A DNA stretch of 64,000 nt from Paenibacillus graminis (GTDB lineage Bacteria > Bacillota > Bacilli > Paenibacillales > Paenibacillaceae), in NCBI RefSeq assembly GCF_000758705.1, contig NZ_CP009287.1, positions 6,882,001 to 6,946,000 of the forward strand, written 5' to 3'. A program made the position numbers and the translations under genes. Below the pieces are notes generated by a model, which saw only the letters and a program-made list of their open reading frames with translations, made no database searches and was not told the origin of the DNA. Positions 1 through 64,000 of the stretch are shown here, piece by piece (position 1 is the stretch's first letter; each line of letters begins with the position of its first letter).

Positions 1-1136
1 AGCCCGCAAGGCACGCCGTTGATCACGAACATGCCGGTCAGCAGGTGAAGCTCCCCTTCCGGGGTTTGGATACGGGCCAGCTCAGCCCGCTTCTGATATA
101 CCGTCGGGAACAGCACGCTGCTGTCGAAGCCGTCCTCATCGGCAAGCTCCAGCGACCCGCTGTCATCGAAGATCCGCACCGAACCGCCTTCACGTCCGAA
201 GACGGACTTGGACACGAAGCTGCCGGAGAATACCGGCTTGTTGTAGGTTGGAAGAATGTAGCTGGCTATCGCCAGGCGTTCCTCCTCGCTGAAAAGCAGC
301 CCCAGCTCATACATCCCCCATACGGCGGCAATCAGCCCCTTGGACTGCAGCAGGATGCTGTGCGGACCGTTGAACAGCTGAAGCTGTCCGCTCTCAATAG
401 CATAGGCAAGCGCCTCTCCGCCATCGTCCACTGCCATCCATTCCTTCGGATAGAGGGCGAACATCCGCTTGATGATCCGGTCCTCCGCATCTCTGACCGT
501 TCCTTCGTCGATCCACAGATCCAGACAGTCGACGCAGCGGATATCCAGTCCGCTGTGCGCCACCAGCGCCTCAATCGTTCCGGAATCCTCCTGATGGGTT
601 CCGTAAGCGACACAAGCTGCCGTATCCGGCCTTTCGATGCTCCAGGCAGCGGCCAACCGTTCCTTCATCCCGTTATTCCGGCTTGGAATACCGGCTTGCC
701 CGCAAATCCACGGCGTAGCAATCGATGCTTCCACATAGCCGGTTGGTGTATCCGCATTCAGCTCCAGCAGCTTGATCGTGCCGTCGCCGGCTACGGCGAA
801 ATCGAATCTGGCGTACCGGCTGATCAGCCCCGGCTCCGGCAGCGGAGTGTCGTCCAGCATCTGCCACAGTACCGGAGGAATGCCCAGTAAATCATACAAA
901 TCATGCCGCCGGTGCAGATAGCGGACGGCCTTATCGAGAATGCCCCAGAGCTTAACGGAAGCATCTTCCAGCTCCTTATAAGTCTCGCCGCGCATCACGG
1001 CAACCGCATCGAGCCAGTACTCCTCATCTTCCAGGTCAGCCCAGGTAAATCCAAGCTTATGCAGCTGTTCTACACGGGGTGCCCGTTCCAGCCCCGACTG
1101 GTCAAGGTATTCAAAGACGCTGTCTGCAGGGCTCAT
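1..1136 (-). CDS. Glutathionylspermidine synthase-family ATP-grasp ligase, 3' end cut by window edge
   Basis: About 378 codons are present and the frame is still open at base 1, so only the C-terminal end is missing. The translation carries ELNADTPT at residues about 125-132, typical of the pre-ATP-grasp part of the GspS family, and KSVFGREGG near residue 310, the ATP/Mg-binding signature of the C-terminal ATP-grasp. Known members join a carboxylate of a peptide such as glutathione to a polyamine amine; Gram-positive homologues have no settled substrate. The ATG (1136-1134) overlaps the TGA of the upstream gene as ATGA, so translation is probably coupled to the Ser/Gly-rich membrane protein. 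Family call is firm; substrate is unknown. YgiC-type proteins are the closest functional analogue I can name. Confidence 0.85.
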   Translation of the reverse strand, partial: MSPADSVFEYLDQSGLERAPRVEQLHKLGFTWADLEDEEYWLDAVAVMRGETYKELEDASVKLWGILDKAVRYLHRRHDLYDLLGIPPVLWQMLDDTPLPEPGLISRYARFDFAVAGDGTIKLLELNADTPTGYVEASIATPWICGQAGIPSRNNGMKERLAAAWSIERPDTAACVAYGTHQEDSGTIEALVAHSGLDIRCVDCLDLWIDEGTVRDAEDRIIKRMFALYPKEWMAVDDGGEALAYAIESGQLQLFNGPHSILLQSKGLIAAVWGMYELGLLFSEEERLAIASYILPTYNKPVFSGSFVSKSVFGREGGSVRIFDDSGSLELADEDGFDSSVLFPTVYQKRAELARIQTPEGELHLLTGMFVINGVPCG

Positions 1137-1882
1137 CCGCCAAAACCGCTTTTGCCGGAGCCTGATCTTGAGACAGAGCCTGATTTGCCGCTGGAACTGC
1201 CGCTCTTGGACGAGCCCAGACCGCTGGATTTGCCGCCAACTCCGCCTGCCTTGCTCGAAGTGTTCCTTCTGGTGATCGACCCGGTGGACGAGGTGGAGGT
1301 ACGGGGCTTAACCACTGAACCGGCTACAGGCTTGTTCTGAAAGCTGCCGCTGTTATAGCTTGGTGCCTTGTACTTAGTCCGTGTGCCGCCATAATAAGTG
1401 GGGCGGTCGTTGTACCAGCCTCTTGATGAGTAAAATGAGCCGCTGTTGAACAGCATGTGATACAGCAGCAGATCGTCCCAGCCGAAGCCGGAATTATAGC
1501 CGCCATAATTGTTAATAACCGTTGTTCCGCCTGAGGTGACTACCCCTTGTCCTTCCTGCAGCACCTCTTTGGCATTTTCTTCCGGGTAAGGGATATTCCA
1601 GTCCACATTTTTGTCAAAATAAGCCTTAACTTCTTCGGTGGACCAGGATACCAGTGTCGGTTCCTCAGAACTGCCGCTTGCGGCGCCGGCTCCCCCCGGA
1701 ATAAATAAGGCATTGGCCAGCAGGGCAATGCCCAGCGACGTAGACAATACCCGGATCGGTTTGCCGTCCGGGGTGAATAGTCTGGATGCCGCTGATTCTT
1801 TCACTGGTTCTTTCACAGGTCCTTTCACTGGTTCTTTTGCCTGTTCATCTTGTGCCAATTTGAGATCCTCCTCTCCTGACAT
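1133..1882 (-). CDS. Ser/Gly-rich single-pass membrane protein of unknown function
   Basis: A 249-residue protein. The N-terminus (1-40) is charged and contains repeated EPVK units; one hydrophobic segment follows at about residues 45-68 (starting RVLSTSLGIALL), and the last 60 residues are almost only Ser, Gly and Lys. The middle contains a Tyr/Asn-rich stretch. The start ATG overlaps the preceding stop as TAATG and the stop overlaps the ligase start as ATGA, so it is the middle gene of a tightly coupled trio. The order, low-complexity membrane protein followed by GspS-like ligase, is reminiscent of the ygiB-ygiC pair of enterobacteria, but I do not see clear YgiB homology. An envelope role is inference from the context. 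Confidence 0.7.
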   Translation of the reverse strand: MSGEEDLKLAQDEQAKEPVKGPVKEPVKESAASRLFTPDGKPIRVLSTSLGIALLANALFIPGGAGAASGSSEEPTLVSWSTEEVKAYFDKNVDWNIPYPEENAKEVLQEGQGVVTSGGTTVINNYGGYNSGFGWDDLLLYHMLFNSGSFYSSRGWYNDRPTYYGGTRTKYKAPSYNSGSFQNKPVAGSVVKPRTSTSSTGSITRRNTSSKAGGVGGKSSGLGSSKSGSSSGKSGSVSRSGSGKSGFGG

Positions 1883-2124
1883 TATTCTTCTGTTCGCATA
1901 GGGACGAGCAGGAGCTCAAGCTTTCCCGCATCCACATTCAGCCGCCCTTCCACGGCTTCGTACTCCCGGCTGCCGACCACGATATAATTGACATGCTCCA
2001 GAGCCGCAATCATGTTCATGCTCCAGGTGCGCTCCTCAATGACACGCAGTTCGCCTTCCGGCATCTTTTCAAACAGAATGACATTCATCCCATTATCCAC
2101 TTTCTCCTCATCCTTCCTGATCAC
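1882..2124 (-). CDS. Small hypothetical protein in the ligase operon
   Basis: Up to 80 residues from a GTG at 2124, or 68 residues from an ATG at 2088 (MNVILFEKMPEG). No domain recognised; the sequence is soluble, acidic and beta-rich in look. The GTG start lies 2 bp after the MFS stop; an AGGAAGG stretch lies within the first codons and would rather suit a downstream start, so the start is uncertain. Its stop overlaps the next ATG. It belongs to the same transcription unit as the membrane protein and the ligase. Confidence 0.6.
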   Translation of the reverse strand: MIRKDEEKVDNGMNVILFEKMPEGELRVIEERTWSMNMIAALEHVNYIVVGSREYEAVEGRLNVDAGKLELLLVPMRTEE

Positions 2125-2126
2125 TA

Positions 2127-3476
2127 TTATGCTTCTGATACGCTCTTAGCGCCATTTCGTTTCAACTCCATCCCCCGGGAGCGCCGGTATAAAAGCACCA
2201 GGCTCAAGGAACACAGACTTACCGCAAGCAGGAGTCCATAGACATTCCGGTAAGCGCTCGATGGTGCCAGTGTCCGCTGGGCGTGCAGCAGCAATCCGCA
2301 TACGGCAACAGAGACCGACCCGCCGAAGAACTGGATCAGCTGCAGCAGCCCCATCCCTGACCCGATCCAGTTGCGCGGCAATATGCCAGAGGCCTCATTA
2401 TTCAGGGAAGCCATGGTTGCCGAAAAAGCCGGCGAGAAGCACAGATACCCGAACAAGAGCACGAGCGGGGATAGCTGCAGCCCCAGTGCAAAGACAGCCA
2501 TCACAGCGGCCAGCACCCCGTGGCCAATCAGCAGAAAACGCAAATTTCCGTACCGGTCAATCCAGCGGCCGACAAAACGGGTCAGAAATGCCGATAAAAT
2601 GGCACCGGGCGCAATAAACAGGCCGATCATCAGCGCAGATTGATGGAACAGATTGGACAGTGCAAGCGGCATCAGGAATAAATTACCCAGATTCAGCACC
2701 AAAATACTGAAGCCAATGGCTGTCAGCTTCAGATACCCGGGCATCTGGAGCAGCTTGGGATTAATAAAGGAGTCCCGGGCTTTGCGGAGATGGATGGCAT
2801 GAATCGCAAAGGACACGACACTCACCGCAAGCCATATGTAGGATTGGCTGGTTACAGCCACAAGCAGGCTCCCGGCATTGATAACCGTCAGCGCTGCTCC
2901 GTACAGATCAAAGGCCGCCGCCTTGGCCTGCTCCTTGGGCAGCAAATACAGCAGCACAGGCAGAACCAGCAGAACCAGACACGTAATGCCAAACAACCCG
3001 TTCCAGCCAAAATATTGGCTGATGAGACCGCCTGCGATCGGTCCCAGACCGAAAGCCATAGCACTTCCGACAGAGATCATGGCGATGGCGGCACCGCGTC
3101 TGGCCACGGGCACATACCGGCTCGCGAGCACCAGTCCAAGGCCAGCCATCACTCCGGCGCCGGCGGATTGCAGAATCCGCGTGATGAGCAGAACATTGAA
3201 GCTGTGCGCAAACAGCCCGGTTACTGAGGCCAGACCCAGCGTAGTCAGGCCAACCGTCAGCAGCCTGCGGAGGGGCACCAGATCGGACAGTCTGCTGTAG
3301 ATCACGGTAGACAAGGCATAACCGATAGAATAGCTGGAGATCACCCACGATCCCAGATCGGCGGAAATATGCAGGTCTTGAATAATTGTGGGCAGCGAGA
3401 CATTGAACATAGTGGTGTTCATCACAACGATAAAGAGGCAGAAGGTCCATAGCGGCATTACGACTTTGTCATTCAT
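2127..3476 (-). CDS. MFS drug exporter, 14 membrane segments (DHA2 type)
   Basis: About 449 residues with 14 predicted membrane segments by eye, the DHA2 layout of Tet(L)/LmrB-like proton-drug antiporters. Segment 5 carries GLGPIAGG, the antiporter motif C, and the loop between segments 2 and 3 has RLSDLVPLRRLL, a motif-A variant. I chose the ATG at 3476 because GGAG stands 5 bases ahead of it; an upstream ATG at 3509 would add 11 residues but lacks a binding site. It is immediately upstream of the small protein and the ligase trio with only 2 bp between, so the four genes may be co-transcribed. Substrate cannot be told from sequence. Confidence 0.85.
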   Translation of the reverse strand: MNDKVVMPLWTFCLFIVVMNTTMFNVSLPTIIQDLHISADLGSWVISSYSIGYALSTVIYSRLSDLVPLRRLLTVGLTTLGLASVTGLFAHSFNVLLITRILQSAGAGVMAGLGLVLASRYVPVARRGAAIAMISVGSAMAFGLGPIAGGLISQYFGWNGLFGITCLVLLVLPVLLYLLPKEQAKAAAFDLYGAALTVINAGSLLVAVTSQSYIWLAVSVVSFAIHAIHLRKARDSFINPKLLQMPGYLKLTAIGFSILVLNLGNLFLMPLALSNLFHQSALMIGLFIAPGAILSAFLTRFVGRWIDRYGNLRFLLIGHGVLAAVMAVFALGLQLSPLVLLFGYLCFSPAFSATMASLNNEASGILPRNWIGSGMGLLQLIQFFGGSVSVAVCGLLLHAQRTLAPSSAYRNVYGLLLAVSLCSLSLVLLYRRSRGMELKRNGAKSVSEA

Positions 3477-3555
3477 TCTTACTCCGTTCCTATCTATATT
3501 ATCTGTCATGGCTCCACTAAATTCTATGCTCTTGCAATATTATTGGCAATATATT

Positions 3556-4680
3556 CTACAACACTTTCTGGACCCAGCTGTCTATAAGGCTGCCGGGATG
3601 GACGCCAAGCTCGCTATGCAGCAGGGCCTTATATTTCTCGTAGTGTTTCCTGAATCCGATAAAATCACCCAGGTCGGCATAACTCCGCAGAACCAGCCGG
3701 CAAATATCCTCCGAATACGGATCAATCTCCTGCAGGGAAATCAGGCGGGCCAATGCCTCACGCGGCCGGGCCGAACCCAGTTCATATTCGGCAGACCGAA
3801 GAGCCATCTGCACATAGGCGGTCTGCAGCTCCTTGCGCTTTGGCTCAGCCCAGTCGTAGTGATGCTCGGCCAGATAATCCCCCCGGTACAGGGATAGTAC
3901 CTTGTCCCGGCTGGCCCATTCCTGATCGGTCTCCACAGGAGTTCCGCGCCAGCCCCGCACGAATTCCTCCACATCAAAAGACACATTCTTATAGGTTAGA
4001 CGGTAACGTTCCTGCGAGAACTCGACAAGCACGTCCATGCCCCAAGTCTTCAGCAGTTTACGGATATGATAGACTGTCGTATGCAGATTGGTTACCGCCT
4101 TCTCCGGCCTGAAGTCGGGCCAGACCAGATCCACAATGGTATCCTTGAGCATCCATTGTCCGCGATTATGGAGCAGCAGGGCAAATACCTGCTGCGCTTT
4201 GCTGGTCCGCCACTGCAGCTTCTTTCCGGGTTCGCTGGTGTCCAGAAATTCCAGCCGCTTGAAGCCGAGAATGGAGAGGGCCCGCTCTTCTGTAGCGGAC
4301 TCTGCCTCCCTCGCGGACTGCTTCTCACGGCTCTCCAGCCGCTCCAAAGTTTTGCCTAACCGCTGGGAGGTGACCGGCTTCAGCAGATAATCAATCGCGT
4401 TCAGTTCAAAAGCCTCAATAGCATACTCGCTGTAGGCTGTAATGTAGACGACACGGATGCTGCGGTCCAGAACCGCGATATGCTCCGCAGCCTCAAGCCC
4501 GTTCATCTCCGGCATGCCAATATCGAGAAAGACAATGTCGGCCCGCTCTTGCTGCAAGTGCTGCAGGCCCAGCCGTGCCGAAGTATACTTTCCGCTGATC
4601 TCCAGCCGTCCATCCTTGGCCAGCAGACGTTCAAGGTGCTGAAGCGCAGGCTTCTCATCATCGATCAATATTGCCTTCAT
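3556..4680 (-). CDS. Response regulator with receiver, winged-helix and BTAD (SARP-like) domains
   Basis: A 374-residue protein. The receiver occupies residues 1-120: acidic pair D7/D8, phospho-acceptor D53 (FLDIGMPEMNG), T81 and K101 (LLKPVT) are all intact. Residues about 150-235 form an OmpR/SARP winged helix (NLHTTVYHIRKLLKTWGMD), and residues about 245-374 a bacterial transcriptional activation domain (FDVEEFVRGW onwards). The receiver-SARP combination is common in Paenibacillus and related bacilli. It follows the large sensor kinase by 23 bp on the same strand and is its obvious partner. AGAGGTGA lies 9 bases before the ATG. Target genes are unknown. Confidence 0.88.
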   Translation of the reverse strand: MKAILIDDEKPALQHLERLLAKDGRLEISGKYTSARLGLQHLQQERADIVFLDIGMPEMNGLEAAEHIAVLDRSIRVVYITAYSEYAIEAFELNAIDYLLKPVTSQRLGKTLERLESREKQSAREAESATEERALSILGFKRLEFLDTSEPGKKLQWRTSKAQQVFALLLHNRGQWMLKDTIVDLVWPDFRPEKAVTNLHTTVYHIRKLLKTWGMDVLVEFSQERYRLTYKNVSFDVEEFVRGWRGTPVETDQEWASRDKVLSLYRGDYLAEHHYDWAEPKRKELQTAYVQMALRSAEYELGSARPREALARLISLQEIDPYSEDICRLVLRSYADLGDFIGFRKHYEKYKALLHSELGVHPGSLIDSWVQKVL

Positions 4681-4703
4681 GGACCAGACTCACCTCTTGT
4701 TTC

Positions 4704-7700
4704 CTATTCTCGGATTGCTCCCGCTCTCGGTATGGTATAAGAAATCGTCGTTCCCTGGCCCGGCTCGCTTATGACAGACAGACCTGCTCCGTACATTTTA
4801 AGCAGCCGGCGCTGTATGTTGCGGAGGCCGATGCCGCCTTCGGTCCGCTCTTCCGACAGTATCTCAGCGATCCGCTCCTGCGGCATGCCGATGCCATCAT
4901 CCGTTACGGCAACAGCCAGATGCAGGGGAAGCTCCCTGATCGACAGGGTTACGGTACCGCCGGATTCCTTCTGCATCAGGCCGTGGTTCACGGCATTCTC
5001 TACAATCGGTTGAATGGAGAGCGGCGGCACCAGCGCCATCGTATCCTGCGGCAGATCAAATACAATGTTGAGACGGTCATCAAAACGTGCCTTTTCCAGG
5101 GCCAGGTACGATCTTACCAGCTCCAGCTCTTTCTCGATCGGCACGGTCTGTCCGCGGTTCTGAAAGTCGAAGCTGCTGCGCAGATACTGGCTCAGATCCA
5201 AGAGCAGCTCCGTTGCCATATCAGGATCATCGGGGCACACCGAGATAATGGCATTGAGCGCATTGTACAGAAAATGCGGTTTGATCTGGGCCTGCAAAAA
5301 GGCGATTTCCGTCTGTACCGAGGTGCGGATGGATTTGCGCATATCCAGCAGCGTACGCACACGCGCCCTGAATTCACGAAGCTCTACCGGTGTACTCAGG
5401 TAATCATTCGCGCCCGCCTCAAAGGCAGCCTGGATGTCTTCCGGCCGGTTGCTGGCTGTAAGCACCAGAATGGGCAGCTCCGAGAGGACAAACCGTTCAC
5501 GAATCGCCTTGCATAATACAAAGCCGGACATACCGGGCATGACCCAACCGGTAATAATCAGATCCAGCTCAGGAAAGTCCCGCATTTGCAAAAGAGCATC
5601 GGGACCGCTCTCCGCTGTGATGACCGTATGATTCTCCAGCCGCAGCGCATTGGCCAGCACCTGGCGGTTGACGGGATCGTTATCCACGATCAGGATGAAG
5701 CAGCATTCTTCTCTGCTACGGAGATCGGGCAGCCCGCCTGCCATTTCCATAGCCGCAGCAGATTCCCATCCCGTAGGCCCCAGAACCTCCTGCTCCGCAA
5801 AGGCTGCCTTTTCCTGTAATATCGGCAGTGTAAAGGTAAATTCCGAACCTTTCCCGGGGGTAGACTGCACTTCAATGCTTCCGCCGTTCAGCTCCACCAG
5901 CTTCTGGGTAATGCCGAGGCCCAGACCGAGCTCATGATAGGTTTTTTTGGCATCCGTGGCCTTTGGATCATAGGCATCAAAGATCGTTCCCAGGCGCTCA
6001 GGCGCAATTCCCTGTCCGGTATCCGCCACGATGACGGCCACATACTCTTCTTTAACCTTGGCACAGAGTGTTATCACACCTTCATGGGTATGGTTCACAG
6101 CATTTGCCAACAAGTTGAACAGAATCTGCGATAGTCGTTCCTCGTCCGTCTCCAACAGCGGCAGAAGCTCCGGCAGCTCCAGCCTGAACTCCAGGCCCCT
6201 TCTTGCAGATATATGGCTGGTTACCTCCATAACAGAGGACGCAACCATACGCAAATCCACTGCCTGCCGCTTTAGAAACAAATCCCCGTGGTTCAGCTTG
6301 GCGAAATCCGACATGTCGCTGATTAACGAGCCCAGGCGTTTCCCCGTCGAAACCATCATGGACAACTGTTCTTTCTGCCGGTCGTTCATGGCTCCCGAGG
6401 CGCCGTCAGCCAGTGTCTGGGCCATATTCACAATGCCCTGCAGCGGCTTGCGCAGCTCATATGAGGTATCCGCCATGAAATCGTCCTTCAGGCCATCCAG
6501 GGTAACCAAACGGCGGGACAACTGCTCTACCTCAAGAAACGAGGCCTTGTATTTGCGGGTCATCACAATGGCCTGAACAAACCCGAACAGGATGATTTCA
6601 TAAGAAATCACATTATAGCTGAGGTGCATACTGGATAAGCTAATCAGATAATACAGGATCACCACGCTCAGACTCTCAATACTGACCATCATGAGAAACA
6701 TATTTTTGGGATGATGCATGGTGCCCTTGACCATGACATAGAGCACGAAGCCGATGGTAACAGAACCCCAGGTGAGCAGCATAACCTCCAGGAAGCTGAA
6801 ATAATAGGCGGGAACGAAGGCGGCGATTGCCAGCAGCAGGAAAGTAATGAACTTGGAAGCCCTCATCACAGCCTGGGGCATTGGATAATTAATAGAGTTG
6901 GCCACATACCGGAGCAGATAATAATAAACCAGTGTTGAAGAGACCAGCTGCAGCTTTAGTACGATTTCATAAGGCAGACCCGGCAGGCCGCTTGCAATCA
7001 GCTTTTCTCCGTGGGTCAAAATATACACGAATGCCGACATGCAGAACAGGCCCAGATAGAGTGTAATTCCCCGGCCTTCCCTGACTCTGGAGAACATCAG
7101 CAGAAAGACGGATAGAATGAAAAAGCCGCACAGCGCCGCTCCATCCGCAATCAAAGCAAACTCCCGGTGCTTCAGAATGGCGGCCTGATCTCCAATAATG
7201 ACCGGCTGGATAATCCCGCCCGAAGAGTAGCTGTAATTGGACACTTGCACTATAATCTCCAGCCTGTCCCCCGTGACAGCGGCAAAGCCCGTATAAGGAA
7301 TGTTATTCTGCTTGCCAGCGGAAGCAGACTTGGACGGAATACCGCTGTTTCCAATTTCCTGACCGTTCATAAACACTTTGCTTGCTGTACGGATATTGCT
7401 TGTTCTAAGGCCGTAAACGACGGTTTCTCCCGGCTTGATCAAGGCCTGCATCCGGTATGTGGCGTAGCCTTTAGCCGTACTTTTGCCGCTTGCAGAAATA
7501 TAATCATTCCATTTATCCGGTACATTGATCATCGCGGAGGCAGCAGGCGGAGGCCCATCCCCCGGCTGAAAATCCCCGGGGCCAAGCAGCATATTGCGGT
7601 AAAGCTCCCACTCCCCGTTAAGCTTGACCAGACCATCCGATCCAAAGTTCCAATCGCGTAAATCCATGAGTCCATGCCGCAAAACCGGCTTATTCTGTGC

Positions 7701-7787
7701 ATCCGTTATCATTTGAATGGTCGAGAACAGCGGAAGAATGAGAACCAGCAGCAGGCTGCCTGCAATACTTAGCCAATATTTCTTCAT
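4704..7787 (-). CDS. Membrane hybrid sensor kinase with degenerate first core and receiver plus LytS-type C-terminal kinase
   Basis: About 1027 residues. N-terminal signal anchor, an extracellular jelly-roll-like sensor (about 30-200), seven membrane segments (about 205-405; 7TMR-DISM style), a HisKA/HATPase core (about 430-660), a receiver (about 690-815) and a second histidine kinase of the LytS type (about 830-1025). In the first core the phospho-acceptor is Tyr443 (TSYELRKPL instead of SHELRTPL). In the receiver the acceptor Asp is Gly747 (LIITGWVMPG), the acidic pair is VDND, and the conserved Lys is Thr799. The LytS His838 (KPHFLYN) and both ATP-binding lids look intact. The ATG at 7787 has GGGAGGGGAGAGAGG directly upstream and is preferred over the start 30 bases earlier. 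Likely phosphorylates the SARP regulator encoded 23 bp downstream. Confidence 0.88.
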   Translation of the reverse strand: MKKYWLSIAGSLLLVLILPLFSTIQMITDAQNKPVLRHGLMDLRDWNFGSDGLVKLNGEWELYRNMLLGPGDFQPGDGPPPAASAMINVPDKWNDYISASGKSTAKGYATYRMQALIKPGETVVYGLRTSNIRTASKVFMNGQEIGNSGIPSKSASAGKQNNIPYTGFAAVTGDRLEIIVQVSNYSYSSGGIIQPVIIGDQAAILKHREFALIADGAALCGFFILSVFLLMFSRVREGRGITLYLGLFCMSAFVYILTHGEKLIASGLPGLPYEIVLKLQLVSSTLVYYYLLRYVANSINYPMPQAVMRASKFITFLLLAIAAFVPAYYFSFLEVMLLTWGSVTIGFVLYVMVKGTMHHPKNMFLMMVSIESLSVVILYYLISLSSMHLSYNVISYEIILFGFVQAIVMTRKYKASFLEVEQLSRRLVTLDGLKDDFMADTSYELRKPLQGIVNMAQTLADGASGAMNDRQKEQLSMMVSTGKRLGSLISDMSDFAKLNHGDLFLKRQAVDLRMVASSVMEVTSHISARRGLEFRLELPELLPLLETDEERLSQILFNLLANAVNHTHEGVITLCAKVKEEYVAVIVADTGQGIAPERLGTIFDAYDPKATDAKKTYHELGLGLGITQKLVELNGGSIEVQSTPGKGSEFTFTLPILQEKAAFAEQEVLGPTGWESAAAMEMAGGLPDLRSREECCFILIVDNDPVNRQVLANALRLENHTVITAESGPDALLQMRDFPELDLIITGWVMPGMSGFVLCKAIRERFVLSELPILVLTASNRPEDIQAAFEAGANDYLSTPVELREFRARVRTLLDMRKSIRTSVQTEIAFLQAQIKPHFLYNALNAIISVCPDDPDMATELLLDLSQYLRSSFDFQNRGQTVPIEKELELVRSYLALEKARFDDRLNIVFDLPQDTMALVPPLSIQPIVENAVNHGLMQKESGGTVTLSIRELPLHLAVAVTDDGIGMPQERIAEILSEERTEGGIGLRNIQRRLLKMYGAGLSVISEPGQGTTISYTIPRAGAIRE

Positions 7788-7848
7788 CCTCTCTCCCCTC
7801 CCATCCGCGATTAGCAAATTATACCGTGGAACACTTTAATAGATAAAG

Positions 7849-7885
7849 CAAAAAAAGCCGATTCCAATTATATTTCGGAATCGGC
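7849..7885 (-). terminator. Rho-independent terminator after pbuX
   Basis: On the minus strand GCCGATTCC and GGAATCGGC form a 9-bp stem with an 11-base loop, followed by eight T residues. It ends the xpt-pbuX transcript. Confidence 0.9.
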
Positions 7886-7920
7886 AGATGGACTTTTTAG
7901 CGTTCAGGACTTGCAATATT

Positions 7921-9225
7921 TTACTTCGCTTGGACTTCGGGTACTGCGGCAGCCGGGGCTGCATTCTCCTGTGTTCTGGAGAGGAAGATATTCAGGATAA
8001 TGGCAGTCAGCGAGCCGGAGACGATTCCATTCTGGAGCAGCATTCTGGCGAATTCAGGCAGCTGGTCGAACATGGAGGGCAGCACTGCCGACCCCAGCCC
8101 CACAGCGATACTGCAAGCCGCAATCAGCAGGTTGCCGTCCTTGCGCAGGTCGACCTCAGAGAGAATCGACATCCCGGACGCAGCCACCGAACCGAACATA
8201 ACAATCATCGCGCCGCCAAGTACGGCATTTGGCACTACGGTCGTCAGCGCCGCCAGCTTGGGCAGCAGCCCAAGCACGACCATAATTCCGCCTGCCGCAA
8301 AAATAACATTACGTGTCTTGACGCGGGTCAGCGACAGCAGGCCGACATTCTGGGAGAACGCCGTATACGGGAAAGCGTTGAACAGACCGCCCAGCATGAT
8401 CGCAAGCCCTTCAGAGCGCAGGCCGTTCACGACTTGTTTCTGCTCCACCTGCTGGTCCGTAGCCTTGCCTACAGCAAAATACACACCCGTTGATTCCACC
8501 ATAGAGACGATGTTGACGATAATCATGGTGAAGATGGCGGTAATGCTGAATTCAGGCCACCCGAAATAGAACGGCCGGGCAATGCTGACCCATGAGGCGC
8601 TGCCCACGGTAGAGAAATGGACGATACCCATTGCATAACCGATCACAGTTCCGGCCACAAGTCCGACCAGGACCGATACCGAGCGCAGGAAGCCGGTTGT
8701 GAACCGGTTCACGGCCAGAATCACAAGCAGCGTGATGAGGCCCAGCAGCAGATTGCGCGGTGCTCCGAAATCGGCGCTGCCCTGGCCTCCGGCCACATTG
8801 TTCATGGCTACCGGAATCAATGACAAGCCGATGATCGTAACAACAGAGCCGGTAACGATTGTAGGGAAGAACTTCAGCAGCTTCCCGTAAACCGGGGCTG
8901 CCAGAACGACGAACAGGCCGGAGATAATGATCGCGCCGTAGGCTGTGGCCAGATTAGAGCCCGAAGCGATGGCGATGATCGGGCTGACTGCAGTAAACGT
9001 ACAGCCCAGCACAACCGGCAGCCCGCTGCCGAAATGCTTGCTGCTGATAATCTGCAGCAGGGTAGCAAGGCCGCAGGTGAACAGATCCGCCGCGATCAGG
9101 TAAGCCATTTGCGTTCCGCTTAGATTCAGCGCCCCTCCGACAACAAGCGGCACAATGACCGCTCCGGCATACATCGCCAGCACATGCTGCAGCCCGAGAG
9201 CAAATATTTTCTGTTTGCTTAACAT
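7921..9225 (-). CDS. pbuX: Xanthine permease (NCS2 family)
   Basis: A 434-residue polytopic protein of the nucleobase-cation symporter 2 family, taking up xanthine with protons. The N-terminus (GLQHVLAMYAGAVIVPLVVG), the segment-3 region GCTFTAVSP and the later SQNVGLLSLTRVKTR and GGAMIVMFGSV match PbuX-type transporters. Its ATG (preceded by AAGGAGAG) overlaps the 3' end of xpt by 7 bases, so the two are one operon, controlled by the tandem riboswitch upstream of xpt. Length and motif order are normal; the exact substrate preference (xanthine rather than uracil) is inferred from the xpt linkage. Confidence 0.93.
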   Translation of the reverse strand: MLSKQKIFALGLQHVLAMYAGAVIVPLVVGGALNLSGTQMAYLIAADLFTCGLATLLQIISSKHFGSGLPVVLGCTFTAVSPIIAIASGSNLATAYGAIIISGLFVVLAAPVYGKLLKFFPTIVTGSVVTIIGLSLIPVAMNNVAGGQGSADFGAPRNLLLGLITLLVILAVNRFTTGFLRSVSVLVGLVAGTVIGYAMGIVHFSTVGSASWVSIARPFYFGWPEFSITAIFTMIIVNIVSMVESTGVYFAVGKATDQQVEQKQVVNGLRSEGLAIMLGGLFNAFPYTAFSQNVGLLSLTRVKTRNVIFAAGGIMVVLGLLPKLAALTTVVPNAVLGGAMIVMFGSVAASGMSILSEVDLRKDGNLLIAACSIAVGLGSAVLPSMFDQLPEFARMLLQNGIVSGSLTAIILNIFLSRTQENAAPAAAVPEVQAK

Positions 9226-9833
9226 TCCACACTCTCCTTAATTATTTCTGCTGTATCTGGATTTCCGATGAAATGGACTTCTCCCGGCGACATCGACGCA
9301 ATTCTGGCCAGCGCATGGACAGCAATGCCTCTGGCTTCAAGCAGGCTCCGGCCTTCCTGAAAGCTTTTCTCGATCACACAGCCCACGCCCAGCAGCTCCG
9401 CTCCCGATTCGTTCACAATATCCGCCAGTCCTACCAGCGCTGCCCCCGTAGCCAGAAAGTCATCGACAATCAGCACTTTATCCCCCGGACCCAGGTACTT
9501 CTGCGAGATGCTGATCCGGTAATCCTCCTGACGGGTGAAGGAATGAACCGGTGCCGAATAGACGTCTTCGGCCTGGGTAACGGCTTTCTTTTTCTTGGCA
9601 TAAATGAACGGGACTCCCAGCGCAATTCCGGCTGCCATCGCGAACTGGATGCCGCTGGCTTCAACGGTCAGTACCTTGGTAACTGGCAGATGACCGAAGA
9701 TGCGCCCGAACTCCTCCCCAATTTTCAGCACAAGCTGCGTATCCACCTGATGATTCAAAAAAGAGTCTACCTTAAGCACCGTATCCGACAGAATGAGACC
9801 CTCTTCCCTTATGCGTTCCTCTAGAACTTTCAT
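9219..9833 (-). CDS. xpt: Xanthine phosphoribosyltransferase
   Basis: A 204-residue enzyme that converts xanthine and PRPP to XMP, a purine salvage step. The PRPP-binding signature VDDFLATG is at residues 123-130, and the N-terminus MKVLEERIREEGLIL is typical of Xpt. I chose the ATG at 9833: GGGAGGG lies about 10 bases upstream, while the longer open frame to 9938 runs through the terminator and aptamer and cannot be coding. First gene of the xpt-pbuX operon. Expression is set by the guanine and ykkC-type aptamers in the leader. Confidence 0.96.
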   Translation of the reverse strand: MKVLEERIREEGLILSDTVLKVDSFLNHQVDTQLVLKIGEEFGRIFGHLPVTKVLTVEASGIQFAMAAGIALGVPFIYAKKKKAVTQAEDVYSAPVHSFTRQEDYRISISQKYLGPGDKVLIVDDFLATGAALVGLADIVNESGAELLGVGCVIEKSFQEGRSLLEARGIAVHALARIASMSPGEVHFIGNPDTAEIIKESVEC

Positions 9834-9858
9834 GCTGCAAATACCCTCCCTTTTCAAC

Positions 9859-9903
9859 AAAAAAGACAGATCCCCTTGAGCGCTTCTCTCAAGTGAATCT
9901 GTC
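9859..9903 (-). terminator. Intrinsic terminator forming the expression platform of the tandem riboswitch
   Basis: Minus-strand GACAGATTCACTTGAG pairs with CTCAAGGGGATCTGTC (one mismatch, G-T pairs) and is followed by six T residues, just 26 bases ahead of the xpt ATG. Its 5' arm overlaps the 3' end of the second aptamer, so aptamer folding should block the terminator. Confidence 0.88.
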
Positions 9904-10008
9904 CTTCTGGGTTTTTGTCCCTTAGTGGTGTAACACATACCTGTGTCCGCATCGCTTGGACCAGCCTCTCTTATGCCATGGCATAAAAAAACGGAACCCT
10001 AGACGCGC
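9899..10008 (-). promoter_or_regulatory. ykkC-type aptamer, probably subtype 2b (PRPP riboswitch)
   Basis: Read on the minus strand the element contains the ykkC landmarks in order: GTCTAGGGTTCCG (about 10004-9992), CTGGTCC (about 9965-9959), a small ACACA/TGTGT hairpin, and AAGGGACAAAAACCC (about 9925-9911). The extra hairpin fits subtype 2 (ppGpp or PRPP) rather than the guanidine-I class. It lies directly 3' of a guanine aptamer, shares one terminator with it and precedes a PRPP-using enzyme, which together favour PRPP (2b). The aptamer 3' end overlaps the terminator 5' arm, consistent with an ON switch. Class ykkC: good; ligand: inference. Confidence 0.75.
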
Positions 10009-10014
10009 TATTTC

Positions 10015-10085
10015 ACTCATAGTCGGATAATTGCAATGGTTATCCGGTAGAAACTTATGGGCCTTATTCCCAAGATTATATGAGT
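10015..10085 (-). promoter_or_regulatory. Guanine riboswitch aptamer (purine class)
   Basis: Minus-strand sequence shows the full three-way junction: P1 arms ACTCATA/TATGAGT, then TATAATCTTGGGAATA, GGCCCATAAG, TTTCTACC, GGATAACC and GGTTATCC-type P3 arms, then GACTATGAGT. The specificity position is C (GACTA), so guanine/hypoxanthine rather than adenine is bound. Located about 180 bases ahead of xpt. Confidence 0.95.
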
Positions 10086-10117
10086 TATATGATAGTCTTT
10101 ATTAAAAACCTTCGTAT

Positions 10118-10146
10118 ATCTTACACGCTCGGTACGATCCATACAA
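10118..10146 (-). promoter_or_regulatory. Sigma-A-like promoter for the xpt-pbuX leader
   Basis: Minus strand: -35 TTGTAT (10146-10141), 17-bp spacer, -10 TAAGAT (10123-10118), ending about 33 bases before aptamer P1. Spacing is ideal, hexamers are moderate matches. Confidence 0.6.
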
Positions 10147-10326
10147 GCAAAATTTTAAATATTTTCAGGAGTTTTCCCTTCCTTTCATAGGAGTTTCATA
10201 AACAACACTAAAAAATTCTGTTAAACGAGCAATTTTTAGGTGCTTTTCCGGTGTTGTGCTTTCTTCGCCCCTCTATTAAAAGTATACTTAGTTTCTATTG
10301 ACAATAACTGAACAAAGGCGGTAGAC

Positions 10327-13300
10327 ATGAAAATAAAACATCAGGTTTGGTTAGCGGCATTGCTTTCGATACTGCTGTTTGGCTGCATGACTACTATATC
10401 CATCATGTATTTAGAAGGAATCCCGCAGGTTGTTGCGTTAGGGCTCGGCTTGGCTGGAATTGGATTATCTATTGTTCTGATCATCAGCGTACTCCGGAAT
10501 ATTACCCGCGGCATGGGCCGGATCCTGCAGATTTCCAGTAACATCTCTCAAGGCACCGTGGATACTTCTGTACAGACCCATGTAGCGCAGGATGAATTCG
10601 GACAGCTGGCCGCTTCCTTTCACGCTGTAGCGGTGGATCTGCACGACAAAACTGCAGAAGAGCGCCGCCTGAGACTGATGGCTGAAGAGCAGGCCTGGAT
10701 CAATGACCAGGTTTCCGCAATGACCCTGCTGCTTCAAGGCTCTTTGCAGATGCAGACTGCAGCACGCATCTTCATCAGCAGACTGGCGGAAGCGGTACGC
10801 GGCAGCTATGGCGCCTTTTATTTGAGACGCCAAGACAAGCTGGTCTTTACTGCCGGTTACGCCTTCGATGAGGCAGCAAGCCAGCGTGAACCTTTGATCC
10901 TCGGCAGCGGACTCGTTGGTCAATGCGCGCTCGATCAGAAAGTCATCCTGCTGCAGGATCTGCCTCAGAATTATATTAAAGTGCACTCCGGGTTAGGTGA
11001 TTCCCCGCCCTCCATGCTGATTTTGGTGCCTATCCTCTATGAGAATGACGTTGTCGCGGTAGTGGAGCTGGCGACGATGAATGAATTTTCGGCCAAAGAG
11101 CGCCAGCTGATTGAACGTACCGGCCAGAACATGGGCATCTTGATTAATACCCTGGCCAATGTGGCCAGGATCGAAGAGCTGCTGGGTGAAACCCAGCTGC
11201 AGAAGGAAGAGTTGGAGGCTCAGACCGAGGAACTCCTTGCACAGACTCAAGAGCTCGAAGCACAAACCGAAGAGCTGCGTTCGCATACCGAGCAACTGCA
11301 GGAACAGCGTGAAGAGCTGCATATGCAGGCGGATAACCTGCTGAGCTCCAACGCACAGCTCCAGCAGCAAATGGATCTCACCGAACAGCAGAAAGCAGAG
11401 ATTGAGGCTCAGGCGGATGAACTGAAATTGCAGGCTGACGAACTGCTCGCCCAGACGAATGAGCTTCAGCAGCAGAAGGAGGAGCTTCTGGCACAGACTG
11501 AAGAGCTGGAAGTTCAAACCGAAGAGCTGTCCACCTCCAATGAGCAGCTCCAGCTGCAGATCGAGCTGACCGAGCAACAGAAGATAGAGATCAAGGCCCA
11601 GGCCGAAGAGATCTTTAGGGCTGCCCAGTACAAATCCGAATTTCTCGCCAATGTGTCCCATGAGCTGCGCACACCGCTGAACAGCCTGCTGATTCTGTCA
11701 CAGATTCTCGCGGAGAACAAGGAAGGCAATCTGGGCACGAAGCAGCTCGAATATGTGCATACCATCTTCTCGGCAGGCAAGGACCTGCTGCAGCTGATCG
11801 ATGAGATTCTGGATTTGGCCAAGCTTGAAGTCGGTAAAATGACACCGGTGCTCGAATTGGTGTCATTGACTGACCTCAGCAGCCATCTGTACCGCCATTT
11901 CGAGCAGCAGGCCAAAAAGAAAGAGATCCGCTTCGAGGTCCACTGCGACAGCCGACTGCCGGAGCAGCTCCTGACCGATGGCCACAGGCTTCAGCAGATT
12001 ATGAATAATCTGTTGTCCAATGCGGTCAAATTCACAGCGGAGCACGGCTCTGTCTCCCTCTCGATCCGCACCAAGGGAGAAGACGTTATCCTGGCTGTCA
12101 GCGATACCGGAATCGGCATTCCCGCCGCCAAGCTGGAGAGCATATTCGAAGCTTTCCAGCAGGCCGACGGCACAACCAGCCGCAAATATGGGGGAACCGG
12201 CCTCGGCCTGACCATCTGCCGCGAGCTGGCGTCCTTGCTGAAAGGCCGGATCGAGGTGGATTCCGCGGAAGGCAAAGGCAGCACCTTCTCCCTGATTCTG
12301 CCGGTGGTGGAGCCGGGAGAAGATGCCCCCGCCCTGCCAAGCGCATCCTTTGAGGCAGCGGCAGGCGAAGAAACTGCCGCATCCAGCAATGCGGGAGCCG
12401 CTGTGGTCCCGGGTCCGGCCTTCCGTGAATCCTTCGTACCCGATATTTCCATCTCGAATCCCAAGCTGCTGCAATACGCGGAAATGGAGGATGACCGCGA
12501 TAATCTGCAGAATGGAGATACCCTGCTCCTCATTATTGAAGAGGATGCCGAGTTCGCAGGAATACTGCTGCGGCTGGCCCGAAGCAGAGGCTTCAAAGCC
12601 ATTGTCGCCTTCAAAGGTGACCAGGGTCTGGCCTTGGCTCATGCTTACAAGCCGGATGCCATCCTGCTGGATCTGCATTTGCCTGTGCTCGACGGCTGGG
12701 CGATCATCAGCCGCTTGAAAAGCCGCCCGGAGCTGCGGCATATTCCGGTGCATGTCATCTCTGCTACCGACCAGAACCAGCAGAGCCTTGCTATAGGAGC
12801 GCTCGCATTCTGGAAGAAACCAGGCGACCAGGCTGAACTGGAGGCCGCATTTCTGCAGATCGAGAGCTATATCCGGCGTCCGGTAAAAAGTCTGCTGATC
12901 GTCGAGGACGACCAGACCCTGCGAAGCAGCCTCGTAGAGTTCATTGCGCATCCGGATGTACACATTGTGGCCGTAGAGACTGGCAGGGAGGCCTTGGAAC
13001 AGCTGTCCAGCCATTATTTTGACTGCATGGTGCTGGATCTGGGCTTGTCGGATATCTCTGGCTTCGGCTTGCTGGAGCAGATCAAAACCAACCGCAAGCT
13101 GCAGACTCTGCCGGTCATCATCTACACGGGCAAGGATCTCAGTAAAAATGACGAGCAGCGGTTGCAGCATTACGCGCAAAGCATTGTAATCAAGAATGTG
13201 CGCTCAATGGAACGTCTGTACGACGAGACTGCGCTGTACCTGCACCGCAAGCATGCTGATCTGCCGCCGGACAAGCAGCGGCTGATTGAGAAACTGCATA

Positions 13301-13689
13301 ATCCGGAGGCAGCCTTTGCCGGGAAAAGCATTCTTCTTGTAGATGATGATATGCGTAATATTTTTGCATTATCCAGTGTTTTGGAAGGCTATAATATGGA
13401 TATCAGCTTTGCCCAGAACGGCCGGGAAGCCTTGGAGCATTTAGAAAGTCACCCCGGGGTAGAGCTTGTCTTTATGGATATTATGATGCCGGAAATGGAC
13501 GGATACGAGACGATGGAACGGATTCGCGCCATGCCGCAGTATGATCAGGTGGTCATCATTGCCCTGACGGCACGCGCCTTGGAGGAAGACCGGATTAAAT
13601 GCCTTCAGGCTGGCGCTTCAGACTATATTTCCAAACCGATTAATACTACACAGCTGGTCACGGTGCTCAAGATATGGTTAATTAAATAA
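10327..13689 (+). CDS. Hybrid histidine kinase with GAF, long coiled coil and three receiver domains
   Basis: A 1120-residue membrane kinase. Two membrane segments lie at about 8-30 and 35-57 with almost no extracellular loop, then HAMP (about 58-110), GAF (about 145-290), a long coiled coil (about 295-430) built from heptads of the AQTEELE type, HisKA with H445 (SHELRTPLN), HATPase (about 555-670) and three receivers with phospho-Asp at D782, D904 and D1051. The near absence of an outside sensor suggests that the GAF domain or HAMP senses a cytoplasmic signal. AAAGGCGG precedes the ATG by 5 bases. The REC-kinase encoded 53 bp downstream is a likely phosphorelay partner. The input is unknown. 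Confidence 0.9.
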   Translation: MKIKHQVWLAALLSILLFGCMTTISIMYLEGIPQVVALGLGLAGIGLSIVLIISVLRNITRGMGRILQISSNISQGTVDTSVQTHVAQDEFGQLAASFHAVAVDLHDKTAEERRLRLMAEEQAWINDQVSAMTLLLQGSLQMQTAARIFISRLAEAVRGSYGAFYLRRQDKLVFTAGYAFDEAASQREPLILGSGLVGQCALDQKVILLQDLPQNYIKVHSGLGDSPPSMLILVPILYENDVVAVVELATMNEFSAKERQLIERTGQNMGILINTLANVARIEELLGETQLQKEELEAQTEELLAQTQELEAQTEELRSHTEQLQEQREELHMQADNLLSSNAQLQQQMDLTEQQKAEIEAQADELKLQADELLAQTNELQQQKEELLAQTEELEVQTEELSTSNEQLQLQIELTEQQKIEIKAQAEEIFRAAQYKSEFLANVSHELRTPLNSLLILSQILAENKEGNLGTKQLEYVHTIFSAGKDLLQLIDEILDLAKLEVGKMTPVLELVSLTDLSSHLYRHFEQQAKKKEIRFEVHCDSRLPEQLLTDGHRLQQIMNNLLSNAVKFTAEHGSVSLSIRTKGEDVILAVSDTGIGIPAAKLESIFEAFQQADGTTSRKYGGTGLGLTICRELASLLKGRIEVDSAEGKGSTFSLILPVVEPGEDAPALPSASFEAAAGEETAASSNAGAAVVPGPAFRESFVPDISISNPKLLQYAEMEDDRDNLQNGDTLLLIIEEDAEFAGILLRLARSRGFKAIVAFKGDQGLALAHAYKPDAILLDLHLPVLDGWAIISRLKSRPELRHIPVHVISATDQNQQSLAIGALAFWKKPGDQAELEAAFLQIESYIRRPVKSLLIVEDDQTLRSSLVEFIAHPDVHIVAVETGREALEQLSSHYFDCMVLDLGLSDISGFGLLEQIKTNRKLQTLPVIIYTGKDLSKNDEQRLQHYAQSIVIKNVRSMERLYDETALYLHRKHADLPPDKQRLIEKLHNPEAAFAGKSILLVDDDMRNIFALSSVLEGYNMDISFAQNGREALEHLESHPGVELVFMDIMMPEMDGYETMERIRAMPQYDQVVIIALTARALEEDRIKCLQAGASDYISKPINTTQLVTVLKIWLIK

Positions 13690-13742
13690 TAGAACAGCAA
13701 CGATGCAATCATCAGGTTAATCTACTCGCCGTGGGAGGAACT

Positions 13743-14933
13743 ATGGAATACCCTGTTCATATTTTAATTGTCGATGACCGTCCGGATGAGTTTCTGTCCA
13801 TACAGGCACTTCTGGCCGGCTCATCTTATAAGCTAATCCACGCGAGTTCAGGCATGGAAGCTCTGAGATACCTGCTGGAGAATGAGTACGCGCTAATTAT
13901 TATGGATGTGCTTATGCCCGAAATGGACGGCTTTGAAACGGCAAAGCGTATCAAGATGCGCCGGAAGTCACGGGATATCCCGATCATTTTCTTAACGGCT
14001 CTCACCTCCGAACTGGAGAATCACATGATGGCCTATTCGGCTGGAGCGATTGACTACCTGACCAAACCGTATCACCCCCTTATTCTCAAGAGTAAGATCG
14101 ACGGGTTTGTCCGCCTCTATCAGACTAATAAAGAGCTGCAGATCAAGTCACAGGAACTGGAGACGGCTAACAGAATTCTGACCGAGCTTAAAGATACTGC
14201 CGAGGTGGCTCTGCGCATCAAAGGCGGCTTTCTGGCGATGATGAGCCACGAAATCCGCACACCGCTGAATGGCATCATTGCCATGTCCGATCTGCTGAGA
14301 ACCTCGGACCTCAGCAAGGATGACCAGGAAATGGCCGAGATTATCCATACCAGCGGACATGCTCTGGTATCTGTCATTAATCACATTCTGGACTTCACCA
14401 AAATCGAATCCGGCAAAATGGAGCTGGACTATGAGCTGTTCAACCTCCACTCCTGCCTTAAGGAAACGATTGATCTCTTCCGTGCGCTGGCCATGGAACG
14501 AGATCTGACTCTGGAAACCTATATGGATCCTGCGGTGCCGGTGCTGCTTGTAGGTGATCCCAACCGGCTGCGCCAGGTTTTGAACAACCTGATTGGCAAT
14601 GCTATCAAGTTCACCTCCACCGGAGGCGTAAAAATTAAGGTTCGGCTCAAAGCAGCCGTTGATCGCATGCTCACGCTGGAATTCATCGTCGAGGATACAG
14701 GCATTGGTATTCCGCAGGATAAAATGGGTTATTTATTTCAGCCCTTCACCCAGATTGGCAGCACCATCAGCCGCAAATTCGGCGGTACCGGACTTGGCCT
14801 GTCGATCTGCAAAATGCTGGTGGACCTCATGGGAGGCGAAATCTACGCCAAACCTGATGTCGGGCGAGGAGCCGTATTTGTCTTTACGGTTCAGGTTAGC
14901 GAGGGACACCCGGACTTACACGTTACCGGATGA
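13743..14933 (+). CDS. REC-HisKA-HATPase kinase (response regulator/sensor hybrid)
   Basis: A 396-residue soluble protein: receiver (1-125; DD at 11-12, D55 in IIMDVLMPEMDG, K in LTKPY), a short coiled coil, HisKA with H169 (SHEIRTPLNGI), and HATPase with NLIGNAIKF, DTGIGI and GTGLGLSI boxes. The start at 13743 has GGGAGGAAC immediately ahead; an ATG 12 bases upstream is not needed. It follows the three-receiver kinase on the same strand and is closed by a strong terminator. An N-terminal receiver on a kinase lets another kinase control its activity, so the two probably form one relay. No DNA-binding output domain is encoded nearby on this strand. Confidence 0.88.
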   Translation: MEYPVHILIVDDRPDEFLSIQALLAGSSYKLIHASSGMEALRYLLENEYALIIMDVLMPEMDGFETAKRIKMRRKSRDIPIIFLTALTSELENHMMAYSAGAIDYLTKPYHPLILKSKIDGFVRLYQTNKELQIKSQELETANRILTELKDTAEVALRIKGGFLAMMSHEIRTPLNGIIAMSDLLRTSDLSKDDQEMAEIIHTSGHALVSVINHILDFTKIESGKMELDYELFNLHSCLKETIDLFRALAMERDLTLETYMDPAVPVLLVGDPNRLRQVLNNLIGNAIKFTSTGGVKIKVRLKAAVDRMLTLEFIVEDTGIGIPQDKMGYLFQPFTQIGSTISRKFGGTGLGLSICKMLVDLMGGEIYAKPDVGRGAVFVFTVQVSEGHPDLHVTG

Positions 14934-14950
14934 GAATATCTGTGATCGGC

Positions 14951-14995
14951 AGCAAAAACCGCAAGCTCCCTTGGATGGGGCTTGCGGTTTTTGCT
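14951..14995 (+). terminator. Terminator after the kinase pair
   Basis: AGCAAAAACCGCAAGC pairs with GCTTGCGGTTTTTGCT around a short loop; the A and T runs make it able to stop transcription from either side, including the convergent SLH gene. Confidence 0.9.
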
Positions 14996-15025
14996 GTGCT
15001 GTCCTGAAAGGCTAAAAAAGCAGGC

Positions 15026-15718
15026 TTATTCTTGCAGGCCGCCGGCAGGAGCCGGATGTGCAGCGATGTACTCCAGCGCGTTATAGATCATTTCCGCCGC
15101 TTCGGCGCGGGTAATATCGGCAGCCGGATGGAATTTGCCCGCACTGTCCAGACCGGCAATATGGAGCACCAGCGCCCGCTGAATGGAGCCGTCGTAGCCT
15201 TTGGTGAAGTCAGCATTGTCAGCAATGTCCACCGGCATGATTTTGATCATCGGAAGATTGCTGTGCTTTTCGATCGTCAGCATAAGCTGATGGGTAAACT
15301 CCTCACGGGTCCAGTTCTTCGCAGGGTCAAGATCGGGTGATATACCAAGGTCGTTGTTAGCTGCTATAATCAGTGCATTTGCATACCAGGCACCGTTATC
15401 GGCATTGGCAAAATAGTCGGTAGCCTGCGGTGCCTTGACGAACTGGAGCAGATCAATATTCAAATCAAAGGCATTAACAAACAGCTGAATACCCTGGGCT
15501 GCTGTAACCGCCGCATTTGGCATGAATTGCGTCTCGCTGACTCCGTGAACAATGCCGCGCTCCTGCAATTGTGCGATTTTATCCCTGGCCGGCGTGCCGG
15601 AGAGATCCTGAAACGCTGCGGGTGCGGCGAAGCTCTGTCCGGCAAAAGCCAACGTTAGCAGTACTGCTGCGGCAGTTGATGACATTTTCTTCAATGCATT
15701 CGTCTTAATTGGGGTCAC
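15026..15718 (-). CDS. Exported protein with SLH-type repeats
   Basis: About 230 residues with a signal peptide (residues 1-32: KK, hydrophobic AAAVLLTLAFAGQ, cleavage near SFA-AP). The mature part has two S-layer-homology-like modules, one around IVHGVSETQFMPNAAVT (about 55-95) and one near the C-terminus (SAGKFHPAADITRAEAAEM, about 195-220). Such modules bind pyruvylated cell-wall polymer. There is no additional enzyme domain, so it may be a small wall-attached or stress-secreted protein. The GTG at 15718 is directly next to GAGGG, which is too close for a binding site; a start at TTG or ATG about 30 bases later is possible, so the start is uncertain. Confidence 0.78.
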   Translation of the reverse strand: MTPIKTNALKKMSSTAAAVLLTLAFAGQSFAAPAAFQDLSGTPARDKIAQLQERGIVHGVSETQFMPNAAVTAAQGIQLFVNAFDLNIDLLQFVKAPQATDYFANADNGAWYANALIIAANNDLGISPDLDPAKNWTREEFTHQLMLTIEKHSNLPMIKIMPVDIADNADFTKGYDGSIQRALVLHIAGLDSAGKFHPAADITRAEAAEMIYNALEYIAAHPAPAGGLQE

Positions 15719-15792
15719 CCCTCAGCAGATTTATAAGTATAGATTGGCCTCTCCTTCCTTCCAGACGAATAAATTGCTAAAAGGTTGCAGCC

Positions 15793-16152
15793 CTAACGGT
15801 TCAATACATTGTCCTCCAGAACGGCGAATTTATCCCCATACTCCTTGATGATATGCTGCTCTCCCCAGGCACATAAGGAATCGAGAATCGACTGCAGCGT
15901 CCGCCCGTAATCGCTCAGCTCATATTCCACCTTCGGCGGTACCTGATTGTAGCTGATCCGGTTCACAATCCCGTCCTGCTCCAGCTCTCTCAGCTGCTGG
16001 GTCAGCATTTTCTGGGTGATGTTCGGCATATGGCGCTTCAAATCGCTGGTCCGCATTTTACCATGCGTAAGATGGCAGAGGATCACACACTTCCATTTCC
16101 CTCCAATTACTTCAAGCGTAGCTTCAACCGATATATTATATTTTTTGGCCAT
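15793..16152 (-). CDS. HxlR-family transcriptional regulator
   Basis: A 119-residue winged-helix protein: VIGGKWKCVILCHL at about 16-29, TQKMLTQQLRELEQDGI (recognition helix and wing) and VPPKVEYELSDYG. The Cys residues near position 22-26 resemble redox-sensing HxlR/YodB members. Divergent from an MFS exporter with 136 bp between; an inverted repeat that fits HxlR binding lies in that gap. AGGAGGG is placed 6 bases before the ATG. Confidence 0.9.
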   Translation of the reverse strand: MAKKYNISVEATLEVIGGKWKCVILCHLTHGKMRTSDLKRHMPNITQKMLTQQLRELEQDGIVNRISYNQVPPKVEYELSDYGRTLQSILDSLCAWGEQHIIKEYGDKFAVLEDNVLNR

Positions 16153-16179
16153 GATCAGCCCTCCTGATTGGTTATAGTT

Positions 16180-16208
16180 ACTTTTTAGAACCTATAGCAC
16201 TAAAAAGT
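16180..16208. promoter_or_regulatory. Candidate HxlR operator between the divergent regulator and exporter
   Basis: ACTTTTTAG and CTAAAAAGT are perfect 9-base inverted arms separated by 11 bases, resembling known YodB/HypR-type HxlR sites. It lies between both start codons and could serve both promoters. Confidence 0.6.
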
Positions 16209-16288
16209 GCGTACTATTCTTTGGCGCTGCAATAATCCATAATAGCACTTACCGGCCGGTGATTACTATAGTGTAGGAGTGAGAAATC

Positions 16289-17494
16289 ATGTCTTTGGAT
16301 CGTAAAAGAAGTACTCTGGCGCTGTTGGCTCTAGCCATTAGCGCCTTCGCGATAGGAACAACCGAGTTTATCAGTGTCGGGCTGCTGCCGCTGATCTCTG
16401 ATGACCTGCATATATCCCTGACGACAGCCGGATTAACCGTAACGCTATATGCGCTTGGCGTCACCTTCGGCGCACCGGTGCTGACCTCGCTGACCACAGC
16501 TGTCTCGCGAAAAACCCTGCTGCTGGCGTTAATGCTGCTCTTCATCGCCGGCAATAGCCTGGCGGCGGCGGCGGGCGGGATTTCCATACTGCTCGTGGCC
16601 CGCATCATTTCCGCGCTCGCTCATGGCCTGTTCATGTCCATCGCTTCTACCATCGCCGCGGATCTGGTAACCGAGGACCGGCGGGCAAGCGCCATCTCCA
16701 TTATGTTCACCGGTCTTACGGTAGCCACTGTGACAGGGGTGCCCCTTGGCACGTTTCTCGGGCAGCAGCTTGGCTGGCGGGCTGCTTTTATCGCCATTGC
16801 CGCTGTCGGTCTTATCGCACTGGCCGCCAACCTGCTCCTCATCCCTGCTGCCCTGCGCAAAGGTACACGTACCCCGCTGCGCGATCAGGTCAAGCTGGTG
16901 ACGAACGGACGCCTGCTGCTCGCTTTTGCCATTACCGCTCTGGGCTACGGGGGGACCTTTGTCGTATTCACGTACCTCTCCCCTCTGCTGCATGAGATCA
17001 GCGGTTTTCAGGAACAGACGGTTGCTGTGATTCTCCTGGTCTACGGCATAGCCATTGCCATCGGCAATGTCATTGGAGGGAAAGCGGCCAACCGCAAGCC
17101 GCTGAACGCTTTGTTCTATATGTTTGCCTTCCAGGCAGTGGTCCTGCTGGTGCTTACCTTTACCGCTCCCTTTAAAGCCGCTGCCCTGACCACCATTTTC
17201 TTCATGGGTCTGCTCGCCTTCATGAATGTGCCCGGCCTGCAGGTCTACGTGGTGATGCTGGCCGACCGGTTCGCACCCAGTGCGAGAGATATTGCTTCGG
17301 CGGTGAATATAGCTGCCTTTAATGCAGGCATCGCCATCGGTGCCTATCTTGGAGGCCTGGTGACCGATCATCTGGGACTGATCCATACTCCATGGATCGG
17401 CTCCATCATGGTACTGGGGGCAGTGATTCTTACCGCCTGGAGCCGGGCGCTCGAAAAAAGAGACGGGCGCAAGCTCCAGAGCCAGGCAGCCTGA
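16289..17494 (+). CDS. MFS efflux transporter, 12 membrane segments (DHA1, YdhP/AraJ-like)
   Basis: A 401-residue transporter with 12 predicted segments. The first half starts LLALAISAFAIGTTEFISVGL, typical of DHA1 arabinose/chloramphenicol-type exporters, and segment 5 contains TGVPLGTFLGQQLGW, the antiporter motif C. AGGAG is 9 bases ahead of the ATG. Divergent HxlR regulator and operator suggest induction by an electrophile or drug. Substrate unknown. Confidence 0.85.
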   Translation: MSLDRKRSTLALLALAISAFAIGTTEFISVGLLPLISDDLHISLTTAGLTVTLYALGVTFGAPVLTSLTTAVSRKTLLLALMLLFIAGNSLAAAAGGISILLVARIISALAHGLFMSIASTIAADLVTEDRRASAISIMFTGLTVATVTGVPLGTFLGQQLGWRAAFIAIAAVGLIALAANLLLIPAALRKGTRTPLRDQVKLVTNGRLLLAFAITALGYGGTFVVFTYLSPLLHEISGFQEQTVAVILLVYGIAIAIGNVIGGKAANRKPLNALFYMFAFQAVVLLVLTFTAPFKAAALTTIFFMGLLAFMNVPGLQVYVVMLADRFAPSARDIASAVNIAAFNAGIAIGAYLGGLVTDHLGLIHTPWIGSIMVLGAVILTAWSRALEKRDGRKLQSQAA

Positions 17495-17522
17495 TCCTTA
17501 ACAACCTTGAAGAATTAAGAAT

Positions 17523-17625
17523 AAAGGGAAAAGTGGCGGAGGAGAAGTCTGGATACTCAGAAGCCGTAGCGTCCGCCTTTGTGTGTGATTTCAACCGCGA
17601 ACAGCGGTACACAATCAAATTCATT
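17523..17625 (+). repeat. Dispersed element R2, copy 1
   Basis: About 100 bp sharing GGGAAAAGTGGCGGAGGAGA, a TAGCGTCCGCCTTTGTGT core and AACCGCGAACAGCGGTACA with copies at about 18838-18960 (inverted) and 48127-48222. It overlaps no gene and begins 29 bp after the MFS stop. Confidence 0.7.
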
Positions 17626-17743
17626 CTCATACTATACCCATTTTGGATGTTTTTTCATTTGGCATTGCATTACAGGACACGGCCCGCTTGCTTTTGATTT
17701 CTAAGCCAGCTCTGATCCAGCGCTTGAAGCCTTAACAACGGCC

Positions 17744-18193
17744 TAAGTGAAAGTACCTTTGTTTGGGCCGGATGCGGGCGACGGAGTCAAATGTAAGGTA
17801 TAAGTACCTTTGATTCAGCCAGATGTAGGTGACAGAGTCATATTTGAGGTACATGTACCTCTGTTTGGGCCAGAAGTAGGCGACGGAGTCAATTGTGAGG
17901 TATAAGTACCTCTGTTTGGGCCAGATGTGGGCGGCGGAGTCAATTGTGAGGTATAAGTACCTCTGTTTGGGCCAGATGTGGGCGACGGAGTCAACTGTGA
18001 GGTATAAGTACCTTTGTTGGGCCGGATGTGGGCGACAGAGTCACATGTGAGGTATAAGTACCTCTGTTTGGGCCAGAAGTAGGCGACGGAGTCACATGTG
18101 AGGTATAAGTACCTCTGTTTGGGCCAGATGTGGGCGACGGAGTCACATGTGAGGTATAAGTACCTTTGATTGGGTCAGATGTGGGCGACGGAG
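17744..18193. repeat. Tandem array A: about nine copies of a 51-bp unit
   Basis: Each unit is AGGTATAAGTACCT followed by TTGTTTGGGCCAGATGT and GGGCGACGGAGTCACATGTG with small changes; one unit is 50 bp. AGGTA-TAAG-TACCT is a short hairpin in each unit. The last unit breaks off inside GGCGACGGAGT and joins array B directly. The units lack stop codons in several frames, so long frames here are not evidence of coding. Confidence 0.92.
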
Positions 18194-18820
18194 TTGTTTC
18201 CCGGCAAACTGGCCTGACCCGCTTCAACAACAGCATTTCTGCCGTTGTTTCCCGGCAAACTGGCCTGACCTGCTCTAACAACAGCATTTCTGCCGTTGTT
18301 TCCCGGCAAACCGGCCTGCCTCGCTCTAACAACGGCATTTTCGCCGTTGTTTCCCGGCAAACTGGCCTGCCTCGCTTCAACAACAGCATTTCTGCCGTTG
18401 TTTCCCGGCAAACCGGCCTGCCTCGCTCTAACAACGGCATTTTCGCCGTTGTTTCCGGGCAAACCCGCCTGCCTCGCTTCAACAACAGCATTTCTGCCGT
18501 TGTTTCCCGGCAAACTGGCCTGACCTGCTCTAACAACAGCATTTCTGCCGTTGTTTCCCGGCAAACTGGCCTGCCTCGCTTCAACAACAGCATTTCTGCC
18601 GTTGTTTCCCGGCAAACCGGCCTGCCTCGCTCTAACAACAGCATTTCCTCCGTTGTTTTCCGGCAAACTGGCCTGCCTCGCTCTAACAACGGCATTTTCG
18701 CCGTTGTTTCCTGAAAAACTGGCCTGCCTCGCTTCAACAACAGCATTTCTGCCGTTGTTTCCCGGCAAACTGGCCTGACCCGCTCTAACAACGGCATTTC
18801 TGCCGTTGTTTCCGGGAATG
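18194..18820. repeat. Tandem array B: about twelve copies of another 51-bp unit
   Basis: Consensus begins GTTGTTTCCCGGCAAACTGG, continues CCTGCCTCGCTTCAACAACA and ends GCATTTCTGCC. AACAACGGCA and TGCCGTTGTT arms form a strong hairpin in each unit. Two subtypes (CTTCAACAACAG and CTCTAACAACGG) often alternate, giving a partial 102-bp higher-order period. The same hairpin core recurs in array D at 49.4 kb. Confidence 0.92.
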
Positions 18821-18837
18821 TTTGGAATTTGGGCGGC

Positions 18838-18960
18838 TGTCCATCTGCGGATTTCTTGGATTTGTACCGCTATCTGCGGTGGAAATCCACAGACAAAAGC
18901 GGAAGCTAACGCTCCATTAGCTCCAAACTTCCCCTCCATCAATTTATCCCTTTTTCTAAT
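18838..18960 (-). repeat. Dispersed element R2, copy 2 (inverted relative to copy 1)
   Basis: On the minus strand it reads GGAGCGTTAGCTTCCGCTTT, then TGTCTGTGGATTTCCACCGC and AGATAGCGGTACAAATCC. With copy 1 it brackets arrays A and B in inverted orientation. Confidence 0.7.
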
Positions 18961-18985
18961 TTTCAAGTCCAATCCTCTATAGAAC

Positions 18986-19027
18986 AAAACGGCTGCACCG
19001 TCCCTCACAGGGTAGTGCAGCCGTTTT
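18986..19027 (-). terminator. Terminator hairpin, probably for the AEC transporter gene
   Basis: AAAACGGCTGCAC pairs with GTGCAGCCGTTTT around a 16-base loop; T residues follow on both strands. The 214 bases between it and the transporter stop at 19242 hold no other recognisable feature, apart from a short AAGTGGAAAAAGTGAAC stretch that recalls dispersed element R3. Confidence 0.75.
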
Positions 19028-19241
19028 AGCTATAAGGAATAGCTTTCCTGAAGATCCTGTAATCCGCTCCTGCCGCGTGAAATGCCCCTTCCCAGTCTCC
19101 CTGTCTGGATTGGTGGCGACACCAAGTGGAAAAAGTGAACTTAAATCTCCCCTCTCCCCCTTCCGTTTACTTCATTCCTCCCCGGCCCCTCCTGGACAGA
19201 GAAAAAATCCACAGCCCAGTACGAACCGCAGCGCAACAAAA

Positions 19242-20171
19242 TCACACGCTGCCTACAATAGAGATCAGGAGCGGCAGCATCAGGAAGGACGCGAGTGTTG
19301 TCCACAAAATGCACCGTGACACAAGCGCAGGTGAGCTGCCGAAGCGTTCAGCCAGCACCACGGAGTTGACCGCTACCGGCATGGAGGCCAGAATAAGCAG
19401 AACGGCGAACAGCGTACCCGAAATGTTCAGCAGGAACAGCAGCAGTGCTGCGGTTAATGGCGCCAGCACCAGGCGGACCGACATGCCCGTCCAGAACGCC
19501 AGCTGCACATTGCGTGCAGCCTGTGCGGTCTGCACCCTGACCATCTGCACCCCCAGTATAGCCAACACCACCGGGGAATACGCTCCAGCGACCATTGATA
19601 CGCCCGAGGCAACCTCCTGCGGCATATGCAGGCCGAGCGCCCGCAGAAGCAGCGCCAGAATGGCTGCGTAGATCGCCGGCAATGAGAATACCGAGCGGAC
19701 GGCACTGCCGGCAGAGAACTGGGATCTTGCCGCAAAATACACCCCAACGGTGTTGACAATGACCATCTGGGCAATGACATAGACTGAAGCTTTGTCCAGC
19801 CCCAGCTGTCCAAAGGCCAGCAGCACCAGCGGCAGACCATAGTTGACACTGTTCGTGAAAGTGGAGACTAGGGTCAGGCCTGCTGCCTCGGCCGGAGCCA
19901 GCTTCAGCACTCTGCCGATCAGCTTCGCCAGCGCCCACAGCACCAGCAGGTTCAGCAGGGAGAAGGCCAATGTTTTGTACACGTCATCGAAGGAAATCTC
20001 CGCCGTCGCGAGTGTATCCAGAATAATCGCCGGACTCAGGAAATACAGGTACAGCGTTAACAGCGGTTTGGTATCCAGGTTTTTGTACCGTCCCAGCAGC
20101 GCCCCCGATATGACCGGAATGGACAACGGCACAATCACCTCGACCATAGTGGACAATACCTTGTCAATCAA
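19242..20171 (-). CDS. Auxin-efflux-carrier (AEC) family transporter
   Basis: A 309-residue membrane protein with about ten segments in the AEC layout. The N-terminal half has SGALLGRYKNLDTKPL and the central STFTNSVNYGLPL, the family's conserved Asn-Gly-Leu-Pro segment. Bacterial members (MdcF, YwkB) move malonate, malate or other small acids; the substrate here is unknown. The start is TTG at 20171 with GAGGAG 9 bases ahead. No transporter partner or metabolic gene adjoins it. Confidence 0.85.
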   Translation of the reverse strand: MIDKVLSTMVEVIVPLSIPVISGALLGRYKNLDTKPLLTLYLYFLSPAIILDTLATAEISFDDVYKTLAFSLLNLLVLWALAKLIGRVLKLAPAEAAGLTLVSTFTNSVNYGLPLVLLAFGQLGLDKASVYVIAQMVIVNTVGVYFAARSQFSAGSAVRSVFSLPAIYAAILALLLRALGLHMPQEVASGVSMVAGAYSPVVLAILGVQMVRVQTAQAARNVQLAFWTGMSVRLVLAPLTAALLLFLLNISGTLFAVLLILASMPVAVNSVVLAERFGSSPALVSRCILWTTLASFLMLPLLISIVGSV

Positions 20172-20348
20172 TAGCGAGGACTCCTCTATCCGAATATTAC
20201 TTTTACTATAAGCCCCACGGCCGGGCCCGTCTAAGATATGGAAGCAATATGCTTAATAGCGAACGCCTATGAACGATATAACTTCCCAAAAGATAGTATT
20301 GTGGTATGATTAGCACAAATCGTTATGATCACAAGGAGGTTGACTGAA

Positions 20349-20687
20349 ATGGATATTACGGAGCCAGTCATTCTGACCAAAGGAACCCCCGGCGAGGCCT
20401 GTCCCATTGCCAAGACGCTGGATGTCATCGGAACCAAATGGACGTTCCTGATTATCCGCGATCTGCTGATCGAAGGCACTATGCGCTTCAGTGATCTGCT
20501 GCGCTCTCTGGAAGGCATCAGTCCGAAGACACTCGCCTTGCGGCTGCGTGAGCTTGAGAACCATGGGATTCTTATGCGCACTGTATATCCCGAGGTGCCG
20601 CCGCGCGTGGAATACACGCTGACGAAGAAAGGGGAACAGCTGGAGGGTATTTTTATTGAACTCAAGAGATACGGCCTTGCGCTCTGA
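20349..20687 (+). CDS. HxlR-family transcriptional regulator
   Basis: A 112-residue winged-helix protein with ACPIAKTLDVIGTKWTFLII at about 19-38 and SPKTLALRLRELENHGIL. The ATG at 20349 has AAGGAGG 9 bases upstream, which excludes the 24-base longer frame. The single Cys at position 20 is the usual redox-sensing place in YodB/HypR relatives. The SDR gene follows on the same strand after 156 bp that hold a palindromic operator. Confidence 0.88.
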   Translation: MDITEPVILTKGTPGEACPIAKTLDVIGTKWTFLIIRDLLIEGTMRFSDLLRSLEGISPKTLALRLRELENHGILMRTVYPEVPPRVEYTLTKKGEQLEGIFIELKRYGLAL

Positions 20688-20774
20688 GAAGACGTTATTA
20701 AAAAAAGTTCATACCTGCAAGCTCAGACCCGGCACAAAACTTCCTTTATGGTAACTGTATGTATAGAATGTAAC

Positions 20775-20793
20775 TACTTCCCTTAAGGAAGTA
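20775..20793. promoter_or_regulatory. Candidate HxlR operator ahead of the SDR gene
   Basis: TACTTCC-CTTAA-GGAAGTA is a perfect 7+5+7 palindrome placed about 50 bases upstream of the SDR start, in the promoter position. Confidence 0.6.
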
Positions 20794-20843
20794 TAGGGAC
20801 TATACTCTCTTCATAAAGCAGTTCATTTTGAGGAGGAATCGAC

Positions 20844-21563
20844 ATGTTAACAGGACAGAAAATAGTAATTATCGGCGGAAGCTCGGGCATCGGCCTGGCA
20901 ACTGCAAAACTTGCCGCCGCAGAAGGGGCGGAAGTCGTTCTTGCCAGCCGTGCAGCACAGAAGCTGGAGCAGGCCAAAGCGACGTTGGGACCTGATGCAA
21001 ACGTGTCAACCTATACGCTGGATATTACGTCCGAGGATCAAGTGCGGTCCTTATTCGCAGAGCTGGGAGCCTTCGACCATCTGGTGGTCACCGCAGCCGA
21101 GACCAGCGGGGGCCCCTTTCTTACCACAGCCACCAGCGCTGCGCGCCAGCTGATGGACAATAAGTTCTGGGGCCAATATTATGCGGCCAAATACGCCGCA
21201 CCGCACCTGCCCCCCCACGGCTCCATCACCCTGTTCTCCGGGGTTGTAGCCTTCAAGGCCATGACCGGGTCATCTGTACTGGGGGCAGTGAATGCAGCCG
21301 TAGCCAATCTGGGCCAGACCCTGGCTCTGGAACTGGCCCCGCTGCGGGTGAACACTGTATCGCCGGGTATCATCGACACCCCCTCCCGCGCGGGAATGGC
21401 CGAAGAGGCCCGCAGTGCTTTTTACAGCAGCGTGGCGGCGAAGCTGCCCGTGCAGCGCGTAGGTACAGCCTCGGACGTTGCCGAAGGCGTGCTCTATCTG
21501 ATCCGTAACGGCTTCGTAACAGGCACAGTGCTTCATGTAGAGGGCGGACACACCCTGATTTGA
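20844..21563 (+). CDS. SDR-family protein lacking the catalytic Tyr-x3-Lys
   Basis: A 239-residue Rossmann-fold protein. GGSSGIG at 11-17 binds NAD(P), SPGIIDTP and the C-terminal VTGTVLHVEGGHTLI are classical SDR landmarks. Where YxxxK should stand the sequence is SSVLGAVNAAVANL, so neither Tyr nor Lys is present. This subgroup occurs in bacilli; dehydrogenase activity is doubtful, and binding or atypical chemistry is possible. AGGAGGAATCGAC precedes the ATG. Probably controlled by the HxlR protein upstream. Confidence 0.85.
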   Translation: MLTGQKIVIIGGSSGIGLATAKLAAAEGAEVVLASRAAQKLEQAKATLGPDANVSTYTLDITSEDQVRSLFAELGAFDHLVVTAAETSGGPFLTTATSAARQLMDNKFWGQYYAAKYAAPHLPPHGSITLFSGVVAFKAMTGSSVLGAVNAAVANLGQTLALELAPLRVNTVSPGIIDTPSRAGMAEEARSAFYSSVAAKLPVQRVGTASDVAEGVLYLIRNGFVTGTVLHVEGGHTLI

Positions 21564-21603
21564 CCGGGCCGCCCGGAGAAAGCTTAGCCTTGGCAGTTTC
21601 CTC

Positions 21604-21640
21604 AAAAAAACCCTGCCTCCTAATGATACAGGAGGCAGGG
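21604..21640 (-). terminator. Terminator after greA
   Basis: CCCTGCCTCC and GGAGGCAGGG form a perfect 10-bp stem; seven T residues follow on the minus strand. It also lies just after the convergent SDR gene. Confidence 0.92.
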
Positions 21641-21663
21641 TTACGTCTTGCCGGGGCCGCTTC

Positions 21664-22143
21664 TTACAGCATTTTGATCTCCAGCAGCTCATATTGGATA
21701 ATACCCATGGGTGCATTTACGCTGATGATATCGCCGACTCTTTTGCCGAGCAGCTCTTTGCCCAGCGGACTTTCATACGAAATCTTGTTGTCCAGCACAT
21801 CAGCCTCAGCCGGTCCGACGACTCTATATTCAATCTTCTCGGAGTACTCCACATCATTCAGGGTGACAATAGAGCCGACACTGACCTTGCTCAGATCCAT
21901 GCTGCTCTCATCCACAATCTGTGCTTTGGTCAGCATTTTCTCCAGAATCATGATGCGTGTCTCCATAAACGACTGATCTTCCTTCGCCGAATGGTACTCG
22001 CTGTTCTCCTTAAGGTCCCCGTAGCTGATCGCCAGCTTAAGCCGGGCCGCAAGCTCCTTACGCTTCACAGTCTTCAGGTCCCTCAGCTCTTCCTCTAGCT
22101 TGGCCAGACCCTCTTTTGTCAGAAACACTTCTTCATTCGACAT
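21664..22143 (-). CDS. greA: GreA-type transcript cleavage factor
   Basis: A 159-residue protein: N-terminal antiparallel coiled coil (residues about 5-77, including ARLKLAISYGDLKENSEYHS with the acidic tip residues D and E) and a C-terminal FKBP-like domain ending in the PLGKELLGKRVGDII element. It stimulates RNA cleavage in backtracked RNA polymerase. The ATG at 22143 has GTAGGAG 8 bases ahead. Paenibacillus often has extra greA paralogues outside the main locus; whether this is the main one cannot be told here. Confidence 0.93.
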   Translation of the reverse strand: MSNEEVFLTKEGLAKLEEELRDLKTVKRKELAARLKLAISYGDLKENSEYHSAKEDQSFMETRIMILEKMLTKAQIVDESSMDLSKVSVGSIVTLNDVEYSEKIEYRVVGPAEADVLDNKISYESPLGKELLGKRVGDIISVNAPMGIIQYELLEIKML

Positions 22144-22353
22144 GTATACAACTCCTACTTTCGCTCGCTTTACTATATATTCTACCCCATAATCGGCTAA
22201 CATGCGAAGAGAAAGCGCCGCCGCCGCAAATTGCCACAAATCCAGCACAGGTAAAATGACCCAAAATCGTTTAGAATATTAACAGGTACTTTTCAAATTC
22301 TTAAGTACAAGTATGGTACCCAATCCCACAATAGTCAGGAGTACAAGAAGTCC

Positions 22354-23790
22354 ATGTTCATGCAATTCCGGAAATCCCACCGTATTAAAAGCTGTCTGGC
22401 TGCACTGGTTCTTCTGTCGGCAACAGTCCTGCCTACCGCCGCAGCGGTGAAGCCTGCCGCCACCTCCACTGCGCTTGCGAGCTACGATGTCGTTGTCATC
22501 GGAAGCGAAATTCAAGGTGCACTGCTCGCCAAGGAAGCCGTCAGAGCCGGTCTGAAAGTGCTGATGCTTGATCCCCGCAGCAAACCGGGCGGCGAATTGA
22601 TTCAAGGGCAGATGTTTTTTCTCGATGATGTAAATGACAACAAGCAGAGAAGCCTCGTACAGGGCGAAATCAAAAACCTCTTTAACGGCTACAAAGCCGG
22701 AACGATCCGCAAGGCCGCCGATTTCCAAAAGTATTATGCGAAAGTCATCCAAGGGATTCCGCTGAAGAGCGGGATTGTTCTGGACCGGGTGGACACAAAG
22801 GACACAAGCAGCGGGAAGATGCTGAGTGCTCTCACCTATCACGGCAAAGACGGCGCCAAGGTCACGATTCAGTCCCGGTACTGGGTGGAGAACACCGATT
22901 ACAATGCCCTGAGCGGGAAATTGAAGGAAGCCCGGATTCCCGGAATGGAAACGATCTATAACAGTACAGTGCCCGATTATATGGCGGCAACCTATATGCT
23001 TAATTTCAGGAATGTGGACTGGAACCTGCTGCATCAGCGCATTCTGGAGGATTATCCGCTCACCAATGTCCGTAAGAAATATGGCCCCAACACCTATGTG
23101 GACTGGCATTTTGCAACAGGATTCAGCAACATTACCAATAGGTACTCCACCAAGGATAAACAGCTCCGGCTGCGCGGATTAAATGCTTCCTACCAAAAAA
23201 ATGGCCAGGTAATCATCAACGGCCTGCTGATTTATGATGTCAATCCTGCAGACCCTATTTCTGTGGCGTCTGCGGTACGGAAAGGGAAGGCCGAAGCTCC
23301 TCACATTCTGAGCTTTTTGCGCAAGAATATCCCCGGGTTCGCCAAAGCCGAACTGAACGGATTTCCCGAGTACCTCTATATCCGCGACTATAACCGCTAT
23401 GAGACCAAATACGTTCTGGAGTACACGGACTTAATGTCCAGCCGGATGTTCTGGGACAATGTGAGCATTGGCGGGTATTCCATTGATTTGCAGGGAACCC
23501 GGGCGATTCCTACCGGAATCGGCTTCGGCAAGCCGGACCGTTACGGGCTGCCGCTGCGTTCCTTCGAGCTGAAATCCTATGACAATGTGCTCGTAACCGG
23601 AAAAAATGTGGGCGCCAGAATCAAAGCCTATGGCAGCGCAAGAATCATGCCCACCACCGCCTTAGCGGCTCAGACGATCGGCATCATCCTGGGGCGGGAG
23701 CGGAGCAAACGGCTGGACGATCTGAATGTGGAAGATTTCAAGAGAATCCGTGCCTATCTGAAAAAGGATTATCAGATCAGCCTGCAGTAG
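22354..23790 (+). CDS. Exported FAD-dependent oxidoreductase
   Basis: A 478-residue protein with a signal peptide (residues about 1-31, LAALVLLSATVLPTAAA). The mature part begins YDVVVIGSEIQGALLAKEA, an FAD-binding beta-alpha-beta fold in which the usual GxGxxG is GSEIQG, then LDPRSKPGGELIQGQM, as in the FAD_oxidored family. The C-terminal VTGKNVGARIKAYGSARIMP binds the cofactor's other end. Substrate and partner are unknown; export suggests an envelope redox role. AGGAG is rather far (12 bases) from the first ATG, so the second ATG two codons later is also possible. Confidence 0.85.
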   Translation: MFMQFRKSHRIKSCLAALVLLSATVLPTAAAVKPAATSTALASYDVVVIGSEIQGALLAKEAVRAGLKVLMLDPRSKPGGELIQGQMFFLDDVNDNKQRSLVQGEIKNLFNGYKAGTIRKAADFQKYYAKVIQGIPLKSGIVLDRVDTKDTSSGKMLSALTYHGKDGAKVTIQSRYWVENTDYNALSGKLKEARIPGMETIYNSTVPDYMAATYMLNFRNVDWNLLHQRILEDYPLTNVRKKYGPNTYVDWHFATGFSNITNRYSTKDKQLRLRGLNASYQKNGQVIINGLLIYDVNPADPISVASAVRKGKAEAPHILSFLRKNIPGFAKAELNGFPEYLYIRDYNRYETKYVLEYTDLMSSRMFWDNVSIGGYSIDLQGTRAIPTGIGFGKPDRYGLPLRSFELKSYDNVLVTGKNVGARIKAYGSARIMPTTALAAQTIGIILGRERSKRLDDLNVEDFKRIRAYLKKDYQISLQ

Positions 23791-23811
23791 GCTGATCACC
23801 GTCTATACAAG

Positions 23812-23854
23812 AAACAGCCCCTGCAGTTCCGTCGAGAACCTGCAGGGGCTGTTT
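23812..23854 (+). terminator. Bidirectional terminator
   Basis: AAACAGCCCCTGCAG and CTGCAGGGGCTGTTT form a 15-bp stem with T-rich flanks on both strands, between the convergent flavoprotein and MFS genes. Confidence 0.88.
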
Positions 23855-23928
23855 GCTTATCAACAAGCAGTCCGGCTGAAGCGGAGACTGTCCTTGATCA
23901 GGACTCCCCGGTGCTTACCGGCAGCCCA

Positions 23929-25446
23929 TTAACTGTTTGCCTCCCGCTTGACAGCCGCTACATTCAGTACAGCCGCCTGGGGTTTGGCTGTTCCGGTTCT
24001 GAGCAGGAAGGTCAAAGGAATGGCAACAATCCCGATCACTGTGGCGATCAGGAACACATCCTGAACCCCCATTGTCATGCCCTGCGCCTTAATCAGCGCC
24101 CCTGCGGCCGAAGCGCCGCCGCTAAGCTCCTTCTGATGCGTCAAGGCTCTCGATGCCAGCAGCGAGCTGAAGACAGCAATCGACAGCGCTCCGGTCGCCT
24201 GACGTACCCAGTTGGTGACGGAAGAAGCATGGCCGGTGATCTGCTTCGGCACGGAAGACATTCCGGCGTTCGTAACCGGCATAAAGGCCAAGGCAATCCC
24301 AACATTACGCAACGCCATCAGCCAAGCGAGCTGAACGTGGGTAGCAGCGACTGTGATATGGCTAAGCTCCCAGGTTGAAGCCACCAGCAGCAGGATACCG
24401 CCAAGGATAAGCCAGAATGGCCCAATTCTGCTGTAGAGCTTGCCGACAACCGGGGACATGACGGCCATGGCGATGGAGCTCGGCAGCAGAACCAGCGCTG
24501 TTGTGAGCGGAGTAGACTGCTGGATATCCTGCAGAAACACCGGAATCAGGAACGTCCCGGAATATAGGGCAACGGTGATGATGCAGTTAATAATCAGACT
24601 GTAAGTGAAACGGTTTTGCCGGAATACCTGCAGATTCAGGAGCGGCTCCTTCAAGGAGAGCTCCCTGCGGACAAAATATATCAGTGCAATGGCTCCGATG
24701 ATCAACAGGGCCAGTGTTTTATAGGAGGCCCAGCCCCAGCTGTTTCCTTTGTTGAAGGCCAGGATAATAAACGCGCTGCTGAGAATAACCGTGACAAAAC
24801 CCGGCAGATCAAAGCTTTTGGTCTCTCCGGCGTTACGCTGGAACGGCAGGCACTTCAGCGCGACGGCAATCGCCACGATTCCAATCGGGAGATTAATCAT
24901 GAACAGCGATTTCCAGCCAAAATATCCGGTCAGCCATCCCCCGAGTGTCGGTCCAAGAGCAGGCGCCAGCATGGAGGATAAGCTCCAGAGACTCATTGCG
25001 AATGCCTGCTTTTCCTTCTCAATAAATTGATAAATCATGGTCATTGTGGTGGGAATGATCAATCCGCCGAATACCCCCTGCAGAATGCGGAAGATCACCA
25101 GCGAATGAATGCTCCAGGCGATCATGCTTAATCCTGAGAACAGCGTAAAACCCGATAGCGCGAACACATAAAGGTATTTATAGCTCCATTTATCACCAAA
25201 ATAACCCACAACCGGCGCGATCACGCCTGTAGCGAGCAGGTATCCGGTAATCATCCACTGGACGGTCCCGATCTCCGCATGAAAATCCTTCATAAACACC
25301 GGAAACGCCACGTTAATGGTCGTCGTACTCAGGATCGCCATGAAATTTCCGAAAAAAATAGCTAAAATAATCAGCCAAAACGATGAATTGCGAGCCGTTT
25401 GATTATTCAATCCGTTCTCTCCTCCGTTAAAAAACAAGGAACTCAT
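23929..25446 (-). CDS. MFS multidrug exporter (DHA2, EmrB/QacA-like)
   Basis: A 505-residue, 14-segment transporter. Segment 1 region LSTTTINVAFPVFMKDF, then GYFGDKWSYKYLY (motif A) and ALGPTLGGWLTGYFGWKSLF (motif C) define the DHA2 drug:proton antiporters. The ATG at 25446 has GGGAG 5 bases ahead; a TTG 12 codons later also has a good GGAGGAG site. It is divergent from a MarR regulator, with operator repeats between, so induction by its drug substrates is expected. Confidence 0.9.
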   Translation of the reverse strand: MSSLFFNGGENGLNNQTARNSSFWLIILAIFFGNFMAILSTTTINVAFPVFMKDFHAEIGTVQWMITGYLLATGVIAPVVGYFGDKWSYKYLYVFALSGFTLFSGLSMIAWSIHSLVIFRILQGVFGGLIIPTTMTMIYQFIEKEKQAFAMSLWSLSSMLAPALGPTLGGWLTGYFGWKSLFMINLPIGIVAIAVALKCLPFQRNAGETKSFDLPGFVTVILSSAFIILAFNKGNSWGWASYKTLALLIIGAIALIYFVRRELSLKEPLLNLQVFRQNRFTYSLIINCIITVALYSGTFLIPVFLQDIQQSTPLTTALVLLPSSIAMAVMSPVVGKLYSRIGPFWLILGGILLLVASTWELSHITVAATHVQLAWLMALRNVGIALAFMPVTNAGMSSVPKQITGHASSVTNWVRQATGALSIAVFSSLLASRALTHQKELSGGASAAGALIKAQGMTMGVQDVFLIATVIGIVAIPLTFLLRTGTAKPQAAVLNVAAVKREANS

Positions 25447-25468
25447 ATCAGCTCCCTCTTAATTTAGG

Positions 25469-25506
25469 TGTATAATACAATAATATTATTATATGTGTAT
25501 TATACA
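25469..25506. promoter_or_regulatory. Two MarR-type operator sites
   Basis: TGTATAATACA (25469-25479) and TGTATTATACA (25496-25506) are exact reverse complements, and each is itself palindromic around its central base. Centres are 27 bp apart with an AT-rich palindromic spacer. The position between the MFS and MarR genes makes them the likely binding sites of the MarR protein. Confidence 0.7.
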
Positions 25507-25634
25507 ACCACATTCTTGAAAGTCAATATGACTTGTTTCATACCCTTTCATGGCGGGAGCGATTTTTGCTTGTTGTTCGGTATGTTCACTATAATAATGG
25601 AGAAGAGTACTCAGTAGAGGAAGGAAACTATACC

Positions 25635-26117
25635 ATGGATGATAAAAAAGATAATAAAAACCTGGAGTCTCTCAACAATGAGCTGATGACACTCATTCGC
25701 CGCTCTTCTCTCGACAAGAAGCACGGAGGGCTGGACCGCTCGACATATACGCTGCTCTACCATTTGGCTCATCATGAAAAGGTTGGGGTGAAGGTACTGG
25801 CCGAAGAGTTCGGCCTCGACACCTCCACGATCAGCAGACAGACCAGTGTGCTCGAAGCCAAAGGCTATGCCGTCAAGGTTCCTGATCCGATGGACGGAAG
25901 ATCCAGCTATTTTGAGATCACCCTCCTTGGCACCCGCAAGCTGGAAGAAGCACGGAACATCCGTCTGGAGCGGTATGAAGAGATCTTTGAGGATTGGTCC
26001 CCAGAGGACTGCCACACCTTCAGCGGGCTGCTGGCCAGACTGAACCGCAAACTCATGCAGCGCAGCTCCGGAGCCAAAGGATTGACGGAAGAGGCTGAAG
26101 CTGGTAGATTGAATTAA
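25635..26117 (+). CDS. MarR-family transcriptional regulator
   Basis: A 160-residue winged-helix protein: VLAEEFGLDTSTISRQTSVL as helix-turn-helix (about 58-77) and PDPMDGRSSYFEIT as wing. AGGAAGG lies upstream of the ATG at 25635; the longer frame from 25533 would cross the promoter. Divergent from the DHA2 pump and presumably its repressor. The ATP-grasp gene begins 65 bp downstream on the same strand and may be partly read through. Confidence 0.9.
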   Translation: MDDKKDNKNLESLNNELMTLIRRSSLDKKHGGLDRSTYTLLYHLAHHEKVGVKVLAEEFGLDTSTISRQTSVLEAKGYAVKVPDPMDGRSSYFEITLLGTRKLEEARNIRLERYEEIFEDWSPEDCHTFSGLLARLNRKLMQRSSGAKGLTEEAEAGRLN

Positions 26118-26181
26118 TCATACAATATAAGTCGGAATTACAATGCGGACATATTAAATATTGCCAAAGGGGCTGGGCAGC

Positions 26182-27351
26182 GTGAACTTCATCTTCTTTT
26201 CTCCTCATTTCCCCAGGAACAGCGCGGACTTCTGCAGTCAGCTGCATCAGCAGGGTGCTACGGTGCTTGGGATCGGCGATGCCGAATATGATCAGCTGGA
26301 GGACAAGCTAAAGTCGGCATTAACGGAGTATTACAAGGTAAGCAGCTTGGAAAGTTACGACGAGATCCTGCGGGCTGTGGGCTACTTTACCCATCAATAC
26401 GGCAAGATGGACCGCTTCGAATCCTTGAACGAATATTGGCTGGAGCAGGATGCTGCGATCCGCACGGATTTCAACATTTACGGCACCAAGACGGATTTTG
26501 TCTATAACCTGAAGCAGAAATCCAAGATGAAAGAGTTTTTTCGCAAAAGCGGTGTAAGCACTGTACAGTTCTCGACCGGCACCACCCGGGACAGCGTCCA
26601 GGATTTCATCCGCAGCGCCGGCTTTCCGCTCGTGGTGAAGCCCGACCTTGGCTCCGGGGCCAGCATGACCTACAAGATCCATAACGAAGCTGAGCTGCAG
26701 CAGTTTTTTGACACCAAGCCGGATGATGTCGCCTTTATTATTGAGGAGTTCATTGATGGTGTCATTCTGACCTATGACGGGCTGGTCGATATTGACGGCA
26801 ACGTGCGGTTCGCGGTCAGCCACCTGTTCGAAAACAGCGTGATGGACGTTGTCAATACGGACAACCACCTGTACTATTTCTGTCTTAAGGATGTCAGTCC
26901 CGAGGTCGAGCTGGCCGGAAAGAACATTCTGAAGGCTTTTGATATCAAAGAGCGTTTCTTCCATATCGAATTGTTCAAATCGAATATAGATGGCCGGATC
27001 ATTGCCCTCGAAGTAAATATGCGGCCACCGGGCGCGTGGATGACCGATGCGATTAATTTTTCCTATGATGTGGATGTATATAGGGAGTGGGCGCGCATGG
27101 TTGTGCACAATGAGACCGGCGGCCCCTTTGAAGGCAAATATTATACCGGCTATGCCAGCCGCAAGCAGCACAAGCATTATTCCCACAGCCACGAGGATAT
27201 TTACCGTACGTTTGGGGATAAGATCGTCAACTATGCCGAGATCGAAGAAGTCTTCAGCCGGGCCATGGGGAACAGCGCCTATCAATTTCGTTCGGCCAGT
27301 CTGGAGGACGTCAGGGACATCGTGAACTATATTCAACAAGAAGAGGGATAG
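26182..27351 (+). CDS. ATP-grasp ligase of unknown substrate
   Basis: A 389-residue ATP-grasp enzyme starting at GTG 26182 (MNFIFFSPHFP), with AAAGGGG 9 bases ahead. The ATP-grasp core runs from about residue 110 to 300: FPLVVKPDLGSGASMTYKI (phosphate-binding loop and Lys), IIEEFIDGVILTYDGLVD, and IIALEVNMRPPGAWMTD, which holds the Mg-binding Glu and Asn. Enzymes of this fold join carboxylate to amine or thiol through an acyl phosphate. The esterase gene follows after 13 bp, an arrangement I recognise from other bacilli, so the two probably act on one small product. Product unknown. Confidence 0.82.
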   Translation: MNFIFFSPHFPRNSADFCSQLHQQGATVLGIGDAEYDQLEDKLKSALTEYYKVSSLESYDEILRAVGYFTHQYGKMDRFESLNEYWLEQDAAIRTDFNIYGTKTDFVYNLKQKSKMKEFFRKSGVSTVQFSTGTTRDSVQDFIRSAGFPLVVKPDLGSGASMTYKIHNEAELQQFFDTKPDDVAFIIEEFIDGVILTYDGLVDIDGNVRFAVSHLFENSVMDVVNTDNHLYYFCLKDVSPEVELAGKNILKAFDIKERFFHIELFKSNIDGRIIALEVNMRPPGAWMTDAINFSYDVDVYREWARMVVHNETGGPFEGKYYTGYASRKQHKHYSHSHEDIYRTFGDKIVNYAEIEEVFSRAMGNSAYQFRSASLEDVRDIVNYIQQEEG

Positions 27352-27364
27352 GATGTGTTGACGG

Positions 27365-28114
27365 ATGAGGATCAGCTACCATAAAGAATACAGCCATCAC
27401 CTTCACAGAGACATGGAATACAAAGTGTACGGACATGCCGGCAAACCCATGCTGGTCTTTCCAACTTCACTGGGGCGTTTTTACCAATATGAGGACTCCG
27501 GCATGATTCAGACTCTCTCGGAGTTTATCGATGCCGGCAAACTGCAGATTTGGGCCTGCGACACCCTGGATGAGGAGACCTTCTTCTCCGGCCACTGGAA
27601 CCATGAGGATAAGATGCAGCGGCATGAGCAATATGACAAATACATGATGCAGGAGCTGGTTCCAAGCATCCTCCACTCCAGCAAGGAGAACAACGGCGGC
27701 AGCGACCAGAAAATTCTCATCTCGGGCTGCTCCATGGGCGCGTACTACAGTGCCAGCTTCTTTTTCCGCCATCCGCATGTTTTCGATACCCTCATTGCGC
27801 TTAGCGGTGTCTATTCCACTTACTACTTCTTCGGTGATTATATGAGCCAAACGGTCTACTTGAACTCGCCGCTGCATTACCTGCCGAACCTGACCGATGA
27901 CTATTACCTGAACGCCTACCGCAGCAGCCGGATTATTCTCTGCGTCGGCCAGGGCGCCTATGAAGACGAGATGCTCCATGAGACCCGCTTGCTTCAGGAC
28001 CTGCTCCGGCACAAAGCTATACCGGCACAGATTGACTATTGGGGCCACGATGTGGATCATGACTGGCCATGGTGGAACAAGCAGATTCATTATTATGTGG
28101 GCGGGTGCTTATAG
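27365..28114 (+). CDS. Esterase-family alpha/beta hydrolase linked to the ATP-grasp gene
   Basis: A 249-residue protein with the putative-esterase (esterase D-like) fold. Nucleophile elbow SGCSMGAYYS with Ser at about residue 122, and a C-terminal HDVDHDWPWW that supplies the catalytic His. The intervening QGAYEDEM may hold the acid. It is translated right after the ATP-grasp gene. Natural substrates of this family are acyl or thioester groups; a role in transferring or releasing the ligase product is inference. Confidence 0.82.
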   Translation: MRISYHKEYSHHLHRDMEYKVYGHAGKPMLVFPTSLGRFYQYEDSGMIQTLSEFIDAGKLQIWACDTLDEETFFSGHWNHEDKMQRHEQYDKYMMQELVPSILHSSKENNGGSDQKILISGCSMGAYYSASFFFRHPHVFDTLIALSGVYSTYYFFGDYMSQTVYLNSPLHYLPNLTDDYYLNAYRSSRIILCVGQGAYEDEMLHETRLLQDLLRHKAIPAQIDYWGHDVDHDWPWWNKQIHYYVGGCL

Positions 28115-28278
28115 GGGTTTATAATTCCCCACAAAAACACCCCATAACCTATAGCGCTTTCCTGAGGTCTTTTACTTTAGTTTAGTCAATTGAATAGGCT
28201 TAAGGCTCAGTCCGCTCCCCCCTTGGCAGGGAGGGAGGCCTTGTGACAGTGTTCGAAACGTTGATGTTAATATGCATA

Positions 28279-28356
28279 CCGCATACCTTTGGTCCACTCA
28301 TCGTAGCGCCGCTGTCCCATAAACACAAACAGACCGCCTCCTCCCAAAGGTATGCG
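28279..28356. repeat. Long-loop inverted repeat with an overlapping alternative hairpin
   Basis: CCGCATACCTTTGG (28279-28292) and CCAAAGGTATGCGG (28343-28356) are perfect 14-base inverted arms 50 bases apart. The second arm also overlaps a 7-base pair AGACCGC/GCGGTCT, so two structures exclude each other. The surrounding gap 28115-28417 holds no convincing gene; a further perfect hairpin TGCCTGCTTTAAGCAGGCA overlaps the stop of the next gene. Confidence 0.6.
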
Positions 28357-28417
28357 GTCTATTTGTTCGTTATCCATTTGTGGCGTCTTGCTGAACCACT
28401 GAGGCCGTGTGCCTGCT

Positions 28418-28705
28418 TTAAGCAGGCAGATGCTCCTTACAGAACAGGACCAACGCTGCTTCCTCGTCCTCTTCCATATCAAAATCCAGAATCCGGCCGG
28501 TCGTGGTCTCGAGCAGATCGTAGCTGATAATGCTTGTCTCCTCATCCTCCACCTTTATGATCACCCGTGCGGATACACCATTCTCTTCATACAGCTCATC
28601 ATCCTCCGGCACATCCAGATTCACGACGAACTCATATCGCTTGCCGCTTAAAATACCAAATGGATCTCTTACGTTCTCCACGGTGTAGCTTGTAAATGTC
28701 AACAC
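28418..28705 (-). CDS. Small acidic protein, DUF6509-like
   Basis: About 95 residues, start GTG (or the next codon, TTG) with AGAGGA about 8 bases ahead. The pattern DPFGILSGKRYEFVVNLDVP, PEDDELYEENG and DFDMEEDEEAALVLFCKEHL matches a small conserved bacillar family I know as DUF6509. No biochemical function is established. It stands alone. Confidence 0.7.
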   Translation of the reverse strand: MLTFTSYTVENVRDPFGILSGKRYEFVVNLDVPEDDELYEENGVSARVIIKVEDEETSIISYDLLETTTGRILDFDMEEDEEAALVLFCKEHLPA

Positions 28706-28773
28706 TTCGCATTCCTCTTTTCTTCAATCATCTGGCTATTGTATCATACAATCCATGATAGCAGCTTCCACAA

Positions 28774-28921
28774 TTACGCGTAGCTGAGCAAATCACTAAG
28801 AAAACGCTGAATGACTGCCCGTTCCTTCGGAGCGTACGCCTTCAAAAGCTGACGGTAATGCTCGACCGCCCGCTCATATTCCTCCTCATGAATCTTCTCT
28901 AATCTGCTCAGGCAGCACCAT
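28774..28921 (-). pseudogene. Candidate frameshifted small gene
   Basis: An ATG at 28921 with AGGGGGCGG 5 bases ahead opens MVLPEQIREDS and then meets TGA. In the next frame, from the same spot, a charged helical sequence runs LSRLEKIHEEEYERAVEHYR and ends about 28 residues later at SDLLSYA, TAA (28776-28774), with no start of its own. One base lost near 28905 would fuse the two into a 48-residue protein. No homologue recognised; could also be a true short gene with a sequencing error. Confidence 0.4.
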
Positions 28922-29085
28922 CAGTCCGCCCCCTGTCCTCTTTCCGCTTCAATTGTGCCGGAATCATCATAAGCTTCGGACATAGCCTATTCTTTTATAC
29001 CCGAAGGGGAGTTGTCTGTGGCTGATTCAGAAGGCTCCAATATGACTCCCATTGCGGAAACCGTTTTATACACTATATATGGAAA

Positions 29086-29107
29086 AACAGCCGCAAAAAG
29101 CGGCTGC
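29086..29107 (-). terminator. Minus-strand terminator-like hairpin
   Basis: Minus strand GCAGCCGC-TTTTT-GCGGCTG followed by TTTTT. The rest of 28922-29246 shows no gene. Confidence 0.6.
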
Positions 29108-29246
29108 TCCTCGTTCTCCGCCCCGCTTCAGAAGTAGTAGTCCATGTAAAGCAGTAGTCCTACCGGCAGGGGAAGAACCGCTGCGTAGTGTAGATTTGCT
29201 TAAAAACCGAGTGACACCCACTGTGAACTGCTTGCCGGATAATACA

Positions 29247-29286
29247 AAAGCGGTGACAGGTGGATGACCACCTGTCACCGCTCTTT
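29247..29286 (-). terminator. Strong terminator downstream of rlmN and the repeats
   Basis: GCGGTGACAGGTGG and CCACCTGTCACCGC form a perfect 14-bp stem with a 4-base loop; T-rich sequence follows on both strands. Any rlmN transcript would pass through array C and the 39-bp repeats before reaching it. Confidence 0.85.
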
Positions 29287-29301
29287 TGTAATTGAGGGGG
29301 C

Positions 29302-29505
29302 TCGATCAAAGGTATTTTTACCCTTGATTTCTGCCATCCGCACCTTGTCGGCTCAATCAAAGGTATTTTTACCTTTGATTTCTGCTATCTGCGCCTTGGT
29401 GCCTCGATCAAAGGTATTTTTACCCTTGATTTCTGCCATCCGCGCCTTGTCGGCTCGATCAAAGGTATTTTTACCTTTGATCGAGCCGATCCGCGCCATG
29501 AGAAA
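29302..29505. repeat. Tandem array C: four copies of a 51-bp unit
   Basis: Units begin TCGATCAAAGGTATTTTTAC, continue CCTTGATTTCTGCCATCCGC and end ACCTTGTCGGC. TCAAAGGTA-TTTT-TACCTTTGA is a hairpin in each. Units alternate between ACCCTTGAT and ACCTTTGAT forms. Same 51-bp period as arrays A, B and D but a different sequence. Confidence 0.92.
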
Positions 29506-29560
29506 CAAGTCCGGCGGATTTACCAGTGTTTCTGCCGGCATTTCCGCCTTCCTGCCGCCC

Positions 29561-29677
29561 CACCGGCTCTCTTCGCGCAGTGCGGGTTTACCCGCCCGCC
29601 ACCGGCTCTCTTCACGCAGCGCGGGTTTACCCGCCCGCCACCTGCTCTCTGCGCGCAGCGCGGTTTACCCGGCAGCC
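29561..29677. repeat. Three copies of a 39-bp tandem repeat reaching into the rlmN 3' end
   Basis: Units begin CACCGGCTCTCTTCGCGCAG and end TGCGGGTTTACCCGCCCGC; the third is shortened and includes the last codons and stop of rlmN. A GCGGGTTTACCCGC palindrome sits at each boundary. Confidence 0.8.
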
Positions 29678-30759
29678 ACGCCGCTCGGGCTGGCACCGCC
29701 CTTGGCCTTTTGAATCTGCTTGCTGCGCAGCTGGCCGCAGGCGGCGTCGATATCGACGCCGTGCTCCAGGCGGGTGCTTACGCTGACGCCCTGCTTTTTG
29801 AGCGTATCGAAGAACGCCCGCACGGACTCGCGCTCGCTTCGCTGGTATTGGCTGTGCTCATCCACCGGATTGTAAGGAATCAGGTTCACATTGGCCATCT
29901 GCCGCCGGTCCCCTATCAGCCCGGCCAGCTCCAGGGCATGCTCCTGGCGGTCATTGACATCCTTCAGCAGAATATACTCCAGGGTAATTCTCCGGTTCGT
30001 CTTTTCCAGATAGTAATCAATAGCGGGCATTAATTTCTCTATAGGAATGGCGCGGTTAATCTTCATGATCCGTGTCCGCAGCTCATTATTCGGCGCATGT
30101 AAAGAAATCGCCAGGTTAACCTGCATATTGGCATCGGCGAATTCTCTGATTTTATCAGCCAGACCGCTCGTGGACACCGTGATGCCCTTGCCGGCAATCG
30201 CCAGTCCCTTGTGATCCTTGATGATCGTCAGGAAATTCAGCAAATTTGTAAAATTATCGAATGGCTCGCCGATCCCCATCACCACCACATGGCTGACCCT
30301 TTGACCAAGCCCCAACCCGTCCAGATGATGCTGTACCTTCATAATCTGCTCGACAATCTCTCCGCTGGAGAGGTCACGGCTCTTCGCCAGCAGACCGCTG
30401 GCGCAAAAGCTGCAGCCGATGTTGCAGCCCACCTGTGTCGTCACGCAGACGGACAACCCGTATTTCTGCCGCATCAGCACCGTTTCGATCAAATTACCGT
30501 CCTTCAGGCGGAACAGGAACTTGATGGTGCCGTCAGCTGACTCCTGCTTCACATGCTCATCCATCGTCTGAAAAACAAAATGCTCGGACAGCAGCTGCAC
30601 CGTCTCGCCGTTCACCTCGGTCATTTCCGCAAAATCCTTCACCCGCTGGCGGTACAAGGATTCCCATATCCGGGATGCGCGGGATTTCTTATGGCCGTGC
30701 TCTACCAGCCAGGACGCCAGCTGTTCTAAAGTTAATCCATAAATGGATTGTTTATTCAT
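29665..30759 (-). CDS. rlmN: 23S rRNA (adenine-2503-C2)-methyltransferase RlmN
   Basis: A 364-residue radical-SAM enzyme that methylates A2503 of 23S rRNA and A37 of some tRNAs. The cluster-binding C112, C116 and C119 lie in [12 protein letters not shown], the methyl-carrying Cys is C341 ([10 protein letters not shown]), and GIGEPFDNF is the SAM motif. Length is near the family norm. The last 20 residues ([14 protein letters not shown]) are low complexity and coincide with a tandem repeat in the DNA. Alternative: Cfr resistance methyltransferase, but the length, N-terminus and context favour RlmN. Confidence 0.94.
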
Positions 30760-30951
30760 GATTTATCCTCTTTTCAAAACATTGAAGTTCAATTCATTCT
30801 ACCTTGCAGGGCTCCGTCTAACAACATGCACTTATTGTCTCAAATTTTTTTTATTAAAACAAGAAGAATCCCCTGCTGTCCCCGCTTCCGCCACAATTCA
30901 CAACGCGCCTCCGCGCTCATCAAGGAAACGTTCCTGCATGAGCCTCAATGT

Positions 30952-30984
30952 AAAAAGCGTACCCGCCACTTCGGATACGCTTTA
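30952..30984 (-). terminator. Terminator after the polysaccharide deacetylase
   Basis: Minus strand AAAGCGTATCCG pairs with CGGGTACGCTTT (one bulge), followed by TT and A/T. 24 bases beyond the deacetylase stop. Confidence 0.8.
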
Positions 30985-31008
30985 TCAACATGAACAGCCG
31001 CTGCCGCA

Positions 31009-32391
31009 TTATCTGAAAATGGCGAATTTCAGCTGTTTGCTTTTAAGATATTTTATAATTGCAGGCAGTGCTTGGACCGTTACTGCTTTTTCATGAAGAA
31101 GATAGATGCCCCCGGAAGGATCGGTATGGTAAAAATATTGGGTGATCTGCTCCGCAGTATCCGCCTTCCAGTCTTCAGGATCACGGTTCCAGAGCAGCAC
31201 CTTCAGCTTCTGTTTCCCGGCTTCAGCAGCCACGGAACCGTTGATAGCCCCATAGGGCGGACGAAACACAGTTACCGGTTTTCCGGTATTCTGCTCCAGC
31301 ACCTGGACTGACCGCAGCAGATTATTATGGTTCTCTCCGCTGCTGTTCTTCGTCAGGTCGCTGTGATCCCAGGAATGACTGCCCACCGGCATTCCATGCT
31401 CATCGGCATAGCGGACCGCCTGCGGGTAATGCTGGGCGTTCTGGCCGATGAACAAAAAGTTCGCTGCCACTCCATGAGCCAGCAGAATATCGACAATTTC
31501 CTGAGTGTACTTGGACGGGCCGTCGTCAAAGGATAAAGCCACATACCCCTTGGCCAGATTATATTCATAGCTGCTTCCGTCCAGCGCCAAAGTTTCAACC
31601 AACGGACTCTGTACCTCTTGTAGCTCTGATTCTGATTCTGCCTCTGGTCCTGGTCCTGGTTCTGCTTCCATCTCTGGTCCTAATTCTGATTCTGCATCTA
31701 GCTCTGATCCTGCCTCCCGTTCCGGCTCCTGCACTTGTCCGGTTTCCGGCACAGGTACAGCCTCAGCCTCTGCATCTTGAAATGATGCTTGGTCAACCAC
31801 AGGGACATAGGCTGCCGGAACACTGCTGTGGGCAGAGAGCTTCCGTTCTGTAAAGTCCTCATGGGCTTCAGCACTGTTGAATACGGTACCATCCATCCGC
31901 AGGAAGAACAATACGAACAGCAAGCTGAATAGAATACACCTCAGGACAATGGGCCGGGCCAGGCGGAAGGTTCCGGCGCTGCGCGTGAGCGGCTCCATCT
32001 GCTGCGGTTCGGGTGAAGACAGCTCCGCTGGAACCGCGCCTGCTTCAAGCGGCGGAAAGGTTAGCTCCTTCAATTGAAGCAGCTGTGAGACGTAAGCTTC
32101 AGAACAGGCAAAATATAGTGTCTCGGAGCAGGTACTTTTCATTTTGCTAAGAGAGCTGAAATATGTGCGGCGAAAGGGGTCCCACTTCGGGTAAAGCGAC
32201 AACCGTACTCTATGTCCTTGAAAAGAGGCCAGCATATTCATTTGCAGGTATGTAAATTCATCGATGAGGAGAACTTTTCGGGTGAATCCGCCGCTGCGGG
32301 TTAGACCTACCTCCAGCTGATAGCCGTCCTGCTTATGTTCAAGCGACAGCAATTCTACGATCAGCGCGGCTTGTTGTTCAAGAAGAGGCAT
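31009..32391 (-). CDS. Membrane-anchored polysaccharide deacetylase with a cytoplasmic N-terminal domain
   Basis: A 460-residue protein. Residues 1-145 are a soluble domain I do not recognise, followed by one membrane segment (148-165), an acidic Glu/Pro-rich linker (about 205-262) and a CE4 NodB domain (about 280-460). Catalytic and metal residues are visible: SFDDG (D288, D289), HSWDH (H338, H342), RPPYG and the C-terminal LLHEK. The orientation puts the deacetylase outside, where it could act on peptidoglycan or another N-acetylated glycan. The coiled-coil gene ends 5 bp upstream, so both form an operon. A weak ribosome site suggests coupling to that gene. Confidence 0.87.
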   Translation of the reverse strand: MPLLEQQAALIVELLSLEHKQDGYQLEVGLTRSGGFTRKVLLIDEFTYLQMNMLASFQGHRVRLSLYPKWDPFRRTYFSSLSKMKSTCSETLYFACSEAYVSQLLQLKELTFPPLEAGAVPAELSSPEPQQMEPLTRSAGTFRLARPIVLRCILFSLLFVLFFLRMDGTVFNSAEAHEDFTERKLSAHSSVPAAYVPVVDQASFQDAEAEAVPVPETGQVQEPEREAGSELDAESELGPEMEAEPGPGPEAESESELQEVQSPLVETLALDGSSYEYNLAKGYVALSFDDGPSKYTQEIVDILLAHGVAANFLFIGQNAQHYPQAVRYADEHGMPVGSHSWDHSDLTKNSSGENHNNLLRSVQVLEQNTGKPVTVFRPPYGAINGSVAAEAGKQKLKVLLWNRDPEDWKADTAEQITQYFYHTDPSGGIYLLHEKAVTVQALPAIIKYLKSKQLKFAIFR

Positions 32392-32396
32392 AGATG

Positions 32397-33122
32397 TTAT
32401 GTATTCCCGTTTCCGTCTGTGTGTTCTCCCGTTGGGGTGTTCGCCCCAAAAGGCACTGTCATCCGTGTAGCGAAATCGTTAATCATGCTGGAGAGGTAGG
32501 CTTTCTCCTGCCGGATTGTTTCGTATTTCTGTTTCATATGGGCATTCTCGGTTTCGAGACGTCCGATCTTTTCTTCCAGCTCGTTCATTTTCTTCAGCTT
32601 TTCTGAAATGGCATCATTATGCTTCTGGACCAGATTGGTATACTTTTGCCGCTCCAGCTCAATAGTGCTCTTAAGCTCATCCATTTCCGAAGACAGGGTG
32701 CCGTACATTTCACGGTGGTCCTCCATCACCTGATCGACCTTCAGATTGCGCTCCACCAGCTTATGTTCGAGCTCCAGAATACTTTTCTCGCGCTCATCAA
32801 TGACCTTGTTCAGATTCTTCAGATCCTTGTTCAGCCGTTCCACATGTCCGCTGGTATGGGTCAAACGGTCCTGAAGCTCATGATTAGTTGTCTCTGCATG
32901 GGTTCTGGCCTGGATAATTTGCTCTACAGCAAATATAAGATCCAGTGATTTCTTGTCCAATTGCGCTTTTCCGGTGGAAATGAGGCTGGACAGGCTCTCG
33001 CCCGTTTCATTATTTACCTTTTCTTCAGGCGGATCTTCCGCCAATTGAACCTTTTGAACCACGCCGGGCCTGGGCTGCTTATCCGCCCCCGCGTCCTTTT
33101 TCTTGAAAAAAGGGGTCGCCAT
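32397..33122 (-). CDS. Coiled-coil protein, unknown function
   Basis: A 241-residue soluble, highly charged protein. Residues about 60-220 form a long coiled coil (for example LNKDLKNLNKVIDEREKSIL), with short disordered ends. No catalytic motif or membrane segment. First gene of a two-gene operon with the deacetylase. A scaffold or positioning role for a wall enzyme is inference. Confidence 0.75.
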   Translation of the reverse strand: MATPFFKKKDAGADKQPRPGVVQKVQLAEDPPEEKVNNETGESLSSLISTGKAQLDKKSLDLIFAVEQIIQARTHAETTNHELQDRLTHTSGHVERLNKDLKNLNKVIDEREKSILELEHKLVERNLKVDQVMEDHREMYGTLSSEMDELKSTIELERQKYTNLVQKHNDAISEKLKKMNELEEKIGRLETENAHMKQKYETIRQEKAYLSSMINDFATRMTVPFGANTPTGEHTDGNGNT

Positions 33123-33250
33123 CTATGCTATCACCTCATTATATTGTCAAAAAATGTCGAGCCTATACGCATTTATTATAGTTGATTTAGCCTGCCTGTA
33201 AGTGAGCCTTTATATCTAAGTTTCTTAAATGTATCCAAAGGCCTATTTTC

Positions 33251-33278
33251 AAAAAAAAGACATCCTTTTGGATGTCTT
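33251..33278 (-). terminator. Terminator after the TetR gene
   Basis: GACATCC-TTTT-GGATGTC stem followed by eight T residues on the minus strand. Confidence 0.9.
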
Positions 33279-33302
33279 CGTCCCCTTGCGCAATGCTTCT
33301 GC

Positions 33303-33908
33303 CTATAGCGGCAATCCGGCCTCCAGCTTGTTCAGCGCTTCCTCCAGCAGAGCCAGGAAGTCCGCCTCGGGATGCTCTGCGTAATACTGCATCACCGATA
33401 TATTGACACCGATGACCGCCCCCGCAAAAGCACGCACCGCCAAATCCTCCTGCTCTCTGCCCGTACGCTTGCAAGTCAATTCGATGATCAGGTCCATCAT
33501 GCTGACCATATTATTAATCATCGCTGCCCGCAGCTCCGGTACTGACATCACCAGCTCGTTGCGTTCACGCATTGTCGACAATTCCTGTGGCGTCATCTCC
33601 TTTGCGCCCGACAGCATCGCATTGCGCAACGCCATCAGCGGGGTCAGGTGGGCCGGCTGGCTCTCAAAGGAGGCAACCAGCAGCGGATCATAATTATCGA
33701 TAAGCAGCACATCCTCCTTGGTGGAAAAATAGCGAAAAAAAGTGCTGTAGGAAATTTCCGCCGCTTCTGCGATTTGCTCTACCGTTGTTGCCTTATAGCC
33801 ATACTGCCGGAAAAGCTGCAGCGCATGCAGCTGAATGTTTGCCATCGTCTTTGCCTTTTTGCGTTCACGCAATCCTGCTTGCGTAGATTTCACAGACAAA
33901 CCGCTCAC
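33303..33908 (-). CDS. TetR-family regulator, coupled to the PEP-utilising enzyme
   Basis: A 201-residue protein with an N-terminal TetR helix-turn-helix (about 38-62: TTVEQIAEAAEISYSTFFRY) and a C-terminal ligand domain. Its ATG overlaps the stop of the upstream enzyme as ATGA, so it is co-translated with it and terminates right after. Such linkage suggests feedback control of the enzyme, though no operator was identified upstream of it. Confidence 0.9.
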   Translation of the reverse strand: MSGLSVKSTQAGLRERKKAKTMANIQLHALQLFRQYGYKATTVEQIAEAAEISYSTFFRYFSTKEDVLLIDNYDPLLVASFESQPAHLTPLMALRNAMLSGAKEMTPQELSTMRERNELVMSVPELRAAMINNMVSMMDLIIELTCKRTGREQEDLAVRAFAGAVIGVNISVMQYYAEHPEADFLALLEEALNKLEAGLPL

Positions 33909-36340
33909 TCCCCGATCATTATTCCCGGATTCTTGTCCTCCTCCAGTTTAGCACGATCTCCGCCCGAACCTGAAATAATCTGTATGCTGCCTCCCGCTCC
34001 ATCAACGACAACCCTGTCGCCTGTCTTTAAGCGTACAGAGGCATCACCGCACCCTACAACCGCCGGGATGCCAAGCTCTCTGGCTACAATTGCTGCATGG
34101 GACAGAGGTGCCCCAATATCGGTGATGATTGCCGCCGCCTTGGGAAAACAAAGCGTCCAGCCCACATTGGTTTTCGCTGCCACCAGAATTTCTCCCGGCA
34201 GGAGCTGCTCTCCCTCCGCCGGTGTGGCAAGCACTCGTACAACGCCTTCCACCCGCCCGGCCGCACCGGGAAATCCTCTAAGGACATCCGCATCCATACT
34301 CCGAAGCGCCTGAACCGGAGCTTCGGAATCATACGCATCCACTCTGCGGGCAGGGTCCTTCGACCAGAGGAACGGATCGAATCTTCCCCGGATCACGGAT
34401 GGCAGGGGCGGCAAAGCCTGATATTTCGTATAGGTTTCTTTTCGCGCGGCTACATGCTGCAGCATCGGCAGATCGCCTTCGGCCAGCCATTTCAGAATTT
34501 CATCCAGGTACAGAAAAAACACCTCTTCCCCAATGCCTGCAAGCTTACCTGCCTTAAGCGCAAATGCCCGGTTCAACCGGAATACCCTGGTCCATTCCGA
34601 ACGGACAGCTTCGCGTACTTTCGGCCCTTCCGCAGCAGACTGTATCCGGCGGCGGAGCTGTTCCGGCCTCATGGATATCTTCGCCTCCGTCCGCTTCCAG
34701 GCAGCATCGTAAAGCTGCTGCTGATGGTTGACAAGCTCCTTCACTTGTAGCGGCAAATCCCCATACTGTTCAAGCTGCCTGGTAAGCCAGAGCTCATCTT
34801 CGGCAGGTTCCGGAATGGAAAGTTCGAATTCATGCGGCCCGCGATGCCCGTATTTCTGCAGATATTCTTCATGGCTCATCTCATTTTTAAGAATTCTGGA
34901 GATGCCCAGGACCGGACCCAAACTCTCCAGTTCTGTGCCTCCGCTAATGCTCGACAGCAGAATTTCCGCATCCCCGCTGCCCAGCTGCTTACTGAGCTTT
35001 TTCTTGAATTTTACGAATTTCTGCATGGGAGCACTGGCCCCCTCCAGCGCAGCCCATAATGCCGCTATATTCCTTGGCCACAGCTCACGCTCCCACAGCG
35101 TCAGCAGCTCCTCCCTGCTCCCGATGTCTTCCAGCCGCATGCGGATCTGTTTACACCATTCCGGTGTTTCCTTTACAAACTGGGGCAAATTCCGCACAGC
35201 CTGGCGGGTGCGCCGGGTACTGTATACGATCCGCGGCAGCAGGGTCCTGATTAATTCCAGCTTTTTGTAAGGGTACTTTGGCAGGGAGGCTCCCTCCGGG
35301 ATTGAGCCGAACACGTCACTCATTTGACGCAGGATCGGCTTCACCTTCAAGCCAAAAGCGGAAAAGACGGAAACAGGCAAGCTGATATTGGAATACACCC
35401 GTCCACATATATTTCCAGATAACAAATAGTGGCCCGGGATAACATTGTGCTCTTCATCAAGGGCGCGGAGAAACGACCAGCTCAGCGGGGTGAGTACGTC
35501 CGCAATCGATTCGCCTACATTGGTATTGGTCCAGAGAAAATCTCCAGTCATCGAATCGTTGCATTCAAAACGGTCAAGGTTCCCTGCACTTAGGGTGGTA
35601 ATTGGACGTGCCTGAAGCAAATACACCTTTCCTTGGACAGCCGCCCATTCAATGTCCTGGGGACAGCCCGTCTGATGTTCAATTCTGCGGGCGTAACGGT
35701 ACAGCCGGGTTGCGATCTTTTTACATTCGGGCGGCCCCTTATATCGGCCTTTGGGCTGGGACACGGTGAACAGGACTGCATTTGCCTCCCCGGATACCAG
35801 CTGTTCTCCTAAACCGTGCACATAGTTGCCCTGCATCTCCAGCCGGCTGCCCGTGACAGGATCTGCTGTAAACAACACTCCTGACAGCTCGGATGGAATC
35901 ATCCGCTGAATGACAACAGCCATGGAACGGACCTCATGATCCCCTTGAACACTGCTGTTGTATATCTGAACTCTTTCCGCATATTGGGACTGATAGACGG
36001 TGTCCAGAGCAGCCCACAGCTGATCATCCGTCTCTACGCCAAGTACAGACTCAAACTCTCCGGCAAAAGAAGCCCCCGCCGCATCCTCACCGAGCCCTGA
36101 GGAGCGCACGGCAAATGCCGCGCCCGGGTGTTTGCTGCGTATAGCCGATAGTTGTGCCAAAATCTCCTCCTGAACTGCTTCCTCCAAAACCCCGCCCTGC
36201 AGCGCTTCCGGAAACACTACAAAACCTTCAGGCACGGGATAGCCTTGCTGATACAGCAGGCTTAGCATAGCGCCTTTGCCCCCTGCGTGTTCCCGAAGCT
36301 GCGGCGTGATTTCCTGAAAACCTGCAACCTTGCTTGCCAT
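33905..36340 (-). CDS. PEP synthase/rifampicin phosphotransferase-like enzyme
   Basis: An 811-residue protein with the three parts of PEP-utilising dikinases: an N-terminal ATP-grasp region (AGGKGAMLSLLYQQGYPVPE, AVRSSGLGEDAAGASFAGEF, and YLLQARPIT near residue 250), a long middle domain, and a C-terminal phospho-His domain with PLSHAAIVARELGIPAVVG, where His is the phospho-acceptor. Rifampicin phosphotransferases share this order and size, but PEP synthase paralogues of other function do too, so the drug link is only possible. ATG at 36340 has GGAGGT 7 bases ahead; the earlier ATG 18 bases upstream lacks one. Coupled to the TetR gene. Confidence 0.82.
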   Translation of the reverse strand: MASKVAGFQEITPQLREHAGGKGAMLSLLYQQGYPVPEGFVVFPEALQGGVLEEAVQEEILAQLSAIRSKHPGAAFAVRSSGLGEDAAGASFAGEFESVLGVETDDQLWAALDTVYQSQYAERVQIYNSSVQGDHEVRSMAVVIQRMIPSELSGVLFTADPVTGSRLEMQGNYVHGLGEQLVSGEANAVLFTVSQPKGRYKGPPECKKIATRLYRYARRIEHQTGCPQDIEWAAVQGKVYLLQARPITTLSAGNLDRFECNDSMTGDFLWTNTNVGESIADVLTPLSWSFLRALDEEHNVIPGHYLLSGNICGRVYSNISLPVSVFSAFGLKVKPILRQMSDVFGSIPEGASLPKYPYKKLELIRTLLPRIVYSTRRTRQAVRNLPQFVKETPEWCKQIRMRLEDIGSREELLTLWERELWPRNIAALWAALEGASAPMQKFVKFKKKLSKQLGSGDAEILLSSISGGTELESLGPVLGISRILKNEMSHEEYLQKYGHRGPHEFELSIPEPAEDELWLTRQLEQYGDLPLQVKELVNHQQQLYDAAWKRTEAKISMRPEQLRRRIQSAAEGPKVREAVRSEWTRVFRLNRAFALKAGKLAGIGEEVFFLYLDEILKWLAEGDLPMLQHVAARKETYTKYQALPPLPSVIRGRFDPFLWSKDPARRVDAYDSEAPVQALRSMDADVLRGFPGAAGRVEGVVRVLATPAEGEQLLPGEILVAAKTNVGWTLCFPKAAAIITDIGAPLSHAAIVARELGIPAVVGCGDASVRLKTGDRVVVDGAGGSIQIISGSGGDRAKLEEDKNPGIMIGE

Positions 36341-36423
36341 ACAAAGACCTCCATCCAAAATATGAAATTTAGTATCATATTAAACTTATATATCTTTTTA
36401 TATTTAGTGTCAATATTTTAAGC

Positions 36424-36463
36424 AAAAAACAGCTACGCCATCCTTCACTGGATAACGCAGCTG
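36424..36463 (-). terminator. Minus-strand terminator
   Basis: CAGCTGCGTTATCC and GGATGGCGTAGCTG arms (two mismatches) followed by six T residues on the minus strand. It lies upstream of the PEP-utilising enzyme and would shield it from read-through. Confidence 0.75.
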
Positions 36464-36561
36464 TCTTGGATTTGAATTTAGCGTTTGTCTGAAGGATCTT
36501 TCATGAATCGGGCAGTGAAGTGGGGAACTTGAAAGCTTGGCGAATACAATGAAGCTCATCA

Positions 36562-36860
36562 GGAACTAAACTAAGTGGAAAAAGTAAAACTAATCCGGTG
36601 AAATCCGGGGTACACAAGTTTTAGTTGGATTTTGTACACCTAACTCATGCCTATTCGCCCCATATGGCCACTTTTAGCCGAATTAGTGGTACTTTTTCCA
36701 ACATAGGCTACTCCATAGGCTAAATGAGTTTGATTAGTGATCCTTTTTCCACTAAGGATGTCCGGCTCTATTCATAAATTTCTCATGTTCAATTTATATA
36801 GCGGTTGTTTACCTGCTTCTTCGCCAGCGCGAGTTGGAGAAAGGCTATCACAGGTGAAAG
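36562..36860. repeat. Dispersed element R3, copy 1
   Basis: Contains AAGTGGAAAAAGTAAAACTA, GAATTAGTGGTACTTTTTCC, CCTTTTTCCACTAAGGA and ACCTGCTTCTTCGCCAGC. Copies at about 41815-42000 and 58485-58720 share the same blocks in the same order; this one also carries extra sequence between them. Inverted GGAAAAAG/CTTTTTCC motifs allow folding. The region 36341-36937 otherwise holds only terminators. Confidence 0.65.
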
Positions 36861-36874
36861 AAATCATAATTTCC

Positions 36875-36914
36875 CAAAAAACAAAAGAAGCGCAATCCCC
36901 CGGGACCGCGCTTC
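36875..36914 (-). terminator. Terminator after the GIY-YIG gene
   Basis: Minus strand GAAGCGCGGTCCC and a GGATTGCGCTTC arm, then TTTTGTTTTTT. Confidence 0.8.
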
Positions 36915-36937
36915 CAGCTTTTTTCGGCTTATTCGGC

Positions 36938-37294
36938 TTATTTGTACAAGACTTTCTCCACATTGTATTTGGCTCTAAGCTTGTTCACAATGTATGTTTC
37001 ATAGATTTCCCTGTCGACGGCATCATCGATAATGCAGACTTCAATCTTGGCCACCTCGTCACGGTGCGGCTTCATCACCGAAACACTATCTTCAAAATGC
37101 TTTTTAATCCGCGGTCTCAGCTTTCTGGCCTTGCCCACAAACAGCAGCTCATCCTTGTCGTTATAGAACATGAAGATGCCGCCTTTTTCCCGGGTAATCA
37201 GGTGGAAATCCGTGAATCCGTAGATATGGCTAAGTACAGGATTCTCCTGCTTCATAATGGTAACATCCGGTGTTGGAATCGTAATGCTGATCAT
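36938..37294 (-). CDS. Stand-alone GIY-YIG domain protein
   Basis: A 118-residue protein consisting of little more than a GIY-YIG fold: GGIFMFYNDKDELLFVGKA (about 38-56) carries the two motif strands (GIF and FVG rather than GIY and YIG), RKLRPRIKKHF provides the conserved Arg, and YETYIVNKLRAKYNV the conserved Glu/Asn region. Nuclease activity is possible but the leading Tyr residues are replaced by Phe. It resembles the N-terminal UvrC module and a second UvrC-like gene lies at 48.3 kb. Single gene closed by a terminator. Confidence 0.82.
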   Translation of the reverse strand: MISITIPTPDVTIMKQENPVLSHIYGFTDFHLITREKGGIFMFYNDKDELLFVGKARKLRPRIKKHFEDSVSVMKPHRDEVAKIEVCIIDDAVDREIYETYIVNKLRAKYNVEKVLYK

Positions 37295-37353
37295 TGTAGC
37301 TCACTTCCCTCTTGTATATAGACATAAATAGTATCACAGTTCCAGAACCCTGA

Positions 37354-37520
37354 CTATACAGATACATCGCCGGATTAAGCAATAAGGCGCTCCTGACACG
37401 GCTGTTACCGGATGAGCAGCCCAGCGGAATCAGCGGACGCTGCTGGGACGGACCGAAAGTCATTGCTTCCTCCGAAGAATCCTACAAGCGGGACCGCGCC
37501 GCAGAGCTGTGGAATGGAGC
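37354..37520 (+). pseudogene. Probable relic of an SDR dehydrogenase C-terminus
   Basis: An open stretch with no start codon reads LLTRLLPDEQPSGISGRCW, then DGPKVIASSEESYKRDRAAE and LWNGAH. This resembles the C-terminal tail of retinol-dehydrogenase-like SDR proteins (GK.F..KK...SS...SYD...A..LWE.S). It starts after a TGA and runs into the convergent epimerase. No other part of such a gene is present. Confidence 0.45.
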
Positions 37521-38504
37521 TCACACAGCCTTGGCCTGCCGGCTCTGGATAGCACGGATCGTCTCCCTGATCCCATCCTCAAATGAAGTTGCCGGGATTG
37601 GACCGACTAAACGCTCATACTTGCGGCCGCTTAAGCGCAGCGGTTCCTTCGTTAAATAGAGCATTTCCACAATCTCCTTCATAACCGGTACAAACAGGCC
37701 CAGCAGCGATAAACCAATCAGTCCCACCGGGATGACCGGTTTGGACTTCCCGCTTGCTGCCCGGGCAAGGCGGACGATCTCCTTGCCTGAGATGGTCCCG
37801 GCCCCCGGAATGTTCCAATTCTGCCCGTAGGCCTCTTCCCGGAGGGCAAGTTCGACGATCATCACCGCTGCATCCGGCAGATACACATATTCACGCGACA
37901 CAGTCATATTCCCGACGAACATTCCCGGTTTGCCCGCAGCAATGGCTTCAAGCGTAGAACCCAGATATGAGGCTTCGTTGGCAGCAGCGCCATAATAATC
38001 GGGCAGGCGGACAATCATCCGCTCCGTCCGGCTCCAACGCGGGCTGAAGAACATCCGCTCGAACTCCAGCTTGACTTTGCCTTTTTTCGTATGCGGGTTC
38101 TTGGGGAAATCCTCGCTGATCGGCTGCTCATCCTTTCTTCGTCCATAGGGATAAATTCCGTCTATCGCAATCACACGCGTACCGAGTCTGTCCGCCGCCT
38201 CCATCACAGCTTCGCCCATCGGCAGCAGCTTGGTGCTCATTTCGTGGTACGGCACCGACGCACAGTGAAAAATAACATCTGCACTTTGCGCAGCTTGGTA
38301 AACATCCTCCGCCTTGAACACATCCCCCGTCTTGAGGCTAAGTCCAGCCGGATTGCCCAGTTTCGCAGCGAACTGCTCCAGCTTCGGCAAAGTTCTTCCA
38401 AACGCCACTGTGCTGACGCCTCTCTTCAACAGTTCTGCAATAATAACCGTTCCAGTTCCTCCGGTTGCGCCTAATACGACAGCCTTCTTTACATTGTTCA
38501 TCAT
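37521..38504 (-). CDS. NAD-dependent epimerase/dehydratase-family protein
   Basis: A 327-residue extended-SDR protein. VVLGATGGTGTVIIAELL at 9-26 is the NAD(P)-binding loop; residues IFHCASVPYHEM and AIDGIYPYGRRKDE follow the family order, with Tyr in the YPYG segment in the usual active-site place, though a full YxxxK is not obvious. Two ATG codons in a row follow AGGAGGAATACTA. The TetR gene lies upstream on the same strand and three copies of its probable operator surround the promoters. Substrate unknown; a detoxifying NmrA-like role is possible. Confidence 0.82.
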   Translation of the reverse strand: MMNNVKKAVVLGATGGTGTVIIAELLKRGVSTVAFGRTLPKLEQFAAKLGNPAGLSLKTGDVFKAEDVYQAAQSADVIFHCASVPYHEMSTKLLPMGEAVMEAADRLGTRVIAIDGIYPYGRRKDEQPISEDFPKNPHTKKGKVKLEFERMFFSPRWSRTERMIVRLPDYYGAAANEASYLGSTLEAIAAGKPGMFVGNMTVSREYVYLPDAAVMIVELALREEAYGQNWNIPGAGTISGKEIVRLARAASGKSKPVIPVGLIGLSLLGLFVPVMKEIVEMLYLTKEPLRLSGRKYERLVGPIPATSFEDGIRETIRAIQSRQAKAV

Positions 38505-38534
38505 TAGTATTCCTCCTACATGATTTTGTATTAT

Positions 38535-38552
38535 TAGTGATTAATCAATAAC
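38535..38552. promoter_or_regulatory. TetR operator, copy 1 (epimerase promoter)
   Basis: TAGTGATTAATCAATAAC, an imperfect palindrome, 31 bases upstream of the epimerase start. Confidence 0.65.
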
Positions 38553-38649
38553 CAAAATTCAAAAAAATAATAAACCCCGCTGTGTCTACATGAACATTTC
38601 ACATATGTTCACTATTCATGCGCTTGTCATTCATACGCTGCCATTCGTT

Positions 38650-38665
38650 GTGATTGATCAATCAC
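38650..38665. promoter_or_regulatory. TetR operator, copy 2
   Basis: GTGATTGATCAATCAC is a perfect 16-bp palindrome in the gap between tetR and the epimerase gene. Confidence 0.7.
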
Positions 38666-38734
38666 TACTTAAGAGCTGTGAAGCAGCTAAGGGGATAACC
38701 CTTAGGTGAGCGGCTGGCTTTTTTGCCATACGGC

Positions 38735-39283
38735 TCACTTCAGATGCTTCGGCTTCAGCTCTGGCATCTCCAGCGCCATTGCAATGTGGCAGAGCATGCC
38801 GTTGGCCATGAATGTACTGACTTCCACCTCGGGGTTGGCAATCCCGGCAGCGGTAAACTTATTTTCCATCAACTGTGTCACCTTGTTCATTCCGGCCTGC
38901 ATCGAACTGCGGATCGCTTCATCGCGAATGCCCAAGGCCTGCACCTGCAGAATGATTTCACTGGGATGAGTCTCCATCATTTGCTCATACACCCGGATCG
39001 ATTCCTCCAGCAGTTTATCCCCGGATGCCTCAACGTCTGTGAATGTGCGGATTGTCCGTTCAAACGCCCGGTCCAGCGCCGCTACAAACAATTCCTCCTT
39101 ATTCTTGAACAGCTTAAAAATGTACGGCTGGGAGATGCCTACCTTCTCTGCCACCTGTGCGGTTGTCGCCTTGAAATAGCCATGCTCGGCAAATACAATT
39201 ACTGCGGCTTCCAGAATCTGTTCCCGGCGGTTTACTGAGGCAGCTTCTTCCTTCGCCCGTACATCTCCCGATAATTTGCTCAT
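38735..39283 (-). CDS. TetR/AcrR-family regulator of the epimerase gene
   Basis: A 182-residue protein with helix-turn-helix at about 39-62 (TTAQVAEKVGISQPYIFKLF) and a helical C-terminal sensing domain. AGGAGG lies 5 bases ahead of the ATG. The same palindrome occurs 45 bases upstream of its own start and twice upstream of the epimerase gene, which indicates autoregulation plus control of that target. Ligand unknown. Confidence 0.9.
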   Translation of the reverse strand: MSKLSGDVRAKEEAASVNRREQILEAAVIVFAEHGYFKATTAQVAEKVGISQPYIFKLFKNKEELFVAALDRAFERTIRTFTDVEASGDKLLEESIRVYEQMMETHPSEIILQVQALGIRDEAIRSSMQAGMNKVTQLMENKFTAAGIANPEVEVSTFMANGMLCHIAMALEMPELKPKHLK

Positions 39284-39327
39284 GTCGGCCTCCTGTGGTT
39301 ATACAGTAATAGGTTTTGAATAATGTT

Positions 39328-39347
39328 TAGTTATTGGTCAATCACTA
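39328..39347. promoter_or_regulatory. TetR operator, copy 3 (tetR promoter)
   Basis: TAGTTATTGGTCAATCACTA, imperfect palindrome matching copies 1 and 2. Confidence 0.65.
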
Positions 39348-39442
39348 TCTTGTTTTGAAGTATACACTGGCTGTTTCCGAAATACAAGTTTTTATTTAAA
39401 TTTTTTACGGCTCTCTTTAAAGAGTAAAGACGCGGCACGAGT

Positions 39443-39494
39443 AAAAAAACAGCCGCGCCGCCCTTGCTTCAGGACGCCGCCAGCTGTTTTTTTA
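39443..39494 (-). terminator. Terminator after the BI-1 gene
   Basis: Long GC-rich stem AACAGCTGGCGGCGTCC with GGGCGGCGCGGCTGTT, then seven T residues on the minus strand. Confidence 0.88.
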
Positions 39495-39531
39495 CGATAC
39501 CGGCCAGATTTCCGTTCCCGGCTTATGATCT

Positions 39532-40305
39532 TTAATTTCGGCTCCGCAGCTTGGACAGCAGCCTGAGGATCTCCACATAGAGCCACACCAGCGTGACCAT
39601 GAGGCCGAAGGCACCGTACCATTCCATGTATTTCGGAGCTCCCTGCTGCGCCCCGTGCTCAATAAAATCAAAATCAAGCACCAAATTGAGTGCGGCAACG
39701 ATGACAATAATAACCGAAATGCCGATTCCGATCAGGCTGTTGCTGTGCAAATAGGGTACGGTTACACCGAACAGCCCCAGTACAAAGCTGAGCAGATATA
39801 CGATGGCGATTCCGGCCGTGGCAGCAAATACGCCGAGCTTGAATTTTTCCGTCGCCCTAATTATTCTTGTTTTGTAGGCAAGCAGTAAAGCAACAAAAAT
39901 GCTCAGGGTCAATAACGCAGCCTGCAAAGTAATACCATAGTACAAGCCTTCGTATGACGCTGAGATTGCCCCGAGAAACAGCCCTTCCGCCAGCGCATAG
40001 ACCGGTACCAGATAAGGGGCAGCGGCCGGCTTAAAGCTGATAATCAACGCTAACACGAATCCGGTCAGCGCCCCGCCGATAGCGTAAGCAGATACATCCT
40101 GTCCGTTAAAATACATCGACCAGGCGCTGAAGGCACCTGCCAGCAGAATGGTCAGGGTAATGAAGGTTTTGTTGACCGTTCCGTTAATGCTCATACGCTC
40201 CTGTCCGGAGTACCGTTCTTCGCGTTCAAACGTTTTTTCATTTAACGTGGGATTCCCGCTGCGTCCGATCAAAAGATCATCTCGTTTCATTGTATTTGTG
40301 TCCAT
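39532..40305 (-). CDS. Bax inhibitor-1/YccA-family membrane protein
   Basis: About 257 residues with seven hydrophobic segments after a soluble N-terminus that contains RSGNPTLNEKTF, the typical lead-in of the Bax1-I bacterial group. The C-terminal ALNLVLDFDFIEHGAQQGAP carries the Asp pair that in YetJ/BI-1 relates to pH-gated calcium leak. Start is uncertain: ATG codons at 40347, 40305 and 40290 all lack a good ribosome site; 40305 is a compromise. Stands alone with its own terminator. Confidence 0.85.
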   Translation of the reverse strand: MDTNTMKRDDLLIGRSGNPTLNEKTFEREERYSGQERMSINGTVNKTFITLTILLAGAFSAWSMYFNGQDVSAYAIGGALTGFVLALIISFKPAAAPYLVPVYALAEGLFLGAISASYEGLYYGITLQAALLTLSIFVALLLAYKTRIIRATEKFKLGVFAATAGIAIVYLLSFVLGLFGVTVPYLHSNSLIGIGISVIIVIVAALNLVLDFDFIEHGAQQGAPKYMEWYGAFGLMVTLVWLYVEILRLLSKLRSRN

Positions 40306-40389
40306 AATAGCATATTGCCGGCATGAAAACATTGCAGTGATCCGCAAATGCTGATATAACCAACCTAGCTAAAAAAGGAGGGTTCGGAT

Positions 40390-40713
40390 TTGAGCAAATT
40401 CGGAATGTATGCCAAATTCACCGCCAAACCGGGAGGCCGCGAGGCGCTGGCGGCTATCCTGCTCGAAGCTGCCGCAGCAGCTGAGACGGTGAGCGAATGC
40501 GAGCTGTACATCGTCAATCTTTCGGAGAGTGAGCCGGATGTCCTCTGGGTCACTGAGGTATGGAGCAATGCAGAAGCACACGCGGCTTCACTGAACGACG
40601 AGGCGACCCGGGCCACCATCCAGCGGGCCATGCCGCTGATTGCAGGTGTCGAACCCATTCCGCTGGTTCCGTTGGGAGGCAAGGGGCTGGCGTTCGGAGC
40701 TAAGGACGCATAA
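40390..40713 (+). CDS. Antibiotic biosynthesis monooxygenase (ABM)-domain protein
   Basis: A 107-residue ferredoxin-like dimeric fold protein: GMYAKFTAKPGGREALAAIL as strand 1/helix 1, ELYIVNLSESEPDVLWVTEV, and WSNAEAHAASLND. Related proteins (YgiN, LsrG) oxidise quinols or isomerise small molecules without cofactor. TTG start with AGGAGG 8 bases ahead. Convergent with the EcsC gene; a shared terminator separates them. Confidence 0.88.
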   Translation: MSKFGMYAKFTAKPGGREALAAILLEAAAAAETVSECELYIVNLSESEPDVLWVTEVWSNAEAHAASLNDEATRATIQRAMPLIAGVEPIPLVPLGGKGLAFGAKDA

Positions 40714-40717
40714 TTTG

Positions 40718-40765
40718 AAAAAGGCAATAATGCTGCTCCTTACAGAGTGTATTATTGCCTTTTTT
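40718..40765. terminator. Bidirectional terminator between the ABM and EcsC genes
   Basis: AAAAAGGCAATAATG pairs with TATTATTGCCTTTTTT; A and T runs on both sides. Confidence 0.9.
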
Positions 40766-40767
40766 CT

Positions 40768-41604
40768 TCATTCCATTTCCGCCAATCTGGCGATAATTCG
40801 TCTTTTGCGGTACAGCATCCGGGCAGCCTCGGCTACATCCTCCAGCGCCTTGCGGTTGGTGTAGGCACCGAAGAACATCCCTGCTACCGGGATGGCCTGC
40901 AGCATCTTTTTCCAGCCCCAATTGTCGCGGTACACCATGATGGCCTCTTTCCAGCCCTGAATCTTGGAGACAGCCTCATTCGTTCCTGGCGTAATATCCC
41001 CGGTCCCCCCGGCCTGCAGGTTGAGCTCCTTCAGAATAGTCCGCTTGCCGACAATATCCGATGAAGCGAACTGCATCACCTTGACGGTAAAGATCCGCTC
41101 CGCTTTATCCGCAGGATTATAGCCATAGCAGAGGCCAATCTCCTGGATGACCTTCAGAGACAAGCCCAGAACCGCAGGGATATCCGCAGCCAGCGTGAAC
41201 ACCCCGCCGAATCCCGTTGTTGCTCCCTGCGCGGTGGCTACATTCCTGCTGCTCTGCGTCAGCTGCTCTGCAGCCTTATCCATAACAGCCAGAGGAAAGG
41301 GACCCTCACCGCTTCCTCCAGCCGCACGGCTTTCGGCCTGCATGAGCAACCCAACCTTGCGTCCGGCCACCAGATAGTTGCCTCCATTCTGGATATAGCT
41401 CCCCAGTTCGTCCAGCAGCTTGCCCAGCTTCTCATGAATAAATTTCGGGGTAAGCTTGTCGAGCACCTTGAATGGCAGACGGGTGAGGTGGTCCCAGATC
41501 ATCAGCTTGTTCTGTTCTTTTTCCCACTTCGTTATTTCAGCAAGCGCAGCATTCAGCTCCTCCACAGTCTCCAGATGGGAGAAGGACCCAGCAGTTTCCG
41601 TCAT
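40768..41604 (-). CDS. EcsC-family protein
   Basis: A 278-residue protein of the EcsC family (PF12787): EITKWEKEQNKLMIWDHLTR at the N-terminus, a Gly/Ala-rich amphipathic centre (TTGFGGVFTLAADIPAVLGL) and GICYGYNPADKAERIF-like middle. The family associates with membranes; the B. subtilis namesake adjoins the EcsAB transporter, but this copy is alone. AAGGGGG is placed before the ATG. Function unknown. Confidence 0.85.
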   Translation of the reverse strand: MTETAGSFSHLETVEELNAALAEITKWEKEQNKLMIWDHLTRLPFKVLDKLTPKFIHEKLGKLLDELGSYIQNGGNYLVAGRKVGLLMQAESRAAGGSGEGPFPLAVMDKAAEQLTQSSRNVATAQGATTGFGGVFTLAADIPAVLGLSLKVIQEIGLCYGYNPADKAERIFTVKVMQFASSDIVGKRTILKELNLQAGGTGDITPGTNEAVSKIQGWKEAIMVYRDNWGWKKMLQAIPVAGMFFGAYTNRKALEDVAEAARMLYRKRRIIARLAEME

Positions 41605-41814
41605 ATCTAAGCCCCCTTAAAAATTCTTGTTTGTTTAAATAGTACGTTTTTGCAGGCCACCGGTTCTGTTAATTTTATAACCCGTTTGGGGGAGTTTGAA
41701 TGATTGGGGGAGAATCGTTCTGACCTTACTGTTTTGCGCCGGCGGCAAATCCAAGGTGGGATCATGTGATAAAGGTCAGTGAATTAGGCTGAATACCTTG
41801 TACTCCCGCAGACT

Positions 41815-42000
41815 TAAGTGGAATAAGGCAAGCTAATTTGCTTGAGCTCCCTGTTCTCCGCAGTCTTTAGTGGAAAAAGGTACACTAATTCAGCTCATTT
41901 CACCCCCAATGGGAGAATATGGCCCAATTAAGTTTCCTTCTTCCACCTAAACCTAACATTTATTAATTTTAGAGTAAAATAAGTTCCATTTTTCCAACTA
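41815..42000. repeat. Dispersed element R3, copy 2
   Basis: TTAGTGGAAAAAGGTACACT, AATTCAGCTCATTTC, CCAATTAAGTTTCC and CCATTTTTCCAACTA match copies 1 and 3. Just beyond, 42013-42049 holds two copies of an 18-bp unit (CACCTGGCGATTGTCCAC). The remaining parts of 41605-42164 show no gene. Confidence 0.65.
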
Positions 42001-42164
42001 GCGCTTACCCGTCACCTGGCGATTGTCCACCACCGGCGATTGCCCACCAAAACAGAGAGAACATAATTATCTAAAAGCTGAATGCGGTTCTTTAAAGGAC
42101 GGTACCGTTTCAGCGGGAATTATAAGAATGGTTTGTGGCGTGAAACATATAACTCTATATATTT

Positions 42165-42196
42165 AAAAAAGCATTTCCGGATCAAACCGGAAATGC
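42165..42196 (-). terminator. Terminator after the small protein gene
   Basis: GCATTTCCGG-ATCAAA-CCGGAAATGC, perfect 10-bp stem, six T residues on the minus strand. Confidence 0.9.
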
Positions 42197-42211
42197 CGGA
42201 ACTTCGATTTT

Positions 42212-42493
42212 CTATTGCTCAGTGTTGCTATTTGCTGATTCTGCAAGGGCCAGCCGCTTTTTCTCCTCGGCCAGTCTGTCTTCGGTGAGATCCACCCCGC
42301 GGCCTCCGACCGAGCCCTCCGGAGCATGGCTGACTGCCTCCTCCGCGTGCTGCAGACTGTTCTCCGCCTGCGAAAGAGTCTGGTCGTTCGGGTGGCTAAG
42401 CGCCTGGGATACGGAGTTGTGCAGCCGGGTCACCGCATCCTGGGCCTGATCCACGGTACTATTGCTCCGCAAGCTGGATTCATAATGCTTCAT
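42212..42493 (-). CDS. Small helical hypothetical protein
   Basis: A 93-residue hydrophilic protein, mostly alpha-helical by composition (SQAENSLQHAEEAVSHA), rich in Ser, Gln, Asn and Glu, without Cys. GGGAGCGG lies about 8 bases ahead of the ATG and a clean terminator follows the stop, which support a real gene. No family recognised; such small Gln/Ser-rich proteins in Paenibacillus are often stress or spore related, but that is only a guess. Confidence 0.65.
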   Translation of the reverse strand: MKHYESSLRSNSTVDQAQDAVTRLHNSVSQALSHPNDQTLSQAENSLQHAEEAVSHAPEGSVGGRGVDLTEDRLAEEKKRLALAESANSNTEQ

Positions 42494-42653
42494 CTTGTCA
42501 ACCGCTCCCTTCAGTTTTACTGTCCAATCCCCTTTAGGATGGATAGAGGGAGCCTATCTTATGCAGGTCCGGGCGGCCCATTCAACGGCATTTAGCCGTT
42601 GCGCAGGCTCCTCCGGCCTGGCAGGGCCGGTCCGGGCGGGGGCTTCCACCCGC

Positions 42654-44075
42654 CTACACCAGGAACATGGCGGCGATCGTAGTCGCCGCAAACCCCAGCA
42701 GGACCGGCTTCAGGTTGCGCCGGGCCAGCTCAAAAGGGCTGACGCCGCAGATGGCAGCCGCAGGAATGAGCGCCCATGGAATCAGGGTGCCGCCGCCGAC
42801 CCAGATGGCGGCCACCTGTCCCAGGGCGGTCAATGTCGCCGCGCCGGAGTGAATGGCGGCGGCGAACAGCCGGGCAATCGAGCCGGCCAGCGAGATGCCG
42901 GAGAAGCCGGAGCCATCGAGGCCGGTGATCGCGCCGATCGCCGTCATCGTCACGGCTCCCACGGCCCCGTTAAGCGGCACGTGATCCGCCAGGGCCACGC
43001 CCAGGTCGTTCACGATGCCGTGCGAGCCTTCCGGCAGCACCTTGCCGAAGAGCTCGGTGAACGCCGAGTCGCCGAGGTAGAAGAAGGCGGCGATGGGGAT
43101 GACCGGCCCAAAGACCTTGAAGCCGAAGACGAAACCCTCAATTAGGTAGGAGGTGACCTTCTCCAGCCCCTGATTGCGGTGGGCAAGCAGCGTGACCGAG
43201 ATCAGAATGAGCACGGCGGTGCCGCCAACCAACGCGGTGGCGTCCCCGCCTTGCAGATTCAGCGCGAACATCGCCGCTACATCAAGCAGAAAGAGCAGGG
43301 GTATGGCAATAGCGAGCCCTTGGCGGAGACGGGCAGCCAACAGAACAGGCGTTTCTTCTCCCCCTTCGGCATCCGGTCCCCGCAGCTTTCCTGTGGTGCC
43401 TTTGACGGAAACCAGCCCGTCTCTCCAGGTACCATTCTGCTGGTCGCGGCGCATCATCCAGAATGCAGCGATTGTTGTCACGAGCCCCATAACAATAACC
43501 AGCGGGATACTCGCCTCCATCACGCTGGCCACCGGGAGACCTGCGGCATCTGCCGTGAGCTTCGGAGCCCCCTGGATAATATAATCTCCCGACAAGGCGA
43601 TTCCATGGCCGAACAGGTTCATCGCCACTGCCGCTCCAAGTGCAGGCAGTCCTACCCGGAGAGCTACCGGCAGCAGAACCGCACCCACCAGCGCAACGGC
43701 AGGCGAAGGCCAGAAGAAAAGGGAGGTCGTCATCATTATGAGTCCAATGCCCCAGTATGCCATGGCCGGTGTGCGTATGAACCGGGTAAGCGGGGCAACC
43801 ATCGTCTCGTTAATACCTGTAATCATTAGAATCCGGCTCATAGCCACAATAATCGATATGATCATGATCGTACCCAGCAGTTCCTTGGTCGCATAGACAA
43901 AAGAGTTAAAAATCCCTGACACCGAGCCGCTGAGCGTCTCCGCAGCAAGCAACCCCAAGGCAAAAATCCCGGCCACACAGATCATCGTCGTATCGCGCCG
44001 CCGGATCAGAAGCACCATAATGAACACAATAAAGGTCAGGTAAACCCAGTGTATCGCCGTAAGCTGAATGCCCAT
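42654..44075 (-). CDS. Ion-transporter-superfamily permease, substrate unknown
   Basis: A 473-residue protein with about 12 hydrophobic segments. Two related halves with re-entrant-like loops (LFFWPSPAVALVGAVLLPVA and GLDGSGFSGISLAGSIARLF) resemble GntP, citrate and Dcu-type carriers for organic acids. AGAGAGGG is ahead of the ATG. The second half is clearly richer in G+C than its surroundings. No catabolic gene lies beside it, so neither substrate nor regulation can be named. Confidence 0.72.
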   Translation of the reverse strand: MGIQLTAIHWVYLTFIVFIMVLLIRRRDTTMICVAGIFALGLLAAETLSGSVSGIFNSFVYATKELLGTIMIISIIVAMSRILMITGINETMVAPLTRFIRTPAMAYWGIGLIMMTTSLFFWPSPAVALVGAVLLPVALRVGLPALGAAVAMNLFGHGIALSGDYIIQGAPKLTADAAGLPVASVMEASIPLVIVMGLVTTIAAFWMMRRDQQNGTWRDGLVSVKGTTGKLRGPDAEGGEETPVLLAARLRQGLAIAIPLLFLLDVAAMFALNLQGGDATALVGGTAVLILISVTLLAHRNQGLEKVTSYLIEGFVFGFKVFGPVIPIAAFFYLGDSAFTELFGKVLPEGSHGIVNDLGVALADHVPLNGAVGAVTMTAIGAITGLDGSGFSGISLAGSIARLFAAAIHSGAATLTALGQVAAIWVGGGTLIPWALIPAAAICGVSPFELARRNLKPVLLGFAATTIAAMFLV

Positions 44076-44155
44076 TATTGAACACGCCCTCTCTTCACCT
44101 GCAGGTTGGTCCTATAGGGTATGCGGGAGCATAGGCGGTTGTTCATCTGTGCATT

Positions 44156-44863
44156 TTACAGCAATTTGTTGGATCTTCTGGCCCGCACCAGTTGAAGCTG
44201 GTGCAGCCAGTCTTGGGCAGCTAACCCGTCTACCGGGTTGGCGGCAGGCTCTTGTCCTTGCAAAGAAGCTTCTGCAGCCGAAAGCAGATTTTTAGATAAA
44301 ATCGGGAGGGCCGCCTCCCAGGCATGCCGTCTCTCAGCAGCCGTCCTTTTATCCTCTGCTTGATCATCCCGGTTCTCCACATCCGAATGATAGCCTGTCT
44401 CTGTTTCCTTTGGAGAGGCTGCAGCAGACCATAGGGCAACTGTACCGTCCTTATGCACAATCAGGCTATGGCTTAAGCCCTTTCCGCCACTCAGCAGCTG
44501 CAATGGACTACGGCTTGTCTGTTCTTGAGAAACGTACGGGTCAAGGGTTCCATACACTTTATTGCGCATGGCCGGGTCCTTAGCCATCTGCTGCAGAATG
44601 TTGGGCGCAATGATAATTTCCCGTTCGCCGCCGTTCATCCCGGAATGCTCCAAATCTTTTCCACCCTTGGACACGGTCTGAATCCGCACTCTAACCCCAT
44701 ATTTCCGCTTTAGCCGCTCCGCCTGATCCAGTGTGGCCGCGTTGACCGCCGCCAAGGTTTCGTTAAAACTGAGCGCAGAGGCCGGGGTGGACGAATGGTT
44801 CTCTGGCTGCTGCGGCGGCCGGGTCAAAGAAACCCCGCTGATCCCTGTAATCGGAATATACAC
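44156..44863 (-). CDS. Hypothetical protein with a YGVRVRIQTVSKGGKD-type core
   Basis: A 235-residue soluble protein starting at GTG with AGGAGGG 8 bases ahead. The segment NAATLDQAERLKRKYGVRVR to EREIIIAPNILQQMAKDPAM looks like a small conserved Firmicute domain (possibly DUF6033), which is often found in proteins of unknown role. The C-terminal third is low in conservation signs. 80 bp upstream of the transporter on the same strand, possibly one operon. Confidence 0.6.
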   Translation of the reverse strand: MYIPITGISGVSLTRPPQQPENHSSTPASALSFNETLAAVNAATLDQAERLKRKYGVRVRIQTVSKGGKDLEHSGMNGGEREIIIAPNILQQMAKDPAMRNKVYGTLDPYVSQEQTSRSPLQLLSGGKGLSHSLIVHKDGTVALWSAAASPKETETGYHSDVENRDDQAEDKRTAAERRHAWEAALPILSKNLLSAAEASLQGQEPAANPVDGLAAQDWLHQLQLVRARRSNKLL

Positions 44864-45016
44864 ACAGCATCCCTCCTCTCTTCATTAAAATGCAAGTTAT
44901 CCTTAATATCGGCCGGGACAGAACGATTTCTTAAACTTCAGCGGCGCAGGCTGGCATGGAGCAGGCCATACGGTCAGCGGGGTCTTTTACATATGGAAGT
45001 TCCCGTTTGCGCACCC

Positions 45017-45042
45017 AAAAAAGGGAAGCCATAGGCTCCCCT
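45017..45042 (-). terminator. Terminator after the flavoprotein gene
   Basis: GGGGAGCC-TAT-GGCTTCCC followed by six T residues on the minus strand. Confidence 0.88.
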
Positions 45043-45061
45043 TAAAGAACACGGTTAATGT

Positions 45062-47053
45062 TTATTTTGCCAAAGCCCCTGCTGCAGCATCTTCCCCGCC
45101 CAGACGGCCGGAGGTGAACGAATAGCCCAGGCCCACGCCGTTGCCGACATAGGTGTCATTGAACAATACGCCTTCGGATTCGAGGCCAACCGCATACAGT
45201 CCCTTGACCGGCACACGTTTGTCATTCAGTACCTGAAACTGGGTATTTACCAGCAATCCCCCAACCGATCCAAGATTGTTGACCTCGGCGATGATTGCGT
45301 AGTACGGGCCGCTCTGTCCCATAGGAACCAGGTATTCCTTTGCTTTGCCGAACTCGGTATCTACCCCGGTCTTTGTTGCTTCCTGGTATTGATTGAAATC
45401 ATGTGCAAACACCTCTGCGTCCAGACCGGCACTCTGGGCCAGCTCTTCAATGGTGCCGCCTTTGTAGCCATCGCCATTGGCAACCATGGATTCGAATACT
45501 TTATCCGCATCTTTCCATGGCGTATCCAGCTTGAACTGATCGGCAAAAGTGGCGTAGAATTCCGGCGGCATTCCCGGCAGGGAAGGCGCTTTTACACCGT
45601 TCATTCCTTTAGCCTTCAAAGCATCGATCTGCGCCTGCGAAATAATGACCAGATGATACGCTCCGTTAAAAGCACTGGTATTGGCAGCTGCTACGGAGGT
45701 GAGCGTCGCCGCCTCGTCTCTGAATCTTGCTCCTGAAGGACCGACATTCATCAGGGTAGGCAGATAAGAAAGCATCAGCGGATAGCTGGCTTCGAACGGC
45801 GCGTATTCAGCCTTCAGCTTCTCCGTGGCTCTGGCCAGGGTCTGATGCAGCATCTGCCCGCCGAAGTTGTCAGGAACCTTAGCTCCGGCTTCCCAGGACA
45901 TTTTCAGCCCTTCGCCGATATTCTGGCCGAGCCCCCCGTTAACACCTTCAAAACCGAAGGCCTCTTTGACCATTTCTTTGTTGCCTGCATAGCCGCCGGT
46001 TGCCATAATAATGCTTTTACCGGTAATTTCAAGCGTCGTGCCGTCTGCTTTCTCGGCAACTACACCGGTCACCTCACCGTTTGCACCTGTAATCAGCTTC
46101 TTGGCAGTCGTTTCGGTGATTACTTGGCCGCCGCCCTTCTCTACCGAAGCAGCCAGCATCGCCCGCAGTGTGGGCTGGCGCGTTTCGTAGGCCGGAAGCA
46201 TATGCAGCTGTTCCCCGGCAAAGTTGATGAAGGTGGTTTTGTAGCCTTTTTTGTTCAGCCAGTCATAGGTTTCCCCCGACTTCGTTACATACTGGCGGAT
46301 CGCCGCAGCATCCACTCTCCAGTGGTTATTCACAATCCAGTCGGAGATTTCCTTTTCTACACTAACCTTAAGCCCGCTGCTGACCGCAGCCGAGGAATTA
46401 TAGAATTTGCCCGCCCAGGACAGGTTGCTTGCTCCCCCAATAGTGGCTGTTTTCTCAATAATAATGACCTTGGCCCCTTTGTCCGCCGCCGATACGGCCG
46501 CTGAGACACCGGATGCCCCTGCGCCTACAACGACAACATCCGCCGACAGCTGCTCGGTTTTGCCTTCACCGGCTTTGGCTATCTTCCGGGACTTGAATGC
46601 TTCTACATTGCCGCCCGCCTGCTTCAGTGCATCCTCAACAGCAGTCAGAATGGCCGCGCTGGACTCGGAAGCCCCGCTGACCGCATCAATTGCCAGCGTC
46701 TGGCCTGAGATGATCTCATCCTTGATCTTGTTAATTGCTTCAACGCCGATTCCGGCCGTCTCTTTCTGGTTGAGCACCTTGATGCCTGTGATTGTGGATT
46801 GGGCATCCAGGGTAACCTCCACCTGAATTTTTCCGTCTTTTCCATCGGCCTCCGCCTTATAGGTTCCTGCTTTAAAAGAAGCCGGTACCTCGTTGTCATC
46901 CGCCGCCTGCTGAGCCGCCTCCGGCGACGCTGACGGCTGCCCGGAAGCTGCCGGTTCAGCATCATTATTGCCGCTGCAGCCGCTGATCAGCGACAGCAGC
47001 ATGATGAGGCACACGGATAACATGAATATTTTGCTCTGTGCTTGCTTGCGCAT
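45062..47053 (-). CDS. Lipoprotein FMN/FAD flavoprotein, fumarate/urocanate reductase-like
   Basis: A 663-residue protein. Lipobox LISGC at about 22-26, a disordered linker, an FMN-binding domain (about 60-141) with DAVSGASESS, the site where ApbE attaches FMN to Ser/Thr, and a large FAD-dependent reductase domain starting VVVVGAGASGVSAAVSAA. RFRDEAA near residue 445 is the substrate Arg region of fumarate reductases. Proteins of this layout take electrons from an extracellular flavin chain and reduce fumarate, urocanate or similar acceptors. Expression is driven by a MerR-type promoter directly upstream, so an inducer must be sensed by the MerR protein encoded at 47.2-48.0 kb. The acceptor is unknown. 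Confidence 0.88.
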   Translation of the reverse strand: MRKQAQSKIFMLSVCLIMLLSLISGCSGNNDAEPAASGQPSASPEAAQQAADDNEVPASFKAGTYKAEADGKDGKIQVEVTLDAQSTITGIKVLNQKETAGIGVEAINKIKDEIISGQTLAIDAVSGASESSAAILTAVEDALKQAGGNVEAFKSRKIAKAGEGKTEQLSADVVVVGAGASGVSAAVSAADKGAKVIIIEKTATIGGASNLSWAGKFYNSSAAVSSGLKVSVEKEISDWIVNNHWRVDAAAIRQYVTKSGETYDWLNKKGYKTTFINFAGEQLHMLPAYETRQPTLRAMLAASVEKGGGQVITETTAKKLITGANGEVTGVVAEKADGTTLEITGKSIIMATGGYAGNKEMVKEAFGFEGVNGGLGQNIGEGLKMSWEAGAKVPDNFGGQMLHQTLARATEKLKAEYAPFEASYPLMLSYLPTLMNVGPSGARFRDEAATLTSVAAANTSAFNGAYHLVIISQAQIDALKAKGMNGVKAPSLPGMPPEFYATFADQFKLDTPWKDADKVFESMVANGDGYKGGTIEELAQSAGLDAEVFAHDFNQYQEATKTGVDTEFGKAKEYLVPMGQSGPYYAIIAEVNNLGSVGGLLVNTQFQVLNDKRVPVKGLYAVGLESEGVLFNDTYVGNGVGLGYSFTSGRLGGEDAAAGALAK

Positions 47054-47122
47054 TGGTTCTCCCCCTCTATGGTTGGTAGGCAGCCCCTTTCTCTCTGGAA
47101 GGACTGCCGGGACTACGCACAG

Positions 47123-47153
47123 AGTGTAAACCTTGGTGCGGCACCAAGGTCAA
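47123..47153 (-). promoter_or_regulatory. MerR-type promoter with 19-bp spacer
   Basis: Minus strand: -35 TTGACC (47153-47148), spacer of 19 bases containing the palindrome CCTTGGTGCCGCACCAAGG, -10 TACACT (47128-47123). The overlong spacer with a centred dyad is the hallmark of promoters that MerR proteins untwist. It drives the flavoprotein gene 70 bases downstream. Confidence 0.88.
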
Positions 47154-47159
47154 TGAATG

Positions 47160-47981
47160 TTATGTGAAATTATTCTCAAACGGAATGTCGATCTCCAGAT
47201 AGGTTTGGTTGCCTCTGCTCATTCGTTCGGTGAATAGAATCTTGCCGCGGATATCACCGGTGATGGCGAGGCCCTCTGCCTCGGCATAATCCAGCATGAA
47301 CTGAAAGGACTCCCGGCCAAGATCCTCCTCATAGGAGCTGGCAATGACTGCGGAAATGCAGGTGGCCGGCCCGATATACTCCATACTCTCATTCAAGCAG
47401 ACCTCCAGCTTCCGCTGATCCTCCTCCAACAAAGCCAGCCCCCAGCTGTATTCCAGCCCCGCAGCCTCCGGGATGTTTTCCGAATTTTCTATTCTGAAAG
47501 AATAGAATGTGAAGGGAAGCAGCTCCATCCAAGCCTGGACCGTCTGTTTCAGACACTCTTTCTGCAGCAGCTGATTTTTGTCTGTCTGCTGAATACGGTA
47601 CATGCCCGGCACCTCCCTGATCCGGCAGGTATAAAAAGCATCCCCGATCCGCCCAAGCTCCGCGTGGATCTCATTGATTTTGTCCAGCAGCATCACGCTG
47701 CGCCTAATCTCCTCTTCCAGCTGCTGCCGTGCGCCGGCAATGGACTGGATGACCTGCTCCGCAGGAGCATCGTTGATCAGCCCGGCTACATCCTGAAGCG
47801 GAATTTGCATACTCCGGTACCACCGGCTCGACAATAAATTTCTCGCGTCCAAATCACTGAAATAACGGTAGTTATTGTGTTGATCCTTCATCGGGCGCAC
47901 AATATCATGCTTCTCATAGAGCCGCAAGGTATCCGCCGTCACACCCAGGATCGAGGCAAATTCTCCGATAGAATATTTCAT
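47160..47981 (-). CDS. MerR-family regulator
   Basis: A 273-residue protein: MerR helix-turn-helix (YSIGEFASILGVTADTLRLY, 3-22), wing DQHNNYRYFSDLDA, a linker coiled coil, then about 150 residues of a sensing domain resembling the effector-binding (GyrI-like) type seen in BmrR relatives. No Cys cluster for metals, so an organic ligand is likely. Its stop is 7 bp before the 19-bp-spacer promoter of the flavoprotein gene, and it is the natural activator of that gene. Confidence 0.9.
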   Translation of the reverse strand: MKYSIGEFASILGVTADTLRLYEKHDIVRPMKDQHNNYRYFSDLDARNLLSSRWYRSMQIPLQDVAGLINDAPAEQVIQSIAGARQQLEEEIRRSVMLLDKINEIHAELGRIGDAFYTCRIREVPGMYRIQQTDKNQLLQKECLKQTVQAWMELLPFTFYSFRIENSENIPEAAGLEYSWGLALLEEDQRKLEVCLNESMEYIGPATCISAVIASSYEEDLGRESFQFMLDYAEAEGLAITGDIRGKILFTERMSRGNQTYLEIDIPFENNFT

Positions 47982-48126
47982 AAAAAAGCCCCCCAGCTCT
48001 TATCCTGTAATTCATGATAGAGGGTTTCCGCCAAGGGCTTTGTGGGTTATGTCACATGGAGAGGACGAATCTCCGTTAATCGTTTATACTAAAAAATAGT
48101 AATATAGATTGACCTTGAAAATATAA

Positions 48127-48222
48127 AAAACAGGGAAAAGCGGCGGAAGAAAAGTTCGGAACTGTAGAAGCGGTAGTCCGCCTTTGTCTGCGGATTTCCA
48201 CCGTGGACAGCACACGACCAAT
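48127..48222 (+). repeat. Dispersed element R2, copy 3
   Basis: GGGAAAAGCGGCGGAAGAAAA, then GGTAGTCCGCCTTTGTCTGC and GGATTTCCACCGTGGACAGC. Same block order as copies 1 and 2. It lies in the leader of the UvrC-like gene, and the upstream part of the longer reading frame there is this repeat, not protein. The remainder of 47982-48282 shows nothing else. Confidence 0.7.
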
Positions 48223-48282
48223 CCCGAAATAGAAAATCACAAGTTCAATCTAAATAGAACATATGATTTGGAAGTGAACCTC

Positions 48283-49380
48283 ATGAATTTGGCGGAGAAG
48301 GTGGCGGGCCTTCCTTTATCTCCCGGGGTCTACCTGATGAAAGACAGTCTGGGCCATGTCATCTATGTCGGCAAAGCCAAACAGCTGAAGAAGCGGGTCC
48401 AGTCCTACTTTTACAATGCCAAGGGCCATTCCCCTAAAGTGAAGCAGCTGGTCAGAAACATCCGGGACCTCGATTACAAGCTGACCGATACGGAGTTTGA
48501 AGCCTTCATGCTGGAGTGCCAGCTGATTAAAGAAATCAAGCCGATGTATAATAAAAAAATGAAAAACCCGCTTGCCTATAGCTATATCGTTATTCGTACG
48601 GATACTGCCTACCGGCAGCTGACGGTGACCTATGACCCGGCGGAGTATGGGGACAGCCTGTATTTCGGCCCTTATACCAGCAGAAGCACGGTAGAGCGGG
48701 CGGTGCAGGGAATCAAGGAAAGCCAGAGAATCCTTTGCAGCACACCCCATGCCAAAAACGCGTTTTGTCTTAATCACTCGCTTGGTATATGCATCGGTAT
48801 GTGCGGGGGCGGAGAGGCGCTGGAGCGGTACGAAGAGATTATACACAGCGTGGCCGGTCTGCTGGACGGGAATGATCCCCGTATTCTGGATGAGCTTCAG
48901 CAGCGGATGAATCTGGCAGCAGAGAATTTCGAATTCGAAACAGCCGCCAAATACCGCGATTATTGCACCGCCGTCCGCTCCCTGCTGCAGAAGGAGAGGG
49001 TGATCGGCTTCACCGAGCAGAACAAAAATATCGTAGTGCTGGAGCCGATGCAGGAGCAGGTGTTCAAGCTGATCCTGATCCGGGGCAGCGAGATTCTGGA
49101 CCGCGCCAGGCTGGACGCCGGGCAGATGAGCTCAGAGCAATTGTGCGGAATCATACAGTCCGCCATCAAGGACAGCTTCAGCAAACCTCCGCACGGAGAG
49201 CCGGGTGAAATCAGCCGCCATAAGCTGGATGAAGCCCAGATCATATACAGCTATCTGGCGGGCAACTCCGGAAGCTATTCTGTGATTTCTCAGGAATGGC
49301 TGGAGGCAGAGGACGGTGCGGCAGTTGCTGAAGCGGTCCGCGAGCTGCTGAAAGGCTATTTCGAAGTCGCGCCAAGCTAA
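48283..49380 (+). CDS. UvrC-like protein lacking the C-terminal nuclease half
   Basis: A 365-residue protein. GIY-YIG domain at about 12-90 (SPGVYLMKD, VIYVGKAKQLKKRV, with the conserved Arg and Glu), the four-cysteine [4Fe-4S] motif of UvrC (C-x9-C-x7-C-x3-C, LCSTPHAKNAFC and LGICIGMC), and a UVR domain (ENFEFETAAKYRDYC, about 225-250) that contacts UvrB. The RNase-H-like 5' nuclease and helix-hairpin-helix region of full UvrC (about 600 residues) is absent. This matches short UvrC homologues that make only the 3' cut, like Cho. ATG at 48283 is preferred because earlier codons are repeat DNA. Confidence 0.85.
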   Translation: MNLAEKVAGLPLSPGVYLMKDSLGHVIYVGKAKQLKKRVQSYFYNAKGHSPKVKQLVRNIRDLDYKLTDTEFEAFMLECQLIKEIKPMYNKKMKNPLAYSYIVIRTDTAYRQLTVTYDPAEYGDSLYFGPYTSRSTVERAVQGIKESQRILCSTPHAKNAFCLNHSLGICIGMCGGGEALERYEEIIHSVAGLLDGNDPRILDELQQRMNLAAENFEFETAAKYRDYCTAVRSLLQKERVIGFTEQNKNIVVLEPMQEQVFKLILIRGSEILDRARLDAGQMSSEQLCGIIQSAIKDSFSKPPHGEPGEISRHKLDEAQIIYSYLAGNSGSYSVISQEWLEAEDGAAVAEAVRELLKGYFEVAPS

Positions 49381-49407
49381 AGTGCAAAAAGGAAACCGCA
49401 AGCACAA

Positions 49408-49729
49408 ACCCGCCGGCGGCGCTCCAACAACGGCGTTTCTGCCGTTGTTTCCCGGCGAACCCGCTGGCGGTGCTCAACAACGGCGTTTCTGCCGTTGTTT
49501 CGGGGTAAACCCGCCGGCGGTGCCCCAACAACGGCATTTTTGCCGTTGTTTCCGGGCGAACCCGCCGGCGGCGCTCCAACAACGGCGTTTCTGCCGTTGT
49601 TTCCGGGCGAACCCGCCGGCGGTGCTCCAACAACGGCATTTTTGCCGTTGTTTCGGGGCGAACCCGCCGGCGGTGCCCCAACAACGGCATTTTTGCCGTT
49701 GTTTCGGGGCGAACCCGCTGGCGGTGCCC
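49408..49729. repeat. Tandem array D: about six copies of a 51-bp unit
   Basis: Units begin AACAACGGCATTTTTGCCGT, continue TGTTTCGGGGCGAACCCGCC and end GGCGGTGCTCC. Hairpin AACAACGGC/GCCGTTGTT per unit, the same core as array B, plus a CCGCCGGCGG palindrome. It starts 28 bp after the UvrC-like stop. The 49381-49888 gap holds only this array and a terminator. Confidence 0.92.
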
Positions 49730-49765
49730 ATATACTCATCAGGAGGAGTCATGACCTCCTAAACG

Positions 49766-49814
49766 AAAGAGGCTTCCCGCCGGTCCCATTGACCGTCTTC
49801 TGGAAGCCTCTTCT
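49766..49814 (-). terminator. Terminator hairpin between array D and the QorB-like gene
   Basis: AAGAGGCTTCC pairs with GGAAGCCTCTT around a longer loop; short A/T runs on both sides. Confidence 0.7.
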
Positions 49815-49888
49815 TCATAATAGGACAAGCTCTGTATGCTTATCCTGTTCGCCTTTCGGCGGGGTAAGGCCGGACTCTGTCTTAAGCC

Positions 49889-50746
49889 TTATTTCCCGAG
49901 CAAATCCTTTACACCTTCACTGAGCGGTGTAAGCGGGCGCTGCAGGAGCTTCGCGAAATCGCTGCTGGTGATGTCGAGTGCGCCCTCGCGGATCGCTTGT
50001 TGAATAGCGACTACAATCGGGAGTGCCGCTTCCGGTACGCCTGCTTTTGCCATAGTATCGGCATAAGCGGCATCATCTACCTGCTGAACCGGAACTTCCT
50101 TGCCCAGCAGCTCGCCGACAACTGCTGCCAGCTCGGCTTGTGTTGCAGGTGTACCTGACAATTCGTATACGGTATTCTCATGGCCGTCGCCTGTCAATAC
50201 AGCTGCTGCCGCTTCTGCGTAATCACGGCGTGTTGCCCAGCCCACCTTGCCGTCGCCAGCCGAGGTCAGCCATGGCGCTCCGGCCTGAACCGCCTGAATG
50301 GAGCCAACCTCATTCTCCAGATACCAGTTATTGCGCAGGAAGGAGTACGGAATTCCGGATTCACGGATGAACTCTTCGGTAGCACGGTGAACCGGTGCCA
50401 GGAATAGCGGGCTGCTGTCGGCATGGCCGACACTGGTATAGACGATGAAGCCGACTCCCGCATGCACTGCGGCATCGACGGCAGCTTTGTGCTGGCGGAT
50501 CCGGGTGTCGTTGTCCCCGTCAGCCGATACGATCAGCAGCCGGTCCACACCGGCAAACGCCGTATCCAAAGTCTCCGGCTGGTCAAAATCACCATGACGG
50601 ACCTCTACTCCGCGTGCGCTGAGGTTGTCCGCTTTTTCCGGGTTTCTGACGCTGACTACCAGGTTTCCTGCCGCTACCGACTTCAATAAAGTTTCGGCCA
50701 CGATGGAACCGAAGTGTCCGGTGGCTCCTGTTAATGCAATCTTCAT
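49889..50746 (-). CDS. NmrA/QorB-like NAD(P)H:quinone reductase
   Basis: A 285-residue atypical SDR: MKIALTGATGHFGSIVAETL binds NAD(P), DRLLIVSADGDNDTRIRQHK and VGFIVYTSVGHADSSP follow, and the C-terminus has QAELAAVVGELLGKEVPVQQ, all characteristic of QorB and YtfG relatives that reduce quinones. ATG at 50746 with AGGAGG 6 bases ahead; the longer frame crosses an operator. A palindromic HxlR-like site sits 77 bases upstream, but no HxlR gene is next to it. Confidence 0.88.
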   Translation of the reverse strand: MKIALTGATGHFGSIVAETLLKSVAAGNLVVSVRNPEKADNLSARGVEVRHGDFDQPETLDTAFAGVDRLLIVSADGDNDTRIRQHKAAVDAAVHAGVGFIVYTSVGHADSSPLFLAPVHRATEEFIRESGIPYSFLRNNWYLENEVGSIQAVQAGAPWLTSAGDGKVGWATRRDYAEAAAAVLTGDGHENTVYELSGTPATQAELAAVVGELLGKEVPVQQVDDAAYADTMAKAGVPEAALPIVVAIQQAIREGALDITSSDFAKLLQRPLTPLSEGVKDLLGK

Positions 50747-50822
50747 TTCTTTTCCTCCTAAGTAAATATCATTTTTAGTCGTTCCTGCTGTAGGCCGGGG
50801 CGGCTGCAGCATATTTTCTTCC

Positions 50823-50841
50823 TGTAACTAATATAGTTACA
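50823..50841. promoter_or_regulatory. Operator-like palindrome upstream of the QorB-like gene
   Basis: TGTAACTA-ATA-TAGTTACA, a perfect 8+3+8 palindrome. Many QorB genes are regulated by a divergent HxlR protein; here the divergent position is occupied by a transposase relic. Confidence 0.65.
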
Positions 50842-50909
50842 AGTAGATGAAATGTCAAATAAAAAAACGGCTCATGTAACCATCAGTCAGGATTACCCAT
50901 TTCGAAAAT

Positions 50910-51104
50910 GGTGGGATGAAACTAAAGGCAAGAATCCGAATCAAGGTACATCGTCCACAACGAATGATACGCGAAAACCAGGTAATCGTGATGGAAGACT
51001 TGCGGGTAAAGAACACTGATGCAAATCACAAGTTAGCTAAGTCCATATGGCGTGTAGTTCACGAGCGCGCTTATCTTTTGCATTTCACCGTATGCCTTTT
51101 TTAG
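50910..51104 (+). pseudogene. Relic of an IS200/IS605-type TnpB (OrfB) gene
   Basis: The frame reads KARIRIKVH, then IRENQVIVMEDLRVKN, then ANHKLAKSIW. These are three conserved TnpB blocks, including the RuvC-like catalytic Glu in VIVMEDL, but the connecting stretches are lost or altered and the rest of the roughly 400-residue protein is missing. No partner TnpA, ends or guide RNA were found. No other gene in 50842-51198. Confidence 0.7.
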
Positions 51105-51198
51105 AACTGAACCTGCCAAGATATTTGTTAGGATTACCGGTTTTTGTTATTCTTAATTGAAAAAAAGAAATGATCTGCCATTAGAAAGGTTCTGTGCT

Positions 51199-52041
51199 AT
51201 GTCTAAACCAAGAGCAAGCATTTATAAGCGATATATCCCTGCCGTCACTCCCCCGCCGGAGTTCAGCGGCTCTGCCTACTGGCTGATCTTCCATTCCGGC
51301 AAGCTGCTGGTTACCGAAACCGCCGGGATTACAGGCATTCCGCTCCTGCCTGCGCTTGAGCAGCTATCCATGGTTCCCTTAAGAACCCTGTATCTGGGGA
51401 CGTTCGAACAGCTCCCCTGCTATGCCGCACAGGTCCTGGAAGAAACCCCTGAGCCTGAAGGGATGGCCTTCCGCCCGCTGCGTTCCTTGTACGAATCTCT
51501 GGATGAAGATCTGTTCCATCTCGCCGGCAAGGGCATTCAAATGCTGGCCTGGGATGAAACCCACCAGTTCTGCGGCAGATGCGGGACCGCCACCGTGCTG
51601 GCGCAGACCGAGCACTCACGCAGTTGTCCGGCCTGCGGACTGGTCAGCTATCCCCGGATTGCCCCGGCGGTCATTACCGCGATTCTTAAGGACAACCGGA
51701 TTCTGCTCGCACACTCCCCGCATTTTGTGAACAATATGTACGGGCTGATTGCCGGATTCGTGGAGCCGGGTGAAACGCTGGAGGACTGTGTACAGCGTGA
51801 GACGATGGAGGAAGTCGGCATCAAGGTGAAGAATATCCGCTATTTCGCCAGCCAGCAGTGGCCTTTTCCCCACTCTCTAATGGTAGGCTTTCTGGCCGAA
51901 TATGAGAGCGGAGAAATTACCGTGGACGGTGAAGAGCTGGATCATGCCGACTGGTTCGAGCTGGACCGCCTGCCTGTCATTCCGTCCCCTGTCAGTATTG
52001 CCCGCAAACTGATCGACTGGGTGGTCGAACACCATTCCTGA
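51199..52041 (+). CDS. nudC: NAD+ diphosphatase / NAD-capped RNA decapping Nudix hydrolase
   Basis: A 280-residue NudC. The zinc ribbon CGRCG (about 125) and CPACG (about 146) is followed by the Nudix box GFVEPGETLEDCVQRETMEE with EVGI (about residues 190-213) and the NADH-pyrophosphatase signature SQQWPFPHS (about 225-233; SQPWPFPxS in the family). It cleaves NAD(H) to NMN(H) and AMP and can remove NAD caps from RNA. I prefer the ATG at 51199 with AAAGG 9 bases ahead to the TTG 42 bases upstream. Terminator follows. Confidence 0.92.
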   Translation: MSKPRASIYKRYIPAVTPPPEFSGSAYWLIFHSGKLLVTETAGITGIPLLPALEQLSMVPLRTLYLGTFEQLPCYAAQVLEETPEPEGMAFRPLRSLYESLDEDLFHLAGKGIQMLAWDETHQFCGRCGTATVLAQTEHSRSCPACGLVSYPRIAPAVITAILKDNRILLAHSPHFVNNMYGLIAGFVEPGETLEDCVQRETMEEVGIKVKNIRYFASQQWPFPHSLMVGFLAEYESGEITVDGEELDHADWFELDRLPVIPSPVSIARKLIDWVVEHHS

Positions 52042-52046
52042 GACAG

Positions 52047-52087
52047 GCAGCAACGGATACCCCCTAACAGGAGGTATCCGTTGCTGC
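52047..52087. terminator. Bidirectional terminator
   Basis: GCAGCAACGGATACC pairs perfectly with GGTATCCGTTGCTGC around a 10-base loop, between convergent nudC and the quinone reductase gene. Confidence 0.88.
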
Positions 52088-52098
52088 TCAATCCTTTA

Positions 52099-52683
52099 CT
52101 AACTGGCTGTCTTAAAATATTGGTAGATCCGCTCCAGCTTCCGGGCGTGCTTGCCCCGCTTGCTCTCCATGCTGCCGAACTCAAAGAACTTAACCTTGCG
52201 GATGCCCACAAAGTTGAACAGCGCCTTGCGCATTAACACCTTGTGCGCATTATGCAGCATCAGCAGCGGATAGTGGGTTGGACCCTGCATAGTGGAAATG
52301 CACACTACCGACTTCCCTTTCAGCAGCCCTTCCGGCAGCAGCCCGCCCTTATCCCGGTATGCGAACCCCGAGGCAAACATCTGGTCAATATACCCCATGA
52401 GCATAGCCGGCGGCCGTCCCCACCAGATCGGGTAGACCAGTACGATTTTATCAGCCCACATCAGCTGTTCCCTGTATTTAGCCAGTGCGGGATCCGTGTG
52501 CATATCCCGTCTGCGCTTATGCTCATTAAATACCAGTACCGGATCAAATCCCTCGTCATACAAATCAAGCACCTGAATCTCCGCCACCTTCGCATTTTCC
52601 CGGCTCCCCCGAAGCACCTCCTGCAAAAAGGCATAGTTTAGACTCTGATGATTCGGATGGATATAGATAACCAATGTATTCAT
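52099..52683 (-). CDS. Flavodoxin-fold NAD(P)H dehydrogenase (quinone) family
   Basis: A 194-residue protein: LVIYIHPNHQSLNYAFL (FMN phosphate loop), VLVYPIWWGRPPAMLMGYID and CISTMQGPTHYP match the NQO1/MdaB/KefF-like quinone reductases. Probably FMN-dependent two-electron reduction of quinones or nitro compounds. GGGAGTGG before the ATG. Divergent from a MarR regulator across a 119-bp gap that carries an operator palindrome, so a quinone-induced switch is likely. Confidence 0.88.
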   Translation of the reverse strand: MNTLVIYIHPNHQSLNYAFLQEVLRGSRENAKVAEIQVLDLYDEGFDPVLVFNEHKRRRDMHTDPALAKYREQLMWADKIVLVYPIWWGRPPAMLMGYIDQMFASGFAYRDKGGLLPEGLLKGKSVVCISTMQGPTHYPLLMLHNAHKVLMRKALFNFVGIRKVKFFEFGSMESKRGKHARKLERIYQYFKTAS

Positions 52684-52743
52684 GCCGCCACTCCCTTACT
52701 TGTCATTTGATAACGAAAGGGTATCACGGATGCATTTTAGTTG

Positions 52744-52765
52744 TCAAATGATAATTGTTATTTGA
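52744..52765. promoter_or_regulatory. Candidate MarR operator
   Basis: TCAAAT-GATAATTGTT-ATTTGA, inverted arms within AT-rich sequence; a related ATTTGATAA half-site lies nearer the reductase start (about 52706). Confidence 0.6.
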
Positions 52766-52802
52766 TAATGTTTTTGTTAAGGTTTCTTTTGAGGTGAACT
52801 TT

Positions 52803-53228
52803 ATGGACAAAGAATTATTTCAGAAATTTGTAGCTTTTACGACTGCCGTCCATCAAATTACAAGTGATATCAGCAAAGATATCAAAGCCGAAGCACTGAC
52901 CCCCCTTCAATATAAAATTCTCGAATATATCGCCGTCAGCCAGCCCGTCACTCTCAGCGAGATCAGCGATTGCATGCATATGTCGATGCCGAACACCAGC
53001 CGTGAGCTGAAGAAGCTCAGCGCAAAGCAGCTATGCGACAAAATCACCGATCCCGCAGACCGCCGCAAGCAGGGGATTACCCTCTCCCCCGCAGGAGAGG
53101 CCATGATAAACGAAGCATTCCAGCATATCGCTATCCGGTTCACTGAACGGATCGGGGATTTAACAGAAGAGCAGCGCAAAGAGATCGAGCGGGCGCTCGA
53201 TCTGCTGCAGGAAAAGGTATTTTACTGA
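52803..53228 (+). CDS. MarR-family transcriptional regulator
   Basis: A 141-residue protein. Helix-turn-helix LSEISDCMHMSMPNTSRELK (about 57-76) and wing ITDPADRRKQGITLSPAG. GAGGTG lies 6 bases ahead of the ATG; the 48-base longer frame crosses the operator. It is divergent from the flavodoxin-fold reductase, and the convergent MFS gene ends 24 bp beyond. Presumed repressor of the reductase and itself. Confidence 0.9.
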   Translation: MDKELFQKFVAFTTAVHQITSDISKDIKAEALTPLQYKILEYIAVSQPVTLSEISDCMHMSMPNTSRELKKLSAKQLCDKITDPADRRKQGITLSPAGEAMINEAFQHIAIRFTERIGDLTEEQRKEIERALDLLQEKVFY

Positions 53229-53252
53229 GGTAAACCTACATTCAATTCACAA

Positions 53253-54671
53253 TCATTTTACCGGAATACTGTTCACCAGACTCTCAACTGGAGCTTCCTT
53301 GCGTTTGATAAAGAAGGCCAGGATCAGCGCGATAACTGCACTCCCGGTGGTTACCATTGAAGCCACATTCATCCCGTGTATCAAGCTGTGGACATCACTC
53401 GTTTGTCCCAGCCCGCCACCGCTATTGGTCATTATGGTTACAAGCAGCGCTGTTCCAATGGAACCGGCTACTGTCCGCAGAGTCGTGTTAACGGGGATCC
53501 CATGCCGGATCAGGTCGGGGGCCAGTGAATTCATACCGCTGGTTATGACCGGCAGCAGGGTCAGACTGACTCCAATCATCCGCAGGGAATAACCGATCAT
53601 CAAGAAGGCATAAGAGGTATTTTCCGTTAAATTAGTGAACAGCAGGGCGGAGACTACCGTTAAGCTTAGCCCTGTGATGACCAGCATCCGGGCACCCAAT
53701 TTATCGAAAAGCTTCCCGGCTACAGGAGACATGATGCATATGAGAATCGCACCGGGCAGCAGCATGAGACCTGATTTGAGCGCTGAATAACCAAGCATCG
53801 TCTGCATATAGAGAGGCAGCAGCAGCTGGGCGCTCAGCATGATAATCATCAGGATCATACTGATTACTGTAGCCATAGTGAAAGCGGGACTTGTGAATAC
53901 TCTTAATTCCAGCAGGGGATTCTCCATGGTCAATTGCCGCCATACGAACAGGCCAAGTGCAATGAACCCGATGCCCAAAGAAATCAGAACTTCCGTGCTT
54001 CCCCACCCTTTGCTGCCGGAGACGCTAAATCCATACAATACGCCGCCAAATCCAAGAGACGACAGCGTCATGGATAACGCATCTATTTTTCCCTTCACCT
54101 GCGGGGTAACATTCTTAACGAAAAATAATCCAACGATGGTAACCAATAGAGCGCAAGGAAACAGAGCATAGAATAACAAGCGCCAGGAATGATTCTCTAC
54201 AAGCCAGCCGTTCAGCACAGGTCCGATGGCGGGAGCAAAATTAATAGCAAGCCCAATCATTCCCATCGTGAACCCCCGTTTGGCAACCGGGATCAGGATA
54301 AAGGTCAGCGTCTGCACCAAGGGAAGCATGATCCCCACTCCAACCGCCTGCACCATTCTTCCGGTGAGCAGCAGCCCGAAGTTAGGGGAAACCGCGCACA
54401 GGAGTGTTCCAGCAGTAAGCATTCCCATGGAAAAGACAAATACTTGTTTGGTTGTGAATCTCTGAATGAGAAAAGCTGTAATCGGGACAACAATGCCGGT
54501 AACCAGTGCAAAAGCCGTTGTAAGCCATTGGGCTGTACTCGTTGATAGCCCGAAATCCCCCATAATGTTCGGGAGTGCCGTATTGAGTGAGGATTGATTC
54601 AGCAGTCCCACCATAGACCCGATAATTAAAATGGCCATGATTAGAATCGTTCCCTTTGGTATTTTCTCCAT
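53253..54671 (-). CDS. MFS drug exporter (DHA2, 14 segments)
   Basis: A 472-residue transporter of the LmrB/EmrB group: LNQSSLNTALPNIMGDF near the N-terminus, FAPAIGPVLNGWLVENHSW as motif C and LMLLPGAILICIMSPVAGKL in the second half. The ATG at 54671 has GGAGGGG 6 bases ahead. The TetR and collapsed ABC genes lie upstream on the same strand and may have formed one drug-export cluster. Confidence 0.9.
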   Translation of the reverse strand: MEKIPKGTILIMAILIIGSMVGLLNQSSLNTALPNIMGDFGLSTSTAQWLTTAFALVTGIVVPITAFLIQRFTTKQVFVFSMGMLTAGTLLCAVSPNFGLLLTGRMVQAVGVGIMLPLVQTLTFILIPVAKRGFTMGMIGLAINFAPAIGPVLNGWLVENHSWRLLFYALFPCALLVTIVGLFFVKNVTPQVKGKIDALSMTLSSLGFGGVLYGFSVSGSKGWGSTEVLISLGIGFIALGLFVWRQLTMENPLLELRVFTSPAFTMATVISMILMIIMLSAQLLLPLYMQTMLGYSALKSGLMLLPGAILICIMSPVAGKLFDKLGARMLVITGLSLTVVSALLFTNLTENTSYAFLMIGYSLRMIGVSLTLLPVITSGMNSLAPDLIRHGIPVNTTLRTVAGSIGTALLVTIMTNSGGGLGQTSDVHSLIHGMNVASMVTTGSAVIALILAFFIKRKEAPVESLVNSIPVK

Positions 54672-54713
54672 TCTATTCCCCTCCATTTATACAATGATAA
54701 GCTTCCGCCTGAT

Positions 54714-55177
54714 TTACGTTTGATCCGCATACCGCCACCAGGCAAGCGTGCCTGCCACGCCAATGACGCCGGTCAATACGGGAAGCAGGCGGCTAATAAA
54801 CTGTAATTGGGTACTTTCATCTCCCGATGCGCCGCTAAGAATCCCTGGAATGGCCCACGGAATATATTCCGCAATTCCTACGCCCCCGCCAAACTGGGCA
54901 ATCACAATGGTAAGCAGAACAAACCCCAAAGGAGACAGATAACCGCGCCTACACTGGCCCACAGTTTATGTCTGCCGGCATCGACCCGCTCTCCGAACAC
55001 ATATGAGGACCCGGAATCCGGCCGGATCATACCCAGCAGCATACGGATGGTTGTCGTTTTACCTGCTCCGTTCAGCCCCAGAAATCCGTAGATTTCCCCT
55101 TGGTCCACCTCCAGCGATAGTCCATTCACAGCATGGTTGCTCCCAAAATGCTTGGTCAATCCTTCTGTCTGAATCAT
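54714..55177 (-). pseudogene. Collapsed ABC exporter: ATPase N-terminus fused out of frame to the permease C-terminus
   Basis: From the ATG at 55177 the first about 78 codons are a normal ABC ATPase start with Walker A GLNGAGKTTTIRML. The reading frame then turns into unrelated residues and stops, while in the neighbouring frame, from the same point near 54945, a typical ABC-2 permease tail begins (SPLGFVLLTIVIAQFGGGVG) and continues to 54714. The Q-loop, signature and Walker B of the ATPase and most of the permease are missing: one internal deletion of perhaps 1.4-1.5 kb explains it. The TetR regulator upstream is intact. Confidence 0.82.
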
Positions 55178-55209
55178 TGCGGACGTTCAATCCCTCCCAT
55201 TCTGTATTT

Positions 55210-55228
55210 TAAACTAACTAGTTGTTTA
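55210..55228. promoter_or_regulatory. TetR operator upstream of the ABC remnant
   Basis: TAAACTAACTAGTTGTTTA, imperfect dyad; AACTAACTRGTT is shared with the site ahead of tetR. Confidence 0.55.
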
Positions 55229-55255
55229 TATTTGCTCTAAAAAAATGGCCGCCTC

Positions 55256-55942
55256 CTACAGCAAAGACGGCTCCATCACACCATGGATGATAAACTTACT
55301 AATCTGTTCAATTAACTGCTCTTTCTGCTGCGGCGAGTCCTTTTTATCCAACAAATGTTCATACCGCGAGATGGATTGCAGGGTAGTTGTGGTCACATTC
55401 ATAATCAGAATGGGAAACAGCTCCGGGTCCAAATCCTGCCGGAGGATTCCGCTCTTCTTGGCGGCTATGGCCAAATCGTTTAACTGGGTGCCATCGTCCG
55501 GACGGTAGGTGATTTGATTCCATGTCTTCCAATCCTCGGCGGCTTCCCAGAATAGAATTTTCAGATAGCTCGGATGCTCCATGAGGAATAATACCATTTC
55601 CCGGGTCATTGCCTCCAAAAAGCTCTTAAACGCCGCAGGGTCTGTTACAAGATTCTCGTTCCTCATTAATTCGGTAATAAACGAGCCTGTAATTTGTTCG
55701 CCAATCTGATCCGCGCGTTTGACCACTTCCGTATAAAGACCCAATTTGTCGCCAAAATACTGATAGATCAAGCTTTTATTGTACCCGGACGCCTTCGCAA
55801 TCCCATCAATCCGTGCTGCCGAATAGCCAAGCTCGGCAAATATCTTCTCGGCGGCGTCAAGGATAATCCCTTTGGTTCGGGCGGCATCGTAAATTTTCGA
55901 ACTTCGTTTGCCCTCTGCTGATACTATAATTCCCACCTCCAT
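55256..55942 (-). CDS. TetR-family regulator of the former ABC exporter
   Basis: A 228-residue protein with helix-turn-helix at about 42-65 (AARIDGIAKASGYNKSLIYQ) and a sensor domain. Annotated from the ATG at 55942, but that ATG has no ribosome site upstream; a strong GGAGGTGG lies inside the first four codons with only ATT or ATA codons at suitable distance. Either the message is leaderless, or a rare start is used. Operators flank it on both sides. It is upstream of the deleted ABC gene, so its original target is lost. Confidence 0.85.
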   Translation of the reverse strand: MEVGIIVSAEGKRSSKIYDAARTKGIILDAAEKIFAELGYSAARIDGIAKASGYNKSLIYQYFGDKLGLYTEVVKRADQIGEQITGSFITELMRNENLVTDPAAFKSFLEAMTREMVLFLMEHPSYLKILFWEAAEDWKTWNQITYRPDDGTQLNDLAIAAKKSGILRQDLDPELFPILIMNVTTTTLQSISRYEHLLDKKDSPQQKEQLIEQISKFIIHGVMEPSLL

Positions 55943-55948
55943 TTATAA

Positions 55949-55960
55949 CTAACTGGTTAG
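55949..55960. promoter_or_regulatory. TetR operator at the tetR start
   Basis: CTAACTGGTTAG within AACTAACTGGTTAG, matching the site at 55210. It sits 7 bases ahead of the ATG. Confidence 0.55.
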
Positions 55961-56059
55961 ATTTTATGATGAAACCGGACAGAAGTCAAGCGCAAATAAT
56001 ATATCCCCTGCATTTGCGTACGATAGGAGCAAGAAGCCGCAAGTCCCCCTTTTAACAGC

Positions 56060-56099
56060 AAAAAAGAACAGCCGAGATCCAAATCACAGCTGTTCTTTC
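56060..56099 (-). terminator. Terminator after the YjdM gene
   Basis: AAAGAACAGC and GCTGTTCTTT arms with T residues on the minus strand. Confidence 0.85.
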
Positions 56100-56124
56100 T
56101 ATACGAACGAATTTTAATAGGCCA

Positions 56125-56466
56125 TTATACTTTTCTGACAAATTCAGATTTGAGCTTCATGGCTCCAAAACCGTCGATTTTGCAATCAATATCATGATCG
56201 CCTTCGACCAGCCTGATGTTCTTCACTTTGGTGCCAATTTTCAGTACAGAGGAGCTTCCTTTGACCTTAAGGTCTTTGATGACAGTAACCGAATCTCCAT
56301 CGTTCAAAATATTGCCGTTGGCATCCCGGACTACCTTGCTCTCCTCAGTGCTTGCATGCTCTGTACCTTGCGCCCACTCATGCCCGCATTCCGGGCAAAC
56401 CAGAAGCGTCCCGTCCTCGTACGTGTACTCCGAGCTGCACTGCGGGCAGTTTGGCAATTCATTCAT
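56125..56466 (-). CDS. YjdM/PhnA-type zinc-ribbon protein
   Basis: A 113-residue protein starting at the ATG at 56466 ([14 protein letters not shown] 9 bases ahead). Zinc ribbon CPQC and CPEC at about 7-30, followed by the conserved YjdM domain [20 protein letters not shown] and [20 protein letters not shown]. Formerly named PhnA and linked to phosphonates, but its real function is not established. Stands alone. Confidence 0.92.
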
Positions 56467-56632
56467 GATCTCATTCTCCATTCTTATCGACGGCATCGTC
56501 TCCATAAATTCTTCTTATTGTAGCATACCACTTGAACTACTGCGTAAATTAAATTAATATCTAATTAGATGTAAATATAATCTTATGCGGTGCGAACCCC
56601 AATCCATTTAAGGAAGGTGTAACTATGAGGAG

Positions 56633-56959
56633 ATGGGGGAGAAAATGCTGCTCATCAAGGAAAATGGCAGGCACATTGGCATCATTACCTATCTGCCCAG
56701 CCATCCTGGTGACAAACATTCCTGGATCGGTCTTTTTATTCTCCATCACGGCCGGGCTGGGCAGGGGATTGGTTCAATTGCTTTGAATGCTCTAGAGCGG
56801 AGATTGAGACAGGAAAATGTAACGCAAGTCAGACTGGCCGTTCAGATAGAGAACCTGATTGGCGCAGCTTTTTGGCAGAAGAACGGTTATGTCATCATCA
56901 AAAGCACCAAAGATCAGCGCGGCAATGAGGTTGATGTGTACGAAAAACCGCTCCTGTGA
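56633..56959 (+). CDS. GNAT acetyltransferase, N-terminally short
   Basis: 108 residues (possibly 104 from MLLIKENG) covering only the second half of a GNAT domain: HIGIITYLPS, the acetyl-CoA loop GRAGQGIGSIAL (Q/RxxGxG/A) and NLIGAAFWQKNGYV. The family is usually 150-180 residues, and the reading frame upstream is closed by TAA at 56609. Either a minimal GNAT or a truncated, decaying gene. GGGGGAG lies just before MLLIK. Convergent with chrA, 7 bp apart. Confidence 0.7.
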   Translation: MGEKMLLIKENGRHIGIITYLPSHPGDKHSWIGLFILHHGRAGQGIGSIALNALERRLRQENVTQVRLAVQIENLIGAAFWQKNGYVIIKSTKDQRGNEVDVYEKPLL

Positions 56960-56966
56960 AAATGGT

Positions 56967-58181
56967 CTAGATGAGCTGCATCAGCACTCCTCCCGCAGCA
57001 CCGGCCAGAACAATCACCCAGGGCGGGAGCTTCCAGAAAAAGAGCATCACAAACAAGATTGCGGCCAGCGCGAAGTCTAGCGGCCTCAGAATGGCTGAGG
57101 TCCACAGCGGATCATATAAAGCTGCCAGCAGAATCCCCACCACAGCAGCATTGATGCCCGCGAGCGCCCCTTGAACGTTCGGACTGCTTCTAAGCACATT
57201 CCAGAAAGGAAGCGCACCCATGACCAGCAGAAATGCAGGCAGGAAGATGCCCAGCGTCGCAATGATGCCGCCTTTAACCCCCGCGGCCATCATCCCAAGA
57301 TAGCTGGCAAAGGTAAACAGCGGCCCCGGAACAGCCTGTGCCGCTCCGTAGCCAGCCAGGAAATCTTCCCTGCTGACCCACCCGGCCGGCACAACCTCAT
57401 GTTCCAGAAGCGGAAGCACCACATGTCCTCCACCAAATACCAGTGAACCGGAGCGGTAAAAACTGTCGAAAAGCGCAAATCCCCCAGTACCTGAAGACGG
57501 TCTAAGCAGAGGAAGAACTATAAGCAGAAGGAAGAACAACGCCAGACAGCAAACGGCAACGGTCCGGCTGATCCGGATAGGCAGGTCCGGCCCCCGATCC
57601 GGTTGCCCCCGATACAGGAAGAGGCCGATCCCTCCGGCAGCTGCGAGGATGAGAACTTGAGCGTAGGCAGCATGCCAGGACAGCGCAAAAACGGCCGCCG
57701 CCACCGCAATGGTGACTCTTCCCCTGTCCGGTGTAAGCTTTTGCCCCATTCCCAGCACCGCTTGCGCCACAATCGCTACAGCTACGATCTTCAATCCATG
57801 AATCCAGCCCGCCCCAGCGATATCAAGGCCCTGCAGCACTAAGGCAAATACGGCCAGAGCGATCACTGAAGGCAAAGTAAATCCCAGCCAAGCTATAAAT
57901 CCCCCAAGCAAGCCGGCCCTGACTACACCGATGCCAATTCCCACCTGGCTGCTCGCTGGCCCGGGGAGAAACTGGCAGAGCGCCACCAGATCGGCATAGC
58001 TGCGTTCATCCATCCATTTCCGGCGGCGGATATACTCATTATGGAAGTACCCCAGATGGGCAACCGGCCCTCCGAAGGAGGTAAGCCCGAGCTTCAGAGA
58101 GACACCCAGAACCTCCAGCAGAGCAGCCCCTCTACCCTTTGTCCCGCCAGTTCCCACCGGCATCTGACTTTCCGTCTCCAT
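56967..58181 (-). CDS. chrA: Chromate transporter, long-chain CHR type
   Basis: A 404-residue membrane protein made of two CHR domains: KLGLTSFGGPVAHLGYFHNE (first, about 30-50) and the second, FRSGSLVFGGGHVVLPLL-like at about 220-240 (YRSGSLVFGGGHVVLP). Long ChrA proteins export chromate. The start at 58181 has GGGAGG 9 bases ahead, in preference to the 39-base longer frame. No chrB-type regulator or other chr gene is nearby. Confidence 0.93.
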   Translation of the reverse strand: METESQMPVGTGGTKGRGAALLEVLGVSLKLGLTSFGGPVAHLGYFHNEYIRRRKWMDERSYADLVALCQFLPGPASSQVGIGIGVVRAGLLGGFIAWLGFTLPSVIALAVFALVLQGLDIAGAGWIHGLKIVAVAIVAQAVLGMGQKLTPDRGRVTIAVAAAVFALSWHAAYAQVLILAAAGGIGLFLYRGQPDRGPDLPIRISRTVAVCCLALFFLLLIVLPLLRPSSGTGGFALFDSFYRSGSLVFGGGHVVLPLLEHEVVPAGWVSREDFLAGYGAAQAVPGPLFTFASYLGMMAAGVKGGIIATLGIFLPAFLLVMGALPFWNVLRSSPNVQGALAGINAAVVGILLAALYDPLWTSAILRPLDFALAAILFVMLFFWKLPPWVIVLAGAAGGVLMQLI

Positions 58182-58484
58182 ACAATAGATTCCTCCCTCT
58201 CCTGGTACTCTCCGCCTCATTCAAGGCGCGTCTCCCCATCGTAACATTGAATTGTTAACGCTCTATTGGCTGCAGGTCAAATCCGTTAGCAGAATGTCCG
58301 GAGAATTGCAGCAACTGCCGGACTTATCATGGTCCCCATGGTCATCACAGCCGGAATCGCCCTGACAGACGATCCGATTTTGCGGTTCTGCCATCCCGTC
58401 TACGAAGAGTCTCATAATAGAAGGAGCGAGGATTGGCGTTTGCCTGGAGGACCCTTCATGAATCCGGCGGCAATTTCAAGTGGA

Positions 58485-58720
58485 AAAAGGACCATTAATT
58501 GGCCCCAGCACACGGATTTCCGCAGCCTATGTTGGAAAAAGGATCACTAATTCAGCTCATTTCGCTCCTGAAGGAGTATAGTTACCCGATTAAGTTCCCT
58601 TTTTCCACTAAATTGGACAGTTTGTTAATTTGAAGGGGAATAAATTCCCTTTTTCCAGCTATTGATTGTTCACCTGCTTCTTCGCCAGCACGAGTTAGAA
58701 AAGGGGTTATATTTTGTATT
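58485..58720. repeat. Dispersed element R3, copy 3
   Basis: AAGTGGAAAAAGGACCATTA, GGAAAAAGGATCACTAATTC, AGCTCATTTCGCTCC, AAGTTCCCTTTTTCCACTAA and ACCTGCTTCTTCGCCAGC. Fullest copy of R3. It lies just downstream of the double-MerR gene. The rest of 58182-58484 shows no gene. Confidence 0.7.
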
Positions 58721-58730
58721 TGCTGCGCCT

Positions 58731-59489
58731 TCACCTCTCTTTCCCTTGGTACGTTGACATGGATGGAGCGGCTGTATCCTCCGGCCTCATTAGGCCGGCC
58801 TGAGCGCAAAGCTCCATCAGTTGGTGCACGCCGCTGTACTGCTGGCGGTTGCGCTGATGAATGCGGCCCAGCGCGTGCTCGGTAACCTCTTTGGCCTTTT
58901 CCAGGCTGTGCTGCTCCACAGCTTCCACAAGCTCCTTCATTCTCTCCAGAAAATATACTGTTCGCCTCAAGGTGCGGATCAGCAGAATCTGCCTTAAATG
59001 CACCGCTGTATACATTCTGTAGCCATTCTCGGGGTTTCTTAGCGGAGTCAGCAGCCCCTCCTTTTCCCAGTGGCGAATGGCCGAGGGCTGAACACCCGCA
59101 ATCTCTGCGGCCTCTCCGATCGACATAAGGTGGCTGACGGGTCTGCCTTTGATATGGCTAACCTCCGGGTCCTGCAGCAACGCCAGCGTCTGATCCGCAG
59201 CTGCTTTTTCCTCCTGTAATCCGGCCTGTTCTGCGCCTGCAAGCCACAAGGCCTCATCCATGTTCCCCTGTTGAATGCAGCGCAGCACAGCATAGGTTAT
59301 CTTATAGCCAAACCCCGGGATCATGGCGCGGAGACAGCGGAAGTAGGCCAAATGCAGCTCCGTATACATACGGTAGCCATTCGCTGCCCGTTCCGGCGCG
59401 GGAACCACCCCCCAGGACTCATAATGCCGCAAAGCACTGGTACTGATGCCAAGCAGTGATGCAATCTCAACGGGCTTGTAATATTGCAT
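58731..59489 (-). CDS. Regulator with two MerR DNA-binding domains in tandem
   Basis: A 252-residue protein with two complete MerR headpieces: residues about 3-70 (YYKPVEIASLLGISTSALRH, RHYESWG at 21-27, NGYRMYT) and about 121-190 (LMSIGEAAEIAGVQPSAIRH, RHWEKEG at 139-145, NGYRMYT). Each is followed by a short helical stretch; no separate ligand domain. GGAGGTGG is ahead of the ATG at 59489. Divergent from the alpha/beta hydrolase gene, its probable target. Both headpieces on one chain would let a monomer bind a full dyad or a dimer bind two sites. Confidence 0.88.
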   Translation of the reverse strand: MQYYKPVEIASLLGISTSALRHYESWGVVPAPERAANGYRMYTELHLAYFRCLRAMIPGFGYKITYAVLRCIQQGNMDEALWLAGAEQAGLQEEKAAADQTLALLQDPEVSHIKGRPVSHLMSIGEAAEIAGVQPSAIRHWEKEGLLTPLRNPENGYRMYTAVHLRQILLIRTLRRTVYFLERMKELVEAVEQHSLEKAKEVTEHALGRIHQRNRQQYSGVHQLMELCAQAGLMRPEDTAAPSMSTYQGKER

Positions 59490-59541
59490 TGAACCACCTC
59501 CGTTATCTACATCCAGCACGTGATACTAACCTACCAAAGAC

Positions 59542-59556
59542 TTGCACCGCCTGCAA
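59542..59556. promoter_or_regulatory. Inverted repeat between the double-MerR gene and the hydrolase
   Basis: TTGCA-CCGCC-TGCAA; possible operator. It lies much nearer the regulator start (53 bases) than the hydrolase start (160 bases). No clear 19-bp-spacer promoter was recognised. Confidence 0.4.
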
Positions 59557-59715
59557 ACCTTCACATAAAACCTTTAAGTGCTTTTGCAATCCTGGAACTG
59601 AATTCCTCAAGTATACTCTATCCTCTACCGGCATAGCCTTCTCACTTGCATCAGTGTTATATATTGGTGGATATAAAGGATTTCTGTACAAAACACTTAA
59701 TTAGGAGGGCTACAG

Positions 59716-60573
59716 ATGACTAGAGTACAAATGCATGATGCAAGCTGGATCGAGTTGGAGATTCAAGGAGAAGGGCCTTGCCTGCTGCTCCCGGTGAACC
59801 CCCGGCCCATGAATGGGCCACAGGCTGAAGAAATGATCAAGTGGGGGATTGATCCGGCGCTCGGACGCTCCCTGATTGACCGGCTTAGCGGCAGCCGCCG
59901 TGTCATTGCCTTCGATTATGAAGGCCATGTTCAAAGCTGCGCCAAGCCCGGTACCCTTACGCCGGATAACATATCCAGCGACTTTCTGGCCATCGCCGAT
60001 GCGGCGTCCGCGCCGCAATTCGCTTATTACGGCTATTCCTGGCTGGCCCTGTCCGGCATGCAGCTGGCCCTGCGCACAGACCGGCTGTCAGCCCTTGTCA
60101 TGGGCGGCTTCCCGCCTGTCGGCGGCCCGTATAAGGAAATGCTGAGGGTCACGATGGCTGCCTACCATCTCGCTGTATCGGTGCAAAAGAACCCGGGCCC
60201 CTCCCCCGCCGCATGGGACGGGAGCGTTGATGAATTCGACTGGTCACAGGTTGAAGTCACGATGAGCGAGGCTCAGACCAAACAGTTTGTCACCTTGTAC
60301 CAGGCTCTTCAAGCATTCGAGGACCGCACGGCCCAGACGCGGATCACCTGTCCCCGCCTCTGCTTCGCCGGAAGCGCCGATCTCATTGAGTATGGCGAAC
60401 GCTGGGGAGCTGTGCGGGTTGATATTGCCGGACCGCTCATCCGAGAGCGGTCCGCCCTCGAAGCGCTAGGCTGGGACGTGGCGGTGCTTGAGGGTCTGGA
60501 TCATACCCAGGCGATGCAGCCGGCCCATGTCCTGCCCCTTCTGAAGCCCTGGCTGGATGCGAATCTGCACTAA
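59716..60573 (+). CDS. Alpha/beta hydrolase
   Basis: A 285-residue protein with the alpha/beta-hydrolase layout: oxyanion region GEGPCLLLPVNPRPM, nucleophile elbow YGYSWLALSG (Ser at about residue 110 in a GYSWL variant of GxSxG, final Gly replaced by Leu-Ala), FAGSADLIEYGE holding the acid and GLDHTQAM the catalytic His. AGGAGGG lies 7 bases ahead of the ATG. Divergent from the double-MerR regulator. Substrate unknown. Confidence 0.85.
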   Translation: MTRVQMHDASWIELEIQGEGPCLLLPVNPRPMNGPQAEEMIKWGIDPALGRSLIDRLSGSRRVIAFDYEGHVQSCAKPGTLTPDNISSDFLAIADAASAPQFAYYGYSWLALSGMQLALRTDRLSALVMGGFPPVGGPYKEMLRVTMAAYHLAVSVQKNPGPSPAAWDGSVDEFDWSQVEVTMSEAQTKQFVTLYQALQAFEDRTAQTRITCPRLCFAGSADLIEYGERWGAVRVDIAGPLIRERSALEALGWDVAVLEGLDHTQAMQPAHVLPLLKPWLDANLH

Positions 60574-60628
60574 GCACCGGCAAGGCAGCCGGGCTTTCAC
60601 CTTTGCCGCTTGCACTCATTGTCTGAAT

Positions 60629-60661
60629 AGCTGTTCCCGGTTAACCGGGGCAGCTTATTTT
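60629..60661 (+). terminator. Terminator after the hydrolase gene
   Basis: AGCTGTTCCCGG-TTAA-CCGGGGCAGCT hairpin with a one-base mismatch followed by TATTTTAC. Confidence 0.7.
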
Positions 60662-60805
60662 ACTTCCTCTCCCTCCGGTCCCTCCTGCCGGGCCCTTCAA
60701 AGTGGTTGTATTCTTGGCAAGCTAATTATATAGTTAGAAGCAAGATGCAAGACTTTAGGCCCAAAAACCATGCAGAATTGACTAATAATAGCAGGAAGGT
60801 GGAAC

Positions 60806-62440
60806 TTGTTGGGTTTTGTGGTATGGATTGATCTGATTTTATTTTTCGTTCTGTTTGCACTTTTTGTCTATATTTTCGTTTCCGTTAACATCACGAATCT
60901 GCACAAAGTCTATTTAGCCTTCCACTTCACAATGATGATCTGGCCCTTCTGCCAATTTGCCATCAAAACTACCGATAATCCCACATATCAATTATTTTAT
61001 GTTAAGGCTGCATTTGTAGATTCGGCGCTTCTCAGTACGGGCTGGGTCTTTTTCACCATTCTGTTGACCGGACAAACCCGGTTTCTGCAGCGGAAAATCC
61101 TGCTGCTGCTGTCGGCTCCAGCTATTTTTTCAGCAGCCTGTATTATATTCAGCCCCTGCAGCTGGTTTGTGCAGCCGGTTAATGAGGGATATATTCAAAG
61201 AACCTATGGCCCTCTTTTCTGGATCTTCATAGCCGTAATCATCATTCAGGTGGTTACTTCGCTGTACGTCATCTCTACAGCCCTGGTCCGGGATCTGGTT
61301 CCCCGCGTGCGAAAGCAAGTGATGCTTGTGCTGAAAGGAATTCTTGCGGTATCTGTGTTTATCCTGCTGGATATTGCGCTGAACGTGGTCCTGGACCCGT
61401 ATCTGCCTGTGATTCCGGGGATGACCTCGCTGGGCATTTTACTGTCTGCTGTCTTTTTTGTGGTTTCCATTAACCGCGACAAAGTGTTTGATCTAGCGAC
61501 CATAGCCCACCAGGATGTGATGGATACGATCGGACATGGCATTGTCGTACTTGATGAATATGACAACGTGGTCGAGATTAACCGTTTCCTGGGTCCCCAT
61601 ATGCATCTGCACCGGGGTGAACAATTCAATATCAGGATTATTTTTCCGGAAAGCTCGCCTGCCATTGAAGCGTTTATATTGGAATACCACGAACGGCCGC
61701 TGGAGCGAATCGAAATTGAAATCCTCCATACGGTTATCCGGCGTTATCTTAAAATTCAGGCAACCCCCATTATGGTCAGCGGATTACGGGTGGGGCGGAT
61801 CGTCACGTTCCAGGATATTACGGAGCTGCAGAGGCTGATCCATGAAACCCATCAACAGAATAGGGTTCTTCAGGAACGCAACCATTCATTGATTGCCGTG
61901 CAAAAAGAGCTGTACGAGACGAACCGGCAGCTGCAGCAAATGGCCATCACCGACAGCTTGACCGGCTGCTACAACCGCCATTATCTGACGCAGCAGCTTG
62001 AAGACGAAGTGATCCTGAATAGGGAAAAACACATTCCCTTCGCGCTTATTTTGCTGGATATCGATTTCTTTAAGAATGTGAATGACACTTACGGCCATTT
62101 GGCCGGGGATGAAGTGATCTGCCAGACGGTGGAGGTGCTTAAGCAGGAATTACGCCAAACTGACGTTTTAGCGCGGTACGGGGGAGAAGAGTTCATCATC
62201 TATCTGCCGGATACCCGTGAAGCCGAGGCACTGCATGTAGCAGAACAAGTCAAGGCAAAGGTGGAAATGAATCAGATCACGATTGCCAATGCTGCCGGTC
62301 CTGTATCGGTTACAATTAGCATGGGGCTCCTGACCATCAATGATTTCTCGCTGAACAGCAATCTTTTTGAAGATGTGGACCAAGCTCTCTATCAGGCCAA
62401 AAATAAAGGGCGCAACCGGATTGTGCATATTGCACGCTGA
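60806..62440 (+). CDS. Membrane diguanylate cyclase with N-terminal 7TM and PAS-like domain
   Basis: A 544-residue protein. Residues about 1-220 form seven membrane segments of the histidine-kinase-N type 7TM region, about 230-340 a PAS-like sensor (DTIGHGIVVLDEYDNVVEIN), a short coiled coil, and a GGDEF domain (about 380-544) with intact GGEEF at 459-463 and the product-inhibition site RxxD at 450-453. It should make cyclic di-GMP from two GTP. TTG start with GGAAGGTGG 6 bases ahead. No EAL or HD-GYP partner in the window. Confidence 0.92.
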   Translation: MLGFVVWIDLILFFVLFALFVYIFVSVNITNLHKVYLAFHFTMMIWPFCQFAIKTTDNPTYQLFYVKAAFVDSALLSTGWVFFTILLTGQTRFLQRKILLLLSAPAIFSAACIIFSPCSWFVQPVNEGYIQRTYGPLFWIFIAVIIIQVVTSLYVISTALVRDLVPRVRKQVMLVLKGILAVSVFILLDIALNVVLDPYLPVIPGMTSLGILLSAVFFVVSINRDKVFDLATIAHQDVMDTIGHGIVVLDEYDNVVEINRFLGPHMHLHRGEQFNIRIIFPESSPAIEAFILEYHERPLERIEIEILHTVIRRYLKIQATPIMVSGLRVGRIVTFQDITELQRLIHETHQQNRVLQERNHSLIAVQKELYETNRQLQQMAITDSLTGCYNRHYLTQQLEDEVILNREKHIPFALILLDIDFFKNVNDTYGHLAGDEVICQTVEVLKQELRQTDVLARYGGEEFIIYLPDTREAEALHVAEQVKAKVEMNQITIANAAGPVSVTISMGLLTINDFSLNSNLFEDVDQALYQAKNKGRNRIVHIAR

Positions 62441-62517
62441 CACCGCGCCTGTATCGTTCAACGGCTTCCTTTGGGGTAATGGTAAGTACAACATAGCAAA
62501 CAGGGAGGAAGCTGTAT

Positions 62518-63408
62518 ATGACGCAGGCCACCATCATTGTTAACCCCTCATCCGGCAAGGAGGAAGCGCTGGACTATCTCAGGAGTGTGGAAGAGCTGCT
62601 GCAGAGTCAAGGCTATGAGGTTACGGTCAAGGAAACGCAACAAGAAGGCGATGCCACCGGTTACAGCATCGCTGCATGCAAGGCGGGGGCTGACATGATC
62701 GTGTCCATCGGCGGAGACGGCACGCTTCATGAAACGATCAACGGCCTCTCCGGCCAGGCCCATCAGTCGAAGCTGGGGATTATTCCGCTCGGCACGGTGA
62801 ATGATTTCGCCCGCGCGCTGCAGATCCCGCTGATTCCCGAAAAAGCCATCCGGACGCTGGCTTCCTCCCGGGTACAGCTGGTGGACGCAGGCAGGCTGAA
62901 CAACCGCCTGTTCATCAACGTGGTCGCCGCAGGTAAGCTGGCTGAATCGCTCACCTCCGTATCTTCGGATGACAAATCCAGATTCGGTGCGCTGGCATAC
63001 TTCAAAGAGGGCATCAAAGAGCTTGCAGGCAATGCATCCTATCCCCTCACGATACAGCATGACGGGTACACCTGGGTGGGGGAGACTCCGCTTTTCCTCG
63101 CCGCACTGACCAACTCGGTAGGCGGTTTCGAGAAACTGGCCCCCGAAGCCGCCGTCGACGACGGCTTGATTCATTGCTTCATCATTAAGAATCTTCATTT
63201 CTTCAACACGCTTACAGTCAGCCTTTCTGTGCTGCTGGGCAATCTGAAGAATCATAAGGATGTGGACTATTTCACCGCGAGAGAAGTCACAGTAACCTCC
63301 TCGGATACCGTGCGGACCAATGTGGACGGAGAAGAAGGGCCGGCGCTGCCGGTCAAGCTGAGTGTCCTCCCCCGCCATATTCGGGTGGTGGTGCCGAATT
63401 CATCATGA
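62518..63408 (+). CDS. Diacylglycerol/lipid kinase family protein (YegS/BmrU-like)
   Basis: A 296-residue protein with the DAGK catalytic fold: TIIVNPSSGKEEALDYL (3-20), the nucleotide-binding GGDGTLHE (about 62-69) and GIIPLGTVNDFARAL (about 85-99). Such proteins phosphorylate diacylglycerol or related lipids using ATP. AGGGAGGAAG precedes the ATG. It may be transcribed with the cyclase gene 77 bp upstream, but no functional link is known. Confidence 0.9.
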   Translation: MTQATIIVNPSSGKEEALDYLRSVEELLQSQGYEVTVKETQQEGDATGYSIAACKAGADMIVSIGGDGTLHETINGLSGQAHQSKLGIIPLGTVNDFARALQIPLIPEKAIRTLASSRVQLVDAGRLNNRLFINVVAAGKLAESLTSVSSDDKSRFGALAYFKEGIKELAGNASYPLTIQHDGYTWVGETPLFLAALTNSVGGFEKLAPEAAVDDGLIHCFIIKNLHFFNTLTVSLSVLLGNLKNHKDVDYFTAREVTVTSSDTVRTNVDGEEGPALPVKLSVLPRHIRVVVPNSS

Positions 63409-63460
63409 TATCAATCTGTATCCGCTTTCAGGACGATGCATAAAATTGGCTTGTCAGCTA

Positions 63461-63564
63461 TTGCTGTAAATGAATGCGGCTGGTATAGTATGGGTAAATT
63501 AATTCAAGGGCACTGTATCCCTGGCTACGCCGGAGACAACCCCGCTGCTTGCAGCGGGGTTGTC
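63461..63564 (+). promoter_or_regulatory. Promoter and structured leader of the AAC(3) gene
   Basis: -35 TTGCTG (63461-63466), 17-bp spacer, -10 TATAGT (63484-63489). The leader then forms three hairpins in a row: AGGG/CCCT, CTGGC/GCCGG, and the strong GACAACCCCGCTGC/GCAGCGGGGTTGTC with a poor T tail (63535-63564). It resembles an attenuator, but no known riboswitch class was recognised. The last hairpin could also be the terminator of the lipid kinase gene. Confidence 0.5.
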
Positions 63565-63593
63565 TTATTCTGATGAAAAGGTGGAGGTCCACA

Positions 63594-64000
63594 TTGACCA
63601 GAAGCAATGAAACCAGAATGATCTTTACGAAAGAGGATTTGATCAATCAGTTTACTACCTGCGGGCTAACCAAAGGACAGCACATCTTCGTGCATACCTC
63701 CTTAAGCAAGTTTGGTTTTATTATTGGAGGAGCCGAAACATTCATCCGTTCTCTGCTTGAGATTGTGGGTGAAGAAGGAACCTTGATGATGCCATCCCAG
63801 ACCTGGAAGAATCTCGATCCCTCTACTGGTGTCCACTGGGAAGAGCCCGCCGAATGGTGGCCAATGATCCGGCAGCATTGGCCAGCCTATGATAAAGAAA
63901 TTACTCCGGCAATAGGGATGGGCGTGGTGGCGGAAATGTTCCGCAAGTGGCCGGGGGCCGCAAGGTCAGACCATCCCGCACGCTCCGTTGCCGCCGTGGG
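63594..64000 (+). CDS. Aminoglycoside N(3)-acetyltransferase family protein, 3' end cut by window edge
   Basis: The first 136 codons of an AAC(3)/YokD-type enzyme: HIFVHTSLSKFGFIIGGAET near residues 29-48, EEGTLMMPSQTW and DHPARSVAAVG, all conserved in the family. Members acetylate position 3 of aminoglycosides with acetyl-CoA; chromosomal Bacillus homologues may have other substrates. The TTG at 63594 has AGGTGGAGG 6 bases ahead and is the only well-placed start. Confidence 0.88.
   Translation, partial: MTRSNETRMIFTKEDLINQFTTCGLTKGQHIFVHTSLSKFGFIIGGAETFIRSLLEIVGEEGTLMMPSQTWKNLDPSTGVHWEEPAEWWPMIRQHWPAYDKEITPAIGMGVVAEMFRKWPGAARSDHPARSVAAV

Follow-up and report, generated by a model that had tools for sequence, protein, structure and literature searches.

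The leader of the xpt-pbuX operon is, with high probability, a guanine–PRPP tandem riboswitch in which two aptamers act through one shared expression platform. It lies on the minus strand of the window (the whole 64-kb stretch of DNA that was analysed) in a genome of 7.17 Mb. Read 5' to 3', it contains a guanine aptamer, a ykkC subtype-2 aptamer and an intrinsic terminator, and xpt-pbuX starts 25 nt 3' of the terminator (Table 1). Direct support exists for both aptamers, for their conservation, for the terminator fold and for mutually exclusive pairings in the sequence. The Xpt protein shares 95% identity with its Paenibacillus jilunlii counterpart, and 2fxv and 1y0b are its closest solved structures. 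Both genes exceeded their NCBIfam cut-offs (TIGR01744 and TIGR03173), consistent with the initial annotation, which had named xpt-pbuX as the target. A simple consensus scan of 9750-10350 returned no sigma-70 promoter, and no element was matched at 10146, where the feature first noted had been taken to end. Divergently from the leader run two large plus-strand ORFs (10327-13689 and 13731-14933), which by eye have the look of sensor-kinase/response-regulator hybrids.

Table 1. Elements of the xpt-pbuX leader and the genes behind it, in window coordinates.
Feature	Position	Strand	Support or remark
Guanine aptamer	10015..10085	-	RF00167; match including flanks 10103-10000
5' strand of P0 plus extension, UGAGUGAA, predicted anti-terminator	10012..10019	-	overlaps guanine P1 3' strand, 10019-10015
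ykkC subtype-2 aptamer, likely PRPP (2b) type, P0 to P0	9893..10016	-	R1 67.7 bits; RF00442 56.5 bits
ykkC P1 5' strand CGCGU (10007-10003) and core CUAGGGUUCCG (10002-9992)	9992..10007	-	
CUGGUCC (9964-9958); AAGCG with G48 = G9955 and C49 = C9954; P1 3' strand (9952-9948)	9948..9964	-	
CACC (9930-9927; C75-C78 equivalents); P3, GGG (9921-9919) with CCC (9911-9909)	9909..9930	-	
S-turn and putative PRPP-contact stretch: A95 = A9908, G96 = G9907, A101 = A9902, A103 = A9900, followed by one G (G9899; usually AGG) and A9898	9898..9908	-	
3' strand of extended P0, UUCACUUG	9890..9897	-	within terminator 5' arm
Intrinsic terminator, stem 9904-9865, U-tract 9864-9859	9859..9904	-	-21.2 kcal/mol, in free MFE fold
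xpt, xanthine phosphoribosyltransferase, 204 aa	9219..9833	-	TIGR01744 237 bits, cut-off 164.45
pbuX, xanthine permease, 434 aa	7921..9225	-	TIGR03173 527.6 bits, cut-off 414.15

The guanine aptamer was matched by the Rfam model RF00167 at 77.6 bits (gathering score 37; E 4.1e-12 with 64 kb searched), the only match above any Rfam gathering score in the 64-kb window. Its P1 helix (10085-10080 with 10020-10015) is also formed in the free MFE fold. The three-way junction has a core of the U22, U51 and C74 type, with C10022 as the C74 equivalent at the specificity position. Direct reading of the junction letters gave GUUUCUACC for J2/3 and GACUAU for J3/1. The complete guanine aptamer claimed by the initial annotation is borne out by this score and by C10022.

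The ykkC-family RNA claimed for the second position was likewise found. All the motifs quoted for it are present, namely CUAGGGUUCCG at 10002-9992, CUGGUCC at 9964-9958 and AAGGGACAAAAACCC at 9923-9909. RF00442 (Guanidine-I) matched at 10013-9902 with an E-value of 1.8e-9 in a search of 501 bases and 6.0e-9 over the whole genome, at a score of 56.5 bits that stays below the gathering score of 63. As a check by covariance search, Rfam upheld the guanine aptamer in full and the ykkC part by E-value, not by gathering score. No ykkC-type family besides RF00442 appeared among the Rfam matches listed for this part and, since RF00442 is by name the guanidine class, tandems were collected for a model of our own. 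A guanine-ykkC sequence pattern was run over 295 genomes of the family, 398 of the phylum and 398 of the class; because this pattern also matches by chance, as it does in a reversed control, each fetched locus was checked for the P3 hairpin and then sorted by its downstream gene. The family collection gave 45 places, corresponding to 30 loci of which 25 passed, and ten further places from the genus itself were added. The resulting covariance model, R1, was built from 29 tandem ykkC aptamers that precede non-xpt genes and includes no xpt leader.

R1 matched the ykkC RNA of the window at 67.7 bits (E 1.1e-16), its sole match up to E 10 in 64 kb, and it gave 61-94 bits on 12 intact xpt leaders. 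On the Guanidine-I RNA of the same genome it scored 34.8 bits, whereas RF00442 ranked the two RNAs in the opposite order (79 bits for the Guanidine-I RNA versus 56.5 bits for that of the window). R1 is not fully specific, as it also gave 37.7 and 29.0 bits on two ykkC-like RNAs of other kinds (L158 and L160) and 20.1 bits on L216. We regard it as extremely improbable that the resemblance is due to chance and that the stretch is merely an anti-terminator hairpin: the RF00442 score below gathering would fit such a reading, but the E-value from the independent model R1 goes against it, as does the presence of the tandem at xpt across Alicyclobacillus, Brevibacillus and Paenibacillus.

The subtype was read from single residues, numbered by means of the wild-type and G96A primers printed in PMC6031431. 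The residue table covers 128 distinct tandems (L126, L140 and L186 were dropped, having no anchor), of which two other-gene rows fall outside the tabulated groups and leave 126. A pyrimidine at position 49, CACC and G96 are present in 126/126 distinct tandems, positions 95-96 are AG or GG in the same 126, and the window has C49 (C9954) and G96 (G9907). Additionally, the ykkC P1 helix covaries, with five pairs that are each formed in 96-100% of the 128 tandems by at least two pair types, and the aptamer is closed by a P0 helix (GUGAA 10016-10012 with UUCAC 9897-9893). A pyrimidine at 49 and G96 are the marks printed for PRPP aptamers. By its marks the ykkC part is therefore likely to be a PRPP-type (2b) aptamer with PRPP as its presumed ligand, in line with the ykkC-2 type first proposed. 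Guanidine is disfavoured as ligand by C49, and the Guanidine-I marks A49 and CACGG are absent, as is a score at the gathering level of 63. The ppGpp class (ykkC 2a) is without G96, so that ppGpp is disfavoured by G9907.

The same genome holds further RNAs of both families. Its Guanidine-I riboswitch (L001 1501-1607; C1:2079501-2079607; RF00442, 79 bits) precedes two small transporter-like ORFs, by eye of the SMR type, the usual setting of a guanidine exporter. Of four further purine aptamers, three with changed J3/1 letters precede an amidohydrolase-like ORF (L005, by eye), an FAD-type ORF (L006, by eye) and a permease (L007), and the fourth (L009) has U at the specificity position; their ligands may not be guanine. 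A fifth (L008 1501-1603; C1:5710593-5710695) has an insertion near J3/1, lies upstream of a phosphoribosyltransferase (PF00156) and an ORF that is IMP dehydrogenase-like by eye, and resembles the guanine-II class, predicted to be ON switches, that PMC9295807 describes for Paenibacillus. The genome also encodes a second xanthine phosphoribosyltransferase, about 48% identical and in another context (L265 980-1594; C1:645697-646311), near which no Rfam match was found up to E 0.1; homologues at about 48% identity recur across the genus, including genomes without a tandem-controlled xpt copy.

A single terminator whose 5' arm overlaps the second aptamer had been claimed for the leader, and this is the arrangement found: the ykkC aptamer (9893-10016) ends, on its 3' side, within the 5' arm of the stem (9904-9865). 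The terminator call rests on the fold, since a simple consensus scan of 9750-10350 flagged none. The free MFE structure (-72.6 kcal/mol) combines guanine P1, ykkC P1, P2 and P3 and the terminator; forcing the leader into the anti-terminator gave -55.6 kcal/mol, so that a ligand or kinetic effects would be required to reach the ON state. The extended P0 helix (10019-10012 with 9897-9890) uses bases 10015-10019, which also belong to guanine P1, and bases 9890-9893 and 9897, which are also paired in the terminator. Because of these common bases, it excludes both. We also compared the switch-helix pairing of single leaders from the Xpt tree described below with that of shuffled sequences, which reached it in more than 5% of cases for 79/82 leaders with an intact tandem and for 29/30 with a decayed ykkC aptamer; the argument for the helix thus rests on its fixed position. 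Covariation of P0 was weak, kinship not being removed: at the fifth base pair, the observed pairing was reached by 131/2000 shuffles in decayed leaders and by 26/2000 in intact and decayed leaders together. Intact leaders alone gave no signal of P0 covariation.

These pairings are consistent with a switch in which, as polymerase leaves the ykkC domain, 10019-10012 would have two alternative partners, the 5' side of the guanine aptamer, with which it forms P1, and 9897-9890. Guanine binding would lock P1, leaving 9897-9890 free for the terminator and turning xpt-pbuX off. PRPP binding would stabilise P0, taking 10019-10015 from guanine P1 and holding the 5' arm of the terminator, such that transcription would continue despite guanine. 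From the exclusive helices, the predicted output is that xpt is off only with guanine high and PRPP low: xanthine uptake and the PRPP-spending conversion to XMP would stop only under ample guanine combined with scarce PRPP. We infer the identity of the second ligand (PRPP), the sign of both effects and that the switch operates in vivo. The logic proposed by the initial annotation, on if PRPP is high or guanine low, equals the IMPLY behaviour published for this class (PMC5912903).

One part of the presumed PRPP pocket departs from the published form. The T. mathranii crystal structure shows G104 in contact with the ribose of PRPP and G105 in contact with its beta-phosphate, and G104 is termed highly conserved (PMC6031431). 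The letters before P0 in the window read ACAG-A-UUCAC, so that one of the two Gs of A103 G104 G105 is gone, a point on which the first reading of the sequence had not remarked. The genus group of the residue table has 48 rows, one of which (L016) comes from another genus and has AGG; the remaining 47 are distinct genus-type RNAs. A single G was found in 46 of them, no G in one and AGG in none, and all 47 have a 2-nt UA insert in the 5' tail. AGG at 103-105 is present in 29/29 tabulated purE-, purD- and permease-linked aptamers and in 39/49 distinct xpt aptamers outside the genus type; the other ten have one G fewer and no insert, and comprise nine Brevibacillus-type RNAs and one from Paenibacillus (L064). 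The single-G pocket plus insert is a genus-specific variant that is absent from the literature searched. In one genus member (L023 1410-1525), ACAAAUUCAC stands in place of ACAGAUUCAC, with the opposite terminator arm changed to match, and both usual G contacts are gone from the pocket.

Within the 47 genus-type RNAs, per-column identity was 94-100% in the core pieces, and 84% in the P1b loop and 79% in the P2 loop when computed at the commonest loop lengths. The P1b hairpin takes 43 forms in 11 different lengths and P2 takes 24 forms, while the altered segments are near-invariant (99.4% in the 5' tail, 98.5% in the P3 loop plus tail). The variant is unlike decay, since the core is near-fixed while P1b and P2 vary. 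With one AGG G missing, the affinity for PRPP, or even the ligand, may differ. Conceivably, the lost G and the inserted 5'-tail bases together reshaped the pyrophosphate site, giving a derived form that has lost its preference for PRPP and senses another phosphorylated ribose, e.g. XMP, GMP or ppGpp. The clean division between the genus type and the purE-, purD- and permease-linked aptamers would agree with this, as would the near-invariance of the altered segments, which looks like selection and not decay, and a single change can switch this scaffold from PRPP to ppGpp (PMC6031431). However, G96, the published PRPP/ppGpp discriminator, is kept; the loss of the G without the insert in the nine Brevibacillus-type RNAs and L064 makes that loss look tolerable; and most xpt aptamers from outside the genus type still have AGG. 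We therefore consider such a change of ligand unlikely and retain PRPP as the likely ligand of the second aptamer. With the genus variant, it can be tested directly which share of the PRPP pocket is required.

Relatives of this leader include some in which the second aptamer has decayed. A tree of 116 Xpt proteins contained 82 rows with intact tandems, 30 with a guanine aptamer and no intact ykkC core, three without a recognisable guanine aptamer and one unassessed. These states require 13 changes on the tree, against a shuffled mean of about 29. The tree was made by a quick method and rooted on four chosen rows, and its branch support is modest; its starred branches force one change only and several long branches are unsure in place, so the number of ykkC losses is uncertain. 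Several losses are suggested by remnants that differ in size and sequence: short hairpins (L048, L252 and L253), mid-size remnants (L220, L055 and L251) and remnants with a body but no P1 core (L065-L069, L254, L255 and L257). Since the tandem is intact in the Alicyclobacillus-type outgroup rows and in 12 of the 13 Brevibacillus-type clade members (all but the decayed L081), it looks ancestral, given the chosen root. Of the 30 decayed leaders, R1 matched L056 (38.3 bits), L255 (25.8), L254 (19.2) and L257 (15.5), and found nothing up to E 10 in the other 26. For 24 of the 30, the P1 3' strand still pairs best with the site in the terminator arm, and local folds without the terminator 3' arm formed the helix in 9/9 decayed examples (ten were tried, one of them without the site pattern). 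The decayed leaders have lost the PRPP aptamer and kept the guanine aptamer and terminator, a state that is absent from the literature searched.

This decay raises the question of whether the ykkC domain of the window is itself a relic, a piece of structural filler on its way to loss in what would be a plain guanine off-switch. The 30 of 115 classified xpt leaders without an intact core are in keeping with that view, as are the smaller hairpin that replaces the ykkC domain in L048, L220 and L251-L253 and the persistence of the terminator-arm site as best partner in most decayed leaders. Yet the core is nearly invariant in the 47 genus-type RNAs while their loops differ in length and sequence, and R1 matches only 4/30 decayed leaders (15.5-38.3 bits) versus 61-94 bits for the 12 intact ones, which makes a relic very unlikely. 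If the window has a two-input tandem, as we favour, its decayed relatives would be natural deletion mutants, in which one input of a logic gate is lost and the switch still works. In the close relatives L040 (about 2720-2990) and L218, about 250 nt or more separate the terminator from xpt and hold copies of a TAAGTGGAAAAAGGGAACTTA-like repeat, where the window genome has a gap of 25 nt.

An absence of PurR might have explained a PRPP sensor made of RNA. This was rejected, since TIGR01743 scored above its cut-off in 391/398 class genomes and the window's own genome has PurR (match E 6.4e-110). Leaders were scanned with a PurBox consensus. In the same genome, the leaders of purE (L003, named by translation) and of an NCS2 permease (L007) each combine a purine aptamer with a PurBox-like pair, the cores lying 24 nt apart, and the consensus scan found no such pair in the xpt leader. 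Across the collection, the pair is present at 11/15 purE tandems and 5/12 permease tandems, and at 0/135 xpt tandem loci (97 distinct leaders); it occurred in 1/675 shuffled xpt upstream sequences. The leaders of the tree likewise had none (0/82 intact, 0/30 decayed). Among 12 other xpt leaders (L087, L088, L092, L094-L097 and L099-L103), it reached the threshold in L102 only and fell just below it in L092. PurR is reported to bind upstream of xpt-pbuX in B. subtilis (PMC8789054) and, as only one of the 12 other leaders gave a pair despite this, the sensitivity of the scan at xpt is doubtful. A strict trade of the PurBox for the PRPP aptamer does not hold in general, given that many purE tandems combine the two; it may apply at xpt. 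Judged from these scans, the pattern suggests that the PRPP signal at xpt may be read by RNA alone.

The initial annotation had called the placement on a salvage operon unusual. That claim holds against the published description, from which the placement departs, but not among genomes, where it is widespread. Outside the genus, 39 of the 50 checked tandems of the class sample lie before xpt and 11 before purE. In the phylum sample 24 loci were checked: the gene that follows is a Xan_ur_permease-family permease at 12 of them, purE at five, purD at five, a phosphorylase-superfamily member at one and a purB-like gene at one (L204); the last has no recognisable guanine aptamer and is nevertheless in the count. 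The nucleobase permease behind 12 of these 24 (within L121-L135) is another salvage-type target. Genes were sorted by tblastn to one reference each, with Pfam or NCBIfam confirming three permeases, one purE and two xpt, and the counts exclude L123, L136 and L142 (P3 pattern unmet) and L156 (contig end). The pattern used to re-check guanine aptamers was too narrow, with 32 misses, 31 of which carry the missed motif GTCTCTAC and one, L204, does not. All 100 genus genomes searched have an Xpt homologue, and 59 have an orthologue at 76% identity or more; among these the tandem is intact in 47 and decayed in 11, one (L249) being unassessable at a contig start, so that 47/58 assessable leaders are intact. 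The tandem on xpt spans Alicyclobacillus, Brevibacillus and Paenibacillus.

Salvage placement is thus unusual only against the literature. PMC5912903 describes purine-synthesis genes as 'commonly' associated with the tandem, codA too, and states further on that the tandem genes 'only include' steps up to IMP; an IMP-to-ATP account is repeated in PMC9481103. The words xpt and pbuX are absent from the main text of PMC5912903, and the accessible part of PMC9295807 reports guanine-I aptamers at Paenibacillus XPRTase genes with no mention of a PRPP partner. In a search that covered few subscription journals, we found no publication on a PRPP riboswitch on xpt or in Paenibacillus, and ykkC occurred together with xpt only where xpt stood within a reference list. 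The published rationale of the gate is that its genes stop at IMP, raising ATP but not GTP synthesis. The product of xpt-pbuX, XMP, leads to GMP, and elsewhere in the phylum the gate stands before nucleobase permeases. Such widespread placement argues for a simpler rule, in which the gate is carried by pathways that consume PRPP or take up purine bases.

A broader reading can be offered only tentatively, as we think it somewhat less probable than not. Early in the Paenibacillus-Brevibacillus-Alicyclobacillus group, the PRPP input to xpt would have been placed in RNA, not in a PurR operator; the two-input device would then have been cut back repeatedly, leaving a switch that responds to guanine alone and still uses the anti-terminator helix; and within the genus of the window the remaining PRPP aptamer would have been re-tuned, losing a ligand-contacting G and gaining two 5'-tail bases with a change in affinity or ligand. 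If true, this would provide a natural series from a two-input gate to a one-input switch, on a pathway to GMP that lies outside the published gate rationale (raise ATP, not GTP).

Finally, we compared the leader with known systems. The mechanism is known in kind; the salvage target, the pocket variant and the decay series are absent from the literature searched. In the published tandems (B. megaterium codA and T. mathranii; PMC5912903, PMC6031431), guanine-off and PRPP-on effects were measured (PMC5912903) and exclusive P0 and guanine P1 helices predicted (PMC6031431). The window shares with them the aptamer order and direct adjacency, one terminator overlapping the second aptamer, the exclusive P0 and guanine P1, and pyrimidine 49, CACC and G96. 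It differs from the published class in controlling the salvage operon xpt-pbuX, which leads to XMP, and the genus RNAs differ in their 2-nt 5'-tail insert and in having one G fewer before P0. The xpt-pbuX guanine riboswitch of B. subtilis (guanine-I, RF00167) has, as in the window, a guanine aptamer and terminator upstream of the genes; PRPP acts there via PurR (PMC8789054), whereas the window has a PRPP-type aptamer and no PurBox pair was found by the scan of its leader. With the Guanidine-I riboswitch (ykkC subtype 1, RF00442; found once elsewhere in the same genome, at L001) the second aptamer has its scaffold in common, but it is set apart by C49 instead of A, CACC instead of CACGG, the P0 helix and its tandem position.
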